From: Leptospirillum sp.
GTDB lineage: Bacteria > Nitrospirota > Leptospirillia > Leptospirillales > Leptospirillaceae
Assembly: GCA_027315205.1 (NCBI GenBank)
Contig: DAHUYM010000002.1
Span: 62,001-126,000, forward strand
Reading direction: 5' to 3'
DNA length: 64,000 nt
Both the position numbers and the translations under genes were made by a program. The notes under the pieces are model-generated. The model worked only from the letters and a program-made list of their open reading frames with translations. It was not told where the DNA came from and made no database searches. The stretch's first letter is position 1, and each line of letters begins with the position of its first letter. This document shows positions 1 through 64,000 of this stretch, piece after piece.

Positions 1-103
1 TCGAAAATCCGTACGGACATTCAAGGTGAACGGGATGAATGTCGCCAAACTGGGGGGAAAAGCGGAAAATGATGGAAACGGCGGGAGCCGTACGAGATTT
101 AAT
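1..103. other. Window-edge stretch without a recognisable gene
   Basis: Only short open stretches are visible, and none can be tied to a protein family. One plus-strand frame stays open from the left edge into the tRNA, so the tail of an upstream gene cannot be excluded. Confidence 0.4.
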
Positions 104-180
<77 letters not shown>

Positions 181-186
181 GACTGA

Positions 187-215
187 ATATTAGGAAAACA
201 CTCCCGGGAAGTCAA
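187..215 (-). promoter_or_regulatory. Sigma-70 promoter of the initiator tRNA gene
   Basis: Read on the minus strand, TTGACT (positions 215-210) is followed after exactly 17 bases by TAATAT (192-187). It ends about 7 bases before the tRNA 5' end. Spacing and position fit a strong housekeeping promoter for a stable RNA. Confidence 0.7.
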
Positions 216-258
216 GAAAAGCCGTTCGAAAACCGAAAAATGAAGGGCAGGGACAGGG

Positions 259-1668
259 TTGGAAATCTCGTACGATCTCGTCATCGTTGGAGGAGGACCG
301 GCGGGGTATGTCGGAGCGATCCGCGCCGCCCAACTGGGGATGAAGGTGGGCCTCGTCGAAGAGAAAAAAGTGGGGGGGACCTGCCTGCATGAAGGATGTA
401 TCCCAACCAAGGTCCTTCTTGAAGTGGCGGGATTTCTGAATCGGGCGGCCCGTGCCGAAGAATTCGGTGTTCGAGTGGAGCCTCCCGTCCGGGATCCCGA
501 CGGCGTGTTGCGCCATCGGGATTCCATCGTGAACAGGCTCTATCATGGGGTCCAGGGGCTCCTGAAAAAGAACGGAGTCGAGATCTTCAACGGGAAAGGG
601 ATTCTCACAGACCCCGGTTCGGTTTCCGTCAGGGCGGCGGATGAGAGTGTGAGCGGGTCCGGCGCGATCCTGAAGAGCCGGTATATCCTACTCGCGACCG
701 GGTCGCGACCCAAGCCGTGGCCCGGGCTTCCATTCGGGGAGGGACCGGTATTCGACAGCACCGCGGCATTGTCCCTCGATCCCCAGGGTAAAAAAGTGGG
801 AATCGTCGGGGGCGGTGTCGTCGGGGTTGAATTTGCCGATATTTTCCGATCGTTCGGCGGAGATGTGACCCTTCTCGAACGGGAAAACCGCCTAATCCCC
901 TCGGAGGACCCGGAGATTGCCGATTTGCTTCGGAAAGAGTACGAAAGAAGAGGGATCGAGGTCCTTACGGGCTGCGGGATTGTGTCGGCCCAACGGAATT
1001 CCGAAAGGGTCCGGATCCGGGTGGAAAGGGCCGGGGTCGAAGAAACGAGGGAGTTCGATGCCGTTCTCGTGTCGATCGGGCGGGTCCCCAACCTCGAGGG
1101 ACTGGGACTCGAAGCTGTTCCCCTTTCCCGGACCCGAGCCGGTTTCCTGAAGGTGGACGAGGTCCAGTGGACAGGGAAGGCCGGCATCCATGCGGCGGGC
1201 GATTTGACCGGGGGCCCGATGTTGGCGCATTTCGCAAGTCACCAGGCCATCGTTGCCGTCGAGCATATCGCCGGAAAAACGCCGCTTCCGGTCGATCCTC
1301 TTCGCGTTCCGAGAGTGATCTATTGCCATCCGGAGATCGCATCGGTGGGATTGACTCTTCGGGAAGCTGCAGAAAGAGGCATCGAAGCGAAGGAAGGACG
1401 GTTTCCGCTGCTGGGAAACGGCCGCTCCCTCATTCATGGGGATCGAAGGGGAATCGTGAAGGTGGTGGCCGATCCAAAGAATGGCCAGATCCTCGGGTTC
1501 CAGGGGATAGGTCCGGGTGTGTCCGAGATGATCGCGCTCCTCGCCTACGGAATGGGGGATCACAAGGGCATCTTCGGATTGCTCGACACAGTATTCCCCC
1601 ATCCGACAGTCAGCGAAGCGATCTGGGAAGCGGGAGCCGACGTCTTCGACCGGGCTATGCACCGATAG
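259..1668 (+). CDS. lpdA: Dihydrolipoyl dehydrogenase (E3 / L-protein)
   Basis: FAD-dependent disulfide oxidoreductase of 469 residues that reoxidises dihydrolipoamide on 2-oxoacid dehydrogenase complexes or on the glycine cleavage H-protein, passing electrons to NAD+. The N-terminus has the FAD-binding GGGPAG motif (about residue 11). The redox cysteines are in GGTCLHEGCIPTK (C42, C47). A second dinucleotide fold (GGGVVG) lies near residue 176, and the C-terminal HPTVSE carries the catalytic base. The start is TTG at 259, because the nearby ATG at 240 is out of frame. No E1/E2 genes are adjacent, but the glycine cleavage genes at 41-46 kb need an L-protein and this gene could supply it (inference). 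Confidence 0.95.
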   Translation: MEISYDLVIVGGGPAGYVGAIRAAQLGMKVGLVEEKKVGGTCLHEGCIPTKVLLEVAGFLNRAARAEEFGVRVEPPVRDPDGVLRHRDSIVNRLYHGVQGLLKKNGVEIFNGKGILTDPGSVSVRAADESVSGSGAILKSRYILLATGSRPKPWPGLPFGEGPVFDSTAALSLDPQGKKVGIVGGGVVGVEFADIFRSFGGDVTLLERENRLIPSEDPEIADLLRKEYERRGIEVLTGCGIVSAQRNSERVRIRVERAGVEETREFDAVLVSIGRVPNLEGLGLEAVPLSRTRAGFLKVDEVQWTGKAGIHAAGDLTGGPMLAHFASHQAIVAVEHIAGKTPLPVDPLRVPRVIYCHPEIASVGLTLREAAERGIEAKEGRFPLLGNGRSLIHGDRRGIVKVVADPKNGQILGFQGIGPGVSEMIALLAYGMGDHKGIFGLLDTVFPHPTVSEAIWEAGADVFDRAMHR

Positions 1669-1718
1669 AAACGGTCGTCCGGTAGACAGAACCGATCTAC
1701 AGGAGGGAATCCCAAACT

Positions 1719-3113
1719 ATGGGTTTCTTCATTTTTACCCGGTCCTTGAGAGATACCACCGCTGCAAAGAAGATATTGGAATTGATGGTCAACGACAGCC
1801 AGACCGCCTGCTTCCTCGTGGATTCTGAGGGGAAGATCATTCTTTTCAACGACACCCTCACGCTTCATGTGCGATGGTCGGTCAACGCGCTCGCCCGTAA
1901 ACCATTCGCGGCTCTCTACCATCATCTGGCGTCACAGGGCAAGGATGATGATTCCAAAATCCCCGTCCCGGACACGCTGTTCCACGATTTCACCGTTTTC
2001 AAGAATTTCGGGAAAAGGGGAGCGCTCCTTCTGAAAGGGTTCCGTATCGGTGTTTTCCCGCCCCCGTTCGGTCTTTATTTCCTGATCCGCCACGAAGATC
2101 TTCCGACCGAAAAGGAGAGGAAACAGTTTCTGACCCCTCTGGCCGACAAGCTCTTCAGCCGGATTCTTCAGCCCCTGGCCACGTTCCTGATCGACGAATT
2201 CGATCTTCAGGGTCTCGAAGGTGCGGCCAAGCGCATCATGGGTACACTCGGACCCCTTCACCAGCATCTCCGGGTGTTCCTGGTCGACCGGATCACCCTT
2301 GACGATTCGACCCATTTCGCTCGGATCCTCTATGACGGCCCTCCGGAAACACCCCGGGAAAGCCTCGAAGGGGTCCTTTACGGAGATTCCCTGTATTTCC
2401 ACCAGCTCTCGAGCCACGCCGTCCGCCCCGTTCTCGTGGAACACACCGACCTTCCCTGGAAATACGAGATCCTTCTTCCGTTCACCTGGTTTCTCCACGT
2501 TTTCGGATGGCTCGGGATACCGCTTTCTTCCCTTGAAATCTGGAAAGAGCCCCAAAGGTTCTTTTGGCAGGAAACGCTGCTCGACCTGGGAAAAGGGATG
2601 GGAGAGGCGCGAAGCCAGATGGGTCTTCTTCCCCAGTACAAGATCTCCCAGGACGGGGTCATGGATCATCTGGGTCTTTTGACCTCCTTGAATTTCATGA
2701 TTGCCCAAACCCCTCCCCGTCCGTTTGTCCTTTTACTTTTCAGACTCAAGGAACCGGGCATTACGCCGGAATTCATCGACCTTCTTGTGAAAGCGAAGCG
2801 TGGGACGGACTATCTGGCGATGCATCCCGCCGGGATCGTTGCAGTCTTCCCCGACGAGGACGGGGAGGTGAAGGAAGTGATCGAAAACCGTTACAAGCGC
2901 ATTCTTGAGAGAATGATCGTGACAGATTTCCGCTTCCAGTGCGAGATGTCGACCTATGCGTTCCCCTCCCGGGAATGGACAGCAGAAGAGCTACTGGCCA
3001 GGCTGGTCGAGTCTCCGGTAACGGTTATGCATCCCGCCGTGGAGGTTGCGTCTGACGATGTCGTCTTCGAGGAATGGTTTCAACGGTACTTGTTGTTGAA
3101 GGATTTTTCTTGA
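1719..3113 (+). CDS. PAS / degenerate GGDEF-like signalling protein (paralog A)
   Basis: Soluble 464-residue protein with a good ribosome site (AGGAGGG) before the ATG. Residues about 18-110 look like a PAS domain (FLVDSEGKIILFND). The middle may be GAF-like. Residues about 312-430 follow the GGDEF pattern (DHLGLLTSLNF at the start), but the active-site GGDEF is replaced by PAGIV. RGTD (361-364) sits exactly five residues before it, where the c-di-GMP inhibitory site RxxD lies in real diguanylate cyclases. It should therefore be unable to make c-di-GMP and might bind it instead (inference). The same architecture recurs at 17461-18672 and 30724-32106. It follows lpdA by 50 bases and is coupled to the next gene. 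Confidence 0.6.
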   Translation: MGFFIFTRSLRDTTAAKKILELMVNDSQTACFLVDSEGKIILFNDTLTLHVRWSVNALARKPFAALYHHLASQGKDDDSKIPVPDTLFHDFTVFKNFGKRGALLLKGFRIGVFPPPFGLYFLIRHEDLPTEKERKQFLTPLADKLFSRILQPLATFLIDEFDLQGLEGAAKRIMGTLGPLHQHLRVFLVDRITLDDSTHFARILYDGPPETPRESLEGVLYGDSLYFHQLSSHAVRPVLVEHTDLPWKYEILLPFTWFLHVFGWLGIPLSSLEIWKEPQRFFWQETLLDLGKGMGEARSQMGLLPQYKISQDGVMDHLGLLTSLNFMIAQTPPRPFVLLLFRLKEPGITPEFIDLLVKAKRGTDYLAMHPAGIVAVFPDEDGEVKEVIENRYKRILERMIVTDFRFQCEMSTYAFPSREWTAEELLARLVESPVTVMHPAVEVASDDVVFEEWFQRYLLLKDFS

Positions 3114-4093
3114 AGACAAGAACGATTCCATTGCTCCCCGTGTCCTTCGGAACCATTGGACGCTGTCTTCTTAAAGGCCTTCTGGCGGTTTCTTTTGGTG
3201 TATTGCCCTTCCAGGACGCTTTGGCCGCTTATCCGGACGTCGACCATGTTTTTGTATTTGTCCTTGAAAACAAAGGATTGAAAGAGATCATCGGCAACCC
3301 CGACGCCCCGTATATAAACCGTCTTTCGAGACGTCACGCCCTTTTCACGAATTACCACGCCATGGCCCATCCCAGTCTCCCGAACTACGTGGCCCTGATT
3401 TCAGGGAAGACCGGAAAGACCTTCACCGACGATCCGCATCTTCGCTTTTCGGAGCCAACTGTTGTGGAGGCAATGGAAAACCGGGGAATGGCTGTCCGGG
3501 GCTATTTTCAGGCGATGCCTGCTCCGGGGTTTCTGGAGGATGCCTATCCCCCCTCAAATCCCCTGTATGTCCTGAAACACAACCCGTTCTTCCTTTTCGA
3601 CCGGATGCGGGATAATCCCGGGTGGCGCAGACGCGTCGTCCCCCTCGAACAATTGACCGACGATCTCGGAAAAGGCCGGGTCCCGCGCCTTTCCTTCATC
3701 GTCGGGGACTTATGCCACGACATGCACGGGGGAACCGCCTGCCCCGATAATGCAAAAGCTTCCCTGATCCGGGCGGGGGACCGATTTATCAAGACGTGGG
3801 TCGAACGGATTCGCGGATCGATGGCATGGCGCGGAAGAAGCGTCATTTTCATCACGTGGGACGAAGGACGCTACACGCTTGTCCAGCGTGTGAAGCATGC
3901 GATCCGGAAACCTCGGGGATGGGGGGGAAGAGTTCCCTTCCTGGCCGTGAAATCGTACGGGAGCGGTCCGGTCCTCGTCACCGAGTACGAGGATCACCGG
4001 ACTTTTGTCGACACTCTGGGGGCGCTGTTCAAGGTAAACTATCCCGGCGAGCCATCTCATCCGAACGTTTTTCCGGAGCGATTGTTCCGGTGA
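3110..4093 (+). CDS. Secreted phosphoesterase (AcpA / phospholipase C-like family)
   Basis: A 327-residue exported hydrolase of the phosphoesterase family that includes acid phosphatases and phospholipase C. Motifs are FVLENKG near the N-terminus, APYINRL, HPSLPNYVALISGKT, and ITWDEG towards the C-terminus; family members use these for metal binding and catalysis. A hydrophobic signal sequence ends near DALA. I chose TTG at 3110, whose codon overlaps the upstream stop (TTGA). It has GAAGGA seven bases upstream, whereas the ATG at 3074 has its purine run almost touching it. The substrate cannot be read from the sequence. Confidence 0.8.
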   Translation: MKTRTIPLLPVSFGTIGRCLLKGLLAVSFGVLPFQDALAAYPDVDHVFVFVLENKGLKEIIGNPDAPYINRLSRRHALFTNYHAMAHPSLPNYVALISGKTGKTFTDDPHLRFSEPTVVEAMENRGMAVRGYFQAMPAPGFLEDAYPPSNPLYVLKHNPFFLFDRMRDNPGWRRRVVPLEQLTDDLGKGRVPRLSFIVGDLCHDMHGGTACPDNAKASLIRAGDRFIKTWVERIRGSMAWRGRSVIFITWDEGRYTLVQRVKHAIRKPRGWGGRVPFLAVKSYGSGPVLVTEYEDHRTFVDTLGALFKVNYPGEPSHPNVFPERLFR

Positions 4094-4105
4094 CCCCTAG
4101 CGGGG
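4094..4105. terminator. Small hairpin shared by two convergent stop codons
   Basis: CCCC-TAGC-GGGG forms a four-pair GC stem immediately after the phosphoesterase stop, and it contains the stop of the opposing small gene. There is no T-run, so it is only a possible bidirectional termination element. Confidence 0.3.
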
Positions 4106-4324
4106 CCTGGAGTCAGAGGAACGGGAGAGCAAGACGAGGTACAGGCCCGAAATGACGACGATCGCACCCGCTAGGGTAATGGCTTGAAGCCCGTAGTCGC
4201 CGAGGCGTGAATGTGCGTGGACTTCTTCCCGGATAATGCCCAGGTAGACCGGCCCGGCCGCAGGTACGATTCCCACGACGGCAAGACCTGTCCCCAGAAG
4301 CGCGAGCCGTTTCTTTAAAGGCAC
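4097..4324 (-). CDS. Small two-helix membrane protein, unknown
   Basis: A 75-residue protein not recognised as any named family. It has two hydrophobic segments (about residues 7-28 and 47-66) separated by a short charged loop, and a basic C-terminus, so it is probably an inner-membrane protein. The start is GTG at 4324, because AGGAGG lies eight bases upstream. The longer frame starting at 4381 lacks such a site. It converges with the phosphoesterase gene. Confidence 0.55.
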   Translation of the reverse strand: MPLKKRLALLGTGLAVVGIVPAAGPVYLGIIREEVHAHSRLGDYGLQAITLAGAIVVISGLYLVLLSRSSDSRPR

Positions 4325-4472
4325 TTGAATCCCCCTCCTGAATTCTTGCGATTGACCCGGGCCGATACTACAATGAAACAAAACGGTTTTCCAGCCCTAG
4401 GATCACCGCATCATCTTTGATTGTGGGCCATTTCGTACCCGGTATGGAGCGGTACAGAAGGGACGGCCGAAC

Positions 4473-4865
4473 ATGGATAAACTTTCAATCATACTCGCTT
4501 CCGATGAGTTCGAGAGGCTTCAGGCTGCGAGCATGATGGCATCCGTCGCATCGGTATCCGGCATCGACGTAAACGTGTTCGTGACCATGGGAGCCATGGC
4601 CTGCTTTGTGAAAGAACGCGTCGAACGGAAGGATTTCATTAAGGTCGGAGAGGTCGGTCGTGCTGTTCTCTTGAAGAAAGCGCCTCTTTATTTCGATCTG
4701 CTCTCCCAGGGTCGAATGATGGGAAGCATGAAGGTGTATGCATGCTCCCTGGCGCTCGACCTGATCGAAAAAAAAATGGATCAGCTCGTGCCCATCTTCG
4801 ATGAGGTCGCCGGTGTTTCGACCTTTCTGGGAATTGCCGAAGGAGGACAGGTTCTTTTTGTCTAG
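4473..4865 (+). CDS. DsrE2-type sulfur-transfer family protein
   Basis: A 130-residue protein of the DsrE/DsrF-like fold. The N-terminal pattern (LSIILASDEFERLQAA, then ASVSGIDVNVFVTMGAM) and the later YACSLALDL with the putative persulfide cysteine match DsrE2-like proteins that accept sulfane sulfur from TusA. The next gene, 29 bases on, is a tusA, so the two probably form a persulfide relay. An A9 tract at about 4769-4777 (inside the Ile-Glu-Lys-Lys codons) is uninterrupted here but could be slippery. The physiological acceptor is unknown. Confidence 0.75.
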   Translation: MDKLSIILASDEFERLQAASMMASVASVSGIDVNVFVTMGAMACFVKERVERKDFIKVGEVGRAVLLKKAPLYFDLLSQGRMMGSMKVYACSLALDLIEKKMDQLVPIFDEVAGVSTFLGIAEGGQVLFV

Positions 4866-4894
4866 GCGGGATAGACGAGGCGGGGAGGATCTGA

Positions 4895-5137
4895 ATGTCT
4901 GAAGAACAAAAGGTCGACGAGGTCGTGGACGCGAGGGGGCTTTTTTGTCCAGGGCCCCTCATGGAATTGATCAAGACAATTCAGTTGAAACCGGTGGGAA
5001 CGGTCCTCTCCGTCCTGTCGACGGACGAAGGATCGGTCAAGGACATTCCGGCATGGCTCCAGAAGGTTGGCCAGCAGCACCTTGGCACCGAAAAGAAAGA
5101 CGGCTTCTGGGACGTCACGGTAAAGAAGGTCAAGTAG
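4895..5137 (+). CDS. tusA: TusA-family sulfur carrier protein (first copy)
   Basis: An 80-residue TusA/SirA-like carrier. The canonical Cys-Pro-x-Pro motif is present (GLFCPGPLMELIKTI, cysteine about residue 18); family members carry a persulfide on this cysteine. A strong GGGAGGA site precedes the ATG. It sits directly after a DsrE2-like gene, the common TusA-DsrE2 pairing in sulfur trafficking. Its stop overlaps by eight bases the stop of the opposing HD-GYP gene, so the two transcripts must collide or terminate inside each other. Confidence 0.9.
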   Translation: MSEEQKVDEVVDARGLFCPGPLMELIKTIQLKPVGTVLSVLSTDEGSVKDIPAWLQKVGQQHLGTEKKDGFWDVTVKKVK

Positions 5138-6377
5138 GCTTGAAGATTTTCTTGATCAGGCTTTCGACCTGTCCGAGGGACAGGTCGAGATCCCGGTGGT
5201 GGTATGTCTTCCAGATCGTCCCCGGGGCCATTTCCGGAAGGGTGACAATCCTCGGTAGCCGTAGGGGCTTGCGCTCCGGGGAAAGCATGACGAGGACCTT
5301 CGCTTCTCCGCGATGGTTCGCCCGGTCGCTGTAGTCCAGAATGATCCCGATATCCCCTCCCTCCACTTCGATGAACGTTCCCAAGGGGTAGATTCCGACC
5401 ATCAGGGACAGCTCCCGAGCAATGGACGGATCTACTTTGTCCCGCCCGCCTTCGAGGAGGTACTGGATCGCCTTTTGCGGTGCCAGTCCGGCTCGGTATA
5501 CGCGGTCCGCAGTCAACGCTTCGTAAATGTCCAAGACCATCAGTGCCCTTGAAACGGGATGGACTTTATCGAGTCCCAATCCATAAGGATATCCGGTTCC
5601 GTTTTCCCTTTCATGGTGCTCCACTGCGACCTTGGCCGCCAGGTTCCGGACCTCGGGTTCTGGATTTTTACGGAGAATGCCGTAGCCGAGGAGAGGATGG
5701 GTGCGCATGATCTCCCACTCTCGGGCATCGAGTCGTCCGGGCTTTCTTAGGATTTCCGCAGGGATCTGGGTTTTTCCCATATCGTGCAAAAGGGCGGCGA
5801 TCCCCCAGGAGATCCATTGGTCCTTGGGAATCTTCTGGCGGATGGCGTAACCGGTTGTCAGGAGCATCGTGTTGGCCGAATGAACATAGGTCTCATCGTC
5901 GTTTTCGTGGATGACGGCCAATAGGGATATGGCATGGGGATTGGCGAGGAGGATCCCGATGGTTTCCTCGACCTGCCTCCGAAGTTCCTTCGTAGGAATC
6001 GCCTTACCGAGACGGGCCTGCTCGAACGAGGTTTTCAGAGCCGTGACAGTCCGGTCCTGAAGGACTTTAATCTCTTTGATGGAGCGTAAGCATATCTCGC
6101 CTATTTCAACGGCAGGAAAATTTGAGAAGGGGTCGGGATTTTCAGGAATCTCCCGGTTCTTCGGATCTTCGGCGAGGGTTTCGGAATTCGTCTTGTCGAC
6201 TTCCACGATCACGTGCCGGATACCGTTTTGCCTGAGCTTTTCGATATCTTTTGCGGTCTTGACCATGAAACGGTGCGAGAGGAGCGAGGTCGCAAGCCAG
6301 TTTCTGTCCAGGCCAACAACACGCATCCCGACCTTCAGGTCGTCGACGGAGAGTGTGACTTTGGTGTTCTTTTTCAA
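5130..6377 (-). CDS. HD-GYP domain protein, probable c-di-GMP phosphodiesterase
   Basis: A 415-residue soluble protein. Residues about 5-65 resemble the DUF3391 region that often precedes HD-GYP domains (VDDLKVGMRVV, then LRQNGIRHVIVEVD). The HD-GYP core follows with HDMGK (198-202), a paired HH at about 254, and GTGYP (about 261-264), so metal ligands and the GYP signature are intact and hydrolysis of c-di-GMP is expected. A C-terminal tail of about 80 residues is unassigned. The start is TTG with modest upstream purines. A sigma-70-like promoter lies about 95 bases upstream. It could lower c-di-GMP that the degenerate GGDEF proteins in this window might sense. Confidence 0.88.
   Translation of the reverse strand: MKKNTKVTLSVDDLKVGMRVVGLDRNWLATSLLSHRFMVKTAKDIEKLRQNGIRHVIVEVDKTNSETLAEDPKNREIPENPDPFSNFPAVEIGEICLRSIKEIKVLQDRTVTALKTSFEQARLGKAIPTKELRRQVEETIGILLANPHAISLLAVIHENDDETYVHSANTMLLTTGYAIRQKIPKDQWISWGIAALLHDMGKTQIPAEILRKPGRLDAREWEIMRTHPLLGYGILRKNPEPEVRNLAAKVAVEHHERENGTGYPYGLGLDKVHPVSRALMVLDIYEALTADRVYRAGLAPQKAIQYLLEGGRDKVDPSIARELSLMVGIYPLGTFIEVEGGDIGIILDYSDRANHRGEAKVLVMLSPERKPLRLPRIVTLPEMAPGTIWKTYHHRDLDLSLGQVESLIKKIFKPT
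5165..5187. repeat. Perfect 10-bp stem inverted repeat at the end of the HD-GYP gene
   Basis: CGACCTGTCC, then GAG, then GGACAGGTCG: ten uninterrupted pairs with a three-base loop. It lies inside the last codons of the HD-GYP gene and 28 bases past the tusA stop. It could act as terminator for the dsrE2-tusA transcript. No T-run follows. Confidence 0.55.
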
Positions 6378-6471
6378 GATGTCCCAAGCTCCCTGGGTCC
6401 GATACCCGACGATCCGTTACGCCGAGGTTGCCGTTTTGGAGAAGAATGACGAATTCCGGTAAATCGAACGC

Positions 6472-6501
6472 AACATAGCACTCCCTTTCCGGAAAAATCA
6501 A
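6472..6501 (-). promoter_or_regulatory. Candidate sigma-70 promoter for the HD-GYP gene
   Basis: On the minus strand TTGATT (6501-6496) and TATGTT (6477-6472) are separated by 18 bases, in the 181-base gap between trpD2 and the HD-GYP start. Transcription from here would give a leader of roughly 90 bases. Confidence 0.4.
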
Positions 6502-6558
6502 TTGAAAACCCTCCTTATCTTCGAATCCTGCACGGGAGATCGAAACCCCGTCCCGATT

Positions 6559-7539
6559 TCAGGAGGGAAGGGTGACCTTTACCGGGGAGAGGGCGTTCAG
6601 GGCGCTTTCGATCGTGGAGTGTCTTTTGGCCATGAGAAGGAAGAATGCGGCCATATGACGGACAAGATCCTGATGGGGATGCGTTCTGTCCGATAGGATT
6701 TCCCGGACGAACCGGGCATGGGAGCCGGCGTCGGGTGGCAAAGTCGGAAGCGGGGGGAGGTTTTTGGGCAGCGATAGGGTCTTTGGCAGGGGTTCCCATT
6801 GGGGTCCATTCCACCGTGTGGGACGGTGTGGATAGAGATCGACGGACCCTTCGGAACCGGCAATGAGGTGGATCCGGTGTATGGGATAGGTTGTCTCGAG
6901 GATCCGGAAAAGACGTTCCGCCAGGACCTCGTGAAAATACCCCACGGCCATCGTCCGCATGTTGAGGGGATTGACGCACTTTTCAACGGTGTTCATGACC
7001 GTCCTCAAACCCAGTTCTTTCCGTAGAGGTCGAAGTTCGGCCCATTCCGGGATGAGGTTCCCCTGGGAAAGGCAGACGATACCTTCCGAAAGAAGGCGGT
7101 CCATCGCGTTTTCGGGAGTGGCGACCGAAAGCCCAAGGGCGTTCCAGAGGTCGACGTGACCGATGCCGAACTTGGCCGGGAGATCCGGGTATCCGTGGAG
7201 AACGATCGGTAGTCCTGCCCTGGATGCGAGCAGGGCCGCCGGAAAGGAGATGCCGGGATATCTCGTGTGTCCGTCATAGGGATCGCCTATGTCCAGTCCG
7301 TCGAACGGCGTTCCGTTCGAGAGAGAACGCGTTTTCATGCGTTCGCGACCGGCCCGCAGGAATCCTTCCAGCTCTTCCCCGGCCTCCCCTTTCGTACGGA
7401 TCGAGACCAGGAGGGCCCCGGTCTGGGCAGGTGTCGACGCACCCGACAGGATGAGGTCCGCCGCTTCGTGCGCTTCGTCGACAGTGAGATCCCTCGATCC
7501 GTGAGGCCCGGTTCCGACCGCTTTTATGAAACGTTTCAC
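6559..7539 (-). CDS. TrpD2/YbiB-type glycosyl transferase-fold protein
   Basis: A 326-residue protein of the anthranilate phosphoribosyltransferase fold. The N-terminal helical domain is clear (HGSRDLTVDEA, ILSGASTPAQTGALLVSIRTKGE). The glycine-rich phosphoribosyl-diphosphate loop of true TrpD is absent. The segment is instead GDPYDGHTRYPGIS followed by GLPIVLHG, as in TrpD2/YbiB proteins, which bind nucleic acid rather than make tryptophan. No trp genes are near. The start is GTG at 7539, which overlaps the mazG stop by four bases (GTGA); the longer frame from 7611 would lie inside mazG. Confidence 0.75.
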   Translation of the reverse strand: MKRFIKAVGTGPHGSRDLTVDEAHEAADLILSGASTPAQTGALLVSIRTKGEAGEELEGFLRAGRERMKTRSLSNGTPFDGLDIGDPYDGHTRYPGISFPAALLASRAGLPIVLHGYPDLPAKFGIGHVDLWNALGLSVATPENAMDRLLSEGIVCLSQGNLIPEWAELRPLRKELGLRTVMNTVEKCVNPLNMRTMAVGYFHEVLAERLFRILETTYPIHRIHLIAGSEGSVDLYPHRPTRWNGPQWEPLPKTLSLPKNLPPLPTLPPDAGSHARFVREILSDRTHPHQDLVRHMAAFFLLMAKRHSTIESALNALSPVKVTLPS

Positions 7540-8441
7540 GCCGGAGGGCTCTCCCGGGGCGGGCGGCGTTTTCTTTCGGAGGTTTTTGCCTCTTCCCAGA
7601 GTTCGTCCCATTCCTCGGCGCTCAGGGACGCCAGTGTCCTGCCGCTTTTGAGAGCCCGTTCTTCCATGTGACGGAAACGGTTGTCGAATCGTTGGTTCGC
7701 GCTCCCCAGGGCTTCTTCGGAACGAATCCCGACATGGCGTGCATACGAGGTGACGGCGAGGATGAGGTCCCCGATTTCGTGTTTAAGGCGATCGGGGCCT
7801 TCTGTCCGGGCTTCAGAGAGTTCACCGATTTCTTCAATGACCTTTTCCCAGACCGATTCTTCATCGGTCCAGTCGAATCCGACCCGCGCGGCTTTCTTGC
7901 TCTGCATGAAGGCGACTTCCAGTGCCGGCATGGTCCGGGGGATGCCGTCCAGGATCGATGTCCTGTCGCTGTGCTCGGCTTCTTTCCTCTTTTCGTGTTC
8001 CCACGTTTCCCAGAGAACCCGTGCGTCGATCGTTTCCTGGGGATCGCGGAACACATGGGGGTGCCGTCGGATCATCTTCCCTGCGACATGTCCCGCGATC
8101 TCCCCGAACGTGGTTTTTTCGGATTCCCAAAGGATCCGGCGCATGAAAAGGAGGATGAGGATGAGATCCCCGATTTCCCGGGCGGCCTGACCGTGGTTCT
8201 GGTTCCCGATCGCTTCATCGAGTTCATAGATCTCGTCTTTCAAGTCCCTAAGGAGGCCGGAAAGGGTCTGCTTCCTGTCGAAGGCGCACCCTTTCTCGCC
8301 CCGAAGGTGGTCGATCACCTCGAGAAGAAGCGCAAGCCGGGCGGCATCCCGGTCGCTCCGGCTGTCCGGTACGGGTTTGGGGAGCTTTTCGAGGACGGAG
8401 TATAGTTCGTCCGTGTCGGACATGGGGTCATGTTCTGGCAT
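7536..8441 (-). CDS. mazG: Nucleoside triphosphate pyrophosphohydrolase MazG
   Basis: A 301-residue all-alpha NTP pyrophosphatase that removes aberrant or signalling nucleotides. Two MazG repeats are visible. The first has EEIYELDEAI-type metal ligands (DLKDEIYELDEAI, then EIGDLILILLF) around residues 65-105. The second is VIEEIGELSEA with HEIGDLILAV around 205-230. The C-terminus is basic. It is translationally coupled to trpD2. Length fits the two-domain family. Confidence 0.92.
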   Translation of the reverse strand: MPEHDPMSDTDELYSVLEKLPKPVPDSRSDRDAARLALLLEVIDHLRGEKGCAFDRKQTLSGLLRDLKDEIYELDEAIGNQNHGQAAREIGDLILILLFMRRILWESEKTTFGEIAGHVAGKMIRRHPHVFRDPQETIDARVLWETWEHEKRKEAEHSDRTSILDGIPRTMPALEVAFMQSKKAARVGFDWTDEESVWEKVIEEIGELSEARTEGPDRLKHEIGDLILAVTSYARHVGIRSEEALGSANQRFDNRFRHMEERALKSGRTLASLSAEEWDELWEEAKTSERKRRPPRESPPA

Positions 8442-8523
8442 CGGAACCAGTATAGGGAGGGAACGCGATCCAACTCAAGCGGAGAACCAGTAGGGATCTG
8501 TAGGGACTGGGATTCGGGCATAA

Positions 8524-8613
8524 TGGCGGAGAGAGAGGGATTTGAACCCCCGCTGGAGTTACCCCCAGAGTTGATTTCGAGTCAACCGCCTTCAGCCGCT
8601 CGGCCATCTCTCC
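8524..8613 (-). tRNA. tRNA-Ser (CGA)
   Basis: A 90-nt cloverleaf on the minus strand with acceptor GGAGAGA/TCTCTCC, the long variable arm typical of serine tRNAs, and anticodon CGA (within ACTCGAAAT). GCCA follows the acceptor stem. It is one of four serine tRNAs in this part of the window. Confidence 0.96.
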
Positions 8614-8700
8614 GCGAGGGAATGGTTCTTATGCTAACGAACGCGTGTCTGTTATACTAGCATGCGACAAGACAGGTTCCAATGCCCGCCGCGGTGAGTG

Positions 8701-9183
8701 TCAGCGCTCCCTTTTTCCCCGGAAAAACGAACGGAGGAGCTCTCCGATCGGATCCGAGAGGACTCCATCCCGGACCCGTATCCTATGGGGCAATCGGGGA
8801 TCGTTTTGGAGATCGTAGAGAGACCCTGCAACCCCCCATTTCGGTTCGCGCAAGCCGAACACGACGGTTTCCACCCGTGCTTCGAGAAGAGCTCCGAAGC
8901 ACATAAGGCAAGGTTCCAGGGTCACATAGAGGGTCGCTTTCGTCAAACGGTAATTCCCGATGCGGGCCGCTGCCGATCTCAAGGCAAGGATTTCGGCATG
9001 CGCCGTGGGATCGTTCCGGGAAATCCGCTCATTGTGTCCCCTTCCGATGATCGTGTTGTCCGAGACAAGGATGGCCCCGATCGGGACTTCTTCGGCACGG
9101 AGGGAGAGTTCGGCTTCCTTCAGCGCTTCGGACATCCATTGTTTGTCCTGTTCGTCGAATCCGGATTGGGCGGATTGCCTCAT
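8701..9183 (-). CDS. tadA: tRNA-specific adenosine deaminase
   Basis: A 160-residue zinc deaminase that converts A34 to inosine in tRNA-Arg(ACG). The active-site HAEILAL supplies the zinc histidine and catalytic glutamate, and PCLMC the two zinc cysteines. Length and the VPIGAILV strand match TadA. It lies between tRNA-Ser(CGA) and the rest of the tRNA-Ser/SRP/dnaX region, a neighbourhood also seen in Bacillus (known synteny). Confidence 0.95.
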   Translation of the reverse strand: MRQSAQSGFDEQDKQWMSEALKEAELSLRAEEVPIGAILVSDNTIIGRGHNERISRNDPTAHAEILALRSAAARIGNYRLTKATLYVTLEPCLMCFGALLEARVETVVFGLREPKWGVAGSLYDLQNDPRLPHRIRVRDGVLSDPIGELLRSFFRGKRER

Positions 9184-9235
9184 GAATCCCGCTTCCTGTC
9201 CTTGACGATTTCATTCATAGGGGTGCCTAGAGCCC

Positions 9236-10075
9236 ATGGGAGAACGTCTCCAGAAGCAACCAAGCCCGTTCTTCGGGTTCAAAACCGCCATTTTGGGAAT
9301 CTCCGTTCTTTTCCTCGCGCACGGCGCAGTTGCGGAACCCCTTGTCCATCCGAACGATCCTCCCGCCCTCGCCAAGGGCTTGAATGAGGCCGCAGGCCTG
9401 ATTCTCGAGGAACACCCGCGAAGGGCCGTCGCTCTTTTGGTACGGTTCGAGAAAATCTATCCCGATTATGACATGGTCCATTTTCTGCTCGGGCTGGCTT
9501 ACGGAAAGCTCGACAAAAACGATCGCGCCGTCCGGGAAGAGCGCCAGGCCCTTGCCTTGAGCCCAAAAAACGAAGCCGCCCGGGTCAGCTACGGAATTGC
9601 GCTCGGCAATACCGGCCATTTCAGGAAGGAAATCCGACAGGAACGCCAGGCGCTCGCCCTGAATTCCCGGGATGAAGCTGCGTGGCAAGCGCTGGGCTGG
9701 GCCTACGCATCCCTTTCGAAATGGAAATTGGCCAGGGCGGCCGAAGAAAAGGCGCTCAGTCTCAACTCCTCGGATCCATCGGCCTACATGGTGCTCGGCG
9801 TCTCCCTGGCACACCTGGGGTTTGTCGAAGAGGGACTTTCAGAGGAAGCCCGCGGAGCCCGTCTTGCCCCGGAAGACCAGGGTATCAAACGGGCCATTGC
9901 CTGGATTTCCGGGATTCTCCATCCGATCCGGTCCGGAGAAACGCCCTCTCCCAAGATCAACCCCCTCCTGGCTCCGGACAAAGGGAACACGCCGCAGGGC
10001 GCGCCCAATATTTTGCCGCCTCCGGGACAAAACCTCCCGCCGGGTTCCGTCAGAGCCCCGGCGACGGCGCATTGA
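9236..10075 (+). CDS. Exported TPR-repeat protein
   Basis: A 279-residue protein with a signal sequence (about residues 13-33, ending AVAEP) and four to five tetratricopeptide repeats across residues 70-205. Two of the repeats share the unusual phrase ERQALAL. The last 60 residues are rich in proline and look disordered. It is probably a periplasmic scaffold; no partner is apparent because the neighbours are tadA (divergent) and serine tRNAs. Confidence 0.7.
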   Translation: MGERLQKQPSPFFGFKTAILGISVLFLAHGAVAEPLVHPNDPPALAKGLNEAAGLILEEHPRRAVALLVRFEKIYPDYDMVHFLLGLAYGKLDKNDRAVREERQALALSPKNEAARVSYGIALGNTGHFRKEIRQERQALALNSRDEAAWQALGWAYASLSKWKLARAAEEKALSLNSSDPSAYMVLGVSLAHLGFVEEGLSEEARGARLAPEDQGIKRAIAWISGILHPIRSGETPSPKINPLLAPDKGNTPQGAPNILPPPGQNLPPGSVRAPATAH

Positions 10076-10087
10076 CGGGCGCTTTCG

Positions 10088-10117
10088 TTGTCATCCAAAG
10101 AAGACCTATGATACATT
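10088..10117 (+). promoter_or_regulatory. Candidate promoter for the tRNA-Ser pair
   Basis: TTGTCA at 10088-10093 and TACATT at 10112-10117 with an 18-base spacer, 14 bases before tRNA-Ser(TGA). The -10 match is imperfect. Confidence 0.35.
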
Positions 10118-10131
10118 CTATCCTGGATTTT

Positions 10132-10217
10132 GGAGGGGTGGCCGAGCGGTCGAAGGCGGCGGTCTTGAAAACCGTAGAGCGAAAGCTCCGTGGGTTCGAA
10201 TCCTACCCCCTCCGCCA
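10132..10217 (+). tRNA. tRNA-Ser (TGA)
   Basis: A cloverleaf of 86 nt with acceptor GGAGGGG/CCCCTCC, an extended variable arm, anticodon TGA (CTTGAAAA context) and an encoded CCA. Confidence 0.96.
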
Positions 10218-10233
10218 TCGTCAGTCCAGCCGT

Positions 10234-10326
10234 GGAGAGGTGGCCGAGTGGTCGAAGGCGTCCGCCTGCTAAGCGGATGTGGGGTCAAAAACCCCACCCA
10301 GGGTTCGAATCCCTGCCTCTCCGCCA
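10234..10326 (+). tRNA. tRNA-Ser (GCT)
   Basis: A 93-nt serine tRNA with acceptor GGAGAGG/CCTCTCC, anticodon GCT (CTGCTAAG), a long variable arm with a GTGGGGT/ACCCCAC stem, and CCA. It lies 16 bases after tRNA-Ser(TGA), so the two are probably one transcript. Confidence 0.96.
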
Positions 10327-10542
10327 TATATTCATTCATTTTTTCCTCTCCGACCCATCAGGCCGTAACCGTAATCTTTAAGGGTCACGTGGCGCGATCG
10401 TGCGAAAAGACCCGGTCGCTTTGACGGAGTTGTTCATGCACAAGAGGGATCGGGTGTCCATATAGCCCGGGAAGCCGGTGCGTCGCCTGGAAGTTCAAGA
10501 GCCGGGACAGGGCTCTCAATCAGGTTTGGGCAGGATTGGACG

Positions 10543-11484
10543 ATGCTGACGTTATTCCCCTTTCTCGACGTTTTACCCCGGATCCGTCCAACGTCCTTCG
10601 CGACCGAAGGACTGGCTGACCGGCATCGGGAAGCGGTGCTCTTCACCCTTGGGGACACACCGGTCACACTGGCGGGAATGATCGATTTTGTCCTCATCAT
10701 TCTGGTCGGCATTGTCGCCCGAAACCTGATCCTCAGGGCGCTCAAAAAGAAGATCGCACAACAGGCGACCCCCCAGGCACGGCATCTCATGGGGATCTTC
10801 TCCTCGGCGACCGGCTATCTCGTCCTCGTCCTGACAGCGCTTATCGCCCTCGACAACATCGGGATCCGCATCACGTCCCTTCAGGGTTTGCTCGGCCTGA
10901 TCGGTCTTGGGTTCGGGATCGGTTTCCAGAGCGTGGCGGCGAATATCATCGCCATGTTCGTCATTCTCACCGAAAAGTTGATCCAGGTGGGGGATCTCAT
11001 CGAAATCGACGGGATACTCGGACACATCACCGAAATCCGGACACGGAGCACGACCATCATGAGCCGGGACAACGTGGCCATCATCATTCCCAACAGCCAT
11101 TTCATCACGAACAAGGTGGTGAACTGGAGCCACCTGGACCAGAAGGTGCGGCTCCATCTCAAAGTTGGCGTCGCCATGGACGTGGCAAAGCTTGAACTCG
11201 CAAGGACGGCCATGCTGGAGACCGCCCTGGCCCATCCCGAAGTATTGGAGGCTCCGCCGCCTGCTGTCTGGTTCACCGGTTTCGGCGAATCGTCGTTCGA
11301 TCTCGAACTCGTGTTTTGGGTCCAGGACGGGACCCTCCGGCATACCGTGGTCAGCGACCTGAATTTTGCGCTTGCCGAAAAGTTCAGGGCATTCGGCATC
11401 GAGCTTCCATACCCGTCCCGGACCGTCTATTTCCGGGGGGGACAGTCTCAGGGACCGCCGGCTCCGCCCTCAGCGGTCGGCTGA
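10543..11484 (+). CDS. MscS-family mechanosensitive channel
   Basis: A 313-residue inner-membrane protein. Three hydrophobic segments are visible (about residues 45-65, 88-106 and 112-145). The third is the glycine/alanine-rich pore helix of MscS (GLLGLIGLGFGIGFQSVAANIIA in part), followed by the beta domain (VGDLIEIDGILGHITEI, then IIIPNSHFI). It releases solutes on hypo-osmotic shock. It converges on prfC, overlapping its stop by 15 bases. A 216-base leader between the tRNAs and this gene shows no clear structure. Confidence 0.88.
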   Translation: MLTLFPFLDVLPRIRPTSFATEGLADRHREAVLFTLGDTPVTLAGMIDFVLIILVGIVARNLILRALKKKIAQQATPQARHLMGIFSSATGYLVLVLTALIALDNIGIRITSLQGLLGLIGLGFGIGFQSVAANIIAMFVILTEKLIQVGDLIEIDGILGHITEIRTRSTTIMSRDNVAIIIPNSHFITNKVVNWSHLDQKVRLHLKVGVAMDVAKLELARTAMLETALAHPEVLEAPPPAVWFTGFGESSFDLELVFWVQDGTLRHTVVSDLNFALAEKFRAFGIELPYPSRTVYFRGGQSQGPPAPPSAVG

Positions 11485-13173
11485 AGACGTTCTGAAGGTT
11501 CGGGGGGAGGTGCCGTGGAATGCAAGTCCTGGGTATTTCTCGACGACGTACCGAAGCGCCCACTCGTTCCGGAAGAGTGCCACGGGCATTTTTTCCCGGT
11601 CGTAGACCAACAGGGTGTCGAGGGTATTGGCCAGGGCGGCGATTTTCCCGGAATCCCCTGTCACCCACCGGACCCTGTCGTAGCTTAGCGGCTCGAGTTT
11701 CGCCCGGACCTTGTATTCGTGCTCCAGCCTGAACTTGAGGACGTCAAACTGAAGTTGCCCCACCGCACCGACCAGAATTTCCCGTTCGCCTTCCGGATCG
11801 AGGCCGAATATCTGAATGGCTCCTTCTTCGGCGATCTGGTTCAAACCCTTCCGCAGATGCTTTCGCTTCAGAGGATCTTCGATCTGGACTCTGACGAAGA
11901 ATTCGGGAGAGAAGTGCGGGATCCCTTCGAACAGAAAATCGCCCTTTTCTGCCAGCGTATCGCCGATATGGAAGATATTCGGGTCATGGAGTCCGATGAT
12001 ATCCCCCGGGTAGGCTTCCTCGACCATTTCACGTTTCTGTCCCAGGAACTGTAACGTCTTCGAAAGCTTGATCTCTTGACCGGTATTGACGTTCCGGACC
12101 GACATCCCCTTATGAAAGATTCCGGAACAGATTCTGAGGAACGCGAACCGGTCCCGGTGCTGGGGATCCATGTTCGCCTGGATCTTGAAGATGAAGCCTG
12201 AAAACTGGGGGGTGTCGGGAGCGATAGGACCCCTGTCGCTCGTATGGGGGCCGGGAGAGGGGGCAAGACGCAGAAATGCGTTCAGGAATAGCTCCACTCC
12301 GAAATTGTTCAGGGCGCTTCCGAAGAAAACCGGGGTGACCGATCCCGAGCGAAACAGTCCAGGATCCCAGAGATCGGAATCCGATGTGAGGAGATCCAGT
12401 TCCTCGCGGAACTCCTGGTCCAGGCCGATCCCCTCCAGGAGCGAATTCAATCCGGGATCATTCTCGTCCAGTACGCTTTCGGCGGAACGCTGACCTCCGT
12501 GTTCACGGGAAGTATAAAGATGGGCCTTGCGGCCGGCAAGGTCGAAAACGCCCCGGAACGTTCGACCCATCCCGATTGGCCAATTCATCGGCAGGGCTCT
12601 TATGGACAGGGTTTTTTCGATTTCCGAGAGAAGGGTGAGCGGGGGCAGTCCTTCACGGTCGATCTTGTTGATGAAGGTCACGATAGGGAGATTCCTGAGG
12701 CGCGCCACTTCAAAAAGTTTCAGGGTCTGGGGCTCGATGCCCTTAGCCCCGTCCAGTAGCATGATCACCGAATCCGCCGCTTCCAGCGTCCGGTAGGTAT
12801 CCTCGCTGAAATCCTTGTGTCCGGGGGTGTCCAGGAGATTCACCGCGAACCCCTTGTAGTCGAACTGCAACGCGCTCGATGTGACACTGATCCCCCGCTG
12901 GCGTTCGATCTCCATCCAGTCGCTCGTTGCGTATCGGGCCGCTTTGCGGCTTTTGATCGACCCTGCCAGGTGGATCGCCCCTCCGTAGAGAAGGAATTTC
13001 TCTGTCAATGTCGTTTTCCCGGCGTCCGGATGGGAAATGATCGCGAAGGTCCGCCTCCGGAGAATCTCCTCATCGAGACGCGATGCCATGGGTGAATCGG
13101 TTTCCGGGATATTTTCCAACGCATTCCTTTCCTGTCCGGAGGATGCCGGGAAGTCTGGACCCCGTTCCGTCAC
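11470..13173 (-). CDS. prfC: Peptide chain release factor 3
   Basis: A 567-residue translational GTPase that recycles RF1/RF2 after termination. The G domain has SHPDAGKTTLTEK (G1), the RGISVTSSA switch (G2), DTPGHKDFSEDTYR (G3) and FINKIDRE (G4). The RF3-specific length and C-terminal half (VGAVGQLQFDVLKFRLEHEY) separate it from EF-G. The start is GTG at 13173, overlapping the recR stop by four bases (GTGA). An internal ATG at 13089 would give about the usual family length. Confidence 0.95.
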   Translation of the reverse strand: MTERGPDFPASSGQERNALENIPETDSPMASRLDEEILRRRTFAIISHPDAGKTTLTEKFLLYGGAIHLAGSIKSRKAARYATSDWMEIERQRGISVTSSALQFDYKGFAVNLLDTPGHKDFSEDTYRTLEAADSVIMLLDGAKGIEPQTLKLFEVARLRNLPIVTFINKIDREGLPPLTLLSEIEKTLSIRALPMNWPIGMGRTFRGVFDLAGRKAHLYTSREHGGQRSAESVLDENDPGLNSLLEGIGLDQEFREELDLLTSDSDLWDPGLFRSGSVTPVFFGSALNNFGVELFLNAFLRLAPSPGPHTSDRGPIAPDTPQFSGFIFKIQANMDPQHRDRFAFLRICSGIFHKGMSVRNVNTGQEIKLSKTLQFLGQKREMVEEAYPGDIIGLHDPNIFHIGDTLAEKGDFLFEGIPHFSPEFFVRVQIEDPLKRKHLRKGLNQIAEEGAIQIFGLDPEGEREILVGAVGQLQFDVLKFRLEHEYKVRAKLEPLSYDRVRWVTGDSGKIAALANTLDTLLVYDREKMPVALFRNEWALRYVVEKYPGLAFHGTSPRTFRTSSADR

Positions 13174-13814
13174 ATCGGTCTCCGGGCTTCCACGGAACGG
13201 ATCAGCGTGATGTCGTCGACATACTCAAGCTCCAGGCCGATCGGAATGCCGAACGCGATCCGGCTGACCCGGAGGCCCATGGGCTTGAACAGTCTCGAAA
13301 GATACAGGGCCGTGGCTTCCCCTTCCGTCGTCGGTGAGGTTGCGATGATCAGTTCGTGGACCTCTCCCGTTTCTACGCGTGCATGCAGTTCCCGGATACG
13401 GAGGGCCTCCGGGGTTATGCCTTCCAGGGGGGACAAGCGTCCCATCAGGACATGGTAGAGTCCCCGGAACTCTCCGGAACGTTCCACGGCATACAGGGTC
13501 TGGACGTCCTCGACGACCATGATCGTGGAGCCGTCGCGGGACAGATCGCAGCACAGGGCACATGTCGATGTCTCTTCGAGGGTCTGTTCCATGATGTTCT
13601 GGCACGTAGGGCACAGGACCAGTTCTTCTCTCAGCCGGCCGAGCTCGCGCGCCAGGCGTTCCACCTCTTCTTCCGGCACCTTCAGAAGATGGAACGCCAG
13701 CTTCGTGGCCGTTTTTATCCCGATTCCGGGCAAGGACCGGAACGATTCGATGAGTCGGTGGAACGGAAGGGGATAGGGTGTGGCCCGGAGCCCCTTCGGA
13801 TCAATCAGGGCCAT
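13170..13814 (-). CDS. recR: Recombination protein RecR
   Basis: A 214-residue partner of RecO/RecF in gap repair. It shows the helix-hairpin-helix (LPGIGIKTATKLAFHLL), a four-cysteine zinc finger (CPTCQNIMEQ with CALC, about residues 68-88) and the Toprim core (IMVVEDVQTLYAVE). It lies four bases after ybaB in the dnaX operon, the usual arrangement. Confidence 0.96.
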   Translation of the reverse strand: MALIDPKGLRATPYPLPFHRLIESFRSLPGIGIKTATKLAFHLLKVPEEEVERLARELGRLREELVLCPTCQNIMEQTLEETSTCALCCDLSRDGSTIMVVEDVQTLYAVERSGEFRGLYHVLMGRLSPLEGITPEALRIRELHARVETGEVHELIIATSPTTEGEATALYLSRLFKPMGLRVSRIAFGIPIGLELEYVDDITLIRSVEARRPM

Positions 13815-13818
13815 CGGA

Positions 13819-14136
13819 TCAAAGACCCGGAAATCCGCCGGGAAGTCCCGAGGGCAATCCCGTGGCTTCGATAAACGATTTGGCCATGAGTTCGCGGGCT
13901 TTCCCCATCCCGTCGTTGACGGCGGCCACGATGAGATCCTCGATAAAGGAAGGCTCCTCAGATTTCAGGATCTGGGGTTCTATGTGAAGCGAAACCAACT
14001 CCATCTTTCCGTTTACAATCGCCGTCACCATTTGTCCTCCGGACGAGCCTACGACCGTTTTCCGGGCCGCCTCTTCCTGAAGGCGAGCCATTTTTTCCTG
14101 CATTTCCTGGGCTTTTTTCAAGAAATCCGGCATCAT
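13819..14136 (-). CDS. ybaB: YbaB/EbfC nucleoid-associated protein
   Basis: A 105-residue DNA-binding dimer of the YbaB/EbfC family, with an N-terminal helix (FLKKAQEMQEKMARLQEE) and a central beta region around SGGQMVTAIVNGKMELVSLHI. Its ATG overlaps the dnaX stop by four bases (ATGA) and recR follows. This is the conserved dnaX-ybaB-recR order. Confidence 0.94.
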   Translation of the reverse strand: MMPDFLKKAQEMQEKMARLQEEAARKTVVGSSGGQMVTAIVNGKMELVSLHIEPQILKSEEPSFIEDLIVAAVNDGMGKARELMAKSFIEATGLPSGLPGGFPGL

Positions 14137-15773
14137 GGCGTCTGTTTCTCCTGGGGTGGGATGGAGGGTTCTTCAAACGAGCCCTTACGGGTGGCGATGA
14201 TTTGCCCTCCGAAGAGGGACAGGGCTTCACGGACCAGAGGGTCGTTCTTCACGAGAGAATCCATGGACTGGGACTCATCGGAGGGGTCAGGGGTTCCTGA
14301 CATCACGGATATCCGGACCGTATGTCCCAGGGATCGCGAGAGAGCCCGGACAATGTCCGGATGGGATTCGAGAATTCTTTTTTCGAAGAACCCGTTCGGC
14401 GCCCGGAGAATATAATGATCCTCCTCCGTCCGGGACACGTCACATTGATCGAGAAGGTCCCTGAGGGTCCCGGGCATGTCGGACCATTCGGCGATGACGC
14501 TGCGCCAGTTCTTGGACAGACGGATGTCCCGGGACGGAGGATTGCTTGAACCTTTTTCGGTGCCGGATTTTTGAGTTTCCCGGGACGAGGAAGGGGCGGA
14601 AAGGTTCTGGGCTGGTGGTTTGGGCGAGTGCGGTTCCGCGGACTCCAGCCTTTTCAGGATTTCGGGGATCGGAAGGACGTTCCGGATATGCGCGATCCGG
14701 CATAGGATCAGGAGGAATGTGACGCCCGCCTGGGACGAACGGCGAATTTCGTCTTCCCCGCGAAGAAGAACGGAAAGGGCCTGTTCGAGAAGGAAAGGCG
14801 TCGGTTCCGATTGTGGGGGAATGTCGGGAATCTCCTCGGGAGCCCATCCGAAGCGCGGATTGCCCAGTGGACAGTCCAGCGTCTTGGACAGAAGGAGGTC
14901 CCTGACTTTCATCCCGAGAGATCGAAGGGACATTCGGGGGTCGACTCCTCGGGAGAGGATGGCGTCGGTTTCTTTGACAACCTGTTCCAGGTTCCCGGTC
15001 AGGAGGGCTTCCAGAAGCCGTTTTTCCGGAAGCCCTCCGGCCGTTCCGAGAAAAAGGGCGATGTCCTCTTCCGACCGCAGTCCGTCGGAAAGGAAACGGA
15101 CCTGATCCAAAAGGCTCAGGCCGTCTCGCATGCTTCCACCGGCAGCCCTGGCCAGGAGGTTCAGTGTCGACCGCTGAAAGGGAATGCCTTCTTCGCGGGA
15201 GATCTTCTCCAGTTCCTGGGTGATCTCGGCGACATTCAGCGAACGGAAACGAAAATGCTGGCACCGGGAAAGGATCGTATCCGGGATTTTGTGGTCTTCG
15301 GTCGTGGCGAAGACGAAGACGACATGGGGAGGGGGTTCCTCCAGAGTTTTCAGAAGCGCATTGAAAGCGGCCTGGGACAGCATGTGGACTTCATCGATGA
15401 TGTAGACGCGGGTCCGGCTCTTGAGAGGAAGGTACCGGATCCCTTCGCGGAGCGTGCGAACGTCGTCGACGCTCGTATGGGAGGCGCCGTCGATCTCACA
15501 CACGTCCGGAGCGCTTCCCTGGGTAATTTCTCGGCAGGACTCGCATTCCTGGCAAGGGTTTGGGGTCGGACCTTTCTCGCAGTTGATCGCCTTGGCCAGA
15601 ATCCGGGCCACCGTGGTCTTTCCCACACCCCGTTCGCCCGAAAAAAGAAAGGCCTGGGGAAGCTTACGGGCTTTCAGGGCGTTTGTAACCGCCCGGACGA
15701 CGAACTCCTGGCCCACCAGATCTTCGAAGGTCTGCGGGCGCCATTTTCTTGCAAGTGACAGTACGGTTGACAT
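14133..15773 (-). CDS. dnaX: DNA polymerase III subunits gamma/tau
   Basis: A 546-residue clamp-loader ATPase. Walker A GERGVGKTT is near residue 46, the zinc cysteines are in the CEKGPTP-CQECESC segment, the Walker B-type sequence IIDEVHMLS follows, and the SRC sensor (LSRCQHF) is present. The C-terminal half is a variable tau-like region. I start at ATG 15773 because the alternative TTG at 15800 touches the end of the SRP RNA. No convincing -1 frameshift heptamer was found; the only A-rich run (around 14376) is out of register. Confidence 0.95.
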   Translation of the reverse strand: MSTVLSLARKWRPQTFEDLVGQEFVVRAVTNALKARKLPQAFLFSGERGVGKTTVARILAKAINCEKGPTPNPCQECESCREITQGSAPDVCEIDGASHTSVDDVRTLREGIRYLPLKSRTRVYIIDEVHMLSQAAFNALLKTLEEPPPHVVFVFATTEDHKIPDTILSRCQHFRFRSLNVAEITQELEKISREEGIPFQRSTLNLLARAAGGSMRDGLSLLDQVRFLSDGLRSEEDIALFLGTAGGLPEKRLLEALLTGNLEQVVKETDAILSRGVDPRMSLRSLGMKVRDLLLSKTLDCPLGNPRFGWAPEEIPDIPPQSEPTPFLLEQALSVLLRGEDEIRRSSQAGVTFLLILCRIAHIRNVLPIPEILKRLESAEPHSPKPPAQNLSAPSSSRETQKSGTEKGSSNPPSRDIRLSKNWRSVIAEWSDMPGTLRDLLDQCDVSRTEEDHYILRAPNGFFEKRILESHPDIVRALSRSLGHTVRISVMSGTPDPSDESQSMDSLVKNDPLVREALSLFGGQIIATRKGSFEEPSIPPQEKQTP

Positions 15774-15800
15774 GTGGGGTTCCGGTCGAAGGGAGGCCAA

Positions 15801-15924
15801 GTCTTCGGAAGGGGAACCAGGTAAATCCGGGGCACACGAAGCATTCCGCTACCGTTGCTTCCTTCCGGACCTGGCGGGGTTCACGGGGCTCTGTTGCACG
15901 GAGCCTGGCTCCCCTCCCGAAGAC
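15801..15924 (-). ncRNA. ffs: 4.5S / SRP RNA (small bacterial type)
   Basis: The minus strand carries the diagnostic SRP RNA apical domain (CCAGGTCCGGAAGGAAGCA followed by GGTAGCG) inside a long hairpin whose ends pair (GTCTTCGG with CCGAAGAC). This is the Ffh-binding RNA of the signal recognition particle. It lies 26 bases after tRNA-Ser(GGA) and just before dnaX on the same strand. End positions are set by the terminal helix and may be off by a few bases. Confidence 0.93.
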
Positions 15925-15950
15925 TTTCGTTTTTAATGAAAATCTTCAAG

Positions 15951-16043
15951 TGGCGGAGAGAGGGGGATTCGAACCCCCGAGGCACTTTTTAGGCACCTAC
16001 ACGATTTCCAGTCGTGCTCCTTCGGCCGCTCGGACATCTCTCC
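15951..16043 (-). tRNA. tRNA-Ser (GGA)
   Basis: A 93-nt serine tRNA on the minus strand with acceptor GGAGAGA/TCTCTCC, anticodon GGA (CTGGAAAT), a large variable arm and CCA. It completes the CGA, TGA, GCT, GGA set and probably heads the SRP-dnaX transcript. Confidence 0.96.
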
Positions 16044-16108
16044 ACTTTTCCTGTCGAGGCGACAGACATTCAAGCAGAATATAAGAACGGTTTCATAATG
16101 ACAAGGGG

Positions 16109-16351
16109 CTACGAGACCGTCATGATTCTGTCGGAATCCCGGATGATGCGGTACAGATCGTTCCAGGAAAGGGCAGGGTGGTCTGCCGGGGAAGAGCCGC
16201 CGACCCGGTACACCCGTTCCCCTTCCACGGAATCCCAGCGGGCGGAAGGGCCTATCAGGACGAGGGAGACGTCTTTGTCGGTTTTCAGGACCCGTCGGAT
16301 GAACCGGGTTTCGGAGGCCAAAAGAGGGTTGCGTGCTAGGATCAGTGTCAT
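16109..16351 (-). CDS. DsrH/TusB-like small protein
   Basis: An 80-residue protein, last in a tusA-led minus-strand cluster. Length and pattern resemble TusB/DsrH: an N-terminal strand MTLILARNP, a middle strand VSLVLIGPSA, and a C-terminal segment ending in DRIMTVS. The resemblance is weak and rests partly on gene order (TusA, TusD-like, TusC-like, then this). If right, it would be the third subunit of a TusBCD/DsrEFH-like sulfur relay. Confidence 0.45.
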   Translation of the reverse strand: MTLILARNPLLASETRFIRRVLKTDKDVSLVLIGPSARWDSVEGERVYRVGGSSPADHPALSWNDLYRIIRDSDRIMTVS

Positions 16352-16374
16352 ACCGCCTCTTTAGAGACTGCAAG

Positions 16375-16743
16375 TCAGAAAAAAAGGAAGTGTGAGAACC
16401 GGGAAATGTACTCCGACAGCTCTTCCGGCGTCATGGGCTTTGCCCCCGGGGGAGCTGGCCGTGAGGAGTCCGGTTCGTAATAGATCTCGACCCCCATCTC
16501 GGGAAACGCCGTCCAGAACTTCATCAGGATCTCCCCGTCCTCCAGGTCCTCGAGATCGTCGTCGAAGAGAGATAGCGCCTCTTTGAAGAGGTAAACGCTG
16601 ACGGGAATTTCCCCGCCTGAAAGACCTGCCGTGACCCGGACCGCTTCCGCGGGTCGGGGGGATTCCTTCGGATCGCTTTTGATGAATACCAGCGTTGCGT
16701 TGGAGAGTTCGGGAGGAGATGGAGTTCCGGATATTCCTGACAC
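16375..16743 (-). CDS. DsrF/TusC-like protein lacking cysteine
   Basis: A 122-residue DsrE/F-fold candidate (ATLVFIKSDP, then RVTAGLSGGEIPVSVYLFKEALSLF). It contains no cysteine, as expected of a structural TusC/DsrF-type subunit rather than a sulfur donor. A proline-rich insert follows residue 93. The start is GTG at 16743 with AGAGGG eight bases upstream. It lies 21 bases after the TusD-like gene. Confidence 0.5.
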   Translation of the reverse strand: MSGISGTPSPPELSNATLVFIKSDPKESPRPAEAVRVTAGLSGGEIPVSVYLFKEALSLFDDDLEDLEDGEILMKFWTAFPEMGVEIYYEPDSSRPAPPGAKPMTPEELSEYISRFSHFLFF

Positions 16744-16764
16744 GCAAAGTCCCTCTTTAGGAAA

Positions 16765-17067
16765 TTAGTTGAAGGAAAGAAACCGGTCGCACCCTTCCAT
16801 CAGCTGGGTGAGAACGACAAGGCCGCAAAAAGTCGTTTTCCCGGGGTCGAAGATCTTCCGGTTTTGGGCTCCGTAGGCGCAACTGTACACGTGTACCCCC
16901 CGGTCGACAAGTTCGTGGACCCACGGGTCCTTGAGATAGAGGGTCCCGTCGTCCAGAAGATAGAGGTAGACAGTATCCTTTTTCCCAAGCGCTTCCTCGA
17001 CGAGCGAACGAACGATCTGTCCGTCGTTCTTGTCGGGAAGGGTCGAAAGAAGGATTCCAAGTTTCAT
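16765..17067 (-). CDS. DsrE/TusD-like sulfur-transfer subunit
   Basis: A 100-residue DsrE-family protein (MKLGILLSTLPD, then TVYLYLLDDGTLYLKD). It has cysteines in VYSCAYGAQ, FCGLVV and EGCDRF; the first is in the position of the persulfide cysteine of TusD/DsrE. I start at ATG 17067 because the longer frame (17163) runs into the tusA gene and its extra 32 residues are not DsrE-like. It lies 55 bases after tusA. Confidence 0.65.
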   Translation of the reverse strand: MKLGILLSTLPDKNDGQIVRSLVEEALGKKDTVYLYLLDDGTLYLKDPWVHELVDRGVHVYSCAYGAQNRKIFDPGKTTFCGLVVLTQLMEGCDRFLSFN

Positions 17068-17122
17068 GGCTTTCTCGCCCTGGGATGTTTTGGAAGGCAT
17101 CGGTGACGGCGGGAGAACCGGA

Positions 17123-17371
17123 CTAAGCGCCGGATTTTTTAAGGAGTACGTCAAACAGACCATCGGGCCGTTCCGTAATCCCGAGGATCGCGTGGCCTTC
17201 TTCCTTGGCCGATCGCGGAACGTTGGACACAGGTTCCCCCGGATCGAGGACGACTTGAAGCACTTCTCCAGCGTTCATGGTTTCGAGTCTGAGCTTCGTC
17301 TTGACGAAATTGAACGGACACTTGACCCCCCGCAGGTCCAGAACCTGGTCCGGGCTTACATTGGATGACAT
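17123..17371 (-). CDS. TusA-family sulfur carrier (second copy, CPFN type)
   Basis: An 82-residue TusA-fold protein. The cysteine motif is GVKCPFNFVKTKLRLE, so the canonical second proline of Cys-Pro-x-Pro is replaced by asparagine. The rest (GEVLQVVLDPGEPVSNVPRS, then EEGHAILGI) fits the TusA subgroup often found beside sulfur or nitrogen redox genes. GAGG lies just before the ATG at 17371. It is the first gene of the cluster whose downstream members resemble TusD, TusC and TusB. It differs clearly from the tusA at 4895. Confidence 0.85.
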   Translation of the reverse strand: MSSNVSPDQVLDLRGVKCPFNFVKTKLRLETMNAGEVLQVVLDPGEPVSNVPRSAKEEGHAILGITERPDGLFDVLLKKSGA

Positions 17372-17460
17372 GATCGACCTCGGCATGGATTTTCCCGACA
17401 CGCGAACTCTTTTTTGTATCCTAACACACATGATTTCGGCTGTTAAAGGGGCAGGAGACA

Positions 17461-18672
17461 TCACTGGGTATGGAGAAACTGGGCAACGGTCATCGGAGGA
17501 TCGACGGGCAAACGCAGTTTTTGTGTCACATGTTTTACGACCGTTGTGGAGGCGTTTTCGACCGAACAGTCCCGGAGCATCAGGATGGCGAGACCTTTCT
17601 CCCAGTCGAGCACGAGCGGGTCCGAGACGCGCGTCGCCCGGCGGATGGCCCCGATCGAATCGCTCGTGAGTCCCCAGATGGGGATGATGGGAACTGCATA
17701 AGGGTCTTTGGGAGAAAGGGCTTCTGCGATGATCGGGATGCCTTCCGTGGCATAGCCCTGGCCGATCCAGTACTGCGCAAAATCGTAGATTGGCGAAGAG
17801 AAGCCGCGGGCGAGCGTGACCGACCGGTCGGACACCGCCCGGACGAAGTCCCGAAAATGGGGCAGGGAATAATGTTCGAGGGCGATAAAGCGCATGGAAA
17901 CCCAGAACAGGGGGTAGAGCTGTCCGACAAAAATAGAGAGCCTCATGAGGATGTCCCCGTTCTCCACATAGGCTTGGGCCCTGACCGTAGGTCCGATCGA
18001 ATCCTCGGTATCCCCTTCGAGGATGTCCCGGATCCATTTTTCCTTTTTTTCCCGGTAAATGAGGTGGGCCGCTTCCGGGTGCCCGAGGGAGCCTTGATAG
18101 GTGATTTGACGATGAAACGAGACTTCCTTGAGGATTTCAGTGGGGATGAGCCTGATGGCCTCGGAAATCAGGATTTCTGTTTCGATGTCCGTGAACCAGG
18201 GGGTCATGTCGAGAAACTGGGTTTCCAGTTCCAGAAGATTGAACGCATCGTGGATTGTGTCGATTTCTTTCCAGTTCGATGCGGGAGTCAACGCCACGTG
18301 GTAGCCGAACGGCGTCGGCAGGATGCGGATTCCCAGAAAGGAGAAATCCCTCAGGGCACCGGGGGCGAGTATGAATTTGTCCGACAAGGGCTTTTTCAGG
18401 TCGCCCTGGATCTTCTCGAATTCTTCGTAATGCGTTTTTTCTCCCTGGGAGAGAATTTTGCGAAAATGTTCGAGAAACTGATTCCAGGATTTACCGTGCG
18501 ACACGGCTGGCCAGATCCCTTTCAAGGGGGGTGAATGGAGCACAAGGCGCCTGTTTTGGTAAAATAGGCCTTGGTATGGCCCCAGTTCCTTGAAGAGTTT
18601 GTCGAACGTCTTCCTGGGGGGGAAAGGAGGTCCGAAGTAACTTTGTGGTGGTCGATTCTCGAATATAAACAT
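17461..18672 (-). CDS. PAS / degenerate GGDEF-like signalling protein (paralog B)
   Basis: A 403-residue soluble protein. A PAS-like N-terminus (about residues 30-130; GLFYQNRRLVLHSPPL) leads to a mixed middle domain and a C-terminal segment from about residue 292 with the spacing of a GGDEF domain (PIYDFAQYWIGQ in place of LTGLxNR). The active site reads WEKGL, and RVSD (348-351) sits five residues before it, the position of the RxxD inhibitory site. It shares layout with the proteins at 1719 and 30724. It is the most diverged of the three and ends soon after the signature, so the GGDEF-like domain is also truncated. Confidence 0.5.
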   Translation of the reverse strand: MFIFENRPPQSYFGPPFPPRKTFDKLFKELGPYQGLFYQNRRLVLHSPPLKGIWPAVSHGKSWNQFLEHFRKILSQGEKTHYEEFEKIQGDLKKPLSDKFILAPGALRDFSFLGIRILPTPFGYHVALTPASNWKEIDTIHDAFNLLELETQFLDMTPWFTDIETEILISEAIRLIPTEILKEVSFHRQITYQGSLGHPEAAHLIYREKKEKWIRDILEGDTEDSIGPTVRAQAYVENGDILMRLSIFVGQLYPLFWVSMRFIALEHYSLPHFRDFVRAVSDRSVTLARGFSSPIYDFAQYWIGQGYATEGIPIIAEALSPKDPYAVPIIPIWGLTSDSIGAIRRATRVSDPLVLDWEKGLAILMLRDCSVENASTTVVKHVTQKLRLPVDPPMTVAQFLHTQ

Positions 18673-18731
18673 AGGATATTCATCCGATTGGAAAGCCGAT
18701 TCAGTAAAGATTGCGGACGCACCAGCCGACC

Positions 18732-19481
18732 ATGAAGAAAGTGAAAGGAACTCCCCCGCTGAAAGATCTTCTTTTCAGGGCTCTCATTGCCCCCCTTGCC
18801 GGTCTTATCGGATTTCTCTTGCTCTTTCTTTTGAGAGGATCGATGAGGTGCGTACATGTCGGATATGAAGACCTGTTTCGCAGATGGAAGGCAAAAGAAG
18901 GGGTCCTGATCGTATTCTGGCACAACCAGTCCCTTTTTATGCCGTTCGTCTGGAAAGGACCGTGGGGACAGATCAACACGGTGGTTTCCCGCTCCCCCGA
19001 CGGAGAGCTGATCGCTGCCCTCCTTCGTTTTTTCGGGATCCGTTCGGTCCGGGGATCTTCCAGCAGGGGCGGGATGGAAGCCCTCCTGGAAATCATCCGT
19101 CTTTCCAGGGATCGGTCCCGAACGTTCGTTTTGACTCCCGACGGCCCCCAAGGCCCTCCATTCCGCGTCAAGGACGGGGTGATCCACCTGGCGATGAAAA
19201 CGGGAATGCCCCTTTTTTGCCTTTCGGTGTCGTATACCCGATTCAAGATGTTTGGAAGTTGGGACGGATTTCTTCTTCCAATCCCATTCAGCCGGGCCTA
19301 TTTTGTCTGTTCCGGTCCCCTGTTCCTGGCGAAAACGGGCGATCCGGACACGGCGATTCTACAGGTCCAGGTTCTTTTGAATCGAACAAACGAACAGTCT
19401 ATGGCCCTGGCATTGAAAAAAGGGATGACCAGGCCCTCGGCTGGGCCGACCCAGTCCGGTCATGAAAGAAATACCGGTTGA
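18732..19481 (+). CDS. Lysophospholipid acyltransferase-like protein (DUF374 family)
   Basis: A 249-residue membrane-associated acyltransferase candidate. An N-terminal hydrophobic stretch (about residues 11-34) is followed by VLIVFWHNQSLFMPF (the HxxxF region of DUF374 proteins), SRSPDGELIAALLRFFGIRSVRGSSSRGG, and TPDGPQGPPFRVKDGVIHLA, the family's PDGP motif. Family members are linked to lipid A or phospholipid acylation; the substrate is not evident. An ATG at 18732 is chosen over TTG at 18711, though neither has a strong ribosome site. Confidence 0.8.
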   Translation: MKKVKGTPPLKDLLFRALIAPLAGLIGFLLLFLLRGSMRCVHVGYEDLFRRWKAKEGVLIVFWHNQSLFMPFVWKGPWGQINTVVSRSPDGELIAALLRFFGIRSVRGSSSRGGMEALLEIIRLSRDRSRTFVLTPDGPQGPPFRVKDGVIHLAMKTGMPLFCLSVSYTRFKMFGSWDGFLLPIPFSRAYFVCSGPLFLAKTGDPDTAILQVQVLLNRTNEQSMALALKKGMTRPSAGPTQSGHERNTG

Positions 19482-19629
19482 GAACCCTTCTGGGGTATGT
19501 AAAAATGGAAGCATCCATTATGATGTCCTGTCCGGAAGCCCCGGATTGTGTCTTAATATAGCTTTTGTCCGAAAACAAATCGAGACAAGCAGCATGTCCC
19601 TGCGTTTCGGGATCGGAGCCCAAGAATTG

Positions 19630-20271
19630 ATGAAAAATAGCCAAACTCTGAGAGTCTGTTTCGAAGCGTCCCGGAAGGTGTTTGGGAACGTTTCGAAGCC
19701 TGCCGCCGTCCTGTCCGCAATCGTCATGGGGATTCTTTCTTTTGCAGGGGGATGCGCATACGAACTTCCGGAGCAGCCGACGGTTTTCATCACGAGGAAA
19801 ACCCCGGACGATCTTCCGACAGTTCTGGCCAGGCGAAAAGAGATGAAGGGAAAACTGGCCGTCCTCGGGGGTCAGATCGTCCGCCGGAAGGATACCAGGG
19901 TTGGCCGGTATTTTCTGGTAAGGGCCATGGAGTTGACCGACGATTCGTATCCGAAACCTCCACAAAAAATGGCCATCAAGGTCCTGGTCCCGTCGAATTC
20001 CTTTATCATTTTCGTGCCTTCGCTTCGCATGGTCGGGCATACTAAACCAAAGACTCATAAACAGCAGAGCTCTTTCGTCGTTTTCGGGGAACATGAAGAC
20101 CAGACCCTCGTGATCGGACCTGGCCACCTCGTCACGGCCGTCGGAGAGGTCAAGGGAATGATCCACTTTCCGTCGCAGCCTGCCGGGCCAAGATACCTCC
20201 TGCTCATGAGCCACTACATCATGCTCTGGTCAAAGGCCAATCCGGCAGACTACCCCCTGCTCCCGGAATGA
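19630..20271 (+). CDS. Slp-like outer-membrane lipoprotein
   Basis: About 213 residues with a hydrophobic leader ending in a lipobox-like FAGGC (cysteine near residue 41). The mature part contains KLAVLGGQIVRR, a TRVGRYFLVRAMEL strand and GPGHLVTAVGEVKG. This follows the Slp/YeaY pattern (GG-x-I, GRF/Y, G-x-x-V-T-V-V-G) and ends in a tyrosine/tryptophan-rich strand. It is probably an outer-membrane lipoprotein. The start is uncertain: an in-frame ATG at 19462 inside the previous gene would add 56 residues that do not look like a signal sequence. Confidence 0.65.
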   Translation: MKNSQTLRVCFEASRKVFGNVSKPAAVLSAIVMGILSFAGGCAYELPEQPTVFITRKTPDDLPTVLARRKEMKGKLAVLGGQIVRRKDTRVGRYFLVRAMELTDDSYPKPPQKMAIKVLVPSNSFIIFVPSLRMVGHTKPKTHKQQSSFVVFGEHEDQTLVIGPGHLVTAVGEVKGMIHFPSQPAGPRYLLLMSHYIMLWSKANPADYPLLPE

Positions 20272-20791
20272 CGCTCCGGGCTCCCGGAACATTGACAGGA
20301 CAACCGAGAGCCCGTATCATTTCACCCGTTTGTCCGCATTTCTTCGTTCCGGCCCTCCATCAAAGGCTACTGAAGATACGAAGGGAAACGGTTGATTTGG
20401 ATGTAACCCCATCAGGAGATTGTATGGACGATGGCTCGTGCAGACCTATCCGAATGGAAAGATCGGAACGGGACTCATGTGCCGGTATCGTCCGGTCCTG
20501 AACCCAACGTTCCGTTCCCGTCCCGACGATTTTCCATCCGAATCTTCTTCACGTGTGTGCTTCGTCAGACCGAGAGTTTTCATGTCAATCATGAGAACAT
20601 TGGCCGCCTTCTTTGAAGCGGATCCGATCCGCGGAAGCTTCGCAACCGGATCCTGATCGAGAATGAACCGCCTGGTCCGGAAGCGACGGCCGTTTCGGCT
20701 TCTTTAATAAATATCCGGATTCATTCAAGACTTAAACAAAAAATGTCTGACCTTCTTGAAAAGCCGAAGGCATTTCGATTAACATTTGTTA
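20272..20791. other. 520-base intergenic gap with palindromes and an AT-rich end
   Basis: No convincing gene. A 78-codon frame (20420-20656) begins with protein-like text (YGRWLVQTYPNGKIG) but soon loses it and may be a remnant. The gap holds a 15-base palindrome (20618-20632). Its last 100 bases are much more AT-rich than the surroundings and lead into the palindrome at the next start codon. Confidence 0.5.
20618..20632. repeat. 15-base palindrome GCGGATC-C-GATCCGC
   Basis: Perfect seven-base arms around a single central C, in the gap upstream of the DUF1232 gene. This is the size of a dimeric-repressor operator. The loop is too short for an RNA hairpin. Confidence 0.4.
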
Positions 20792-20793
20792 AT
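20778..20793. promoter_or_regulatory. Palindrome overlapping the DUF1232 start codon
   Basis: ATTAACA-TT-TGTTAAT has perfect seven-base arms, and its last two bases are the first two of the ATG at 20792. It lies in AT-rich DNA just before a protein with an HTH-like N-terminus, so an autoregulatory operator is plausible (inference). Confidence 0.45.
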
Positions 20794-21424
20794 GATCGTC
20801 TCACAAATATCAAGTCTCTTGAAGGAAACGGCGTATTCGCCTGAAGAGCTCGGGAAAGTGATCGGCGTATCGGGCATGACCCTTCGCCGATGGCTTAAGA
20901 AACCGGAGCAGTCGGCTGTTCTGCGGGTCTATATTCCCGCCATACGGGACGCCTGTTACAAGCTCATCTCCGAAGGCAAACTGGATCCCGACCTGCCGGC
21001 GGTTCGCGCCATCCTCTCAGAAGTACCGTCGGGCGAATATCAGGCGGCTCTCAGGAATCTCGGTTTGCGCCATGGCTTTGAAATCGATCGGTCAGGCTCG
21101 GAAGACCAGATTCTCTCGGGTTTGCTCCAGATCGGCTCACAGGCCGACAAGCAGAACGAGGTCGAAGAGAATTCGGGAAAAGTCTTTTCATTCAAGAAAC
21201 TCGGCGATGAATGGTCTGGACGGATCACAACGCTGTGGAAAGTCATTCACTCAAAGAATCTTGCTTTTCCGGACAAGGTTGTGGCCTATGGAGCCCTTTT
21301 TTATCTTTTGACGCCCATCGATTTCATTCCCGATCATATTCCGTTTTTCGGGCTGCTAGACGATTTCGGGGTGCTTGGGATAGCGGTCGCGTATTATGCC
21401 AAAAGGTTTGGGGGAGGACTATAG
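20792..21424 (+). CDS. HTH-like plus DUF1232 protein
   Basis: A 210-residue protein. The N-terminus (YSPEELGKVIGVSGMTLRRWL) has the helix-turn-helix spacing of a Cro/MerR-type DNA reader. The C-terminus is a DUF1232 segment (YGALFYLLTPIDFIPDHIPF, then GLLDDFGVLGIAV), usually membrane-associated in other proteins. No Shine-Dalgarno sequence is evident; a palindrome covers the start. Combining a DNA-reading head with DUF1232 is unusual in my knowledge of the family. The function is unknown. Confidence 0.7.
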   Translation: MIVSQISSLLKETAYSPEELGKVIGVSGMTLRRWLKKPEQSAVLRVYIPAIRDACYKLISEGKLDPDLPAVRAILSEVPSGEYQAALRNLGLRHGFEIDRSGSEDQILSGLLQIGSQADKQNEVEENSGKVFSFKKLGDEWSGRITTLWKVIHSKNLAFPDKVVAYGALFYLLTPIDFIPDHIPFFGLLDDFGVLGIAVAYYAKRFGGGL

Positions 21425-21581
21425 TCCAAGCTCCGGGATCGAGCAATGGCCTTGCGTGTTATGCGCATCCCCTCCTGGAGGATAGGTACCTTGAATTGCG
21501 GGCATGGGAAGACGATGTTTGAAGAATGTATTTTTTTGAGTGGTCGATCGTCTATGGAACACGATTCAAGAGAGGTTGTCC

Positions 21582-22928
21582 GTGAATAGAAAAAAATTCC
21601 TGTCGATCCTGTTGTGCACTCTCGTACCCTGCATCCTGGGGGGGATGGTTCCGTTCCCGGCCTTCGGAGAAAGCGTTTCCGCCGGAGATGGACAACATGA
21701 AGCCCAGAGTCGCTTATTGACCGTCGCAGAAGCCGTTCGCATCGCTCTTTCGAAAAACCCAGACATCCTGTCGTTCAAGAGAGCCTGGCTGGCGACCAAG
21801 AAGCTTGAAACGACCGCTCTCGCTCCGGCGGATCCTCAGGTCCAATATCTTTGGGGTGGGGGGGAGCAGGGAGGTGGGCTCCCATACGATGCAGGTAGCA
21901 ATTGGTCCATAACGCAAAGTCTCCTGTTTCCTGGAAAATCTTTGCTGGGACTGAAGATCAACAAAGACAATACGAAGAACGCGTACCTGTCCTATCGGGT
22001 TCAAAGGGTCACTCTGCGGAACCAGACGGAAATCGCCTGTTACCAACTCCTCCTCGCGCAAAAAAGCCTTGCCCTGAACCTCGAGATGCAGACCTGGTTC
22101 CAGAGGGTTCTGGATATCACCCGTGCCAAGCTGTCCGTTGGAGCCGCCCAGATCCTTGATGTCGTCAACGCAAAGGTACAGCTCAGCCAGTCGAAGCTCG
22201 ACGAGTTGACCTTCCGATGGCAAATCAAGGTGGCACGGAGACAGTTGAACATGCTCCTGAACCTGCCCCTCGACACACCGACGGAAATCGCCTCCGTCGA
22301 AATGCCGAAACCGTTTCCCCTGTCCTTGTCGCAGCTCGAGGACATGGCCCTGATGAACCGGCCGGATCTTTTGACGGCCAAGACGAACGCGGAGCTGAAC
22401 CGGCATCAGTTGTCGCTCACGAAACTCGGTTATCTCCCGGATTATATGCTGGAAGGCTCGGAAGGAGGCGAATCCTGCTACGGTTTTGCCGGCATCAACT
22501 GCTACTACTTCGGCATCCAGGTCAATGTTCCGATTTTCGCCCCGATCAAACAGAAGCTTCAGGTCGATTCGGCAGACGAGATGGTCCGGTCCGCCGATTT
22601 CCAGTATCAATGGCAGTCCAACCAGGTGAAACTGAACGTCGACAACTCCTATTCCCAGGTTCTTCTGGGATTCCGGCAGTTCCAGATCAACGATACCCAG
22701 ATCGTCCCTCAGACCCGCCTGGCGTTCGAACTGGCCCTGACCGGGTATGAGAACCAGAAGAACGATTTCCTCTACCTGATCAGCGCCATCCAGAACTACA
22801 GGCAGGCCCGGTACAACCGGTACCAGACCCTCATCAACTATTACACGTTCATATCCAATCTGGAGGCGGCCGTCGGATCCTCCCTGCTTGCAGACCGCGT
22901 CCCGCAAACGTCCAGCTCGAGTCGATAA
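21582..22928 (+). CDS. TolC/CusC-type outer membrane efflux protein
   Basis: A 448-residue outer-membrane factor forming the exit duct of the RND pump encoded next. It has a signal sequence (FLSILLCTLVPCILGG, cleaved near FGE) and two long helical halves (TVAEAVRIALSKNPDI at the first, LSQLEDMALMNRPDLLTAK at the second), the family's repeat. A short loop contains two cysteines (ESCYGFAGINCYY), which is unusual. The start is GTG at 21582 with AGAGG seven bases before; the GTG at 21540 lacks a site. It begins the efflux operon. Confidence 0.88.
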   Translation: MNRKKFLSILLCTLVPCILGGMVPFPAFGESVSAGDGQHEAQSRLLTVAEAVRIALSKNPDILSFKRAWLATKKLETTALAPADPQVQYLWGGGEQGGGLPYDAGSNWSITQSLLFPGKSLLGLKINKDNTKNAYLSYRVQRVTLRNQTEIACYQLLLAQKSLALNLEMQTWFQRVLDITRAKLSVGAAQILDVVNAKVQLSQSKLDELTFRWQIKVARRQLNMLLNLPLDTPTEIASVEMPKPFPLSLSQLEDMALMNRPDLLTAKTNAELNRHQLSLTKLGYLPDYMLEGSEGGESCYGFAGINCYYFGIQVNVPIFAPIKQKLQVDSADEMVRSADFQYQWQSNQVKLNVDNSYSQVLLGFRQFQINDTQIVPQTRLAFELALTGYENQKNDFLYLISAIQNYRQARYNRYQTLINYYTFISNLEAAVGSSLLADRVPQTSSSSR

Positions 22929-22937
22929 GAGGTTCCC

Positions 22938-24074
22938 ATGATCCGGTGTTCTCAGCTCCTTTTTAGTCTTCTGTTGTTCGGAATGGTGACTCTGTTTCTC
23001 CGGACCGACGCCGTCGCCGTGGCGCCCCCGGCACCGCAGACACCCTTGCCGACGGGGATCATTCCCGAGGCGGTCACACTGAAGCCGGTCCAACTTAAGT
23101 CCGGCTGGATCCGGACCGAGGTTGTCGAGCCGAAACGACTCGTTCGGACGATGGAGCGGACCGGCACCCTCAACTTTGACGAAGGACGCGTTTCCGTCCT
23201 GTCCGCCCGGGTTTTGGGACGCGAAGTCCGGGTCCTGGCCTTCGAGGGTGAACGGGTTGGGAAGAACGACCCACTGGCTCTCGTGTACAGTCCCGATTTC
23301 GTGACCGCGGAGTCGGAATATCTGAATGCCTTCAAAGTGGCCCGTACGCTGAACGACAAGACCGAGACCGATTCCTACATCCGCGCGGCCGGGAAGAAAC
23401 TTCTTCTCATGGGGGCATCGGATGACGATCTCCGGATGCTTGCAAAGACCCGGAAGATTTTTCCGTATCTGACGATCCATGCTCCGCGTTCAGGGGTCAT
23501 TCTGAACTCCCAGCTCCGGGAAGGATTGTTCAATAATCCCGGCGACCAGCTCCTGACGATCGCCGACCTGTCGAAGCTGTGGGTGTATATGGACATCTAC
23601 GAAGGAGACCTTCCGCTCGTTCACATCGGACAGACGATCGAAGTCCGGACGGTTGCCTATCCCCACCGCGTCTTTCCCGGCCGGATCATCTTTCAGGGTG
23701 GGATGGTCGATCCCACCACGCGAACCTTTCATGTACGGGGCGAAATCGATAATCCGGAGAAGCTCCTGAAACCCGGCATGTTCACATCGGTGGTGATCCA
23801 TCTGACCAAACCCCGTCCCGTCCTTGCCCTCCCGGAGGCGGCATACCTTAAAGACGATGCCGGTTATCACGTCTATGTCGAGACTTCTCCGGGAGTCTTC
23901 CGGGTCCGTCCGGTCGTTCCTGGACCGGAGGAAGAAGGGTTGCTCACTGTCGAGGAAGGGCTTTCTCCCGGGGAAACGGTTGTCGTCTCGGGAGCTTTGC
24001 TCCTTGAAGGCGTCCGGGAACGGATGATGACCCGGGATCAGGGCAACGTCCCCGTCCACGGGAAAGGGCGGTGA
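22938..24074 (+). CDS. CusB/CzcB-type membrane fusion protein
   Basis: A 378-residue periplasmic adaptor linking the RND pump to the outer-membrane factor. After a signal/anchor segment it has the barrel-sandwich halves (VLSARVLGREVRVLAFEGE, and PYLTIHAPRSGVILNSQLREG), an alpha-hairpin between them (SPDFVTAESEYLNAFKVA, as in CusB), and the membrane-proximal beta domain (LPEAAYLKDDAGYHVYVE). It follows the outer-membrane gene by nine bases and precedes the pump by one base. Confidence 0.92.
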   Translation: MIRCSQLLFSLLLFGMVTLFLRTDAVAVAPPAPQTPLPTGIIPEAVTLKPVQLKSGWIRTEVVEPKRLVRTMERTGTLNFDEGRVSVLSARVLGREVRVLAFEGERVGKNDPLALVYSPDFVTAESEYLNAFKVARTLNDKTETDSYIRAAGKKLLLMGASDDDLRMLAKTRKIFPYLTIHAPRSGVILNSQLREGLFNNPGDQLLTIADLSKLWVYMDIYEGDLPLVHIGQTIEVRTVAYPHRVFPGRIIFQGGMVDPTTRTFHVRGEIDNPEKLLKPGMFTSVVIHLTKPRPVLALPEAAYLKDDAGYHVYVETSPGVFRVRPVVPGPEEEGLLTVEEGLSPGETVVVSGALLLEGVRERMMTRDQGNVPVHGKGR

Positions 24075-24075
24075 C

Positions 24076-27000
24076 ATGAAGGCCCTTCTGAAGTTCTCCC
24101 TAAAGGAACGATTTCTCGTCTACCTGCTCAGCCTTGCCATTTTTATCCTGGGGATCTTCTCCTACCAGAACCTTCAGATCGAACCCTATCCGGATGTGTC
24201 TCCCCTGATGGTCCGCATCCTGACCCAATGGCCCGGGCGGGGCGCCGAAGAGGTCGAACGACAGATCACCCTTCCGATCGAGATCGCCATCAACGGAACT
24301 CCCAACATGAAAATCCAGCGGTCGATCTCTATGTATGGCCTGTCGGTCGTCATCGCCATTTTCAAGGACGGGGTCAGCGATTTCGAAGCGCGGCACCGGA
24401 TCTACAACCGCATATCCCAGGCCAACCTTCCGGCGGGGATCGTTCCGGTCCTCGACATCAATACCCCGGCGACCGGTGAGATCTTCCGGTATACCCTTTC
24501 GGGGGCTCCGATCGACAAGCTGAAAACCCTGGACGACTGGGTCCTGGAACGCCGCTTCAAGGAAATCCCGGGAGTGGCGGACGAATCCGGAATGGGCGGA
24601 TGGATCCGTCAGTACCAGATCCTCGTGGACCTTGCCAAGCTCAGGGACTACAACCTCTCCCTCTCACAAGTCATGTCGGCGGTCGCGGCCGCCAACAACA
24701 ACGTCGGAGCCTACGTCCTCAATTTCGGCGAGACCGCCGAGGTCGTCCGGGGTATCGGGCTCCTCAAGAACCGGCGCGACATCGAGAACATCATGGTGGC
24801 GGAGGTCAAGGGAACCCCGATCCTGATCAGGGATATCGCCCGGGTCCAGATCGGACCCCAGCCGCGCCTTGGCCGCGTCGGACGAAACGGTGACAACGAT
24901 ACGGTCGAAGGCGTCGTTCTCCTCCTGAGGGGTGCCAACACCCGTCATGTCTTGAAGCGGGTCCACGAAAAGCTCAAGGAGATCCGGGCACACGACCTTC
25001 CCAAAGGGGTTACGATCGATCCGTTTTACGACCGTACGGATCTCATGCACTGGACGCTCCATACCGTTCTGGAAAACCTGTTCCTGGGCATCTCGCTGGT
25101 ACTGGTCACGCTCTACGTGTTCCTGGGGAACATAAGGTCCGCCCTGGTCGTGGCGAGCACGATACCGGTGGCGCTCCTCGCGGCTTTTTCGTTCATGAAA
25201 TGGAAAGGGGTATCGGCGAACCTCCTGTCTCTGGGTGCCATCGATTTCGGGATCCTGGTCGACGCTTCGGTCATCGTGGTGGAGAATATTTACCGGCACA
25301 TCATGGACCGGGACCGATACCGCGATATTCGCGAGCTGGTTTATGGCGCTGTTACGGAGGTTCAGGCCGCCACTGTGTTTTCGACCCTTATCGTGTTTGC
25401 CGCCTACGTTCCTCTCCTTTTCATGAGCGGGGTCGAAGGCAAGATCTTCACTCCCATGGCGTATACGATGGGGGGAGGCCTGATCGCGGCGGTGATTCTG
25501 TCGATGACTCTTTCCCCGGCCCTCTCTTCGACCATTCTGGCCCAGATCCCTCCGCATGAAGATACCTGGGTCATGCGCCATGCCAAGGCTCTCTACGGAA
25601 AGCTCCTGGTTCGGGTTTTGAAGAACCGTTCCCTGACCCTGGGAACCGCGATGATTCTTCTCGTCGTGACTCTCGGCGTCATTCTTCCCCGGCTGGGGAC
25701 CGAATTTCTTCCGAAGCTCGAGGAAAACAACCTCTACATTCGTGCCACGTATCCCGCGTCGATCAGTCTTCCTTACGGCTCGCGGCTGACGGATGCGATC
25801 CGGAGAATGACCCTTGAGATCCCGGAGGTCAAGACCGTAACCTCGGAAGAAGGCCGACCCGATGACGCCTACGATGTCGGAGGGTTCTGGAACGCCGAGT
25901 TCGCCGTTTTCTTCAAGCCCCAGAAACAATGGCGCAAGGGTGTGGGCAAAGAACAGATCGAACGTGAGATCCTGGCACGGCTTCGCACGATACCGGGTGT
26001 CACCTACAACGTGTCCCAGTACATCGAAGACAATGTGGAGGAAGCGGTTTCCGGGGTGAAGGGACAGAACAGCATCAAGATCTTCGGTCCGGATCCCGTC
26101 GTCCTGGAGCGTCTGGCCCGTCAGGCGATGGGTCTTTTAAGCAGTGTCAAGGGATTCCGGGATCTTGGCATCTTCCGGATCCGCGGAGGACCGGAACTCC
26201 TGATCCAAGTCGACACGAAAGCCTGTTCCCGCTACGGCGTCCATGTGACCGATGTCGAAAGCATCATCCAGAGCGCGGTCGGCGGCGTCGCAGTGACACA
26301 GGTGCTCAAGGCAGAGAAGCGGTTCGACGTGACGGTCCGGCTTGCCCAAAAATATCGAAAGAACGTCAAGGCCATCCAGTCCATTCTCGTCGATACTCCC
26401 GACGGTTCCCACATTCCTCTTTCCCAACTGGCCCATTTCGAGGTCAAGGAGGGAAACACCTATATTTTCAGGGAACAGAACTCCCGTTATATACCGGTGA
26501 AGTTTTCGGTCCGGGGACGTGACGTGGGAAGTTCCGTCGAGGAAGCGAAAGAACTATTGACACGGAACTTGCCGCTACCGGAGGGATACCGCATCGGATG
26601 GTACGGGGAGTACAAGGAAATGAAGGAAGCCCAAAATCGCCTGATGGTCCTGACTCCGATCGCCATAGGCCTGATGTTTCTGCTCCTGTACTGGTCGTAT
26701 CAATCGGTCAAGTACGCGTTCGTCCAGCTTCTCTCCGTGCCCTTCGCACTGATCGGGGGAGTCTGGGCCCTCTTCCTGACAGGGCATGCCCTGTCCATTT
26801 CCGCGGCGATCGGATTCCTCTCCCTGTTCGGGATCGCGATCCAGGACGGGATGATCCTGATCAACTTCGTGACCCGGCTCCGCGAAGAAGGACACCCGAT
26901 GATGGACGCGTTGATTCTCGGTGGAAATCTCCGCGTCCGTCCTGTATTGATGACGGCTCTCCTCGCGGGTTTCGGCCTTCTGCCCGCGGCCCTCTCCACC

Positions 27001-27189
27001 GGGATCGGGAACCAGGCACAGAAACCGCTCGCGATCGTGATCGTAGGAGGGGTCGTCACGGCGATCCTGTTTACCCTTCTGGTTCTTCCGGTCGTGTATT
27101 CGATGACAGGGGCGCTTCCCGACCGCAAGAACGGAACCTCTGCGGAAACATTCGATGTCGAACCCTCCGGGGTTCGACATGGATCCTGA
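24076..27189 (+). CDS. Heavy-metal RND efflux pump (CzcA/CusA family)
   Basis: A 1037-residue inner-membrane proton antiporter with 12 helices and two large periplasmic loops. The fourth-helix motif AIDFGILVDASVIVVEN contains the D...D...E proton-relay pattern of the HME subfamily (CzcA, CusA), with Ala where Gly is usual after the second Asp. The N-terminus (IEPYPDVSPLMVRILTQWPG, GRGAEEVERQI) is also HME-like. The metal (Cu/Ag versus Co/Zn/Cd/Ni) cannot be assigned by eye. No regulator gene is attached. Confidence 0.93.
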   Translation: MKALLKFSLKERFLVYLLSLAIFILGIFSYQNLQIEPYPDVSPLMVRILTQWPGRGAEEVERQITLPIEIAINGTPNMKIQRSISMYGLSVVIAIFKDGVSDFEARHRIYNRISQANLPAGIVPVLDINTPATGEIFRYTLSGAPIDKLKTLDDWVLERRFKEIPGVADESGMGGWIRQYQILVDLAKLRDYNLSLSQVMSAVAAANNNVGAYVLNFGETAEVVRGIGLLKNRRDIENIMVAEVKGTPILIRDIARVQIGPQPRLGRVGRNGDNDTVEGVVLLLRGANTRHVLKRVHEKLKEIRAHDLPKGVTIDPFYDRTDLMHWTLHTVLENLFLGISLVLVTLYVFLGNIRSALVVASTIPVALLAAFSFMKWKGVSANLLSLGAIDFGILVDASVIVVENIYRHIMDRDRYRDIRELVYGAVTEVQAATVFSTLIVFAAYVPLLFMSGVEGKIFTPMAYTMGGGLIAAVILSMTLSPALSSTILAQIPPHEDTWVMRHAKALYGKLLVRVLKNRSLTLGTAMILLVVTLGVILPRLGTEFLPKLEENNLYIRATYPASISLPYGSRLTDAIRRMTLEIPEVKTVTSEEGRPDDAYDVGGFWNAEFAVFFKPQKQWRKGVGKEQIEREILARLRTIPGVTYNVSQYIEDNVEEAVSGVKGQNSIKIFGPDPVVLERLARQAMGLLSSVKGFRDLGIFRIRGGPELLIQVDTKACSRYGVHVTDVESIIQSAVGGVAVTQVLKAEKRFDVTVRLAQKYRKNVKAIQSILVDTPDGSHIPLSQLAHFEVKEGNTYIFREQNSRYIPVKFSVRGRDVGSSVEEAKELLTRNLPLPEGYRIGWYGEYKEMKEAQNRLMVLTPIAIGLMFLLLYWSYQSVKYAFVQLLSVPFALIGGVWALFLTGHALSISAAIGFLSLFGIAIQDGMILINFVTRLREEGHPMMDALILGGNLRVRPVLMTALLAGFGLLPAALSTGIGNQAQKPLAIVIVGGVVTAILFTLLVLPVVYSMTGALPDRKNGTSAETFDVEPSGVRHGS

Positions 27190-27516
27190 CGCTCTTTATC
27201 TAGGGAAAGGGTTTTCCCGGGATCGTTTTCGCCATGTCCAGAAGCGTCGATGTGATCCTAACGTCAGGACCGATCTCTGTCCCGCGAACGCTCGATGGCG
27301 TCCTTCCGTACCGGGTTCGTTCTTGAAGGTTCTTTCTTCCCCGTGTATAGTGGTTTAAATCCCGCTCTGCGAACGGATGGAGCCATGTTTTCCGCCGCCG
27401 CCGATTTAGAGGGGTTTGGGCCTGGGTTTCCGGACGTCGGGATCCGTCGACCGGAAACGGTAAGGGCGTGCGGGGATCACCATTGGCCTATAGGGTCTAT
27501 TGGGGGTGCCAGGGGC
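27190..27516. other. 327-base gap before dksA
   Basis: It contains a weak hairpin (GGGAAA/TTTCCC, 27203-27218) that may end the efflux transcript, and a good sigma-70 promoter (27323-27351). No gene is visible; the in-frame extension of dksA into this region does not look like protein. Confidence 0.5.
27323..27351 (+). promoter_or_regulatory. Sigma-70 promoter of the dksA operon
   Basis: TTGAAG at 27323 and TATAGT at 27346 with an exact 17-base spacer. The predicted leader is about 160 bases. Confidence 0.6.
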
Positions 27517-27933
27517 ATGATCGAACAGAAAAAAAAAGATGATGGGCTGAAAGAGCCTGCCGATCCGCAATTCGAACAGATCCGCAAACTTCTGGAAGAA
27601 CAGAAGGCGCAAATCCTGAGGGAAGCGGGCCGTGTGGTCGAATCCGGAATCAACACGCCGCACGAGCTTTTTCCCGATCCCACCGACATGGCCACCCGTG
27701 AGGAACTCGAAGCGTTCTCTCTACGCCTCAAGGAACGGGAGAAAAACCTTCTCCGAAAAATCGACCTCGCCCTCGAGCGGCTGCAGGATGGAACGTTCGG
27801 AATATGCGAAACCTGTGGGGAGCCGATCGAGGAACGTCGTCTTCTGGCCCGCCCCGTCACGACCCTCTGTATCGCCTGCAAAACAGACCAGGAAAATCAG
27901 GAAAAACGAGACCGAATTTCCCGGGGAGCATGA
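27517..27933 (+). CDS. dksA: DksA/TraR-family transcription factor
   Basis: A 138-residue RNA-polymerase secondary-channel protein, normally acting with ppGpp in the stringent response. The coiled coil spans about residues 15-95 (FEQIRKLLEEQKAQIL, then LRLKEREKNLLRKIDLALERL). The zinc finger is CETCGEPI with CIAC. The start at 27517 lies directly after AGGGGC; the upstream frame is not protein-like. A nine-A run occurs in codons 5-7. It overlaps the next gene by four bases (ATGA) and heads a four-gene operon. Confidence 0.92.
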   Translation: MIEQKKKDDGLKEPADPQFEQIRKLLEEQKAQILREAGRVVESGINTPHELFPDPTDMATREELEAFSLRLKEREKNLLRKIDLALERLQDGTFGICETCGEPIEERRLLARPVTTLCIACKTDQENQEKRDRISRGA

Positions 27934-28658
27934 AAACCGTTCCCCCGGAAGGGTATGTCCTGGTGACCGGCACCTCGCGTGGACTGGGCAGGGCCCTTGT
28001 GGACGCCCTGTGCGGGGCCGGTGTGCCCGTTGTCTCCGTTTCGCGCCAACCGGGGAATGCTTCCGGACGGGCCGAAGGTCCGTTCCAGGCCAGGACCTTT
28101 TCGGCGGATATAACGGATACGCCCACGGTCGACCGCGAACTTGATCGCCTTTTCGGGGAATGGGGCGTTCCGGCGATGGTCGTTCACAACGCAGGGGTCC
28201 TCCGTTACAGGGGCGTGCAATGGGAGGAACCCGAGGAAAGCGTCCGGGAAACACTCGATGTCAATATCACGGCTCCGGTTCTCTGGGTGGCGCGGATCGT
28301 TCCCGAAATGGTCAAGGCCGGCCTGGGAGGGCAGGTGTTCCTGTCGTCGACGGTCGGACGGGACAATCGAACCGGATGGGGGTCCTACGCTCTGTCGAAA
28401 TGGGCCATCGAAGCCTTGTCCGCCAATCTCTCCCGCGAACTTCCCGAACCCCTTTACAGCTTTACCCTGAACCCGGGTCCGGTCGAGACAGAAATGAGGC
28501 GTAAAGCCTATCCGGGGAAAGATCCGGCGAATCCTCGTCCCCCTGCGGTCGTCGCGCGACCCATGGCCCTCTTTTTCCGGACCCTTATCGAGCGCGGCGG
28601 TCGGAAATACAATGGATCGAAACTGAACCTTGATGCGATCGAGGGAGGCAAGGTATGA
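27930..28658 (+). CDS. Short-chain dehydrogenase/reductase
   Basis: A 242-residue Rossmann-fold SDR. It has TGTSRGLGRAL for NAD(P) binding, HNAG (NNAG equivalent), the catalytic serine in FLSSTVG, and YALSK for the Tyr/Lys pair. The substrate is unknown. The start at 27930 gives an ATGA overlap with dksA; the longer frame covers the dksA zinc finger in another phase. It is coupled to the following lipoprotein gene by another ATGA. Confidence 0.88.
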   Translation: MKTVPPEGYVLVTGTSRGLGRALVDALCGAGVPVVSVSRQPGNASGRAEGPFQARTFSADITDTPTVDRELDRLFGEWGVPAMVVHNAGVLRYRGVQWEEPEESVRETLDVNITAPVLWVARIVPEMVKAGLGGQVFLSSTVGRDNRTGWGSYALSKWAIEALSANLSRELPEPLYSFTLNPGPVETEMRRKAYPGKDPANPRPPAVVARPMALFFRTLIERGGRKYNGSKLNLDAIEGGKV

Positions 28659-29584
28659 CACCGGGCGTATTATCCGGGGCTGTTTCCCGCCGCCGGGCGT
28701 CTTCGTTCCGCACGGGAATCCCGAGTTCGCTTTCCGTGACGGCGATCTTCTTCCTGATTTCGACGGGGTGCTCGCTTTTCCATACGGAAGTGCCCGCAGG
28801 AGAATCGGATCGGAACACCGTCCGTTTCCATCATGCTGTCAAATCCATACGTGCCGATCTCAGGAGCAACGATCTCGAAGGGGCTTACCGGATCGTCAAG
28901 GCATGGGAAGGGGTTCCGGGACTTGCCGGTTCCGATTCGGATCTATTGGACCGCCTGTCCCGCCAGGTGCGTTCGAGCCTCGCCCTGAACCTTGCAGGTC
29001 AGGCGACCCAGCTGGAACGGCTGGGGAGGCTTCACGAAGCTCAGGACACCATCCGGAAAGCGCGGGAAGCCGAACCCGGTTGGTCGTCGCTCCGTGACAC
29101 GGAGCAGCATCTCAGGATCCGCATCGCAGTCCAGAGCTCCATGGACAAGGATTGGGAAGGAGTGGTCCGGAGGTTGATGGTCCTCAAGTCGACGATGCCC
29201 CCGAGCGGGGAACTCGACAGGACCCTTTCGTGGGCGTGGGGCAAGCTTGCCCTGAGCCAATACACGGGGAACCGGCTTCGAAAGGCGATGGAGTCCGCCA
29301 CACAGTCCCTGGCGTACGACCCGGAAAACCGGAGTGCAAAACGTGTCAGGGACACCATTTCGAAGACGATGGAGACATGGACGCGGGCGGGCGAAGAGCG
29401 TTTCAGGAAGAACGATCTTTCCGGGGCCCTCGAGGCGTTTCGCAGGGTGTTGAAGATCGATCCCGCGAACGCGAAGGCCTTGAAGGATGAGTCCCTTGTC
29501 AGGGAAGCGATGTCGGCGACCCATGCCAGGGAGAACCCCTCATCTTACGGAGGATCACAACCTTTGCCATCGGGACAACACTGA
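28655..29584 (+). CDS. TPR-containing lipoprotein
   Basis: A 309-residue protein with an N-terminal hydrophobic segment ending in the lipobox LISTGC (cysteine about residue 39) and repeat helices across residues 65-290. The best TPR is RFRKNDLSGALEAFRRVLKI followed by DPANAKAL. It is probably a periplasmic scaffold anchored to a membrane. It is third in the dksA-SDR-TPR-dapF operon. Confidence 0.7.
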   Translation: MTPGVLSGAVSRRRASSFRTGIPSSLSVTAIFFLISTGCSLFHTEVPAGESDRNTVRFHHAVKSIRADLRSNDLEGAYRIVKAWEGVPGLAGSDSDLLDRLSRQVRSSLALNLAGQATQLERLGRLHEAQDTIRKAREAEPGWSSLRDTEQHLRIRIAVQSSMDKDWEGVVRRLMVLKSTMPPSGELDRTLSWAWGKLALSQYTGNRLRKAMESATQSLAYDPENRSAKRVRDTISKTMETWTRAGEERFRKNDLSGALEAFRRVLKIDPANAKALKDESLVREAMSATHARENPSSYGGSQPLPSGQH

Positions 29585-29608
29585 AATTCGACCTAGGAAG
29601 GATCCGGA

Positions 29609-30478
29609 ATGGGATTGACTCTGGATTTCGTGAAATCGCATGGGCTCGGAAACGATTACATTGTCATGGTCATTCCCCCTGGGGGCGAGTGGACTCCGGA
29701 AAGAATCCGGCTCCTGTGCGACCGGAACTTCGGGATAGGATCCGACGGTATTCTGGCCCTGACACGTGATTCGGAACCATTCGGCCTCCGGATTTTCAAT
29801 CCGGACGGAAGCGAAGCGGAAAAGAGCGGGAACGGCCTTCGGATATTCGCGAAGTTCCTTTTCGAATTCGGATATGTCGCATCCCGTACATTTCGGATCG
29901 AAACTCTCGGCGGGAAGGTCCTTGCGGAAGTGTTCCCCGACGCGAACAAAAGGGTCGGGCGCGTTCGGGTGGACATGGGACGATATACGTTCGAGCCCAG
30001 GGATATCGGGATCCTGGACCGGGACATTCCTTTTGTCGAAGACCTCCTCGAACTGGGGCCCGACCTGCGCGTCAAGGGAACGGCCGTTTCGGTGGGGAAC
30101 CCCCATTTCGTTTTCTTCCGGGACGCACTGGACGATGCCCTGATGAAGGACTGGGGCCCGCGTATCGAGAATCATCCCCTTTTCTCCCGAAGAATCAATA
30201 CCCAGATGGTCCGGGTTTCCGGCCCGTCAGAGATCGAGATCCGCATCTGGGAACGCGGGGCGGGATGGACACTGGCTTCGGGATCAAGCTCCTGCGCAGC
30301 CGCTTCCGTCGCCGTCCATATGGGAAAGGTCCAAAGTCCCGTGCGCGTCCGGATGCCGGGAGGGGAACTGACCATTTCCCTCGGTGCCGACCGTGAGATC
30401 CGGATGGAAGGCCCGGTGGCCGAGGTCATGACCGGGAACATCAGCCCGGACCTTCTCGAACAACTCAAACGTTCCTGA
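29609..30478 (+). CDS. dapF: Diaminopimelate epimerase homologue with both cysteines replaced
   Basis: A 289-residue protein with the two-lobed DapF fold (KSHGLGNDYIV at the N-terminus, FNPDGSEAEKSGNGLRIF, SVGNPHFV, and ERGAGWTLASGSSSCAAA). In characterised DapF, two cysteines (CGNG and ACGSG) act as acid and base. Here both positions are serine: KSGNG (codon AGC) and ASGSS (codon TCG). The other conserved residues (NPH, ERGAG) remain. It could still make meso-diaminopimelate by altered chemistry, or be a different amino-acid racemase. It follows the TPR lipoprotein by 24 bases with AAGGA before the ATG. Confidence 0.8.
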   Translation: MGLTLDFVKSHGLGNDYIVMVIPPGGEWTPERIRLLCDRNFGIGSDGILALTRDSEPFGLRIFNPDGSEAEKSGNGLRIFAKFLFEFGYVASRTFRIETLGGKVLAEVFPDANKRVGRVRVDMGRYTFEPRDIGILDRDIPFVEDLLELGPDLRVKGTAVSVGNPHFVFFRDALDDALMKDWGPRIENHPLFSRRINTQMVRVSGPSEIEIRIWERGAGWTLASGSSSCAAASVAVHMGKVQSPVRVRMPGGELTISLGADREIRMEGPVAEVMTGNISPDLLEQLKRS

Positions 30479-30510
30479 CCCTGCCGCGCGGGTGGGATGC
30501 CGGCATCCGT

Positions 30511-30717
30511 TCAATGGGCGGACGGGGGTGCCGCGTTGCCGTGCCGTGCCGGGAAGCCTAGATAGTCCCCTTGAACGAGATGCCAGAGATTGGACCCCAT
30601 CATTCCCAGAAAGATGAGGAAGATGGGAAGGAGGATCCACAAGAGCGGAATGCCCTTTTTCCTGGAACCCGATGGTTCGTGGTCAAGCGGATCGAAGGGA
30701 ACATCCGGTCCTGGCAT
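30511..30717 (-). CDS. Small single-helix membrane protein
   Basis: A 68-residue protein with a charged N-terminus (SGSRKKG), one transmembrane helix (IPLLWILLPIFLIFLGMMG) and a short tail. It starts six bases after the stop of the degenerate-GGDEF protein on the same strand, with AAAGGTAGG before its ATG, so the two are probably co-expressed. No family is recognised. Confidence 0.6.
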   Translation of the reverse strand: MPGPDVPFDPLDHEPSGSRKKGIPLLWILLPIFLIFLGMMGSNLWHLVQGDYLGFPARHGNAAPPSAH

Positions 30718-30723
30718 CGCGAC

Positions 30724-32106
30724 CTACCTTTCAGATTGTTCGCTGGGTATCAGGCGGGACTGGGGAATGTCCTGGCCCATCCGGAACGCGTTCTGGGAAA
30801 ACGCCAGACGAATCAGGCGCAATGGCGCGTGTCCGTCCATGGGAAAGTGGCATGCACCCACCGTCGCGTTCAGCCGATAATCCATCTTGATGTGGGGGGC
30901 GATGAAGGTCGTAAGACGCTGCAGGGTCTTTGCCGTCATCTCGGCCGTGTTTCCCGGCAAAAGCAGGAGGAATTCCGTCGGGGACGGCCGCCCGAGTATG
31001 TCGGCACCCCGGACAAATACCTTCAGCAATGCCGCCGTCGGTTCAATTCCGGAAGGATCGTCGAGTGTGATCCCGATCAGCCCGAAAGCGCCCCCGATGA
31101 ACCGGTTCTGCTCGATCAAGTCTTCCAGGGCCTGAATCAGTCCCTGCCGACTGTACAGGTTCAGAATTTTTTCCCGTTCGAGGGGACGAAACAGAAAGAG
31201 GTCCGTCCGGATGGCATGCAGGCGCTCCGAAAGGAGTTGGACGGATTTCAGGGCCTTCCTGTGTATGGTTCCCGTCTCGGCGGTATTTTCTCTCAGTTGC
31301 CTGAACCCCCACCCGTAAAAGGCGGTTTCCCGGAAAATGGGAAGATTCAGGATCAGATCCGGTATGTCGTCCTTCCGGGTAAAGAACGCTCTTCTCGAGG
31401 GCTGTGAAAGGGGACCCGTCAATTGAGCGACCGGTTCCGACATGAGCGAAATCCAGTTCGGATTCTCGGGATTTGCGATCGGACGGGATTCGATCTTCAG
31501 GAACCCGCTGCCGGGGATCCAGCGGGGTTCCTCCGCGAGGTACAGGGATATCTCTCCGCGAACGGTCCCCCCCGGTTCGTCCTGTTTGAGAAAATACGGG
31601 AGCAGGGCTTCGTAATCGCGGAGATCCAGGATCAGTCGGAGAATGTTCTCTTTCAAGGCGATGAAATGGAATCCCAAATCCGATGCGATCTTGTTTGAGG
31701 CGTGGGCGGGGTCGGATTCCCGGAAGAGAAGCACGTACTCTTCTTCCGATAATGTCGGTGACGCACGGAAAAGGGTAACAGAGACCTGTCCCGATCCCGA
31801 TTTTTCAAGGATCGTCTCGTTCCAAAAGCTTTCGGACTTTTGAGAGGGGAAAAACCAGCCCATCAGAATGTCGGATCCGTCCCCCTCGATTTTGGGACCC
31901 CAGTTCTTCGCGAAGTGGGAAAGGGGAGTTGTCCCGAGAGTGGCCCTTGAGCCGGATTTCGACAGGAAATGATCGTTGGCGGCCAGGAAGACTCCCTTGC
32001 GCGAGACGATCGCGAACGCGAGGGAATGCTCAGAAAGGTAGAGGTCAAGGTCGTTGACGACCGGCAACAGCGGGCGGATCGTTGAGTGGCTGAACTGGAT
32101 AGGCAT
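30724..32106 (-). CDS. PAS / degenerate GGDEF-like signalling protein (paralog C)
   Basis: A 460-residue soluble protein starting at ATG 32106 (AAGGAG five bases upstream). A PAS-like region (about 20-130; FAIVSRKGVFLAANDHFL) and a possible GAF-like middle lead to the clearest GGDEF relic of the three paralogs. LNLYSRQGLIQALEDL matches the domain start, and ADILGRPSPTEFLLLLPG (368-385) has SPTEF in place of GGDEF. RGAD (366-369) sits exactly five residues before SPTEF, the inhibitory-site position. Loss of both glycines and the metal-binding aspartate predicts no cyclase activity; c-di-GMP binding is possible (inference). A small membrane protein follows. Confidence 0.65.
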   Translation of the reverse strand: MPIQFSHSTIRPLLPVVNDLDLYLSEHSLAFAIVSRKGVFLAANDHFLSKSGSRATLGTTPLSHFAKNWGPKIEGDGSDILMGWFFPSQKSESFWNETILEKSGSGQVSVTLFRASPTLSEEEYVLLFRESDPAHASNKIASDLGFHFIALKENILRLILDLRDYEALLPYFLKQDEPGGTVRGEISLYLAEEPRWIPGSGFLKIESRPIANPENPNWISLMSEPVAQLTGPLSQPSRRAFFTRKDDIPDLILNLPIFRETAFYGWGFRQLRENTAETGTIHRKALKSVQLLSERLHAIRTDLFLFRPLEREKILNLYSRQGLIQALEDLIEQNRFIGGAFGLIGITLDDPSGIEPTAALLKVFVRGADILGRPSPTEFLLLLPGNTAEMTAKTLQRLTTFIAPHIKMDYRLNATVGACHFPMDGHAPLRLIRLAFSQNAFRMGQDIPQSRLIPSEQSER

Positions 32107-32209
32107 CGGGCTCCTTTTTAACCCGAACACGCATGACGAGTGTTTTTCACTATAGCACGGATAAACCCGCGACTTGAAAATGCCGTTTTCCGGGAATGCG
32201 TACCCGGGT

Positions 32210-33697
32210 TTATTCGGTGATCGGGAGAGGGAAGAGACGCGGTCCTCCCGGACCCGGTTCCAGAACCGTGAGGATATGGGCGTTCGTATTGGCGATGAGA
32301 TACGCCGGGCCGCATTTCTTGATGTCTCCGGGTTCGTCGAGCTCCCGTCCCTCAGTCAGGGAGACAACCGTGCGGGCTGAAGGGTCCAGGGCCCGGATCC
32401 TATGGTTGTAGGTGTCGGCGACGAAGAGGATCCCGTCGTCCCACAAGACACCGAGAGGGTGTTGTAACCGGGCTTCGTCGAATGTGCCGTCGCGGTTTCC
32501 GAAATCGAAAAGCCCATGGCCCACAAGGGTCTCGACCCGGGATGATGCCGCGTTTGCGCCGGGAACGAGCCGTCGGATCGAACTGGTTTCGCTGTCCGCA
32601 AAATAAAGAGAAGAGCCGTCTGCGGCGAGACCCGAGGGCTGGGCGAGGGAGGCCCGGTCTCCGGACCCGTCGAGAATGTCTTCGCGGCCGGTACCGGCGA
32701 CCTGAAAGAGAATGGATTCGCCGGGGTCCATGCCCACGATCTGGTGGGGACCGGCCATGGCGATGTACAGTGTCCTCCCCAGGAAGATCAGGTCCCACGG
32801 GGAGTTGAGATCTGCGGCCAAGGCGTTTTTCCGGTCGAAGAGAGCCCAGCCTTGTTTGCCTGTTCCCGCAACGGTCGTCACCGTCCGGGAACGGAAATCC
32901 ACTACCCTGATGGCGTGATTTCCGGTATCGGCGACGTATGCCAGATTGGGGTCGTTCGAATCGAACCGGAGTCCCTGGGGATCCCTGAAGCGGGCCGTGG
33001 AAAAGGAACCGTCCTCCAGTCCCGGATTACCGGACCCGACAATCCCTGCCAGGCAGGCGGCCCTGGCGGGTGTTTTTGGATTCCATTCGAGAAGAAGCAA
33101 CCGGTGATGTCCAGAGTCGCTGACGATAATCTTGCCTCCGGGTGTCGCGTCGAGCTTTCCTGGAAAACGGAGCAGGGACGGGGATTCCTTAAGTGCGGGC
33201 CCGGACGCGGGACCGGATCTCAGCGTTCCCTTGGCCCGGTGGTGCTGGACGAGAGTGTCGACGGCCTGGTCGAGGATTGCGCGCTTCCCTTCTCCGGAGG
33301 CCATGCCGACGAGATTGCCTTCCGGGTCGATAAGTGCGAAGGTCGGCCAGGAATGGGCGCCGTACTGGTTCCACACGAGAAAATCCCGGTCGTTGACGAC
33401 CGGATGGCGGATTCCGTAGCGGGCGATGGCCTTGTCGATCTGTTCCGTCAGGCCTTCGTTCGTGAATTTGGCCGAATGAACCCCGATCACGATCAGGGTG
33501 TCGGGATACTTGGATTCGAGGTAGGCGAGATCGGGAAGCACGTGCATGCAATTGATGCAGCAGAACGTCCAGAAGTCGAGGAGGACCACTTTCCCCCGGA
33601 GGGCTCCCAGCGTGATCGGATCTGGGGTGTTGAGCCAGGGGAGCCCGATCGGAAACTCCGGAGCTCGGACGTGGGGATCGGTCAGGGGGTTCGTCAA
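32210..33697 (-). CDS. NHLRC2-like thioredoxin/NHL-repeat protein
   Basis: A 495-residue protein fusing an N-terminal thioredoxin-like domain (about residues 30-150; LLDFWTFCCINCMHVLPDL with the family's CCINC motif) to a six-bladed NHL beta-propeller (repeated LRFDSNDPNLAYVADTGNH, LYFADSETSSIRR, LFVADTYNHRIRALD). This is the architecture of NHLRC2. No signal sequence is seen, so it is probably cytosolic. The start is TTG at 33697 with AAGGAGG four bases before. The function in bacteria is unclear; thiol redox control is a guess from the fold. Confidence 0.85.
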   Translation of the reverse strand: MTNPLTDPHVRAPEFPIGLPWLNTPDPITLGALRGKVVLLDFWTFCCINCMHVLPDLAYLESKYPDTLIVIGVHSAKFTNEGLTEQIDKAIARYGIRHPVVNDRDFLVWNQYGAHSWPTFALIDPEGNLVGMASGEGKRAILDQAVDTLVQHHRAKGTLRSGPASGPALKESPSLLRFPGKLDATPGGKIIVSDSGHHRLLLLEWNPKTPARAACLAGIVGSGNPGLEDGSFSTARFRDPQGLRFDSNDPNLAYVADTGNHAIRVVDFRSRTVTTVAGTGKQGWALFDRKNALAADLNSPWDLIFLGRTLYIAMAGPHQIVGMDPGESILFQVAGTGREDILDGSGDRASLAQPSGLAADGSSLYFADSETSSIRRLVPGANAASSRVETLVGHGLFDFGNRDGTFDEARLQHPLGVLWDDGILFVADTYNHRIRALDPSARTVVSLTEGRELDEPGDIKKCGPAYLIANTNAHILTVLEPGPGGPRLFPLPITE

Positions 33698-33823
33698 CGT
33701 GCCTCCTTCTCTTCTATTGTCCCGGCGATCAAGCCGGATCTGTTATCATTTTGACGTGTAGGGCGGGACCGGATCAAGCGGGCAAATCGGCTGGAATAAA
33801 AAAACATGCGTAAAGGATCTCCT

Positions 33824-34516
33824 GTGGCGGATATAACCTCCTTCCAAAACACGCATCAAGTCGACGGAGAAGATTCCCTCTACGTGTCCCAGAAACACTT
33901 TTTTCGGGACGCGTATCGGAGGGAAGCGATCGGATGGCCCCGTTCTGGGGCGTCACGGCTGGTTCTAGAGTCCATCCGGAACGGGTGGGTGAAATCGAAA
34001 TCCTCGGTCCTCGAGATCGGGTGCGGAGAAGGACGGAACCTTCTTCCATTCCGGCAGATAGGGTGTGCAGTCGTCGGGATGGACTACCTTCGGGAACCCC
34101 TCGAGTCGGCTTTGGCCGCGGGAATTTCCAAGTTTTCGGGAAGGGTGCACCTCGTGCAGGGGGACCTTTTCCGTCTTCCCTTTCGCCCGGAAACGTTCGA
34201 TGTCGTTCTCGACTGGGGCGTTTTTCATCATTTGAAACGTCGCGAGCGGAACGCGTATCCCCGGTGGATCGCTTCTGCTCTCGCTCCCGGCGGCCTTTTC
34301 CTTCTCGGGGCATTTTCGGAAAAGTTCCGTCACGACCCAAATGAGCGCCGTCGACAGGTGTTCAAATGTCACCGTGGGCATTACGACGCGTTTTTCGACG
34401 CAAAGGCGTTTCCCCGGGTGATGGGGGACGGATGGACACTCCTCTGGTCGGGCGAAGAGGATCAGGGGGACGGCCTGTCGTTTTACCGGATCGGAGTCTT
34501 TCGACGGACCGGGTAA
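33824..34516 (+). CDS. SAM-dependent methyltransferase, class I
   Basis: A 230-residue methyltransferase with motif I VLEIGCGEGRN (about residue 64), motif II acidic VVGMDY, and DVVLDWGVFHHLKR, which resembles the small-molecule/thiopurine-type family. The substrate is unknown. I use GTG at 33824 (AAGGA six bases before) rather than ATG at 33806, which lacks a ribosome site. It is divergent from the NHL-repeat gene. Confidence 0.8.
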   Translation: MADITSFQNTHQVDGEDSLYVSQKHFFRDAYRREAIGWPRSGASRLVLESIRNGWVKSKSSVLEIGCGEGRNLLPFRQIGCAVVGMDYLREPLESALAAGISKFSGRVHLVQGDLFRLPFRPETFDVVLDWGVFHHLKRRERNAYPRWIASALAPGGLFLLGAFSEKFRHDPNERRRQVFKCHRGHYDAFFDAKAFPRVMGDGWTLLWSGEEDQGDGLSFYRIGVFRRTG

Positions 34517-34529
34517 ATCGGACGTTCGA

Positions 34530-35360
34530 TCAGAATGCCGGTTCCCACGGGATGTAGGGAACCCCGGGACCTCCTTTCCGGGCGACGGTCAGGAAGCCGG
34601 TGTGCCCGACGATCCTGTGGGCGGGACGAACGGACGTAGGTCCGGTCTCCCAATCCCGGACGATGGTTTCGATCGTCTGGACCATGTGGAAGATTCCCGA
34701 GCCTTTCAGGGCCTGGGAAAAGGTGTGGACCTGCAACGGCGTCGGGACCCAGGAGAGCAGGAGACCGCCCGGCCGAAGAACGGAGGCCATATGGGGCAGA
34801 GCTCCCCAGGGTTCGGGGAGATCGAGGAGGATCCTGTCGAACGGATCCGGTCCGAGCCGTGCGGGAAGGTCGGGATTCCCGATCTCGTCGATGACGAGTT
34901 CGTGGAATGGAAGGAGGCCGGGAACGATCTGCCGGAGATTTTTGACGGCCTCTTCGGCATGTTCGGGCCTTTTTTCCACGGAGACGACCCGTCCCCCGGG
35001 AGCGGCCATCCGGAGAAGGGAGACCGTCATCGCCCCCGAACCGATTCCCGACTCGAGGATCTTATGGCCGGGCAGAATATCCCCCCACATCAGGATGATC
35101 CCCTGATCTTTCGGATAGATGACCTGGGTCCGCCGCTTCAGGTGGGAAAGGGTTTCCCGGAGGGTTGGGCGAAACGGCACGAAGGCATTTTCGGCATCGG
35201 GGGGAAAGGGCACGCCTTCGGAACCCTTGGCGATCATTTCGTCGTGGGAGATCCTGATGCCGTTGATATTCTTGATTTTTCCAGGAACGAGGGCGGCGAT
35301 CAGGTGGCCTCGCCCTTTCGGGTCGTATAGGATCAGGGATTCACCGGGCATGAAGGGCAT
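34530..35360 (-). CDS. trmI: tRNA (adenine-58-N1)-methyltransferase TrmI-like
   Basis: A 276-residue SAM enzyme. The N-terminal beta domain (GESLILYDPKGRGHLI) and the core RRTQVIYPKDQGIILMW, then ILESGIGSGAMTVSLLR (motif I), VSVEKRPEHAEEAVKNL and DRILLDLPEPWGALP (DxPxPW motif) identify TrmI, which makes m1A58 in the T-loop of tRNAs. It converges on the class I methyltransferase gene. Confidence 0.92.
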   Translation of the reverse strand: MPFMPGESLILYDPKGRGHLIAALVPGKIKNINGIRISHDEMIAKGSEGVPFPPDAENAFVPFRPTLRETLSHLKRRTQVIYPKDQGIILMWGDILPGHKILESGIGSGAMTVSLLRMAAPGGRVVSVEKRPEHAEEAVKNLRQIVPGLLPFHELVIDEIGNPDLPARLGPDPFDRILLDLPEPWGALPHMASVLRPGGLLLSWVPTPLQVHTFSQALKGSGIFHMVQTIETIVRDWETGPTSVRPAHRIVGHTGFLTVARKGGPGVPYIPWEPAF

Positions 35361-35459
35361 TGGCCGATTATAAGTGGGTGCGGGCCGGGAGACAAGATAA
35401 GAAGGTTGTGATGTCCGTCAGACAGGATTTCGAACGACTTCAGGGCGAGGACGTTTCCG

Positions 35460-35879
35460 TCAGCGCCGTTTCTTGCTTTCGTTCTGCGCGACCCTTGCCT
35501 TCACCAGTTTTCGGACGAGCGCGGCCGGCAAGGGCTTGTCGACTGGGAAGCGGATCGTTCCTTTGGATGTGTCGAAATCCTTGAGCTCGTCCTTAAAGGC
35601 TTCGACAACAGAGGCGGTGGGAAACAAACTGCAATGGTCCGAAAACGCCGCGTACCAAACAAGAATTCCCATGTGCCTGAACGCCGGAATCCCGTAGCTG
35701 ATCCCTTCGGTCGCTTCCGGTGGCACGGCAGACCGGATCCCTCTGCGGATCAAGCACAAGGTGCTGCGGGCCGGTTCCGGAATATGAGAAAGGTATTCGT
35801 CGACGCTCCCGGGAACCCCGCGGTCGTTTTTTGTCGGAATTTCTTGATCGTCGGATTGCGCTTTTTTCATACGGGACAT
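35460..35879 (-). CDS. DUF1801-family protein
   Basis: A 139-residue cytosolic protein matching the DUF1801/YdhG pattern: VDEYLSHIPEPARSTL, then EGISYGIPAFRHMGILVWYAAFSDHCSLFP, and a C-terminal GTIRFPVDKPLPAALVRKLVKAR. The N-terminal 20 residues are charged. Family function is unknown; some members resemble iron-chaperone frataxin folds. The start is 35879, or 35870 as an alternative. Confidence 0.8.
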   Translation of the reverse strand: MSRMKKAQSDDQEIPTKNDRGVPGSVDEYLSHIPEPARSTLCLIRRGIRSAVPPEATEGISYGIPAFRHMGILVWYAAFSDHCSLFPTASVVEAFKDELKDFDTSKGTIRFPVDKPLPAALVRKLVKARVAQNESKKRR

Positions 35880-36144
35880 TCTGCCATATGGAACGCTTCG
35901 GCTCCATGCCGCAGGCCATACGGCTCCGTTTGGAGTGAAAAATGTCTGATGCGTTCCGGCGCATTCTTCGTTCGCCGGATATGACGGACGATCGTCCGGG
36001 TTTTTGCGCGTTCCTGCCGTATCGCGTCTCGCTCGAGAACGGATCCCCGCACCGTGAGAAGCCGCGCTTTGAAATGGGGAAGAACGCTATGATAAAGTGT
36101 CTGGACCCACAATAAAGGTCCGACTCATACAGGAGAAATCTGTC

Positions 36145-36450
36145 ATGGAACATCGTCCCATCGCGTTTCGATTCCAGCCGGGAGAGACCGTTCTCGTGAA
36201 GGTCAGCAATCAGCTTGGGCTGGTGGAAAGCCGGACACGGGGATACTGGAAAGCCAACGAGTACGACGTGATCATTCCCCCCGGAAATGGCAGGATGAGG
36301 GTCCGGGAAGAGAACCTCGAAAAGGTTCCCCAAAAATACTGGATCCATTCTCTCGAATCCCTGGCCGGAATCGAACGGATCCCGACCATCAAAAAGGATC
36401 CGACCGTCCGTCCGCCAGCGCTCGAACCGTCCACCCATCCGAAGAAATAA
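36145..36450 (+). CDS. Conserved-looking small protein, unknown
   Basis: A 101-residue basic protein with AGGAG seven bases before the ATG. The first 75 residues are beta-rich (FRFQPGETVLVKVSN, LGLVESRTRG, YDVIIPPGNGRMRVREENLE), which suggests a small SH3-like barrel. The tail is proline- and lysine-rich. I do not recognise the family. A GC hairpin follows its stop. Confidence 0.6.
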   Translation: MEHRPIAFRFQPGETVLVKVSNQLGLVESRTRGYWKANEYDVIIPPGNGRMRVREENLEKVPQKYWIHSLESLAGIERIPTIKKDPTVRPPALEPSTHPKK

Positions 36451-36473
36451 CGGGCGTCCGGTCCAGACGCCCG
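36451..36473. terminator. Bidirectional terminator-like hairpin
   Basis: CGGGCGTC, a seven-base loop, then GACGCCCG: an eight-pair GC stem placed directly after the 36145 gene and 14 bases beyond the rhodanese stop on the other strand. There is no U-run, but the position between convergent genes fits a shared terminator. Confidence 0.5.
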
Positions 36474-36486
36474 CCTCCGTTACGTC

Positions 36487-36828
36487 TCAGTAGCGGGGCA
36501 TCGAAGGGTCGACGATCTTCGCATAGGCGTCGATCCCCCCCCTCAGGTTCTTGATCTTCTGAAACCCCATGCGTTGAAGGTATTGGCATGCCTGCATGCT
36601 TCGGGTTCCATGATGGCAGTAGACGACGATGTCCTGTGTCTTGTCGAGAACGCCGATCTCGTTCGGGAGCCGGTTCAGCGGGATGTGCTTCGTGTCGGGG
36701 ATATGGACACGCGCGTGCTCCCAGTCCTCCCGGACATCGATGATGACGATTTCCTCCCCCCTGTCCATCCGATCTTTCAACTCCTGGGGCAGTATTTCCA
36801 GTTCCCCGGGTCCTCCGAATCCGAACAT
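36487..36828 (-). CDS. Rhodanese-domain protein
   Basis: A 113-residue single-domain rhodanese, a sulfurtransferase. It has EIVIIDVREDWEHARVHIPDTKHIPL and the active loop VVYCHHGTRSMQACQYL with the catalytic cysteine, ending in the family's LRGGIDAYA. ATG at 36828 has GGAG five bases upstream. It could load persulfide onto TusA-type carriers, although the two tus clusters are 20-30 kb away. Confidence 0.9.
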   Translation of the reverse strand: MFGFGGPGELEILPQELKDRMDRGEEIVIIDVREDWEHARVHIPDTKHIPLNRLPNEIGVLDKTQDIVVYCHHGTRSMQACQYLQRMGFQKIKNLRGGIDAYAKIVDPSMPRY

Positions 36829-36876
36829 ATGCACTCCTTAGGCGATATCCGTCTTTTTTGCTTTGGGGTCATGCGT

Positions 36877-38349
36877 CTAATTTTGGCGAAACGTCACATG
36901 GCCGGCCAGGTTGGCCTCCGTCTGGTTCAGGGTGTTCAGGATGCCGTGTACCGCCCGCCCTTCGCCGAAAACCGAGTCGATGTTTCCTCTCTTGGAAAGG
37001 ACCGGAGTCCACCGATTCCGAGACCCGACCCTGAATTTTACCGTTCCTGAATGAATGGAAACAACTGTCAGTCGGGCATACCCTCCGAAGACGGGAACAA
37101 CGCGGCCGGGCCGGAGGCGGATGGGGCGGTCGTTGTAGATCATTCCACCGATATGATGGGCGATCGGGCAGGCGATCGGAAAGTAGTTCCATCCGGAAAG
37201 ATCTTCGAACGGCGCGTTGGTTTTCCATTCGCGTACATCTGCGTAAACCCAGAGGCGGGCTTTCTTCCCCCGGATCGGGTCCTTCGGCCACAGGACCACG
37301 GCCAGGCGTCCGCTCCGGGCGATCATCCGGGATCGTCCCTGCGCATCCTCGGGCATTCCGGGAGTGGTTTGAGGTTCGAGTCGGAATGTCTCGGACTTTT
37401 CCCCTTTCGGCAGGATCTGGATGTCCACCGCAGGTCCGGAAGGCGAGCTGGAAATCGCGCCGATGCGAACGATTCCGTCGGAAGTTGTGAATACTCTACC
37501 CGGGGCCGCATCGCCGAAGAAGACCTTCCGGGATGCCCACCATTCCCGTGAAATGGACGTGCCGCTTAACGACCGGTAGTGGATCGACGGAGGTTTTTGG
37601 GAAACAGAAGCGATGACCCCCTGGAGATAGGTCATCGGCGTCTGGTCGGTCAACCTGCCGCCGCTTTTTTCCCATCTTTGGGTGAATGCCCAGGGACGGA
37701 TCGAGACTCCGTCATATGTCTTCCAGAGGACGACGGGATTGGGGACGACCTTGGGTATCGGGGGAGCGGCGAGCCGGTAGAGATGATTTCCAACGCCGGT
37801 CCAGTGGGTCGGGTCGACGGTTACGTTCCGACGGACACGGATCGTCGTCCGATAATCGACGAAAAAGTACCGTTTCCCGAGAAAATAATCCGATGAACCG
37901 GTCATCGGGATTTCCCCCCGGCTCGGTGACGCATCGAAGTATAAGCCGCCCGGAGGAATCTCGACGGCTTTACCATCGATCCGGGTGCCCTTGATGACCA
38001 GGATTTCGAACTTCGGGATGGAGACGCCCATCGCGTTCGTCAGGGGATGGTTCTGAACCCATCCCGGGACGCCGTCGAAGTCGAAGATCGGATCCAGAGG
38101 AGCTATTTTAGAGGAGGGAAGAGCCGACGACGTTCCTGTCCGGACCGGAAAAAAGATCGGCAGGGGGAAAGGTTGCAGAACGGGTGGGATGTCTGCCCCG
38201 TAGGCCTTCAGATCCGGATGGCCGGGTCCGGGGATTTCAGCGACCGCCGTAAACAAAAGGAAAAAGAGTACGAGCGCCTTGTGGGTTCCGAGTCTTCGAT
38301 TCATCGCGTCAATCCTTGCCATAATTCGGGAAATGTTGTTTTTGTTCAT
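36877..38349 (-). CDS. Large secreted protein, unknown
   Basis: A 490-residue protein with a hydrophobic export signal (THKALVLFFLLFTAVAEI). The mature part is beta-rich with many aromatic residues and prolines and has no motif I recognise. The start ATG at 38349 overlaps the upstream binding-protein stop (ATGA) and has AAAGGA before it. An internal ATG at 38304 with AAGGA is an alternative giving a cleaner signal peptide. The coupling implies a shared function with a ModA-like binding protein. Confidence 0.65.
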   Translation of the reverse strand: MNKNNISRIMARIDAMNRRLGTHKALVLFFLLFTAVAEIPGPGHPDLKAYGADIPPVLQPFPLPIFFPVRTGTSSALPSSKIAPLDPIFDFDGVPGWVQNHPLTNAMGVSIPKFEILVIKGTRIDGKAVEIPPGGLYFDASPSRGEIPMTGSSDYFLGKRYFFVDYRTTIRVRRNVTVDPTHWTGVGNHLYRLAAPPIPKVVPNPVVLWKTYDGVSIRPWAFTQRWEKSGGRLTDQTPMTYLQGVIASVSQKPPSIHYRSLSGTSISREWWASRKVFFGDAAPGRVFTTSDGIVRIGAISSSPSGPAVDIQILPKGEKSETFRLEPQTTPGMPEDAQGRSRMIARSGRLAVVLWPKDPIRGKKARLWVYADVREWKTNAPFEDLSGWNYFPIACPIAHHIGGMIYNDRPIRLRPGRVVPVFGGYARLTVVSIHSGTVKFRVGSRNRWTPVLSKRGNIDSVFGEGRAVHGILNTLNQTEANLAGHVTFRQN

Positions 38350-39338
38350 TTCTGTCCTTTTGAGAACGGCGGCTGAAAACCGTACTTTTCATAGATTGAG
38401 AGAGCCTTGCGTGTTTCGAGGAACGAAAGCCATTCCCGGGCCGCTTTCGAATGCGGCGCTCCCTGTACCATCCCGGCCATATAAAGCCCCTGGCTGTTCT
38501 GTGCGTCCGGAATCGGGACGAACCCGATCGCATGATGAATCCTTTCCTGGAAAAGGATTTCCGATATCCACGTGATTCCGGCATCCGATTGTCCGTCGAG
38601 GATCCGATACGCCGTCTGCCTGTGATGGATGCGGGTCAGGAATGTCGACCCGTACTTCCGTTTCTCCCCAAATATCGTTTTCACGAGACGGTCTCCCCCC
38701 GCTTTCCGAAGAGAATTCTCGATCTGGGTTCCGATGCCCTCCCATTTCGGGTTGGGGAGGGACAGGCGAAGATCCGGGCGAGCGAGGTCGGCGAGATGCG
38801 CGATATGCCGCGGATTGCCCTTGGCAACCATAATGCCTAGGCTGTTCCTGGCATAAGGAACGATCGTTCCGGGGACGATTTTGCCTTTTTTCCGCTCGAT
38901 GGCCATGCGTTTGGCCCCGCTTTCATATACGTCCGGTTTCGACGTGATCACCAGATTCCCGATCGTGATGCCCCCGAGCTCCATCTGTCTTGCGAGGATC
39001 CCCGGGGGGAGAGTCTCGTAAAAGATACGGGTGACCTTTGGGTGACGGGCGGTGAATGCCCGAAGGAGATCGTTCATGACCATAAACTGGTTGCCAGCTA
39101 TGAAAAGGGTCAGCTGGGGATTCGAGGGGTTGCCATGGATGTCCGGGACGTTGTCCACACCCCTGACGGTAAAGGGAACCCCGACGGGCGCTGTATTGGA
39201 CCACGGCGCTTCGGTCTGGACAGGCCCCGCGGCGGCGCTCGAAAGACCCAATGCCTGATAGAGAAAGAGGACGCTTGCTCCGGCTAAAGACATCCATGGA
39301 GTGTGTCGGGATCGTCTGGTGCAGGTCTTTTTTTTCAT
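38346..39338 (-). CDS. ModA-like periplasmic substrate-binding protein
   Basis: A 330-residue exported protein of the type II binding-protein fold. After the signal sequence (ASVLFLYQALGLSSAAAG), LTLFIAGNQFMVMNDLLRAF resembles the ModA/Wtp entry strand. Later YARNSLGIMVAKGNPRHI and the SDAGITWISEILFQ hinge match molybdate/tungstate/sulfate-type binders. No permease or ATPase gene is nearby. It is coupled to the unknown secreted protein and divergent from an outer-membrane beta-barrel gene. The ligand is unknown. Confidence 0.75.
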   Translation of the reverse strand: MKKKTCTRRSRHTPWMSLAGASVLFLYQALGLSSAAAGPVQTEAPWSNTAPVGVPFTVRGVDNVPDIHGNPSNPQLTLFIAGNQFMVMNDLLRAFTARHPKVTRIFYETLPPGILARQMELGGITIGNLVITSKPDVYESGAKRMAIERKKGKIVPGTIVPYARNSLGIMVAKGNPRHIAHLADLARPDLRLSLPNPKWEGIGTQIENSLRKAGGDRLVKTIFGEKRKYGSTFLTRIHHRQTAYRILDGQSDAGITWISEILFQERIHHAIGFVPIPDAQNSQGLYMAGMVQGAPHSKAAREWLSFLETRKALSIYEKYGFQPPFSKGQK

Positions 39339-39429
39339 GGGGTCCCTTTATCGATGGGGGTGTTCGAATTGAATGCGAATCACAGTATGACTGCTATTGT
39401 AATCGGGTCGATTTGCCGATAAAGAAAAT

Positions 39430-39456
39430 GATTCTTATGGCCCTCGTAAGAGAATC
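39430..39456. promoter_or_regulatory. Imperfect inverted repeat between divergent genes
   Basis: GATTCTTA and TAAGAGAATC (one extra base in the second arm) flank nine bases in the 168-base divergent region between the binding-protein operon and the beta-barrel gene. It may be an operator for one or both. Confidence 0.3.
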
Positions 39457-39506
39457 AAATACGATCCTGTCCTGAAAACATTCCTGTATTGAGAAAGGAG
39501 AGCAGA

Positions 39507-40064
39507 ATGCGTGTCGGCGATATATCCAGACGTGTCCGGTGTGGGGGGGTCGGTCTTGTCCTGTTGGCGTTCGGAGCCCTTTGCCTGTTTCCCAACGAAG
39601 CGCATGCGGGCCCGGGCGCGGCCAATCAGTTCGGCCTGGGAGCCGAGGTGGAAGGGGCGGACCCCATCAATGTGACGGGTGCCAACGGAAACTTGCTGGT
39701 CGGGGGAGGGCTCAATCTCCAGTACTGGTTCACCCCGAATCTCGGAGTTCGGGTGGCCGCCGACTATCTGAACAATACCAAGACGACCCCGGAAATTCCC
39801 GGTGACATCCTGCCGTTCTATAGCGGTCTGATCATCAATCTTGTGTCGGGAGCCAAGGCATCCCTCGATCTTATCGGAGATTTCGGGCAGGCGCTGGTCA
39901 ACGGCCAGGATCGGACCTACTTCGACGCGGGGCTCGAGCTTAACGGACCGGTTTCATCCGGGAGGCAGTTTTTCCTGGAAGTCCGGTGGCGGGACGTCGG
40001 GATCGGGACATACGCGATACCCTACCAGTTTGTGTCCGCGGGGCTGGGCATCAATATTTATTGA
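39507..40064 (+). CDS. Outer-membrane beta-barrel protein
   Basis: A 185-residue protein with a signal sequence (LVLLAFGALCLFP, cleaved after AHA) and alternating polar/hydrophobic strands, glycine- and aromatic-rich (LLVGGGLNLQYWFTPNLGV, FVSAGLGINIY at the end). It ends in a tyrosine with the hydrophobic C-terminal strand typical of Bam-inserted porin-like proteins. GAAAGGAG precedes the ATG at 39507. It is probably an eight-stranded barrel; the function is unknown. Confidence 0.75.
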   Translation: MRVGDISRRVRCGGVGLVLLAFGALCLFPNEAHAGPGAANQFGLGAEVEGADPINVTGANGNLLVGGGLNLQYWFTPNLGVRVAADYLNNTKTTPEIPGDILPFYSGLIINLVSGAKASLDLIGDFGQALVNGQDRTYFDAGLELNGPVSSGRQFFLEVRWRDVGIGTYAIPYQFVSAGLGINIY

Positions 40065-40115
40065 GCGGCCGCGGTTCCGGGGGTCGATCGGTCCCGCCCC
40101 CCGAGGCGTGGACGA

Positions 40116-40823
40116 TCAAAGAAGGGATTTCGAAAGTTTCTGGAAAACATCCTGGTCCACGTGGATGCTGGCACCGTTCTCGAGCTGAGTCTGAAACGAC
40201 TGGACGGTCTCTTCCTGCATCGCCATTCGGTTCTTTACAGGGTCCTCCAACGACGCTTCCTGGGGTGTGGCCGCAGGGGACGCCGAGGGGGTCTGAACCG
40301 CCCGGACGAGGACCTGCACCCTCTGGACCAGGAGGTCGGCCCGGATCGATTTTTCGAAATCCCGCGCAGATTGGTGGGTCTGCAGCAGAAACTGGGTATA
40401 GAGGTTTTTTGAAAAGACCGGCGGGGTTCCTTCCTGGAAGAAGGGAATCCTCGCGACCTCTTCCACGACGACCGCATCCGGAATGACGAGTCCCAATTTT
40501 TTTCCTTCGTCGATCCATAGCTGGCGATAGATCATGTTCCGCAGGACGAGGCCGGGGAAATTCAGCTGGGTCAGGATCTTCCGGCCGAGGGCCCCGTTCA
40601 GGAGACGCTGGTAGTTGTTCTTCATGATCTCGTAGTCGCGGGAGAATTCGGCGGAATAGAGAGGGGTCCCGTTGATGCGGGCGACAATTTCGGGTTTGCC
40701 CGTACGGTAGGACGAAAAACCCCACCATCCCATCGAAATCACGAAAACCAGTCCGATCAGTACCATGAGGGTCCCAAGGATTTTGGGCCGCTCTACGGCA
40801 ATTTTACGAATCAGTTCGAGCAT
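40116..40823 (-). CDS. SurA/PpiD N-terminal domain protein without PPIase
   Basis: A 235-residue protein with one N-terminal membrane helix (ILGTLMVLIGLVFVISMGWWG) and a periplasmic SurA_N-type chaperone domain (EIVARINGTPLYSAEFSRDYE, then LVLRNMIYRQLWIDEGKKLGLVI). The parvulin isomerase domain of PpiD/SurA is absent: after residue 165 come only a linker with a proline/alanine-rich stretch and a short helix. It is probably a membrane-anchored periplasmic chaperone. Confidence 0.75.
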   Translation of the reverse strand: MLELIRKIAVERPKILGTLMVLIGLVFVISMGWWGFSSYRTGKPEIVARINGTPLYSAEFSRDYEIMKNNYQRLLNGALGRKILTQLNFPGLVLRNMIYRQLWIDEGKKLGLVIPDAVVVEEVARIPFFQEGTPPVFSKNLYTQFLLQTHQSARDFEKSIRADLLVQRVQVLVRAVQTPSASPAATPQEASLEDPVKNRMAMQEETVQSFQTQLENGASIHVDQDVFQKLSKSLL

Positions 40824-41224
40824 GATGTCCTTTCCGGGGAGTCATCCGTTCCCGTCTTGCGCCGCCAATAATGTCGGTATCCAAATGAGCAATTCCACCA
40901 TTTTAGGAGCTCCGGGCTTATCTGGCAAATTCAGGGCTTCCGGCCGCGCCTTCAGCGGCCCTGCACCGGCCTTCCGAATACTCCTCCGACGGTGGGGCAC
41001 GGTTGCTTTCTTCGCTCTCTTTGACTAAAATTCCACAGTCTTTCTGGGATTCCCGACGGTACGCGTACGTGTCGTGTAACCCGCAATCCGGCCGCTTCGC
41101 ACGTCCGTCATCGGAATTCGTGGGTTTTCAGGTTCAATGAAAGGTCTCATCGGACATCGATGCCGTTCCTTCCTTTTCGGAACTCCCCGAGCCAGCCTGT
41201 TTCCGACCCCACAAGGTGTCAGGA
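40824..41224. other. 401-base gap before the glycine cleavage operon
   Basis: No gene seen. I looked for a glycine riboswitch and found none of its conserved segments. A near-perfect 21-base palindrome (41054-41074) is the only clear structure. Confidence 0.45.
41054..41074. promoter_or_regulatory. Candidate operator upstream of gcvT
   Basis: A palindrome centred on GTACGCGTAC (41059-41068) with flanks CGAC and GTCG, about 150 bases before gcvT. Its size fits a dimeric regulator site. Confidence 0.35.
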
Positions 41225-42349
41225 ATGAACCTTCCTCTCCATCCCCTTCACCTCAAGGAGGGGGGGCATGTCGTCGATTTCCACGGTTTTGCCCTTCCGG
41301 TCCGGTTCAGCTCGATCCTGGAAGAGTCGGCCGCTGTCCGTGAGCGGTCAGGTCTTTTCGACATCAGCCACATGGGGCATTTTGAAATCCGGGGATCGGA
41401 CGTCGTCCAGGCCGTCAACCGACTCATCTCGTCGGACCTCGAACGGGTTCCGTCCAACAAGGCTCTTTACGGACATATCCTGACCGAAGAAGGCGGGGTC
41501 GTCGACGATATCATGGCCTACCGTTTCGGCGAAGAGCGGGTCGACCTGATCGTCAACGCGTCCAATCGGGATATCGACCGGAAATGGATCGAGGACCGGC
41601 TCCCTTCGGGCGTACGCCTTGCCGATCATTCCGACGGCCATGTCGGCATGGCTCTCCAGGGCCCCATGTCGCCCCGGGTGATCGGTAAAATCCTGCCCTC
41701 CCTGGTCGATATGGGACGTCGGGAAGCCCGCACCCTTTCCTGGAAGGGAGGGCAGTTCCTGGTCAGCCGGACAGGCTATACGGGAGAAGACGGATGGGAG
41801 CTGTTCGGACCTTCATCGGAGGGATTTACCCTCTATTCCGAGATTCTTGAATCCGGAAAAGCGGCTGGGATCCTTCTTCCCGCGGGTCTCGGAGCCCGCG
41901 ACCTACTGCGCCTGGAGGCGGGATATCCCCTTTACGGTCAGGAACTCACCCTTGACGTCACGCCGTTCGACGCGCGCCTGGACTTTGCTGTTTCGCGCTC
42001 GAAAGGGGCTTTCGTGGGGAAGGAGGCGATCCTGGACGCTTCGGGAAAACCTATCCGGCATGAAGGTCATCCCGCGCTGACCGGGTTTTTCGTAGAAGGC
42101 CGCGGTATTCCCCGGACCGATTGTCCGATCGAAAACGGCTCGGGCGCTGTTGTGGGAAAGGTGACTTCAGGTGGCTATTCCCCCAGGGTTGGAGGGGGGT
42201 TCGGCCTGGGATTCGTCGACCCGGCGTTCGATAGGGAATTTCGATCCGGCGTTTCCGGAAAGGTCCGGATCCATGGGCAAGCCCTTCCGATTTCCTTCCG
42301 TCCCTGGCCGTTCGTCACGGGAGGAATCCTCAGGGCGGCTTCCGTTTGA
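41225..42349 (+). CDS. gcvT: Glycine cleavage system T-protein (aminomethyltransferase)
   Basis: A 374-residue folate enzyme that moves the methylene from H-protein-bound aminomethyl to tetrahydrofolate. Signatures include DFHGFALPVRF, ERSGLFDISHMGHFEI, SRTGYTGEDGWEL and LGARDLLRLEAGYPLYGQEL. The start is ATG 41225, with AAGGTG upstream. It is the first gene of gcvT-H-PA-PB. Confidence 0.95.
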   Translation: MNLPLHPLHLKEGGHVVDFHGFALPVRFSSILEESAAVRERSGLFDISHMGHFEIRGSDVVQAVNRLISSDLERVPSNKALYGHILTEEGGVVDDIMAYRFGEERVDLIVNASNRDIDRKWIEDRLPSGVRLADHSDGHVGMALQGPMSPRVIGKILPSLVDMGRREARTLSWKGGQFLVSRTGYTGEDGWELFGPSSEGFTLYSEILESGKAAGILLPAGLGARDLLRLEAGYPLYGQELTLDVTPFDARLDFAVSRSKGAFVGKEAILDASGKPIRHEGHPALTGFFVEGRGIPRTDCPIENGSGAVVGKVTSGGYSPRVGGGFGLGFVDPAFDREFRSGVSGKVRIHGQALPISFRPWPFVTGGILRAASV

Positions 42350-42417
42350 TCCGGCTCCGCTTTTTTATCGTTGTCTGAGGAACTTCGTCCGCCTGGACCA
42401 TTTCCAAGGAGGTTTCA

Positions 42418-42822
42418 GTGTCGCCGTCTCGCCGATATACCAAGACGCACGAATGGATTGCGATCGAGGAAGGCCGCATGGAAGGAGCGGTGGGAATTAC
42501 GGATTTCGCACAGAAAGAAGTCACGGACGTGGTTTTCGTGGAGTTGCCCAAGATGGGAAAAAAGATTCCGCGAGGGGGAGAGATCGCGATCATCGAATCG
42601 GTGAAAGCGGCTTTTTCGATCTATGCTCCGGCAGGCGGTGAAGTCGTGGCGGTCAACCATTCGCTGGACGGGGATCCCGGCCTCCTGAACCGCGACCCGT
42701 ACGGTCATGGCTGGATCTGCCAGATCCGCGTCAACGATCCTTCGGAACTGGAAAGCCTGATGGACGATAAAACCTACGAAGCGTTCCTCGCCGATGGCGG
42801 AGGCGTGCCTGGCCATGGCTGA
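42418..42822 (+). CDS. gcvH: Glycine cleavage system H-protein
   Basis: A 134-residue lipoyl carrier protein. The lipoylated lysine is in EIAIIESVKAAFSIYAP (about residue 63), and the N-terminal YTKTHEWI is diagnostic. GTG start with AAGGAGG. It overlaps gcvPA by eight bases. The lipoate ligase downstream may modify this lysine. Confidence 0.96.
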   Translation: MSPSRRYTKTHEWIAIEEGRMEGAVGITDFAQKEVTDVVFVELPKMGKKIPRGGEIAIIESVKAAFSIYAPAGGEVVAVNHSLDGDPGLLNRDPYGHGWICQIRVNDPSELESLMDDKTYEAFLADGGGVPGHG

Positions 42823-44182
42823 TTTCATTCCCCACACCCAGTCCGAAACCAGGGAAATGCTCGACGTCCTGGGACTTTCCAGTCTCGAGGATCTTGTGGG
42901 CGCCTATCCGAAGGCAGGGCTTTTCCCCGAACTCCCCCTTTCGGGAGGGGGGCTGACGGAACGGGATGTCCTGAGCGAGATGAAACGTCTCGCTTCGAAA
43001 AATGCCGGAGCATCTTCGGTCGTCGTTTTCCGGGGAGGGGGCTCTTACGAGCATTTTATTCCCGAAGCTGTGCCGGCGCTGATCGGACGCGGGGAATTCC
43101 TGACGTCCTATACGCCATACCAACCGGAGGCGTCCCAAGGCCTCCTCCAGGCCATATTCGAGTTTCAGACCGCGATCAGCTCCGTATACGGGATGGATCT
43201 TTCGAACGCGTCGCTCTACGATGGTGCGACGGCGGCCGCCGAAGCGTGTCTCGTCGCCATCCGGCATACCGGAAGGACGGTACTCCTGGTTTCGGATGGC
43301 CTCGACCCGTCAATTTCGAACGTCATCAAAACCTATGTGGAAGGTCTCGGTGGACGGCTGGTGACCGTTCCCCTCGTGGAAGGAACGACCCGTCTCTCGG
43401 ATCTCGAAGAACGTTTGGACGGGAATTGTGCTGCCTTCATCGGGGCCATCCCGACGTTCTGGGGAACCGTGGAAAATTTCACGGGATTCCGGGCGGCCCT
43501 CGAATCCAGGGGAGCCCTCTTTCTCCTCCATGCCAACCCCCATTCTCTGTCTGTCCTCAAATCTCCCGGGGAATGGCAGGCGGATCTCGGAACCGGAGAA
43601 GGACAGCCCCTGGGTATACCGATGATGGCGGGAGGACCGTACCTGGGATTATTGACCGCTTCCCGGGCGTTCATGCGCAAGATTCCCGGCCGTCTCGTCG
43701 GACAGACGGCCGATGCGGAAGGGCGAACCGCCTATGTGCTGACGCTCCAGGCAAGGGAACAGCATATTCGAAGGGAAAAAGCCAACTCCAACGTCTGTAC
43801 CAATGAAACGCTTCTGTCGCTCGCGGCTCTCGCCTATCTGACCCTCGTCGGTCCCCAGGGGTTCCGTGAGGCCGGAGAAACCTCCCATGTCAATGCCGCG
43901 CGTCTCATGAAAGGCTTGGCAGGTCTTCCGGGAGTCCGGATCCTGTTTCCCCGTACGCCCCATTTCCATGAGTTTGTTGTCGAATTGTCCCTACCGGCGC
44001 GGGACGTGAGCCGGAGACTCCTCGAAATGGGATACCTGGGAGGTCTCCCGCTCGAGGGTTGGCCGGTCCTCGGAGGGAGCAACCGTATGCTCTGGTGCGC
44101 GACAGAAGTCCGTACGTCCGATGAAATCCGGGGCGTCGTCTCGGCTGTCGGTGAGATTCTCTCCGGGAGGGAGGCACGATGA
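42815..44182 (+). CDS. gcvPA: Glycine dehydrogenase (decarboxylating) subunit 1
   Basis: A 455-residue alpha subunit of the split P-protein. It has DFIPHTQSETREMLDVLG at the N-terminus, FRGGGSYEHFIP, SYTPYQPEASQGLLQ and ASLYDGATAAAEA, all typical of GcvPA. ATG at 42815 lies just inside the gcvH end; GGAGG is about 11 bases before. It overlaps gcvPB by four bases (ATGA). Confidence 0.95.
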   Translation: MADFIPHTQSETREMLDVLGLSSLEDLVGAYPKAGLFPELPLSGGGLTERDVLSEMKRLASKNAGASSVVVFRGGGSYEHFIPEAVPALIGRGEFLTSYTPYQPEASQGLLQAIFEFQTAISSVYGMDLSNASLYDGATAAAEACLVAIRHTGRTVLLVSDGLDPSISNVIKTYVEGLGGRLVTVPLVEGTTRLSDLEERLDGNCAAFIGAIPTFWGTVENFTGFRAALESRGALFLLHANPHSLSVLKSPGEWQADLGTGEGQPLGIPMMAGGPYLGLLTASRAFMRKIPGRLVGQTADAEGRTAYVLTLQAREQHIRREKANSNVCTNETLLSLAALAYLTLVGPQGFREAGETSHVNAARLMKGLAGLPGVRILFPRTPHFHEFVVELSLPARDVSRRLLEMGYLGGLPLEGWPVLGGSNRMLWCATEVRTSDEIRGVVSAVGEILSGREAR

Positions 44183-45717
44183 ACGAAAAGACGACCCCGG
44201 TGACGGGACACTCGGGTTCGGGGTCCTCGTTCCGTCCGGCGATGGAACCTTCTCTCTGGAAACTCTCCCGGGAGCAGGCTAGGGGCGTCCGGCCGGTTCA
44301 GGATGTTCCCGAAGGGGCGGTGAAGGACCTCCCGTCCGAGGTTTTAAGGAAGATTTCCCTGGGATTGCCGGAGATCTCCGAGCTCGAGACGATACGGCAT
44401 TTCACCCGGCTTTCCCAGCTGTCCCGGGGTGTGGACACCCATTTCTATCCTCTGGGATCCTGCACCATGAAATACAATCCGAAAGTGATGGACCGGGTTC
44501 CGGCCCTTCCTGGATTCTTCGACTTGCATCCACGGACAGACGAATTCGCCATGCAGGGTTTTCTGGGGGCTCTCTGGGATTTGTCCGAACTCCTGAAAGA
44601 AGTCCTCGGGATGGACGCCGTGACGCTGGCTCCCGCGGCCGGTGCGCACGGGGAATTGACGGGCATTCTGATGGCCAGGAGCTATTTCCGCGCGAAAGGC
44701 GAAACCGGGAGACGGGAGATCCTTGTCCCGGATTCGGCGCACGGGACCAATCCGGCCAGTGCCGCGATGGGGGGATTCACCGTCCGCTCCGTCCCGTCGA
44801 ACGGGTCCGGACATATCGACCTGAAGGCTCTCGAACAGGCTCTTTCCAACCAGACGGCGATGGTGATGATGACCGCTCCAAGCACCCTAGGACTTTTCGA
44901 GGAAGAACTGGGCGAAGTGGTCAGGCGCGTTCGCTCCAGAGGGGCTCTCCTCTATATGGACGGGGCGAACATGAATGCCTTCCTGGGAGTTCTCCGTCCC
45001 GGGGACCTTGGATTCGACATCGTTCATATCAATACCCACAAGACATTGGCGACCCCCCATGGCGGAGGAGGCCCCGGTTCGGGTCCCGTCGGTGTCAAGG
45101 CTTTTCTTGAGCCTTATCTTCCGAACCCAAGGATTGTCCGGGAAGGCAAGGAATTCCGGATGGTCGACCGTCCCGAATCGATCGGATCCATTCGTTCGTT
45201 CGTGGGGTCATCCGGGGTCCTTCTGAGAGCCTTGGCCTACATGCGCATGCTGGGAAAACACGGACTGAGACGCGTGGCCCTTTATGCCCTCCTGAACGCC
45301 AATTACCTCAAGAAAAAGCTCGAAGACGTTCTTCCTGTGACCGGTGAAGGACTTTGTGCCCACGAATTTGTCCTTTCGGCCAAGGTTCTCGAAAAAGAGG
45401 GAGTCCGGGCCATCGATATCGCCAAGGCACTTCTCGACGAGGGGTACTATGCGCCTACCGTCTATTTCCCCCTGATCGTTCCGGAAGCCCTGATGATCGA
45501 ACCGACCGAATGCGAATCCCGTACGACCCTCGACGGTTTCGCGCGGGACTTTCGCCGGATCGTCGAACGGGCCAGGTCTTCTCCCGACGAACTCCACGAA
45601 TCTCCTTCGAAGACGCCCGTAGGGCGTCCGGATGAAGTCCGCGCCGCACGGGACCCGATCCTGACAGATCCCCTCAGGCCCTCCCTTTTTCCTCCGGGAA
45701 ATGCCCAAAACGGTTGA
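44179..45717 (+). CDS. gcvPB: Glycine dehydrogenase (decarboxylating) subunit 2
   Basis: A 512-residue PLP-bearing subunit. The cofactor lysine is in HINTHKTLATPHGGGGPG, with GVDTHFYPLGSCTMKYNP and LVPDSAHGTNPASAAMGG also diagnostic. Together with GcvPA it decarboxylates glycine onto the H-protein. A C-terminal extension rich in proline and arginine (about residues 470-512) is beyond the usual end. It overlaps the next gene by 17 bases. Confidence 0.96.
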   Translation: MNEKTTPVTGHSGSGSSFRPAMEPSLWKLSREQARGVRPVQDVPEGAVKDLPSEVLRKISLGLPEISELETIRHFTRLSQLSRGVDTHFYPLGSCTMKYNPKVMDRVPALPGFFDLHPRTDEFAMQGFLGALWDLSELLKEVLGMDAVTLAPAAGAHGELTGILMARSYFRAKGETGRREILVPDSAHGTNPASAAMGGFTVRSVPSNGSGHIDLKALEQALSNQTAMVMMTAPSTLGLFEEELGEVVRRVRSRGALLYMDGANMNAFLGVLRPGDLGFDIVHINTHKTLATPHGGGGPGSGPVGVKAFLEPYLPNPRIVREGKEFRMVDRPESIGSIRSFVGSSGVLLRALAYMRMLGKHGLRRVALYALLNANYLKKKLEDVLPVTGEGLCAHEFVLSAKVLEKEGVRAIDIAKALLDEGYYAPTVYFPLIVPEALMIEPTECESRTTLDGFARDFRRIVERARSSPDELHESPSKTPVGRPDEVRAARDPILTDPLRPSLFPPGNAQNG

Positions 45718-46375
45718 AAAGGACTTCGGATCCTTTTCCGGGGTTCCTCTTCTTTGGGACAGGGATCGGGGAGCCCGCGATCACATGGACATGGACAAGT
45801 CTCTCTTCGCTCGGGCGAGCGGGGATGGCTTTCGCCTGCTACGGATCTACCGGTTCGCCGGAAACAGCGTGACGGTCGGTCGCACGTTTCGAGGAGACCT
45901 TCCGGAAGAATGGCAGAAAACGGATCCCGAAGTGGCCGTCCGCCCGACGGGCGGAGGAGCGGTCTGGCACCGGGGCGACCTTTGCTTCAGTTTTTTCTCT
46001 TCCCCTCGCCCCCCCGTGACCCTTAAGGAATTTTACCGGCTCTTTCACGGCTGGCTGAACCGCTTTCTTGAAACACGGACGATCCAGGCCTCCTGTCTCG
46101 GCCCGGATCGTCCCTCCCCCTCGCGTTCCGGAAAAGGACTCTGTTTCTCCGATCCCGTTCCGGGGGACCTTCTGGTGGGGGACCGTAAAGTCCTTGGGGG
46201 GGCATTGCGGATTTCCGGTCGCCACATTCTCTATCAAGGAAGTTTATTGATCTCCGGGTTATCCCCGGAAATACTTGCAGAGTCGTTCGTCGAGTGGTAT
46301 GAAAAAGAGGGGTCCCGCATTTTGATGGAGGAGATTTTTCCGGTTCGGGGTCTTAAGATCCGATGTCCGGTATAG
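45701..46375 (+). CDS. Lipoate-protein ligase / octanoyltransferase (LplA/LipM fold)
   Basis: A 224-residue BPL/LplA-type cofactor transferase: FAGNSVTVGRT, VRPTGGGAVWHRGDLCFS (the RRxTGGGAVxH motif), and DRKVLGGALRISGRHILYQGSLL containing the substrate lysine. Whether it uses free lipoate (LplA) or octanoyl-ACP (LipM) is not decidable here. The position directly after gcvPB argues that it lipoylates GcvH. Confidence 0.88.
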   Translation: MPKTVEKDFGSFSGVPLLWDRDRGARDHMDMDKSLFARASGDGFRLLRIYRFAGNSVTVGRTFRGDLPEEWQKTDPEVAVRPTGGGAVWHRGDLCFSFFSSPRPPVTLKEFYRLFHGWLNRFLETRTIQASCLGPDRPSPSRSGKGLCFSDPVPGDLLVGDRKVLGGALRISGRHILYQGSLLISGLSPEILAESFVEWYEKEGSRILMEEIFPVRGLKIRCPV

Positions 46376-46403
46376 CTCCGGACATCCGGAAAAGGGGTGG
46401 ACG

Positions 46404-46748
46404 ATGGCGCGGATGATGAAGGTCGAGCTCGCGACGACGGAGGATGGAGAGATGATCGTCCAGGATGTCCATGACATGCTGGGCCGACTTCTCGTGAGGG
46501 CTCCGCGACGGATCGATCCGGAGTTGAAGAGAATGCTTCTCGCGCGGGGAATTCAGGAAGTCTTCATCCCCGACCAGTCCTCGGGAGACGCCGAATATGA
46601 AAGACAGATTGTCGAGCAGGAACGAGACGCGATCCGTAAACGCTTTTCCCGTCTTCAGGATACACCGGACAACAAGCGAATCGTCGAAATCTTCATCCGG
46701 GCCTTCGAAGTGTTCCACGCGGAAAAGGGCAAGATCCCGCCGGTCTGA
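46404..46748 (+). CDS. Small domain protein preceding the HDOD genes
   Basis: A 114-residue protein. MIVQDVHDMLGRLLVRAPRRIDPELKRMLLARG with GIQEVFIPD follows the pattern of the short N-terminal module that precedes HDOD or HD-GYP domains in larger proteins (for instance the opening residues of the HD-GYP protein at 5130). The C-terminal half is helical and charged. It may be a detached accessory module for the HDOD proteins (inference). The next gene starts 18 bases later. Confidence 0.55.
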   Translation: MARMMKVELATTEDGEMIVQDVHDMLGRLLVRAPRRIDPELKRMLLARGIQEVFIPDQSSGDAEYERQIVEQERDAIRKRFSRLQDTPDNKRIVEIFIRAFEVFHAEKGKIPPV

Positions 46749-46766
46749 TCGGTTTTTGGGGGTATC

Positions 46767-47621
46767 ATGTCCAGTTCCGGCCTTCCCAGTCCGTTTGATC
46801 TTTCAAAACAGATGCGTAAGCTGGATGCTCTTCCCGTTTTTTCGGCCAGTATCCGGGACGTTCTGAATACGATCGATTCCAGCCAGTCTTCGTTTGAACA
46901 GATCGCCAGCCTGATCCAGAAGGATCCCGCTCTGTCCCTCCATGTTCTCCGGAGCGCCAATTCCCTCCTTTCCACGTTCGAGGGAAAGGTGACCGGGATC
47001 CTTCATGCCGTAAGGATCCTTGGTCTGGTACCGCTTCGCGGTGTGGTCGTTTCCCGGATTCTCCTCGACAAAGCTCGCCGCCATCCCGGAGTCTCCGAAC
47101 TGTGGTACCACAGCCAGGCCGTTTCGGTCATATGCACGGTCATCGGACGATACATGAACTCCCGGAAACTGGAGGAGCTACAGACCATCGGGCTGTTGCA
47201 CGACATCGGAAAATTTTTCTTCTACGACGAATATTCGGAATATTATGAGCAGGAGTTCCAATTGGGCGACTCGGGACGAGCCGAACCGGACTGGTTGAGG
47301 GAACGGGACGTTTTCGGGATCGACCATTGCCTCCTTGGTGACCGTGTTGTCCGAAACTTCCGGCTCCCGCGGATCCTTTTCGAACCCATCCTTCTCCACC
47401 ACGATCCGTCGAAATCCGTGGAATTTCCGGAACTGGCCCACACGTGCAGCGTGGCCGACGGAATCGCGCGCGCGTTCGGTTCGGGCGTTCCCGAATACGT
47501 GTTCGTCGAACCGGAGTTCACGGGCAGCCTCGATGTCCTGGGGCTCGGAACGAACGACCTCAGAAACCTCTTGCCGGAGGTGCTCCATCGGTTGTCCGCC
47601 GTCGAGATCCTGTTGCCATGA
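46767..47621 (+). CDS. HDOD-domain protein (first of three)
   Basis: A 284-residue HDOD signalling protein. DALPVFSASIRDVLNTID and IQKDPALSLHVLRSANS open the domain. TIGLLHDIGKFFFYDEYS keeps an HD pair that many HDOD proteins have lost, and LLHHDPSKS follows. It is probably a cytosolic output or adaptor domain. It is coupled to the second copy by ATGA. Confidence 0.85.
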   Translation: MSSSGLPSPFDLSKQMRKLDALPVFSASIRDVLNTIDSSQSSFEQIASLIQKDPALSLHVLRSANSLLSTFEGKVTGILHAVRILGLVPLRGVVVSRILLDKARRHPGVSELWYHSQAVSVICTVIGRYMNSRKLEELQTIGLLHDIGKFFFYDEYSEYYEQEFQLGDSGRAEPDWLRERDVFGIDHCLLGDRVVRNFRLPRILFEPILLHHDPSKSVEFPELAHTCSVADGIARAFGSGVPEYVFVEPEFTGSLDVLGLGTNDLRNLLPEVLHRLSAVEILLP

Positions 47622-48469
47622 CCTCCTCTCGCCATGCGGGCGATTCCGGTGGCTTCCGGAAAGAAGAGTTCCGCCTCAAGGTGGAGGACCTGACACTCCT
47701 TCCGGCGATCTCCCCGCACGTCCTGGAATTCATGACGAGCCTGGACGATCCTGCTGCGAACATCGCCGGGATCTCGGGACGGATCGAGAAGGATCCGGGC
47801 TTGTCCGCACGCATTCTTAAAGTGGCGAATTCCCCGCTGTACGCTTCGAGGGGTCATGTGACCCGGGTGATTGACGCCCTTGTGCGGGTCGGGTTGATGA
47901 CCGCCAAAGCCATCATCATGACGGCATCCTTTTTCGACTCGATCCGGGACCATCCCGCCGTCGCGAGCCTGTGGAAGCATTCCATGGCGGTGTCTTTCGG
48001 CGCCCGGAAGATCGGTGAAGCGACGGGCATGACCCGTCTGGACGAACTCTATCTCGCGGGACTCCTGCACGACATCGGGAAAGTCGTCTATCCGATGTTC
48101 GCCAGGGAGAGTTTCGATGCCTATCTCGAGGACGACAGCACGGATCCCGGACCGGTCAGGGAGTCCCGGTTGTTTGGAATGGACCATGCTGAATTGGGAA
48201 CGCGCCTCGCCGAAGCCTGGAACTTTCCGCCGGTCATTTATCATGCGATCCGGTACCACCATGCCCCGGTCGATGCCCCCGAGCCTTCCAGGGACGTCGT
48301 GAATGCCGTCGGGCTTGCCGACCGGATCTCCTCGGCCTACGGGATGGGGCATTCCGAAGATCCCTTCGTCGAGGGCGGTATCCGGCCACTGATCGAAAAT
48401 CTTGGCGTATCGTCCTCCATCGATGGCATACTTGCAAGCGTTCTCGGGTACGGGGACAATATCGAATAA
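47618..48469 (+). CDS. HDOD-domain protein (second of three)
   Basis: A 283-residue paralog of its neighbours: LKVEDLTLLPAISPHVLEF, IEKDPGLSARILKVANSPLY, and AGLLHDIGKVVYPMFA with the HD pair retained. It is more similar to the third copy than to the first (LTLLPAISP versus LSLLPAISP; shared KVANSP). The start is 47618, four bases inside the previous stop; the longer open frame to 47444 overlaps the first HDOD gene and is not chosen. Confidence 0.86.
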   Translation: MTSSRHAGDSGGFRKEEFRLKVEDLTLLPAISPHVLEFMTSLDDPAANIAGISGRIEKDPGLSARILKVANSPLYASRGHVTRVIDALVRVGLMTAKAIIMTASFFDSIRDHPAVASLWKHSMAVSFGARKIGEATGMTRLDELYLAGLLHDIGKVVYPMFARESFDAYLEDDSTDPGPVRESRLFGMDHAELGTRLAEAWNFPPVIYHAIRYHHAPVDAPEPSRDVVNAVGLADRISSAYGMGHSEDPFVEGGIRPLIENLGVSSSIDGILASVLGYGDNIE

Positions 48470-48544
48470 TGCGTTTTCGAAAGACCCCGGCAACCGCGCG
48501 GGGAACGAACGGGACCCCCTGAGGGAGAAAGGAAGCGGGAGCGG

Positions 48545-49390
48545 ATGTACTCGCGTGATGAATTCTTTCTGCTCATAGAGGACCTTTCCCTGCTTCCGGC
48601 GATTTCTCCGTCGTGCCGCAGTGCGTTCGACAAGATGGAGGACCCGGAAGCGTCCCTGATCGGAATCGGCCACCTGATCGAAGAAGACCCCGGTTTGGCA
48701 TCCCGGCTGATCAAGGTCGCCAATTCCCCGTTTTATCCGTATTCCGGAAAGGTCGGGAGCGTCCGGGAAGCCCTGGTCCGCCTGGGCCTGGAAACGACCA
48801 GGGGCGTCATCCTGACGACGAGCCTGTTCGACCGGATCCGGGGGGAGGCCGGGGTATACGCCCTCTGGCAACACAGCCTGGCGGTATCCATGATCTCCCG
48901 TAACATCGCGGGACACCTCCGCATGCCGTATCCCGACGAAGTCGCCCTTGCCGGACTTCTCCACGATATAGGAAAGATCCCCTACTTCATGCACGACGCA
49001 TCCGAGATGCACCGGTCCATTTCGGACGTGGACCCCGGCCGTCCGGACTATAAGAGGGAGAAGGAGGCGTTCGGGATGGACCATATGGAAATCGGAGAGC
49101 ACCTCACGATTTCCTGGCGTTTCCCGTCCATCGTCTGCGCCCCGATCCGGTGGCACCACAATCCGGCGAAGAGCCCGGAAGCCGACCGGACGGTCGTCCG
49201 TATCGTGGCACTGGGAGATCTGATCGCATCCGCCTATGGCCTCGGGCATCCGGAATTTCCGTTCGTCGACGGGGACATCCTCCAGCTCACGGAAGAGCTG
49301 AATCTACTGGGTGCGGAAGTGACGTCGCTCCTGACGGATTTCCTGTACGACCGGGACTTGATCGTTCAGAGATCTCACGATGTTTTCTGA
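48545..49390 (+). CDS. HDOD-domain protein (third of three)
   Basis: A 281-residue HDOD protein (LIEDLSLLPAISPSC, DPGLASRLIKVANSPFY, AGLLHDIGKIPYFMHDA). The 75-base gap after copy two is purine-rich and ends in GGGAGCGG before the ATG. It probably arose with copy two by tandem duplication. It overlaps queG by 11 bases. Confidence 0.86.
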   Translation: MYSRDEFFLLIEDLSLLPAISPSCRSAFDKMEDPEASLIGIGHLIEEDPGLASRLIKVANSPFYPYSGKVGSVREALVRLGLETTRGVILTTSLFDRIRGEAGVYALWQHSLAVSMISRNIAGHLRMPYPDEVALAGLLHDIGKIPYFMHDASEMHRSISDVDPGRPDYKREKEAFGMDHMEIGEHLTISWRFPSIVCAPIRWHHNPAKSPEADRTVVRIVALGDLIASAYGLGHPEFPFVDGDILQLTEELNLLGAEVTSLLTDFLYDRDLIVQRSHDVF

Positions 49391-50357
49391 GCCCGGGGAC
49401 ACGGGTGGCGCCCAGGCCGAAAGGGCCATGGCCATCGTTCGGGAATGCTTGGGCGAATTTCCTTTTGCCGCTCTTCTGTCCGATCCTCCTCCCCGGCCCG
49501 AATATGCCGAATATCTCGAATGGCTTTCGCGCGGGGACCAGGGGGAAATGGAATACATGGCCCGCACGAAAGACCGCCGCCGATCCCTCGGGGACGGGTA
49601 TCCGGGCTACCGCTCCGTCCTGATGGCCCTTCTGCCGTCCCCGCCTGTCCGGACAGGAGAACACGGGGCATTGTCCTTCCGGGTGGCCCGGTATTCCACG
49701 GGACCCGACTACCACCGGGTTTTCGAGGAGCGTTTCCGGCGCGTGAGGAATAGGATCCGGAGATACCTCGATCCCGGGGACCGCCCCCTCATCAAACCGG
49801 ATCACGGATCCCTGATGGAGAAATCCCTGGCTGCCGAAGCGGGACTTGGTCAGGTGGGCAAGAATACCCTCCTTATCAATCCCGTGCTGGGTTCTCAATT
49901 CACGATCGGATCCATGATTTTCAAAACGCCTCTTGCCACGGTCAAGGGACCGTTCGAAAATTTCTCCCCCTGCGGTTCCTGCCGGCGGTGTCTCGACGCC
50001 TGTCCCACCGGGGCCTTTCGCGGACCTTACCGTCTCAAGGCGGACCACTGTCTTTCGTATCTTACGATCGAACGGCCGGATTCCCCCACGGTCCCGATAC
50101 GGCTCCGATCCGGCGGAAACTGGCTCTTCGGGTGCGATGTCTGCCAGGATGTCTGTCCGTACAACGCTCCTTCCCGTACGAAGGGAGGACCTGCGGATCC
50201 TCCCATGGTTGTCAATTCCCGTTCGGATCTTATAGAGTTAGCCGAACAAAACCCCGCGCTGCGACGCGTCGGACCCGACCATCTTTGGAAACGGCTCGGG
50301 GAGATCCGGGAAGCCTTCGATCCTCGTTTCGGGACCGTCACAACTGGGAGTGTGTAG
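49380..50357 (+). CDS. queG: Epoxyqueuosine reductase QueG
   Basis: A 325-residue iron-sulfur cobalamin enzyme performing the last step of queuosine synthesis in tRNA. It has EYLEWLSRGDQGEMEYM near the N-terminus, AEAGLGQVGKNTLLI, and the ferredoxin-like clusters CGSCRRCLDACPTGAF and CDVCQDVCPYN. It overlaps the third HDOD gene and is followed by the flagellar regulator, so it may be an operon bystander. Confidence 0.94.
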   Translation: MFSEPGDTGGAQAERAMAIVRECLGEFPFAALLSDPPPRPEYAEYLEWLSRGDQGEMEYMARTKDRRRSLGDGYPGYRSVLMALLPSPPVRTGEHGALSFRVARYSTGPDYHRVFEERFRRVRNRIRRYLDPGDRPLIKPDHGSLMEKSLAAEAGLGQVGKNTLLINPVLGSQFTIGSMIFKTPLATVKGPFENFSPCGSCRRCLDACPTGAFRGPYRLKADHCLSYLTIERPDSPTVPIRLRSGGNWLFGCDVCQDVCPYNAPSRTKGGPADPPMVVNSRSDLIELAEQNPALRRVGPDHLWKRLGEIREAFDPRFGTVTTGSV

Positions 50358-50358
50358 C

Positions 50359-51378
50359 GTGTCGACTGGGTTCATCGGAAAATCCCCGTGCGTTCTCCGT
50401 TTGCTGGATCTTGTCGAACGCGTGTCCCGAACGGAATCCACCCTCCTGATCGTGGGCGAGAGCGGGACGGGAAAGGAAAAGATCGCCCGGATGATTCACG
50501 AAAAGAGTCCCCGGTCCCGATTCCCGTTCATTCCGGTCAATTGCGGGGCGATCCCGGAAGGACTGATCGAAAGCGAGCTTTTCGGCCATGAGAAAGGCGC
50601 CTTCACCGGGGCGGTGAACCAGCGTTCCGGGCGTTTCGAACTGGCAGACGGAGGCACACTTTTCTTAGACGAGATCGGAGAGCTTCCCCTGAACCTGCAG
50701 GTGAAGCTTTTGCGCGTTCTCCAGGAAAAAGTCTACGAGCGTGTGGGGGGAAGCCAGCCGAGAAAAGCCAATATCCGCATTCTGGCCGCGACCCACCGCG
50801 ACCTCGAAAAAATGGTCCGTGACGGCGAGTTCCGGGAGGACCTGTTTTACCGGCTATCCGTCATTCCCGTCGAAATCCCTCCCCTGCGCGAGCGGGTCGA
50901 AGACATCCCCCTCCTGATCGAATACTTCGTGAAGCGATGGGTCGACGAGGACCGGGGGGATTCCGTATCCTTTTCCGACGGATCGAAGGAGGTCCTGCTC
51001 CGCTACCGCTGGCCGGGAAACATCCGGGAACTCGAGAATCTGGTCGAACGATACCTGGTCCTGAAGGCCGGCGAAGAAGTCGCGAGGGAAGACCTTCCCG
51101 AAAAAGTCCTTTCCGGTGTCCCGATCCCTGACACCCCCCCCTTAACGGAGACCCCCGGCCCGATCGTCCCCGTCACGCCGGGTATCGAGATTCCCCTGAA
51201 CGGGGACGGTCTCGATCTTCCCAGGATCCTCCTGGATCTCGAAAAGGAGCTGATCGAAAAAGCGCTGGACCGGTTTGGAGGAAACAAAACCAGGGCCTCG
51301 GAATACCTGGGCATCAATCGGACGACGCTCATCGAAAAGCTGAAACGGTTCGGATCCCGCGCCGAAGTTGAGGAATAG
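50359..51378 (+). CDS. FleQ/FlrA-like sigma-54 activator lacking the N-terminal domain
   Basis: A 339-residue enhancer-binding protein. It begins almost directly at the AAA+ domain (VGESGTGKE Walker [17 protein letters not shown] with an intact GAFTGA loop, [14 protein letters not shown] Walker B) and ends in a Fis-type HTH ([14 protein letters not shown]) that closely resembles the FleQ/FlrA HTH (RTTLVEKMRKYG). The FleQ receiver-like domain and the LFRS c-di-GMP motif that precedes the AAA+ core in FleQ are absent. GTG at 50359 has GGGAG eight bases upstream. It is likely the flagellar master regulator. Confidence 0.82.
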
Positions 51379-51415
51379 AGGTCCTTCCGGCCAGTTTCAC
51401 CCCCGGCTCCCCGAG

Positions 51416-51435
51416 GATGTCACAACCCTGACATC
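51416..51435. promoter_or_regulatory. FleQ-box-like palindrome GTCA-N6-TGAC
   Basis: GATGTCA-CAACCC-TGACATC: perfect seven-base arms. The core GTCA-N6-TGAC has the same geometry as the published Pseudomonas FleQ site. It lies about 80 bases upstream of a sigma-54 promoter and directly after the FleQ-like gene. Confidence 0.6.
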
Positions 51436-51509
51436 TCTCGTGTCCCCCGCATCCCATGGACCCCTTTTCCGCCCATAGACATCGAACATGGTCGCCATTT
51501 TGCACACTC

Positions 51510-51524
51510 TGGCAAAGGGTTTGC
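51510..51524 (+). promoter_or_regulatory. Sigma-54 promoter of the TPR-flrB-flrC unit
   Basis: TGGCAAAGGGTTTGC: -24 GG (51511-51512) and -12 GC (51523-51524) separated by exactly ten bases, with TGGCA and TTGC matching consensus. The predicted start is near 51536, giving a leader of about 90 bases. Confidence 0.8.
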
Positions 51525-51625
51525 GTATTCCTTTTTCCGAAGGAGACTATAATGTTCGGTAAAAGGGATTCGGGGGAATCGGACGAAATCGGAAACGGAC
51601 ATACCGGTTTTTTTCGGGAGGACGG

Positions 51626-53866
51626 ATGAGGATCGTTGTTCGGTCGCAGACGAACCGGAATCGTGCCCGATCTCTTTTTTTCACAATCGCCCTCCCGGCC
51701 ATGCTTTCCCTTTTTGTCGTTTTCGGGACGGCACGATCCGAGGAAGGTCCCCCGCACATCGATCTTCCTGAGGCATCCCAGCCGCACCTTCCCCACCTGA
51801 AACGACCCGAACTCCATCCGGGCGACCAGCTGATCGGCGAGGATCAGTTGATGTACCGGAAAGCCGAGGCTCTGTTCGACAAGGGCGAATGGAATGCGGC
51901 AGAGAAAGATCTGCAGGGCCTGATCGAAACCCACCCCCAGTCGGTCTTCGTGGGCAAGGCCTATCTTCTGATCGGCCGCATCGCCGAACGCCGGGCCAAG
52001 AAAGAAAGCGGATCCGGCCGCGATGCGAGGAATCGGCTGTACCGGAGAGCGATCCGACTTTACTGGAAAGCGCATCTCGCCCCTCCGGACGGGTGGGATC
52101 AGGGAGAATCGTTCTACCGGATGGGCCGGCTTATGTTGGTGAAGATGCATTTCGATCCCGAGGCCAAAGGGTACCTGAATCTCGGCATCATCGAAGCTCC
52201 CGAGGGGCCCTATTCATATGAAAGCCGGGTCCTGATCGCGGAAATCCTCCGGCGTGAAGGCCATCTGGAAAAGGCCCGTCAAGTAATTGACCATGTGGAA
52301 GGTCGGGTGAGGCTCGAACCGAACCTCCCCGCGACGCGTCTTCTTCCGGTTCTTTACGAAAAGGCCCGGATCGCCCTGGAACAGAATGATATTCCGGAAG
52401 TGGGACGGATGCTTTCTGAGGCTTTGGCGGCCGACGGGACCTACCCGTATTCCCATCCTTCCCTGTTCTTCCTCCTGGGTCGTTACGCGGAAAGAGTCGG
52501 ACACACCCGCCGGGCGTTTTCCCTGTTCCGGAACTTCGTCCGTTTCGATCCGGCGAGCCCGGACATTCCCGAGGCCGGCTACCGGTTGGCCATCCTGGCG
52601 GGACGGATGGGCCGTTCCAGAAGCATGCGGGGTAGGCTCGTGGAGCTGTACCACGACTATCCCGACTCCGATTGGGGAATCCGCGCGAGGCTCGAGATTC
52701 TAAAAGAACGGGATGAGAAGCCTCTGGAAATCGCGGTGCCGACCCCTCCGCATCAGAAGAGCATCCTCGACCACCGGGTCGAGGAACTGGAGCGGATCGA
52801 CTTCAGGAACGGGTCGCAAACGACGAAAGTCCTTGCTTTTTCCCTCATGGCCCCCCTCCTGGCGCATCGGGAGCAATGGCCGGTGGCTCTCCGGAAACTG
52901 AATCGACTGTCCATCGGGACCGACCCTTTCTCGCGGCCGGGACTTCGTCTTTCGAATCTCGAGAAGAGCCTCGTCTACGGATGGATCCTTAAAGAGAGCG
53001 GAGCAGGTCATGACGGAGCCGTTCGGAAAATCGCCCGGGACTATGGCTATGCCCTGTCTCCGGCGCTGACCGATCCCGCACCGGTTCCGTTCGAACGTTT
53101 CGAGTTTCCGAAGGCGGCCCGGGTTTTTGACAGGATCGGCCGGGCCGAACAGAAGAAGGGTCGATTCTTCGAAGCCGGCCTCTGGTTTCGAAAAGCCCTC
53201 CGGGTGGCTTCATTGAAAGATAAACCCGAAGTCCTCGGGGACCTTTTCGACCTGTCGCTCGCCTCCAGGGATCCTTTGGAAGCCTATCGAACGGGAGAGA
53301 CTCTTCTGGCAGTCCTTCCCGCCGATCCGGTCGAAAGGCCGGCATGGCTGGGCAGAATGGCCGGCCTGGCGAGGAGGATGGGGATGTCCGGGTCGGAGGA
53401 GGGATATCTCGAGGAACGCCTCAGGGAGTTCCCCGAAGACCCGACATCCGGAAGGAGCGCGTACCGGATTTTCACCATCGAACGGGAACGGGGGCATTTC
53501 AGGCGGGCTCGCGCCATGGCGCTCAGGTCCAGAGCTTTCCTCGACGACTCGGGCAATCCGACCGACCGGAAAGCCCTGGGAGACCTTCTGTATGCATGGG
53601 GTCAGATGGAGCAGGAGATCCACCATCCGGCGGCGGCATACCGGGCCTGGTCGGATTTCGTGAAATTCGCACCGGAGGATTCCAGGGCCGGGTGGGCTCA
53701 ATACCAGCTGGGAAAGATCGCTGAAACGATGGGTCGCTCCGACGACGCCTATCAATGGTTCCGTCGGGCGTCCCTGGCCAAAGGGCCCGCTCCGCTTTCA
53801 GACGTGGCGAGACAAAAGGCCGATGCCATAAAGCTCAGGCAGGAGGCGCAGAATCGTGGACTCTGA
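51626..53866 (+). CDS. Exported TPR protein of the flagellar regulon
   Basis: A 746-residue protein with a signal sequence (LFFTIALPAMLSLFVVFG) and TPR-like helical pairs along most of its length, for example LMYRKAEALFDKGEWNAAEKDL, FFLLGRYAERVGHTRRAFSL and WAQYQLGKIAETMGRSDDAY (each cited in part). No enzymatic motif is seen. It is probably a periplasmic scaffold. Its own sigma-54 promoter and the direct overlap with flrB place it in the flagellar cascade. Confidence 0.75.
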   Translation: MRIVVRSQTNRNRARSLFFTIALPAMLSLFVVFGTARSEEGPPHIDLPEASQPHLPHLKRPELHPGDQLIGEDQLMYRKAEALFDKGEWNAAEKDLQGLIETHPQSVFVGKAYLLIGRIAERRAKKESGSGRDARNRLYRRAIRLYWKAHLAPPDGWDQGESFYRMGRLMLVKMHFDPEAKGYLNLGIIEAPEGPYSYESRVLIAEILRREGHLEKARQVIDHVEGRVRLEPNLPATRLLPVLYEKARIALEQNDIPEVGRMLSEALAADGTYPYSHPSLFFLLGRYAERVGHTRRAFSLFRNFVRFDPASPDIPEAGYRLAILAGRMGRSRSMRGRLVELYHDYPDSDWGIRARLEILKERDEKPLEIAVPTPPHQKSILDHRVEELERIDFRNGSQTTKVLAFSLMAPLLAHREQWPVALRKLNRLSIGTDPFSRPGLRLSNLEKSLVYGWILKESGAGHDGAVRKIARDYGYALSPALTDPAPVPFERFEFPKAARVFDRIGRAEQKKGRFFEAGLWFRKALRVASLKDKPEVLGDLFDLSLASRDPLEAYRTGETLLAVLPADPVERPAWLGRMAGLARRMGMSGSEEGYLEERLREFPEDPTSGRSAYRIFTIERERGHFRRARAMALRSRAFLDDSGNPTDRKALGDLLYAWGQMEQEIHHPAAAYRAWSDFVKFAPEDSRAGWAQYQLGKIAETMGRSDDAYQWFRRASLAKGPAPLSDVARQKADAIKLRQEAQNRGL

Positions 53867-55109
53867 TATGTCAGCAAAAGCCGGGAACGGAAGGGCGACC
53901 GACCGCGAAGACGTCGAAGTTCTTTCTCGGGCCTTCCAGTCTTTCCGGGAGGCGTCCGAAAAGCTGTCCAGCTATTACCAGGGACTGGAGGCCCGGATAT
54001 CGGAGCTCTCCAGGACGATCCGCGAAAAGGACCAGGCCCTCGACAGCCAGGGCCAGTTCCTGGACGCTCTCCTGAAGAGCCTGTCCACCGGAGTTCTCGT
54101 TTTGACGTCCGGGGGACGGATCCTCTGGACAAACCCCCTGGTCGGCCAATGGGTCGGGGAGAACGATTCCGATGTCCTGGCCGTTCTCGAATCGTGGGGG
54201 GTCTGGCCGAATCCCCAGGGAGACGAGCCCCGTCCCGTGACATGGAAGGGCCGGTCCCTGATCGTGACTCATTCGGAGGTCCGCGACCGGGACAGGAGGC
54301 CGCTCGGGCACGTCCTGATCCTGACCGACCGGACGCGTGTCCGGGAGATGGAAGAGGAAGTGGCCCGGGACCGGCGTCTGAAGGAAATGGGGGAGATGGT
54401 GGCGACGATCGCCCATGAACTCCGGAATCCTCTGGGGAGCCTTGAGATTTTTGCGTCCCTTGCGGAACGGGAAGCGCCCGGCGAAAGCCGGCTGGCGGAA
54501 TGGGTCGGTTATATGCGCGTGCAGGTATCCAGGCTGGACCGTTTGATCGGGAATCTTCTCTATTACACCCGGCCTCCCGAAATCGTGATGTCCACGTTTT
54601 CCCTGTCCGGGTTCCTGAAAAAGGCGGAGGCCGATTTCGCGAGGATCCCTGCGATGCAGTCCCGGGCTGGGGCGGGGTCCCTTTCGTGGCGGGTCGAGAT
54701 CCCCGAAGACCGGGTGGTGACCGCGGACGAAGGACTCCTGTACCACGCCCTCTTCAATCTCGCGGTCAACGCATTCCAGGCGCTCGAAAGCCATGCCGGG
54801 GGCGAGGTGGTATTGACGGCCCGGCCCGGTTCGGCGGGCGAGCTCCTGTTCCTGATGCGCGACAACGGTCCCGGCGTCCCGGAGGAGGTCAGGGATCGGA
54901 TCGTCGACCCCTTCTTCACGACGAAAGCGAAAGGAACGGGACTGGGTTTGGCGATCGTTCACAACATCGCAGAAGCCCACGGGGGATCGCTGTCGTTTCG
55001 TTCGACCCCGGGCAGCACCGAGTTCAGTCTCTCTGTCCCGGAGAACGATGCTTCCCGGACGGAAATGTCCGATCCCGGCAAGGATGCGGTGGAGGTACGG
55101 GGTGCGTAA
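53856..55109 (+). CDS. flrB: FlrB-type cytosolic sensor histidine kinase
   Basis: A 417-residue kinase without transmembrane helices. An N-terminal coiled coil (about residues 20-75) leads to a PAS-like domain (LLKSLSTGVLVLTSGG), an H-box (MVATIAHELRNPLGSLEIFA), an N-box (NLAVNAFQAL) and G boxes (DNGPGVP, GTGLGLAIV). It is the partner of FlrC. GTG at 53856 overlaps the previous gene and has AGGAGG nine bases before. Confidence 0.88.
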   Translation: MDSDMSAKAGNGRATDREDVEVLSRAFQSFREASEKLSSYYQGLEARISELSRTIREKDQALDSQGQFLDALLKSLSTGVLVLTSGGRILWTNPLVGQWVGENDSDVLAVLESWGVWPNPQGDEPRPVTWKGRSLIVTHSEVRDRDRRPLGHVLILTDRTRVREMEEEVARDRRLKEMGEMVATIAHELRNPLGSLEIFASLAEREAPGESRLAEWVGYMRVQVSRLDRLIGNLLYYTRPPEIVMSTFSLSGFLKKAEADFARIPAMQSRAGAGSLSWRVEIPEDRVVTADEGLLYHALFNLAVNAFQALESHAGGEVVLTARPGSAGELLFLMRDNGPGVPEEVRDRIVDPFFTTKAKGTGLGLAIVHNIAEAHGGSLSFRSTPGSTEFSLSVPENDASRTEMSDPGKDAVEVRGA

Positions 55110-56514
55110 CGACAGACCGAACGTTCTCGTCGTCGACGACGAACACGAAATGGCATTGGCCCTGAAGGAGTCACTCGCCCAGGACGGATTCTCGGTCGAC
55201 CTCGCCCAGAACGGGCAGGAGGCGTTGAGCCGGGTACAAAAGGGAGGGCTCTACCATTGGGTGATCAGCGACCTTCGTATGCCCGAAATGGACGGGTGGT
55301 CGCTGCTTTCGTCGCTTCGCCGGATCAGTCCCGAGACGCGGGTGATCCTCATGACCGCATTCGGAACGGTCCCCCAGGCGGTCGACGCGATGCGGATGGG
55401 CGCCGTCGATTTCCTGATGAAGCCGTTTTCGGCCGAAGAGCTCAAGAAACGTCTTGTCCGTCCGGAGGAACACCGGACGCTTTCGGCGGGACGCCCGAAC
55501 TGGGAAAAGATTTCCCGTCCGATCCTGACCCGCGACCCGGCCCTGATGGGGATACTGAAGATGCTCGAGGGGGTTTCCCAGACGCCGGCCACCATCATGA
55601 TCGAAGGAGAAAGCGGAACGGGCAAGGAATTGATGGCCCGATTCATCCATGAACGATCCCCCAGGGCCCACAAGCCTTTCGTCGCCGTCAACTGCGCGGC
55701 TCTCCCGGAAACCCTTCTGGAGTCGGAACTGTTCGGTTACGAAAAGGGCGCATTCTCGGGTGCGGTGGCCCGAAAGATCGGAAAATTCGAACTGGCCCAC
55801 ACCGGAACGCTCCTCCTGGACGAAGTCGGCGAGATGAACCTGGCGCTTCAGGCGAAACTCCTGAGAGTGATCCAGGAAAGGGAAGTGGACCGCGTCGGGG
55901 GAACGCGCCCGATCCCGGTCGATCTCAGGATCGTCGCGACGACCAACCGGAACATGAAGGAAATGGTACGGAACTCGCAGTTCCGCGAAGATCTCTACTA
56001 CCGTCTGCGGGTGTTTCCGGTGACCGTCCCAAGCTTGAGGAAACGACCCGGGGACATCGCCCTTCTGGCGTCCCATTTTCTGGAACGCTTCCGGCGGGAA
56101 CACGCCAAGGTGGGTCATTTGACGCAGGGAGCGATGGATCTTCTGTCTCGCGCTTCATTCCCGGGCAATGTCCGGGAACTGGAAAACGTCATTGTCCAGG
56201 CCTCTTTTTTGGCAGGCGGGGGGGATATCCGCCCGGAGCATCTTTCCGGTGTCCTGGAAGGCGAGTCTTTCCCCGACGGCACGACCCCGGCCTCCGTCGG
56301 CTCCGGAGAAGACCTGCTGGCGGGAGGGGTGCGTCTGCGTCCCGGTCAATCGGTCTGGGAAGTCGAACGCGAACTGATCCGGATGACGCTCGATTCCTGC
56401 GGTGGAAACCGGACACAGGCGGCACGCCTATTGGGGATCAGTGTCCGGACGCTCAGGAACAAGCTCCACGAGTACGGAATGAACGGGAGCGAATCGGATG
56501 AACCCAGGGAGTAG
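55102..56514 (+). CDS. flrC: FlrC-type sigma-54 response regulator
   Basis: A 470-residue regulator: receiver (VLVVDDE, phospho-Asp in VISDLRMPEMDG, conserved MKPF), AAA+ ([12 protein letters not shown]), and Fis-type HTH (GNRTQAARLLGISVRTLRNKL). The sigma-54 contact loop reads GAFSGA instead of GAFTGA, a conservative change. GTG at 55102 has GGAGG seven bases upstream and overlaps flrB. It probably activates the sigma-54 promoter before flgB. Confidence 0.92.
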   Translation: MRNDRPNVLVVDDEHEMALALKESLAQDGFSVDLAQNGQEALSRVQKGGLYHWVISDLRMPEMDGWSLLSSLRRISPETRVILMTAFGTVPQAVDAMRMGAVDFLMKPFSAEELKKRLVRPEEHRTLSAGRPNWEKISRPILTRDPALMGILKMLEGVSQTPATIMIEGESGTGKELMARFIHERSPRAHKPFVAVNCAALPETLLESELFGYEKGAFSGAVARKIGKFELAHTGTLLLDEVGEMNLALQAKLLRVIQEREVDRVGGTRPIPVDLRIVATTNRNMKEMVRNSQFREDLYYRLRVFPVTVPSLRKRPGDIALLASHFLERFRREHAKVGHLTQGAMDLLSRASFPGNVRELENVIVQASFLAGGGDIRPEHLSGVLEGESFPDGTTPASVGSGEDLLAGGVRLRPGQSVWEVERELIRMTLDSCGGNRTQAARLLGISVRTLRNKLHEYGMNGSESDEPRE

Positions 56515-56584
56515 GGGAAATTTTTTCCCGTTCCCGGGACCGGGTTTTCGGGTCTTTTCGTTGAAAGATGCTTTCGTCCTGATC

Positions 56585-56599
56585 TGGAACGTTATTTGC
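56585..56599 (+). promoter_or_regulatory. Sigma-54 promoter of the flgB operon
   Basis: TGGAACGTTATTTGC: GG (56586-56587), ten bases, GC (56598-56599); ACG and TTGC also match consensus. It lies 35 bases before the flgB start codon. Confidence 0.85.
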
Positions 56600-56633
56600 T
56601 AAACATGGACCGGAAGGTTGAGGGAGGAATCAG

Positions 56634-57011
56634 ATGGCGCACATGCACCTGTTCGACCGGACCACGGACTTATTGAAGGTGACCCTTGATTTGCGCAGTC
56701 GCCGGCACATGCTCCTGGTCTCGAACGTCGCCAACCAGGATACTCCGGGATATCAGGCCCGGGACCTGTCCTTCAAGAACCAGCTCGCGCGGGCGCTCGG
56801 AAGGCCGGACCGGTCCGCTCTCGATTCGACACGGGGATCCCTCGTGGTCAATTCCGACGAGACCGTCGGAAACGATCTGAATACGGTCAATATCGAGATG
56901 GAGATGGAGAAACTCGCTTCCAACACCGGAAACTACAACGCGGCGGCATCGATGGTGGCCTGGAAATACCGCATGATTGGGGATGCGATGCGCGGCGGCG
57001 AAGGGAGGTAG
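56634..57011 (+). CDS. flgB: Flagellar proximal rod protein FlgB
   Basis: A 125-residue rod subunit. The rod signature around MLLVSNVANQDTPGYQARDL (N-terminal) and the C-terminal YNAAASMVAWKYRMIGDA are typical. First gene of the basal-body operon, under the sigma-54 promoter just upstream. Confidence 0.96.
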   Translation: MAHMHLFDRTTDLLKVTLDLRSRRHMLLVSNVANQDTPGYQARDLSFKNQLARALGRPDRSALDSTRGSLVVNSDETVGNDLNTVNIEMEMEKLASNTGNYNAAASMVAWKYRMIGDAMRGGEGR

Positions 57012-57016
57012 GTTCC

Positions 57017-57454
57017 ATGGGTTTTTCGGACGCGATGCGCATTGCCGCGGGGGGCATGGAGGCTGAAAGGGTCCGGATGAACGTTCTGGCCGGAAACCTC
57101 GCCAACAGCCAGTCGACCCGGGGGAACTCCGGCGGCGTGTTCGAACGCCGCGACGTGATCTTCGCGGCCGTTTCTCCGGGACGCTCCTTTTTTGATATCC
57201 TTTCGGATCCGAAAAAGAGCCCGGTCAAGGAAGTCCGTGTGATGGGGATGATCAAGGATCCCCGGCCACTCAGGAAAGTGTACGATCCCGACAGCCCCGA
57301 CGCGGACCGGTCGGGATACGTGACCCGGCCCAATGTCAGCAAGCTCGAGGAAATGGTCAACCTCCTGGATGCCTCCAGGGCGTACGAATCCAACCTCACG
57401 GCGTTGGACAACACCAAGCAGATGGCGAAGAAGGATCTGGCGATCCATGCCTAG
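57017..57454 (+). CDS. flgC: Flagellar proximal rod protein FlgC
   Basis: A 145-residue rod subunit: MNVLAGNLANSQSTR at the N-terminus, and YVTRPNVSKLEEMVNLLDASRAYESNL at the C-terminus in the rod-family pattern. It follows flgB by five bases and assembles on the MS ring with FlgB, FlgF and FliE. Confidence 0.96.
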   Translation: MGFSDAMRIAAGGMEAERVRMNVLAGNLANSQSTRGNSGGVFERRDVIFAAVSPGRSFFDILSDPKKSPVKEVRVMGMIKDPRPLRKVYDPDSPDADRSGYVTRPNVSKLEEMVNLLDASRAYESNLTALDNTKQMAKKDLAIHA

Positions 57455-57486
57455 GTCCGTGAATCCCGAAGGAGGGGGTCTGTTCC

Positions 57487-57819
57487 ATGACTGATCTTCC
57501 GTCTCATGTCTCGGGTTCGAACACGATCGGTACACCGGCCCAGGGGGTCTCCCCAAGCGGTCCCGGACCGTCCGGAACGGGAGGAGGGTCGGGCGAGGAA
57601 TCCTTTCTTGGCGTCCTGAAGGATTCGATCGAAAAGGTCAACGCCCTGCAGAGCGATGCCGACCGTGCGATCCAGGACTTCACGACCGGCCAGGACGGCG
57701 TAACACTCCACCAGACCATGGTGGCGATGGCCCAGGCCGACGTTTCGTTCCAGCTCATGATGCAGGTGAGGGACCGGATCGTCCGGGCATACCAGGAAAT
57801 GATGAACATGCCCATGTGA
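57487..57819 (+). CDS. fliE: Flagellar hook-basal body protein FliE
   Basis: A 110-residue adaptor between MS ring and rod. The C-terminal half is diagnostic (SFLGVLKDSIEKVNALQSDA, VTLHQTMVAMAQADVSFQLM, VRDRIVRAYQEMMNMP). The first 38 residues are glycine/proline-rich. GAAGGAGG precedes the ATG. Confidence 0.95.
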   Translation: MTDLPSHVSGSNTIGTPAQGVSPSGPGPSGTGGGSGEESFLGVLKDSIEKVNALQSDADRAIQDFTTGQDGVTLHQTMVAMAQADVSFQLMMQVRDRIVRAYQEMMNMPM

Positions 57820-57864
57820 CCCGGTACGCCGGTCGTCCGCATGGGAAGCTCAGGAGCGTAAAAC

Positions 57865-59463
57865 ATGGACGTCTTTCGCCAGTTGCTGCAGAACATCATG
57901 AACCGTTTTTCCGAGATGTCCGTATCCCGTCGCGTCATCGGGGGTCTGGTCCTGGCGGGCTTCATCGCCGGGGGGCTCGTGCTGGGCTTCATGGGGAGGG
58001 AAGGGGTCAAATCGGTCCTCTTCTCGAATCTCTCGCCCGGGGACTCGCTCGCCATCCAGGGCCGTCTGAACCGGATGGGAGTCGCGTACATCACGCAGAA
58101 AAAGGGTTCGGTGATCCGGGTTCCGTCCGATCAGGTGTACGCGCTCAGGATGGAACTGGCCGACGAAGGCTTGCCCCGGCATCACGGGGCCGGTTTCGAC
58201 ATGTTCAACCATCCGTCGCTCGCGACGACCGATTTCGTCCAGAGGGTCCAGTACCTCGAAGCCCTTCAAACCGAACTCGAAAGGACGATCGAGGAGATGC
58301 GACCGATCGCCCTGGCACGCGTCTCGATCGTTCTTCCCCGTCGCTCGGTCTTTCTCCGCGAGCCGAACCAGTCGCACGCGTCGGTCCTGGTTCGCCTCAA
58401 GTCCGGCATGACTCTCGAACGCCCGCAGGTCAACGGGATCGTACATCTTGTCGCGAACGCGGTACCGGGGCTCACGTCCGGCCGGGTGACCGTCGTAGAC
58501 ACCGAGGGGGAAATCCTCAATCAAAGGAAAAAGGGACTGATTCCGGGAGACCTTTCTCAAGCCCAGCTGGCTTACCAAAACGATGTCAGGAACTCCCTCC
58601 AGAAACAATTGCAGACGATGCTGGACAAAGTGCTCGGTCCGGACCAGTCCGTCGTGCGCGTCAGTGCCGAATTGAATTTCCGTCGCGTGGAGAAGACCAG
58701 CCGGACATACGATCCGAACGGTCGCGTCTTGAAGGACAGGGAACAGGTTCGTGAAAAATCGCAAGGCAGCCGGATCCTTCCGGTGGGGGTCCCCGGGCTT
58801 CTTTCGAACGTTCCGGGCGCAAACGGCAACGTGTCGTCCCCTCCCCTGGGCCCAAAGAATTCCGCCGAATCGAGTTATTCGAAACGCAAGCAGATCGCCC
58901 ATTATCATGTCAGCCGGACTGACCAGCACGTTCTGGAGCCTGTCGGGACGGTCCGCCGGATCTCTGTATCGGTTCTGGTCAACGAGATTCCCGTGACCGT
59001 CACCGGAAAGACAGGGACGAAGACAGTCCTGAAACCAAGATCCGCCCAGGAGATCCAGGATTTCACCAAGATCGTCCAGAACGCGATCGGATACGATCCC
59101 CAACGGGGGGACCAGGTCGTCGTCCTTTCGGTGCCTTTTGCGGGGACGGTTCCCAAACCGTCGAAGAATCTCGAAGAAAATTTCCAGGAGAAGATCGCCC
59201 CGTTCGTTCCCCTTTTCGAGATCTTCCTGGGAGGCCTGCTGCTCGTGGTCTTCGGACTCCTGGTGCTTCGGCCTCTTCTGAAGGCCATGGTGCAGTGGAA
59301 GCCCGAGATGCCCATCCCTCAAGTCGCGGAAGGACCTCCCCAGTCGGTCGCTCCGGCGGGATCCGAAATGGCTCATTCCTCGCGGGAGGAAGTCGCCCGG
59401 ATGACCCAGGAGGATCCCGGCCAGGCGGCGACTGTGATACGAAGCTGGCTCAAGGAAAAATAG
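57865..59463 (+). CDS. fliF: Flagellar MS-ring protein FliF
   Basis: A 532-residue ring protein with two transmembrane helices (about residues 25-45 and 445-468). Between them is the conserved periplasmic part (YALRMELADEGLPRH, FDMFNHPSLATTDFVQRVQYLEAL, ELERTIEEM, ARVSIVLP). The C-terminus that binds FliG is short. A long antisense frame over this gene is a coding shadow. Confidence 0.96.
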   Translation: MDVFRQLLQNIMNRFSEMSVSRRVIGGLVLAGFIAGGLVLGFMGREGVKSVLFSNLSPGDSLAIQGRLNRMGVAYITQKKGSVIRVPSDQVYALRMELADEGLPRHHGAGFDMFNHPSLATTDFVQRVQYLEALQTELERTIEEMRPIALARVSIVLPRRSVFLREPNQSHASVLVRLKSGMTLERPQVNGIVHLVANAVPGLTSGRVTVVDTEGEILNQRKKGLIPGDLSQAQLAYQNDVRNSLQKQLQTMLDKVLGPDQSVVRVSAELNFRRVEKTSRTYDPNGRVLKDREQVREKSQGSRILPVGVPGLLSNVPGANGNVSSPPLGPKNSAESSYSKRKQIAHYHVSRTDQHVLEPVGTVRRISVSVLVNEIPVTVTGKTGTKTVLKPRSAQEIQDFTKIVQNAIGYDPQRGDQVVVLSVPFAGTVPKPSKNLEENFQEKIAPFVPLFEIFLGGLLLVVFGLLVLRPLLKAMVQWKPEMPIPQVAEGPPQSVAPAGSEMAHSSREEVARMTQEDPGQAATVIRSWLKEK

Positions 59464-59475
59464 TCGGAGGGAGGC

Positions 59476-60480
59476 GTGGCGAAACGGAAGTTGACTGGAC
59501 TTGAGAAGGCGGCCATTTTCATTGCCACCGTGGGGCCCGATGCCGCTGCGGAGATCCTTAAGAACCTCGAGCCTAAAGAAGTGGCGCTTATCAGCAACCT
59601 GATCACCCAGATGGGGGATATTACTCCCGAAGAGGTGGATTCGGTTTCGGACGAATTCGGGCTTCTCTACAAGGTGACCCGGGGCATGCCCAACACGGGC
59701 GAGAAGTATATGAGGGCGATCCTCGAGAAGTCCCTCGGGAAGGAACAGGCGGACAAGATTCTCGAGATGATGAACGATCAGGAGGGAAGCAGCCTCCAGT
59801 CGCTGAAATGGATGGACCCGAAATCGATCTCGAGTCTCGTCCGGCAGGAGCACCCCCAGACGATCGCGCTGATCCTGTCGTATTTGAACTCCAACCAGGC
59901 TTCGAACGTGCTGGGATACCTCCCGGAACTTCTGAGGGCCGACGTGGTGTACCGGATGGCGACGCTCGACGACATCAACCCACAGATTATGAGGGACCTC
60001 GAGGAGGTGCTCTCGACCGAAATGCAGCTGATGGGGGCGTCCCGTTCGAGCGGAGAGTCCAGCCGGATCGAGAAGGTCGCCAGTCTCCTGAATGAAATGG
60101 ACCGTTCTTCGGCCGAAGTGGTGCTCGATTACGTCGGGCAGAACGACCAGAGCCTGGCGGAGCAGATCCGTTCGCTCATGTTCGTTTTCGAAGATCTTCT
60201 TCTCGTGGACAACCGGGGTGTCCAGTCGATTCTCCAGGGGATCCCGAGGGAAGCCCTCACGAAGGCGTTGCGGGGTGCGTCGGAGCAGATCAAGGAGAAG
60301 TTCCTCTCGAACATGTCGACGCGCGCCCAGACGGCCTTGAAGGACGACATGGAAACGATGGGGGGGATACCTCTCCGGGAGGTCGAGGCCGCCCAGGCGG
60401 AAATCCTCAAGATTGTCCGAAGGCTGGAAGCGGAAGGGAAACTCGTCATCGCCGGACGTGGCGGCGAAAAGATCGTTTAG
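59476..60480 (+). CDS. fliG: Flagellar motor switch protein FliG
   Basis: A 334-residue rotor protein. The N-domain opens with LTGLEKAAIFIATVGPDAA; the middle has EHPQTIALILSYLN (EHPQ motif); the C-domain carries the charged torque helix (LVDNRGVQSILQGIPREALTKALRGA). GTG start after GGAGGGAGG. Confidence 0.96.
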   Translation: MAKRKLTGLEKAAIFIATVGPDAAAEILKNLEPKEVALISNLITQMGDITPEEVDSVSDEFGLLYKVTRGMPNTGEKYMRAILEKSLGKEQADKILEMMNDQEGSSLQSLKWMDPKSISSLVRQEHPQTIALILSYLNSNQASNVLGYLPELLRADVVYRMATLDDINPQIMRDLEEVLSTEMQLMGASRSSGESSRIEKVASLLNEMDRSSAEVVLDYVGQNDQSLAEQIRSLMFVFEDLLLVDNRGVQSILQGIPREALTKALRGASEQIKEKFLSNMSTRAQTALKDDMETMGGIPLREVEAAQAEILKIVRRLEAEGKLVIAGRGGEKIV

Positions 60481-60501
60481 GGATCGGGAAAGGAACGGGA
60501 G

Positions 60502-61158
60502 ATGGCGACGGAAAGAGATCAGAAGGAAGACCCGGGAATCGACGGCTTCCAGGAACTGTTCGCGGAACGGGCTTCCGCGACGCGCCGGGTCCGGACATCG
60601 GTCCATGCGCCGGAGGATCTGTACGAAGACGATCCGTTCGATCGGGCTGATTGGCTGAAAGCCCTGGAAGACAAGGCGCGCGAAGAAGGTTACCAGGCCG
60701 GGGAACGGGAGGGACTGGCCCAGGGGCTCAAGGAGGCCGAAGAGCTCAAAAGGACGTTGGCCGAGTGGTCCGATACCCTCCCGACGCTCCTTGCCGATTC
60801 CCTCCTCGGCCGTTCCGCACGCCTGAGCGAAATCGTTGTCGCGGCCCTGGCCAAGCTCCTGGGGGATGCACTCGCACGACCCGAAGGGGTGAAAGCTCTG
60901 GTGGAGCGCCTTATCCAGGAGCGGACCGGTACCCAGGAGGTCTCCCTGTGGGTTTCGCCCGCAATGCTTGGGTTTTTGATGCGTACCGCCCCGGACTGGG
61001 TCGGCGAACTCCGGAACCGGCATATCGAGATCATGTCGTCCGACACGCTCGAGGGAGCAAGGATTTCCCTTCACGTGCAGGACCGGGTCGTGTCGTTCGA
61101 TCCCTTCGAGTCCCTCAGGGAGCTCGAAGCGCGTCTTGAGGAAGGAGGGGGAACGTGA
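60502..61158 (+). CDS. fliH: Flagellar assembly protein FliH
   Basis: A 218-residue regulator of the export ATPase. The middle has helical glycine-spaced repeats (AREEGYQAGEREGLAQGLKEAEEL) and the C-terminus a FliH/HrpE-like globular domain. Identity rests on this pattern and on its place between fliG and fliI. It overlaps fliI by four bases. Confidence 0.9.
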   Translation: MATERDQKEDPGIDGFQELFAERASATRRVRTSVHAPEDLYEDDPFDRADWLKALEDKAREEGYQAGEREGLAQGLKEAEELKRTLAEWSDTLPTLLADSLLGRSARLSEIVVAALAKLLGDALARPEGVKALVERLIQERTGTQEVSLWVSPAMLGFLMRTAPDWVGELRNRHIEIMSSDTLEGARISLHVQDRVVSFDPFESLRELEARLEEGGGT

Positions 61159-62501
61159 TCCAATCCGGGCTTCTCGAATCGGGGATCGACAGGTTCCTGG
61201 ATCGCTGGGATCGCGGGGTGTCCCGTTGGGAACCGATGGTCCAGGCCGGTATTGTCGTCCAGGGGATCGGTCTGATGATCGAGGTTCGGGGCGTCGACCT
61301 GGGGATCGGAGAGATCTGCGAAATCGAGGGGTCTCCGCCGATCCCCGCCGAAGTCGTGGGTTTCCGGGAAGGCCGTTCCCTCCTGATGCCGCTGGGCAAT
61401 CTTCAGGGGGTTCGCCCGGGACTTCGGGTGATGCGCCGGGAGACGCGTCCGGTCGCCTGGATTTCGGACCAGTTTCTGGGAAGGGTCCTGGATCCTCTCG
61501 GAACCCCATTGGACGACGGGGCAGATCCGGCCGTGGACACTCCGATTTCCCTTTACGGAACGCCGATCAATCCGATGAAGCGGCGCCGGATCCTCCACCC
61601 CCTGGATACCCGGGTCCGGTCGTTGAACGCGCTCCTGACACTCGGGCAGGGGCAAAAGGTCGGTCTGTTCGCCGGGGCCGGTGTGGGAAAAAGCACCCTC
61701 CTCGGGATGATGGCGCGGGAAGCCGATGTCGATGTCAGTATCATTGCCCTGATCGGAGAACGCGGCCGGGAAGTCCGCGATTTTCTCGAACGCGACCTCG
61801 GTCCGGAAGGCCTTTCACGCTCGGTCGTTGTCGTGTCGACGGGGGATCAGCCCCCCCTCCTCCGGATCCGGGGGGCGCTGTTTGCCATGAGCATCGCCGA
61901 ATATTTCCGGAAGAGAGGGAAGAACGTTCTCTTCGTGATGGATTCTCTGACCCGCTATGCGATGGCGCTCCGGGAAATCGGACTTGCGACGGGAGAACCT
62001 CCCACGGCCCGTGGTTACACCCCTTCGGTTTTCGCCCAGCTTCCCCGGTTCATCGAACGGGCGGGGGCTTCCGACGGGGAGGGGACGATCACGGGTGTGT
62101 ATACCGTTTTGATGGAAGGGGACGACATGCCTTCCGACCCGCTGTCCGAGGCTCTTGCGGCGATTCTCGACGGGCATATCCTTCTCTCCCGCGACCTGGC
62201 GTCCGACGGGATCTATCCGGCCCTCGACCTCAGGAACAGCCGGTCCCGGATCATGAACGACCTGGTTTCGGAGCGGCATCGGGAACTGGCCCAGAGGTTC
62301 CTGAAGTTCTACGGGCTGTATCGGAAGTCGGAAGATCTGATCCGGATCGGAGCGTATGTTCCGGGCACCGACGGCGATCTTGACGCAGCCATTTCGCTTT
62401 ATCCCAGGATGGTGTCGTTCCTGTCTCAGGATTCCCAAACGGGAGTGTCCTTCATGGAGAGTCTCGACGAGCTGGAACGCCTTTTCGACTCGGAAGCGTA
62501 A
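61155..62501 (+). CDS. fliI: Flagellum-specific export ATPase FliI
   Basis: A 448-residue F1-beta-like ATPase: Walker A GAGVGKSTLLG, IGERGREVRDFLE, Walker B VLFVMDSLTRYAMALREI, and the FliI/YscN signature PTARGYTPSVFAQLP. GTG start overlapping the fliH stop, with GAAGGAGG before it. Confidence 0.96.
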   Translation: MIQSGLLESGIDRFLDRWDRGVSRWEPMVQAGIVVQGIGLMIEVRGVDLGIGEICEIEGSPPIPAEVVGFREGRSLLMPLGNLQGVRPGLRVMRRETRPVAWISDQFLGRVLDPLGTPLDDGADPAVDTPISLYGTPINPMKRRRILHPLDTRVRSLNALLTLGQGQKVGLFAGAGVGKSTLLGMMAREADVDVSIIALIGERGREVRDFLERDLGPEGLSRSVVVVSTGDQPPLLRIRGALFAMSIAEYFRKRGKNVLFVMDSLTRYAMALREIGLATGEPPTARGYTPSVFAQLPRFIERAGASDGEGTITGVYTVLMEGDDMPSDPLSEALAAILDGHILLSRDLASDGIYPALDLRNSRSRIMNDLVSERHRELAQRFLKFYGLYRKSEDLIRIGAYVPGTDGDLDAAISLYPRMVSFLSQDSQTGVSFMESLDELERLFDSEA

Positions 62502-62522
62502 CCCCTTTCTGGAGGCTTTTGG

Positions 62523-62981
62523 ATGCGTAGCCGACTTGAACCGGTTCTGAAGTACAGGGAAGAGCTCCTGAGACAGGCCGAAGTCGCGATGGAACGGTCA
62601 CGGTCCCATCTCGAAGCGGCCCGGAAGGCGTTGAGGGATCTCGAACAGCATCAATCTTCGGGGTTGGACTCCCTCGAGGCCGAGACCGAGGTTCCCGTCG
62701 GGTGGAGGGCGATCTGCTACAGCTTCCTGACGTCCGTCGCCCTGCGCGTGAGTGACGGGCGCGACCGGATGGACGAAGCCCGGAAGACCTTCGAGGCCCG
62801 CAGGTGCGAATGGGAAGCGGCGGCCCGGGAAATGAACAAGATCTTTCTTCTGGTCGAAGCGGAAACCCGCAATCTGAGAAAAGTTCACCAGGCCCTCGAG
62901 GAACGCCGGCTGGACGATGCCGAAACGGTCCGATGGATTCGTTCGCGGCCGGAGGCCGGGTTTCAGAGGAGAAATCCGTGA
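62523..62981 (+). CDS. fliJ: Flagellar export chaperone FliJ
   Basis: A 152-residue coiled-coil protein (LEPVLKYREELLRQAEVAME, the FliJ opening) rich in arginine and glutamate along its whole length. The position after fliI supports the call. Its stop overlaps the next GTG start. Confidence 0.9.
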   Translation: MRSRLEPVLKYREELLRQAEVAMERSRSHLEAARKALRDLEQHQSSGLDSLEAETEVPVGWRAICYSFLTSVALRVSDGRDRMDEARKTFEARRCEWEAAAREMNKIFLLVEAETRNLRKVHQALEERRLDDAETVRWIRSRPEAGFQRRNP

Positions 62982-63499
62982 CCCGTCAGGGAGGTACCTT
63001 CCGGACGGCGGTCTTTACCGGCATGGTCGGGTTCGCGCTCGTGTCCGGTACGCTCGCGACGGCATTCGGGGAGGGCTCGTCAGTCATGCAGGGAAGCTCT
63101 CCCGGTGCGGCAGGAACCCCGGGTTCGGATCAGGCGAAACTTGACCGGATACGGACCGAAGAGAAGAAATTGCTGGAAATGAGGCAGGATCTTCTCCGGC
63201 AGATCGACCAGAACCAGAAGCTCGAAAGGCAGATCTCCAAGGACCGGGTGTTCTCCGATAAGCTCAGATCCAAGGAAATGCAGCAGTTGATACAGATTTA
63301 CGAGAAGATGGCCCCACGGACGGCGGCTGCCCAGATCAACATGATGACGGAAGATCTGGCATTGGTCTTGATTTCCGGCATGAATCCACGGAAGGCATCC
63401 CGGATCATGCGGTATGTGGACCCCAAAATCGCCGTCCGGATTTCCTCGGACCTGGCCTCCCGGCCGGTCCGGACGAAGGATGCGAAGGGTTCCCCCTAG
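62978..63499 (+). CDS. MotE/MgtE-N-like flagellar protein
   Basis: A 173-residue protein with an N-terminal membrane helix (TGMVGFALVSGTLATAFG), a coiled coil (about residues 50-95) and a C-terminal MgtE-N-like motif (IYEKMAPRTAAAQINMM, ISGMNPRKASRIMRYVDP). This matches MotE, a periplasmic chaperone of MotC-type stators encoded after fliJ in several bacteria. Whether it acts on stators here is inference. GTG start within GTGA, AGGAG upstream. Confidence 0.78.
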   Translation: MTRQGGTFRTAVFTGMVGFALVSGTLATAFGEGSSVMQGSSPGAAGTPGSDQAKLDRIRTEEKKLLEMRQDLLRQIDQNQKLERQISKDRVFSDKLRSKEMQQLIQIYEKMAPRTAAAQINMMTEDLALVLISGMNPRKASRIMRYVDPKIAVRISSDLASRPVRTKDAKGSP

Positions 63500-63524
63500 C
63501 CGCTTCGGAAAGGAAGGGGTCACG

Positions 63525-64000
63525 ATGTCCAATTTCACGCTTGTGCTTCCGGCGGGAAAGAAAGCGCCCGCCCATGTCCCGGAGACCGATGGAGGAAAAG
63601 TGTCTCTCTCCAGGGTCGCAAGCCGGAAAAAACCGCGGTCTTTTTCAGAGCCCAGGCCCGGCCGCAAGAAAAGTTTCCGCCACCATCTCGACCAGGCCCT
63701 CGGAAAAGGGTTCCCGGTGGCAATGGTATCCCCTTCCCCGAAGGAACATGTCCCGCAGACAGCCGGAAAACCCCCGCAGACAGCCGGAAAGCCCCTGCAG
63801 ACAGTAGGAAAGCGCCTGCCGACAGCCGGAAAGCCCCCGATCGCCGGCAGCCTGGGGAAAGGATTGTCCGTTGTGGCCGCCGCCCCGCCCGTCAAGGACA
63901 CCGTTGCCGTGGCTCCGACCGGAAAAGCGGTCTCCCAACCGGCTTCGGCACCCGTGTCTGACCCGATTCCGGAACAACCGTCCTTCGAGCCAATGCCCGG
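63525..64000 (+). CDS. fliK: Flagellar hook-length control protein FliK (5' part, cut by window)
   Basis: Open from ATG 63525 (GGAAGGGG upstream) to the window edge, 158 codons seen. Composition is typical of the FliK N-terminal half: low complexity, rich in proline, alanine, lysine, with no long helices. The call depends on this and on position after fliJ/motE; the conserved C-terminal FliK domain lies outside the window. Residues 77-104 form four seven-residue repeats of the form PQTAGKP. Confidence 0.65.
   Translation, partial: MSNFTLVLPAGKKAPAHVPETDGGKVSLSRVASRKKPRSFSEPRPGRKKSFRHHLDQALGKGFPVAMVSPSPKEHVPQTAGKPPQTAGKPLQTVGKRLPTAGKPPIAGSLGKGLSVVAAAPPVKDTVAVAPTGKAVSQPASAPVSDPIPEQPSFEPMP
63753..63836 (+). 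repeat. Four 21-base tandem repeats inside fliK
   Basis: Four in-frame copies of a 21-base unit encode PQTAGKP, PQTAGKP, LQTVGKR, LPTAGKP. The first two copies are nearly identical in DNA, which suggests recent duplication or slippage. Confidence 0.85.

Follow-up and report, generated by a model that had tools for sequence, protein, structure and literature searches.

How is the operon that encodes a TPR protein, FlrB, and FlrC turned on in Leptospirillum sp., a relative of the acid-mine Leptospirillum? In the 64-kb stretch of DNA that we analyzed (the window), this operon lies downstream of a gene for a FleQ-like activator, and the gap between them (from the end of the activator gene at 51378 to the start of the TPR gene at 51626) contains two short elements. 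The first is a palindrome at 51416–51435, with 7-bp arms GATGTCA (51416–51422) and TGACATC (51429–51435) around the spacer CAACCC. Its core, GTCA-N6-TGAC, is at 51419–51432, and the longer form TGTCA-N6-TGACA is at 51418–51433 (no strand is assigned). The second is a predicted sigma-54 promoter (-24/-12 element) on the + strand, TGGCAAAGGGTTTGC at 51510–51524, with GG at 51511–51512 and GC at 51523–51524; 74 bases separate the end of the palindrome (51435) from its TGG. An earlier note on this DNA had proposed an operator like the FleQ box, with perfect seven-base arms, about 75 bases upstream of a GG-N10-GC promoter and just 3' of a FleQ-like gene. This arrangement is present exactly where it was placed (the activator gene stops at 51378 and the palindrome begins at 51416). 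Judging from sequence comparisons, the palindrome is very probably the docking site of a shortened FleQ-like master regulator and would let it activate flagellar genes of the next tier.

TGGCAAAGGGTTTGC has the GG-N10-GC and TGGCA...TTGC features of sigma-54 promoters and predicts a transcription start near 51536. The earlier proposal depended on sigma-54, and rpoN is found in the genome, in one copy. We also noticed a possible 25-codon leader ORF (51552–51629, + strand) that begins about 16 nt past the predicted start, has a good ribosome site (AAGGAG in front), and overlaps the TPR start (ATGA). No similar leader was found in the intergenic sequences of two related genomes, G001 and G004, which are described below.

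The activator (342 amino acids; 50350–51378, + strand) has an AAA+ domain (PF00158, Sigma54_activat, E = 3.9e-72) with the Walker A motif GESGTGKE and GAFTGA, followed by AAA_lid_14 and a Fis-type HTH (HTH_8). Its best matches in the PDB are FleQ structures (8p53/5exx), and the alignment extends through the HTH (E = 8e-100). In the HTH, NRTTLIEK of the window protein aligns with RRTTLVEK of FleQ (the full FleQ stretch compared is RRTTLVEKMRKYG). The RTTLxEK recognition helix is shared by FleQ and all of the orthologs compared, and by none of the nine other activators of the genome. Pfam finds neither the FleQ domain (PF06490) nor a receiver domain (PF00072), so we call the protein FleQ-like and not a full FleQ. 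The earlier note's "FleQ-like gene" thus holds for the nearest solved relative and its matching recognition helix but not for the FleQ and receiver domains. In FleQ, R144 of the linker between the REC and AAA+ domains contacts the nucleotide site (PMC10723142); judging from junctions read by eye, its counterpart in the window protein appears to be T6, and the orthologs do not appear to have arginine there either. The genome also contains flhF, fliA, and a candidate flhG/fleN. The candidate is a MinD-like ORF between flhF and fliA (L136:11296-12204). Because its only NCBIfam matches are to MinD and are below the cut-off, we inferred its identity as FlhG from its position. Three ORFs in a row at 46767–49390, ahead of queG and the activator, resemble each other and look as if they encode HDOD-domain proteins.

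The activator would use the palindrome at 51416–51435 as an enhancer site. A dimer of its Fis-type HTH would bind GTCA-N6-TGAC (the HTH dimer is thought to be the binding form of FleQ; PMC10723142), and its AAA+ domain, with Walker A and GAFTGA, would reach by looping to the sigma-54 polymerase at 51510–51524 and open the promoter. The transcript from about 51536 would carry the genes for the kinase FlrB and the regulator FlrC behind that for the PflA-like TPR protein. A consensus for the FleQ box, GTCaNTAAAtTGAC, is quoted in PMC6120874, but the ChIP-seq data of that study, from two pseudomonads, did not bear out a general consensus for FleQ. The CAACCC spacer of the window's box is GC-rich, while FleQ boxes have an AT-rich center, and this counts against a FleQ-type reading.

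Could a common palindrome and a common GG-N10-GC have come together by chance? In the window, GTCA-N6-TGAC occurs twice (0.76 expected) and TGGC-N7-TTGC once (1.04 expected). Both counts are close to what is expected, so the elements are not convincing when taken singly, and we dropped any claim of significance from the palindrome alone. TGTCA-N6-TGACA occurs once in the window (0.01 expected) and once in the whole 2.0-Mb genome. The other GTCA-N6-TGAC of the window (52278–52291, inside the TPR gene) is nearer to the Pseudomonas consensus, but we treated it as chance because no sigma-54 site is nearby and the matching stretches of G001 and G004 do not contain it. We scanned the genome by a pattern search and by fetching stretches, counting sigma-54 sites with a score of at least 6 and up to 300 nt downstream of a box. 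Such sites were found in 4 of the 72 flanks of 36 GTCA-N6-TGAC sites, whereas 300 shuffles gave 0.88 on average and never more than 3, so the scan that the earlier note called for shows enrichment of the pairs. Three of the four pairs precede flagellar genes (TPR-flrBC, fliL, and flgF). The fourth is not obviously flagellar, which counts against the proposal. We count the site as more than chance because the box and the sigma-54 site are conserved at the orthologous position. Given this conservation in three genera, the enrichment of pairs in the genome, and their recurrence before flagellar genes across the phylum, a chance pairing is hardly credible. Separately, GTCAATAATTTGAC (L142 near 1491; G000:C11:196290) is embedded in a larger inverted repeat, TTTGGCAA...TTGCCAAA, and a sigma-54-like site lies at a distance of 86 nt.

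G001 and G004 belong to different genera of the family, and their activators are 76% and 72% identical to the window's activator. In both, TGTCATATTCATGACA follows the activator's stop codon at the same place as the window's box and is followed by a sigma-54 site (TGGCAAACGGTTTGC in G001, TGGCACAGGTGTTGC in G004). From the 16-bp palindrome (TGTCA-N6-TGACA) to TGG, the gap is 76 nt in the window, 65 nt in G001, and 53 nt in G004. G001, G004, and G009 share the order queG - activator - TPR - kinase - regulator. In three genomes of genus g4, the sigma-54 site at the TPR promoter is kept (CGGCATGAATATTGC) without the box, and in genus g3, the orthologous stretch has neither the box nor a sigma-54 site. 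The box is missing in g3 and g4 although the HTH of the activator is retained, which counts against our proposal. So of the earlier claim that site geometry is preserved, the box itself and its upstream position stand, but the spacing varies (53–76 nt in the family and 41–52 nt elsewhere in the phylum) and two further genera of the family have lost the box at this promoter. In a part of g3 (L015, L017, and L020-L022), the activator gene is followed not by the TPR gene but by one for a different membrane protein, which resembles a CHASE3-type sensor.

We also considered that the inverted repeat might form an RNA hairpin, such as a terminator or stabilizer at the 3' end of the activator mRNA, instead of an operator. 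It begins 37 nt past the stop codon and folds well in the window's genome (z = -3.8). However, no run of Ts follows it, the orthologous stretch of G001 folds barely better than shuffled sequences do (z = -1.0), and the bases are conserved, not just the pairing. Furthermore, the same letters precede fliL and flgF, where there is no activator gene upstream. A hairpin is very unlikely to be the explanation.

The activator would also act on fliL and, outside g3, on flgF in the genera of the family that we examined. The final codons of flgE contain the fliL box, which all 18 family genomes examined have. The third bases that the box requires (Arg CGT, Val/Ile xTT, and Asp GAC) are invariant in 17 of 17 aligned genomes, while only 4.5% of comparable flgE codons are invariant and the wobble base inside the box's spacer varies; the aligned genomes are related and many are from one genus, so the statistic is weaker than it looks, but the contrast stands. 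For flgF, 6 of 18 genomes have the box (all six examined outside g3), and the twelve g3 genomes lack it. The fliL box is CGTCA...TGACA and the flgF box is AGTCA...TGACT, so only GTCA-N6-TGAC is common to these and the window's box.

Downstream of the TPR gene are genes for a histidine kinase similar to FlrB (53856–55109, + strand; HisKA and HATPase_c) and for a response regulator similar to FlrC (55048–56514, + strand; receiver, AAA+, and HTH_8), which probably starts at a GTG near 55102. These are followed by flgB (56634–57011, + strand; TIGR01396 above the cut-off), which would be the first gene of the next tier, and by flgC, fliE, and fliF. Upstream of flgB, we found a second candidate operator, GGAAATTTTTTCC (56516–56528, no strand assigned), of the class GGMA-N5-TKCC, and a sigma-54 site, TGGAACGTTATTTGCT (56585–56600, + strand), with similar sites in G001, G004, and G009. 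GGMA-N5-TKCC is 54–122 nt upstream of the sigma-54 site in 4 of 4 flgB promoters and 18 of 18 flgF promoters (versus 0.3 of 18 shuffled flgF promoters), but in 0 of 6 TPR promoters and 0 of 15 fliL promoters. Because we found this motif by eye in the same promoters (flgF upstream regions L186-L204), these counts are a description and not a test, apart from the finding that the TPR and fliL promoters lack it. The flrBC genes of Vibrio are driven by FlrA, and FlrBC in turn drives flgB and flgF (PMC7064773), so GGMA-N5-TKCC is a natural candidate for the site of the FlrC-like regulator. Its presence at flgB and flgF but not at the TPR gene or fliL is as expected for a second, FlrC-like tier, which FlrC would turn on probably via these sites.

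The palindrome at the TPR promoter might instead be the site of another activator, either FlrC (by autoregulation) or the genome's NifA-like protein. FlrC-like genes are just downstream wherever the box precedes TPR-flrBC, but the promoters expected for FlrC (flgB and flgF) share a different palindrome, which is absent at the TPR promoter. As for NifA, its classical motif is TGT-N10-ACA. TGTCA-N6-TGACA also reads this way, the window's copy and its two orthologs fit, and the genome has an activator whose HTH looks NifA-like (L205). But the fliL and flgF boxes do not fit, and since only one of the three flagellar boxes matches TGT-N10-ACA, we rejected a NifA upstream activator site. Also, the FleQ-type recognition helix is missing from the other activators compared. 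Overall, another activator is improbable at this site. The cascade that the earlier note predicted, from an FlrA-like protein via TPR/FlrB/FlrC to the flgB operon, gains support at the sequence level from the conserved operator and promoter, rpoN, FleQ as the activator's nearest solved relative with a matching recognition helix, and the shared gene order.

Do other Nitrospirota have this arrangement? We searched 296 genomes from the phylum for GTCA-N6-TGAC followed after 40–70 nt by TGGC-N8-TGC. By hand count, there were 124 matching places, versus 32 with a reversed control pattern. We fetched 34 of the 124, which were picked for AT-rich boxes or short gaps and are not a random sample: 15 have flagellar genes of the fliL/fliM/fliN/fliP type downstream, another 12 have the activator and/or the TPR protein and kinase as context, and 7 appear unrelated. 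(FliL, FliM, and TPR assignments were confirmed with Pfam on examples.) At 10 of the 12 places with the activator/TPR context, the upstream gene is an ortholog of the window's activator, with 48–54% identity over the shared part. All five tested activator orthologs from other families have a receiver domain (PF00072), and one has a sub-threshold match to PF06490. Other families of the phylum show the order activator, box, sigma-54 site, and TPR/kinase genes, and still others have the box and a sigma-54 site ahead of fliL/fliM. At these flagellar loci outside the window's family, box and TGG are 41–52 nt apart. In G024, from a further family, a box overlaps the start of the activator itself (L071 2493-2508) and another box is ahead of fliA (L071 3898-3913), as expected if the activator is autoregulated.

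The TPR protein (746 amino acids; 51626–53866, + strand; Pfam TPR) has a signal-like helix at its N-terminus and is predicted to be a periplasmic, PflA-like superhelix. Its AlphaFold model is a long TPR superhelix (mean pLDDT 81.6, pTM 0.46), and the top Foldseek match is chain K of 9hmf (9hmf_K), from the flagellar periplasmic scaffold of Campylobacter jejuni (E = 4e-13, TM-score 0.31). Judging from its length, this chain is presumably PflA. A sequence search for kinship to PflA found generic TPR proteins only, and homologs of the TPR protein in another family have sub-threshold AMIN matches at the N-terminus. The AMIN domain is also found in PflA, and single TPR proteins near flagellar genes have been proposed as PflA homologs (PMC11870540). 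We consider the kinship with PflA to be suggestive only. In several families of Nitrospirota, a TPR gene comes first in the operon with flrB. Downstream of a fliJ-like gene, the ORF at 62978–63499 looks similar to MotE/FlgY by eye (MgtE N-terminal-like); in the E-ring, PflA usually has MotE/FlgY as its partner.

Taken together, we consider it likely that a FleQ/FlrA-like activator, via the box and the sigma-54 promoter, turns on TPR-FlrB-FlrC and hence flgB and flgF, and also fliL. The sites, the gene order, their conservation, the domain content, and the kinship of the HTH can be read directly from the genomes. From these we infer which regulator binds which palindrome, that it activates, that transcription starts near 51536, and the order of the tiers. 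More tentatively, we speculate that the master activator of Leptospirillaceae shed its receiver and does without the linker arginine of FleQ, so that flagellar onset would depend on nothing but the amount of this activator and perhaps FlhG. Its regulon would be in the course of a stepwise dismantling: the fliL box is kept in all genomes examined, the flgF box was lost in one genus, and the TPR-flrBC box in two. The promoter that we studied would then drive a PflA-like motor scaffold along with its checkpoint kinase, FlrB. The losses of the box within the family are a natural series for studying how a regulon is rewired. The proposal also gives a two-operator code that can be scanned for, with GTCA-N6-TGAC for the upper tier and GGMA-N5-TKCC for the rod/hook tier.

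How does this compare with known systems? Like PflA of C. jejuni (a periplasmic motor spoke, 9hmf), the TPR protein would be an exported TPR superhelix encoded in a flagellar operon, and the chain that Foldseek ranks first, aligned along almost the entire protein, is presumably PflA. Unlike PflA, the window protein has no detected AMIN domain; no sequence similarity to PflA was detected, and the TM-score is only 0.31.

The activator resembles P. aeruginosa FleQ in that the AAA+ and HTH domains align end to end, with the RTTLxEK helix and a GTCA-N6-TGAC box (GTCaNTAAAtTGAC for FleQ). As in the FleQ system, there are sigma-54 flagellar promoters, including one for the next-tier two-component system, and a gene for a MinD-like partner in the flagellar cluster. 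Unlike FleQ, it lacks the N-terminal receiver/FleQ domain, R144 appears unmatched (in the alignment read by eye), and the spacer of the box is GC-rich.

As in V. cholerae, where FlrA drives flrBC, a master activator is predicted here to drive an FlrB/FlrC pair, which in turn would drive flgB and flgF. For V. cholerae flrBC, a GTCA-N6-TGGC within the FlrA region has been pointed out (PMC4641369). Unlike in V. cholerae, here the operon with FlrBC starts with the TPR gene, the palindrome is full, the regulator is shorter, and outside of genus g3, flgF carries the master box too.

A precedent for a one-component regulator is DVU2894 of Desulfovibrio vulgaris, a flagellar relative of FleQ/FlrA without the N-terminal domain, for which Kazakov et al. 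(2015) predicted the motif yGTCA-N6-TGACr (PMC4641369). As here, this is the same palindrome and a prediction from comparative genomics. Unlike here, that motif is upstream of the regulator's own gene (predicted autoregulation); in Leptospirillum sp. it is downstream, before TPR-flrBC, as well as before fliL and flgF. We found no earlier report of a FleQ-box/sigma-54/FlrBC hierarchy in Nitrospirota in the literature searched, and our analysis places a predicted one in this phylum. The motif had been predicted before, for a FleQ/FlrA relative of Desulfovibrio that has no receiver; what we add is the extension of this known biology to a phylum that has been little studied. Our results are an argument for an old FleQ operator that Pseudomonas, Vibrio, Desulfovibrio, and Nitrospirota have in common.
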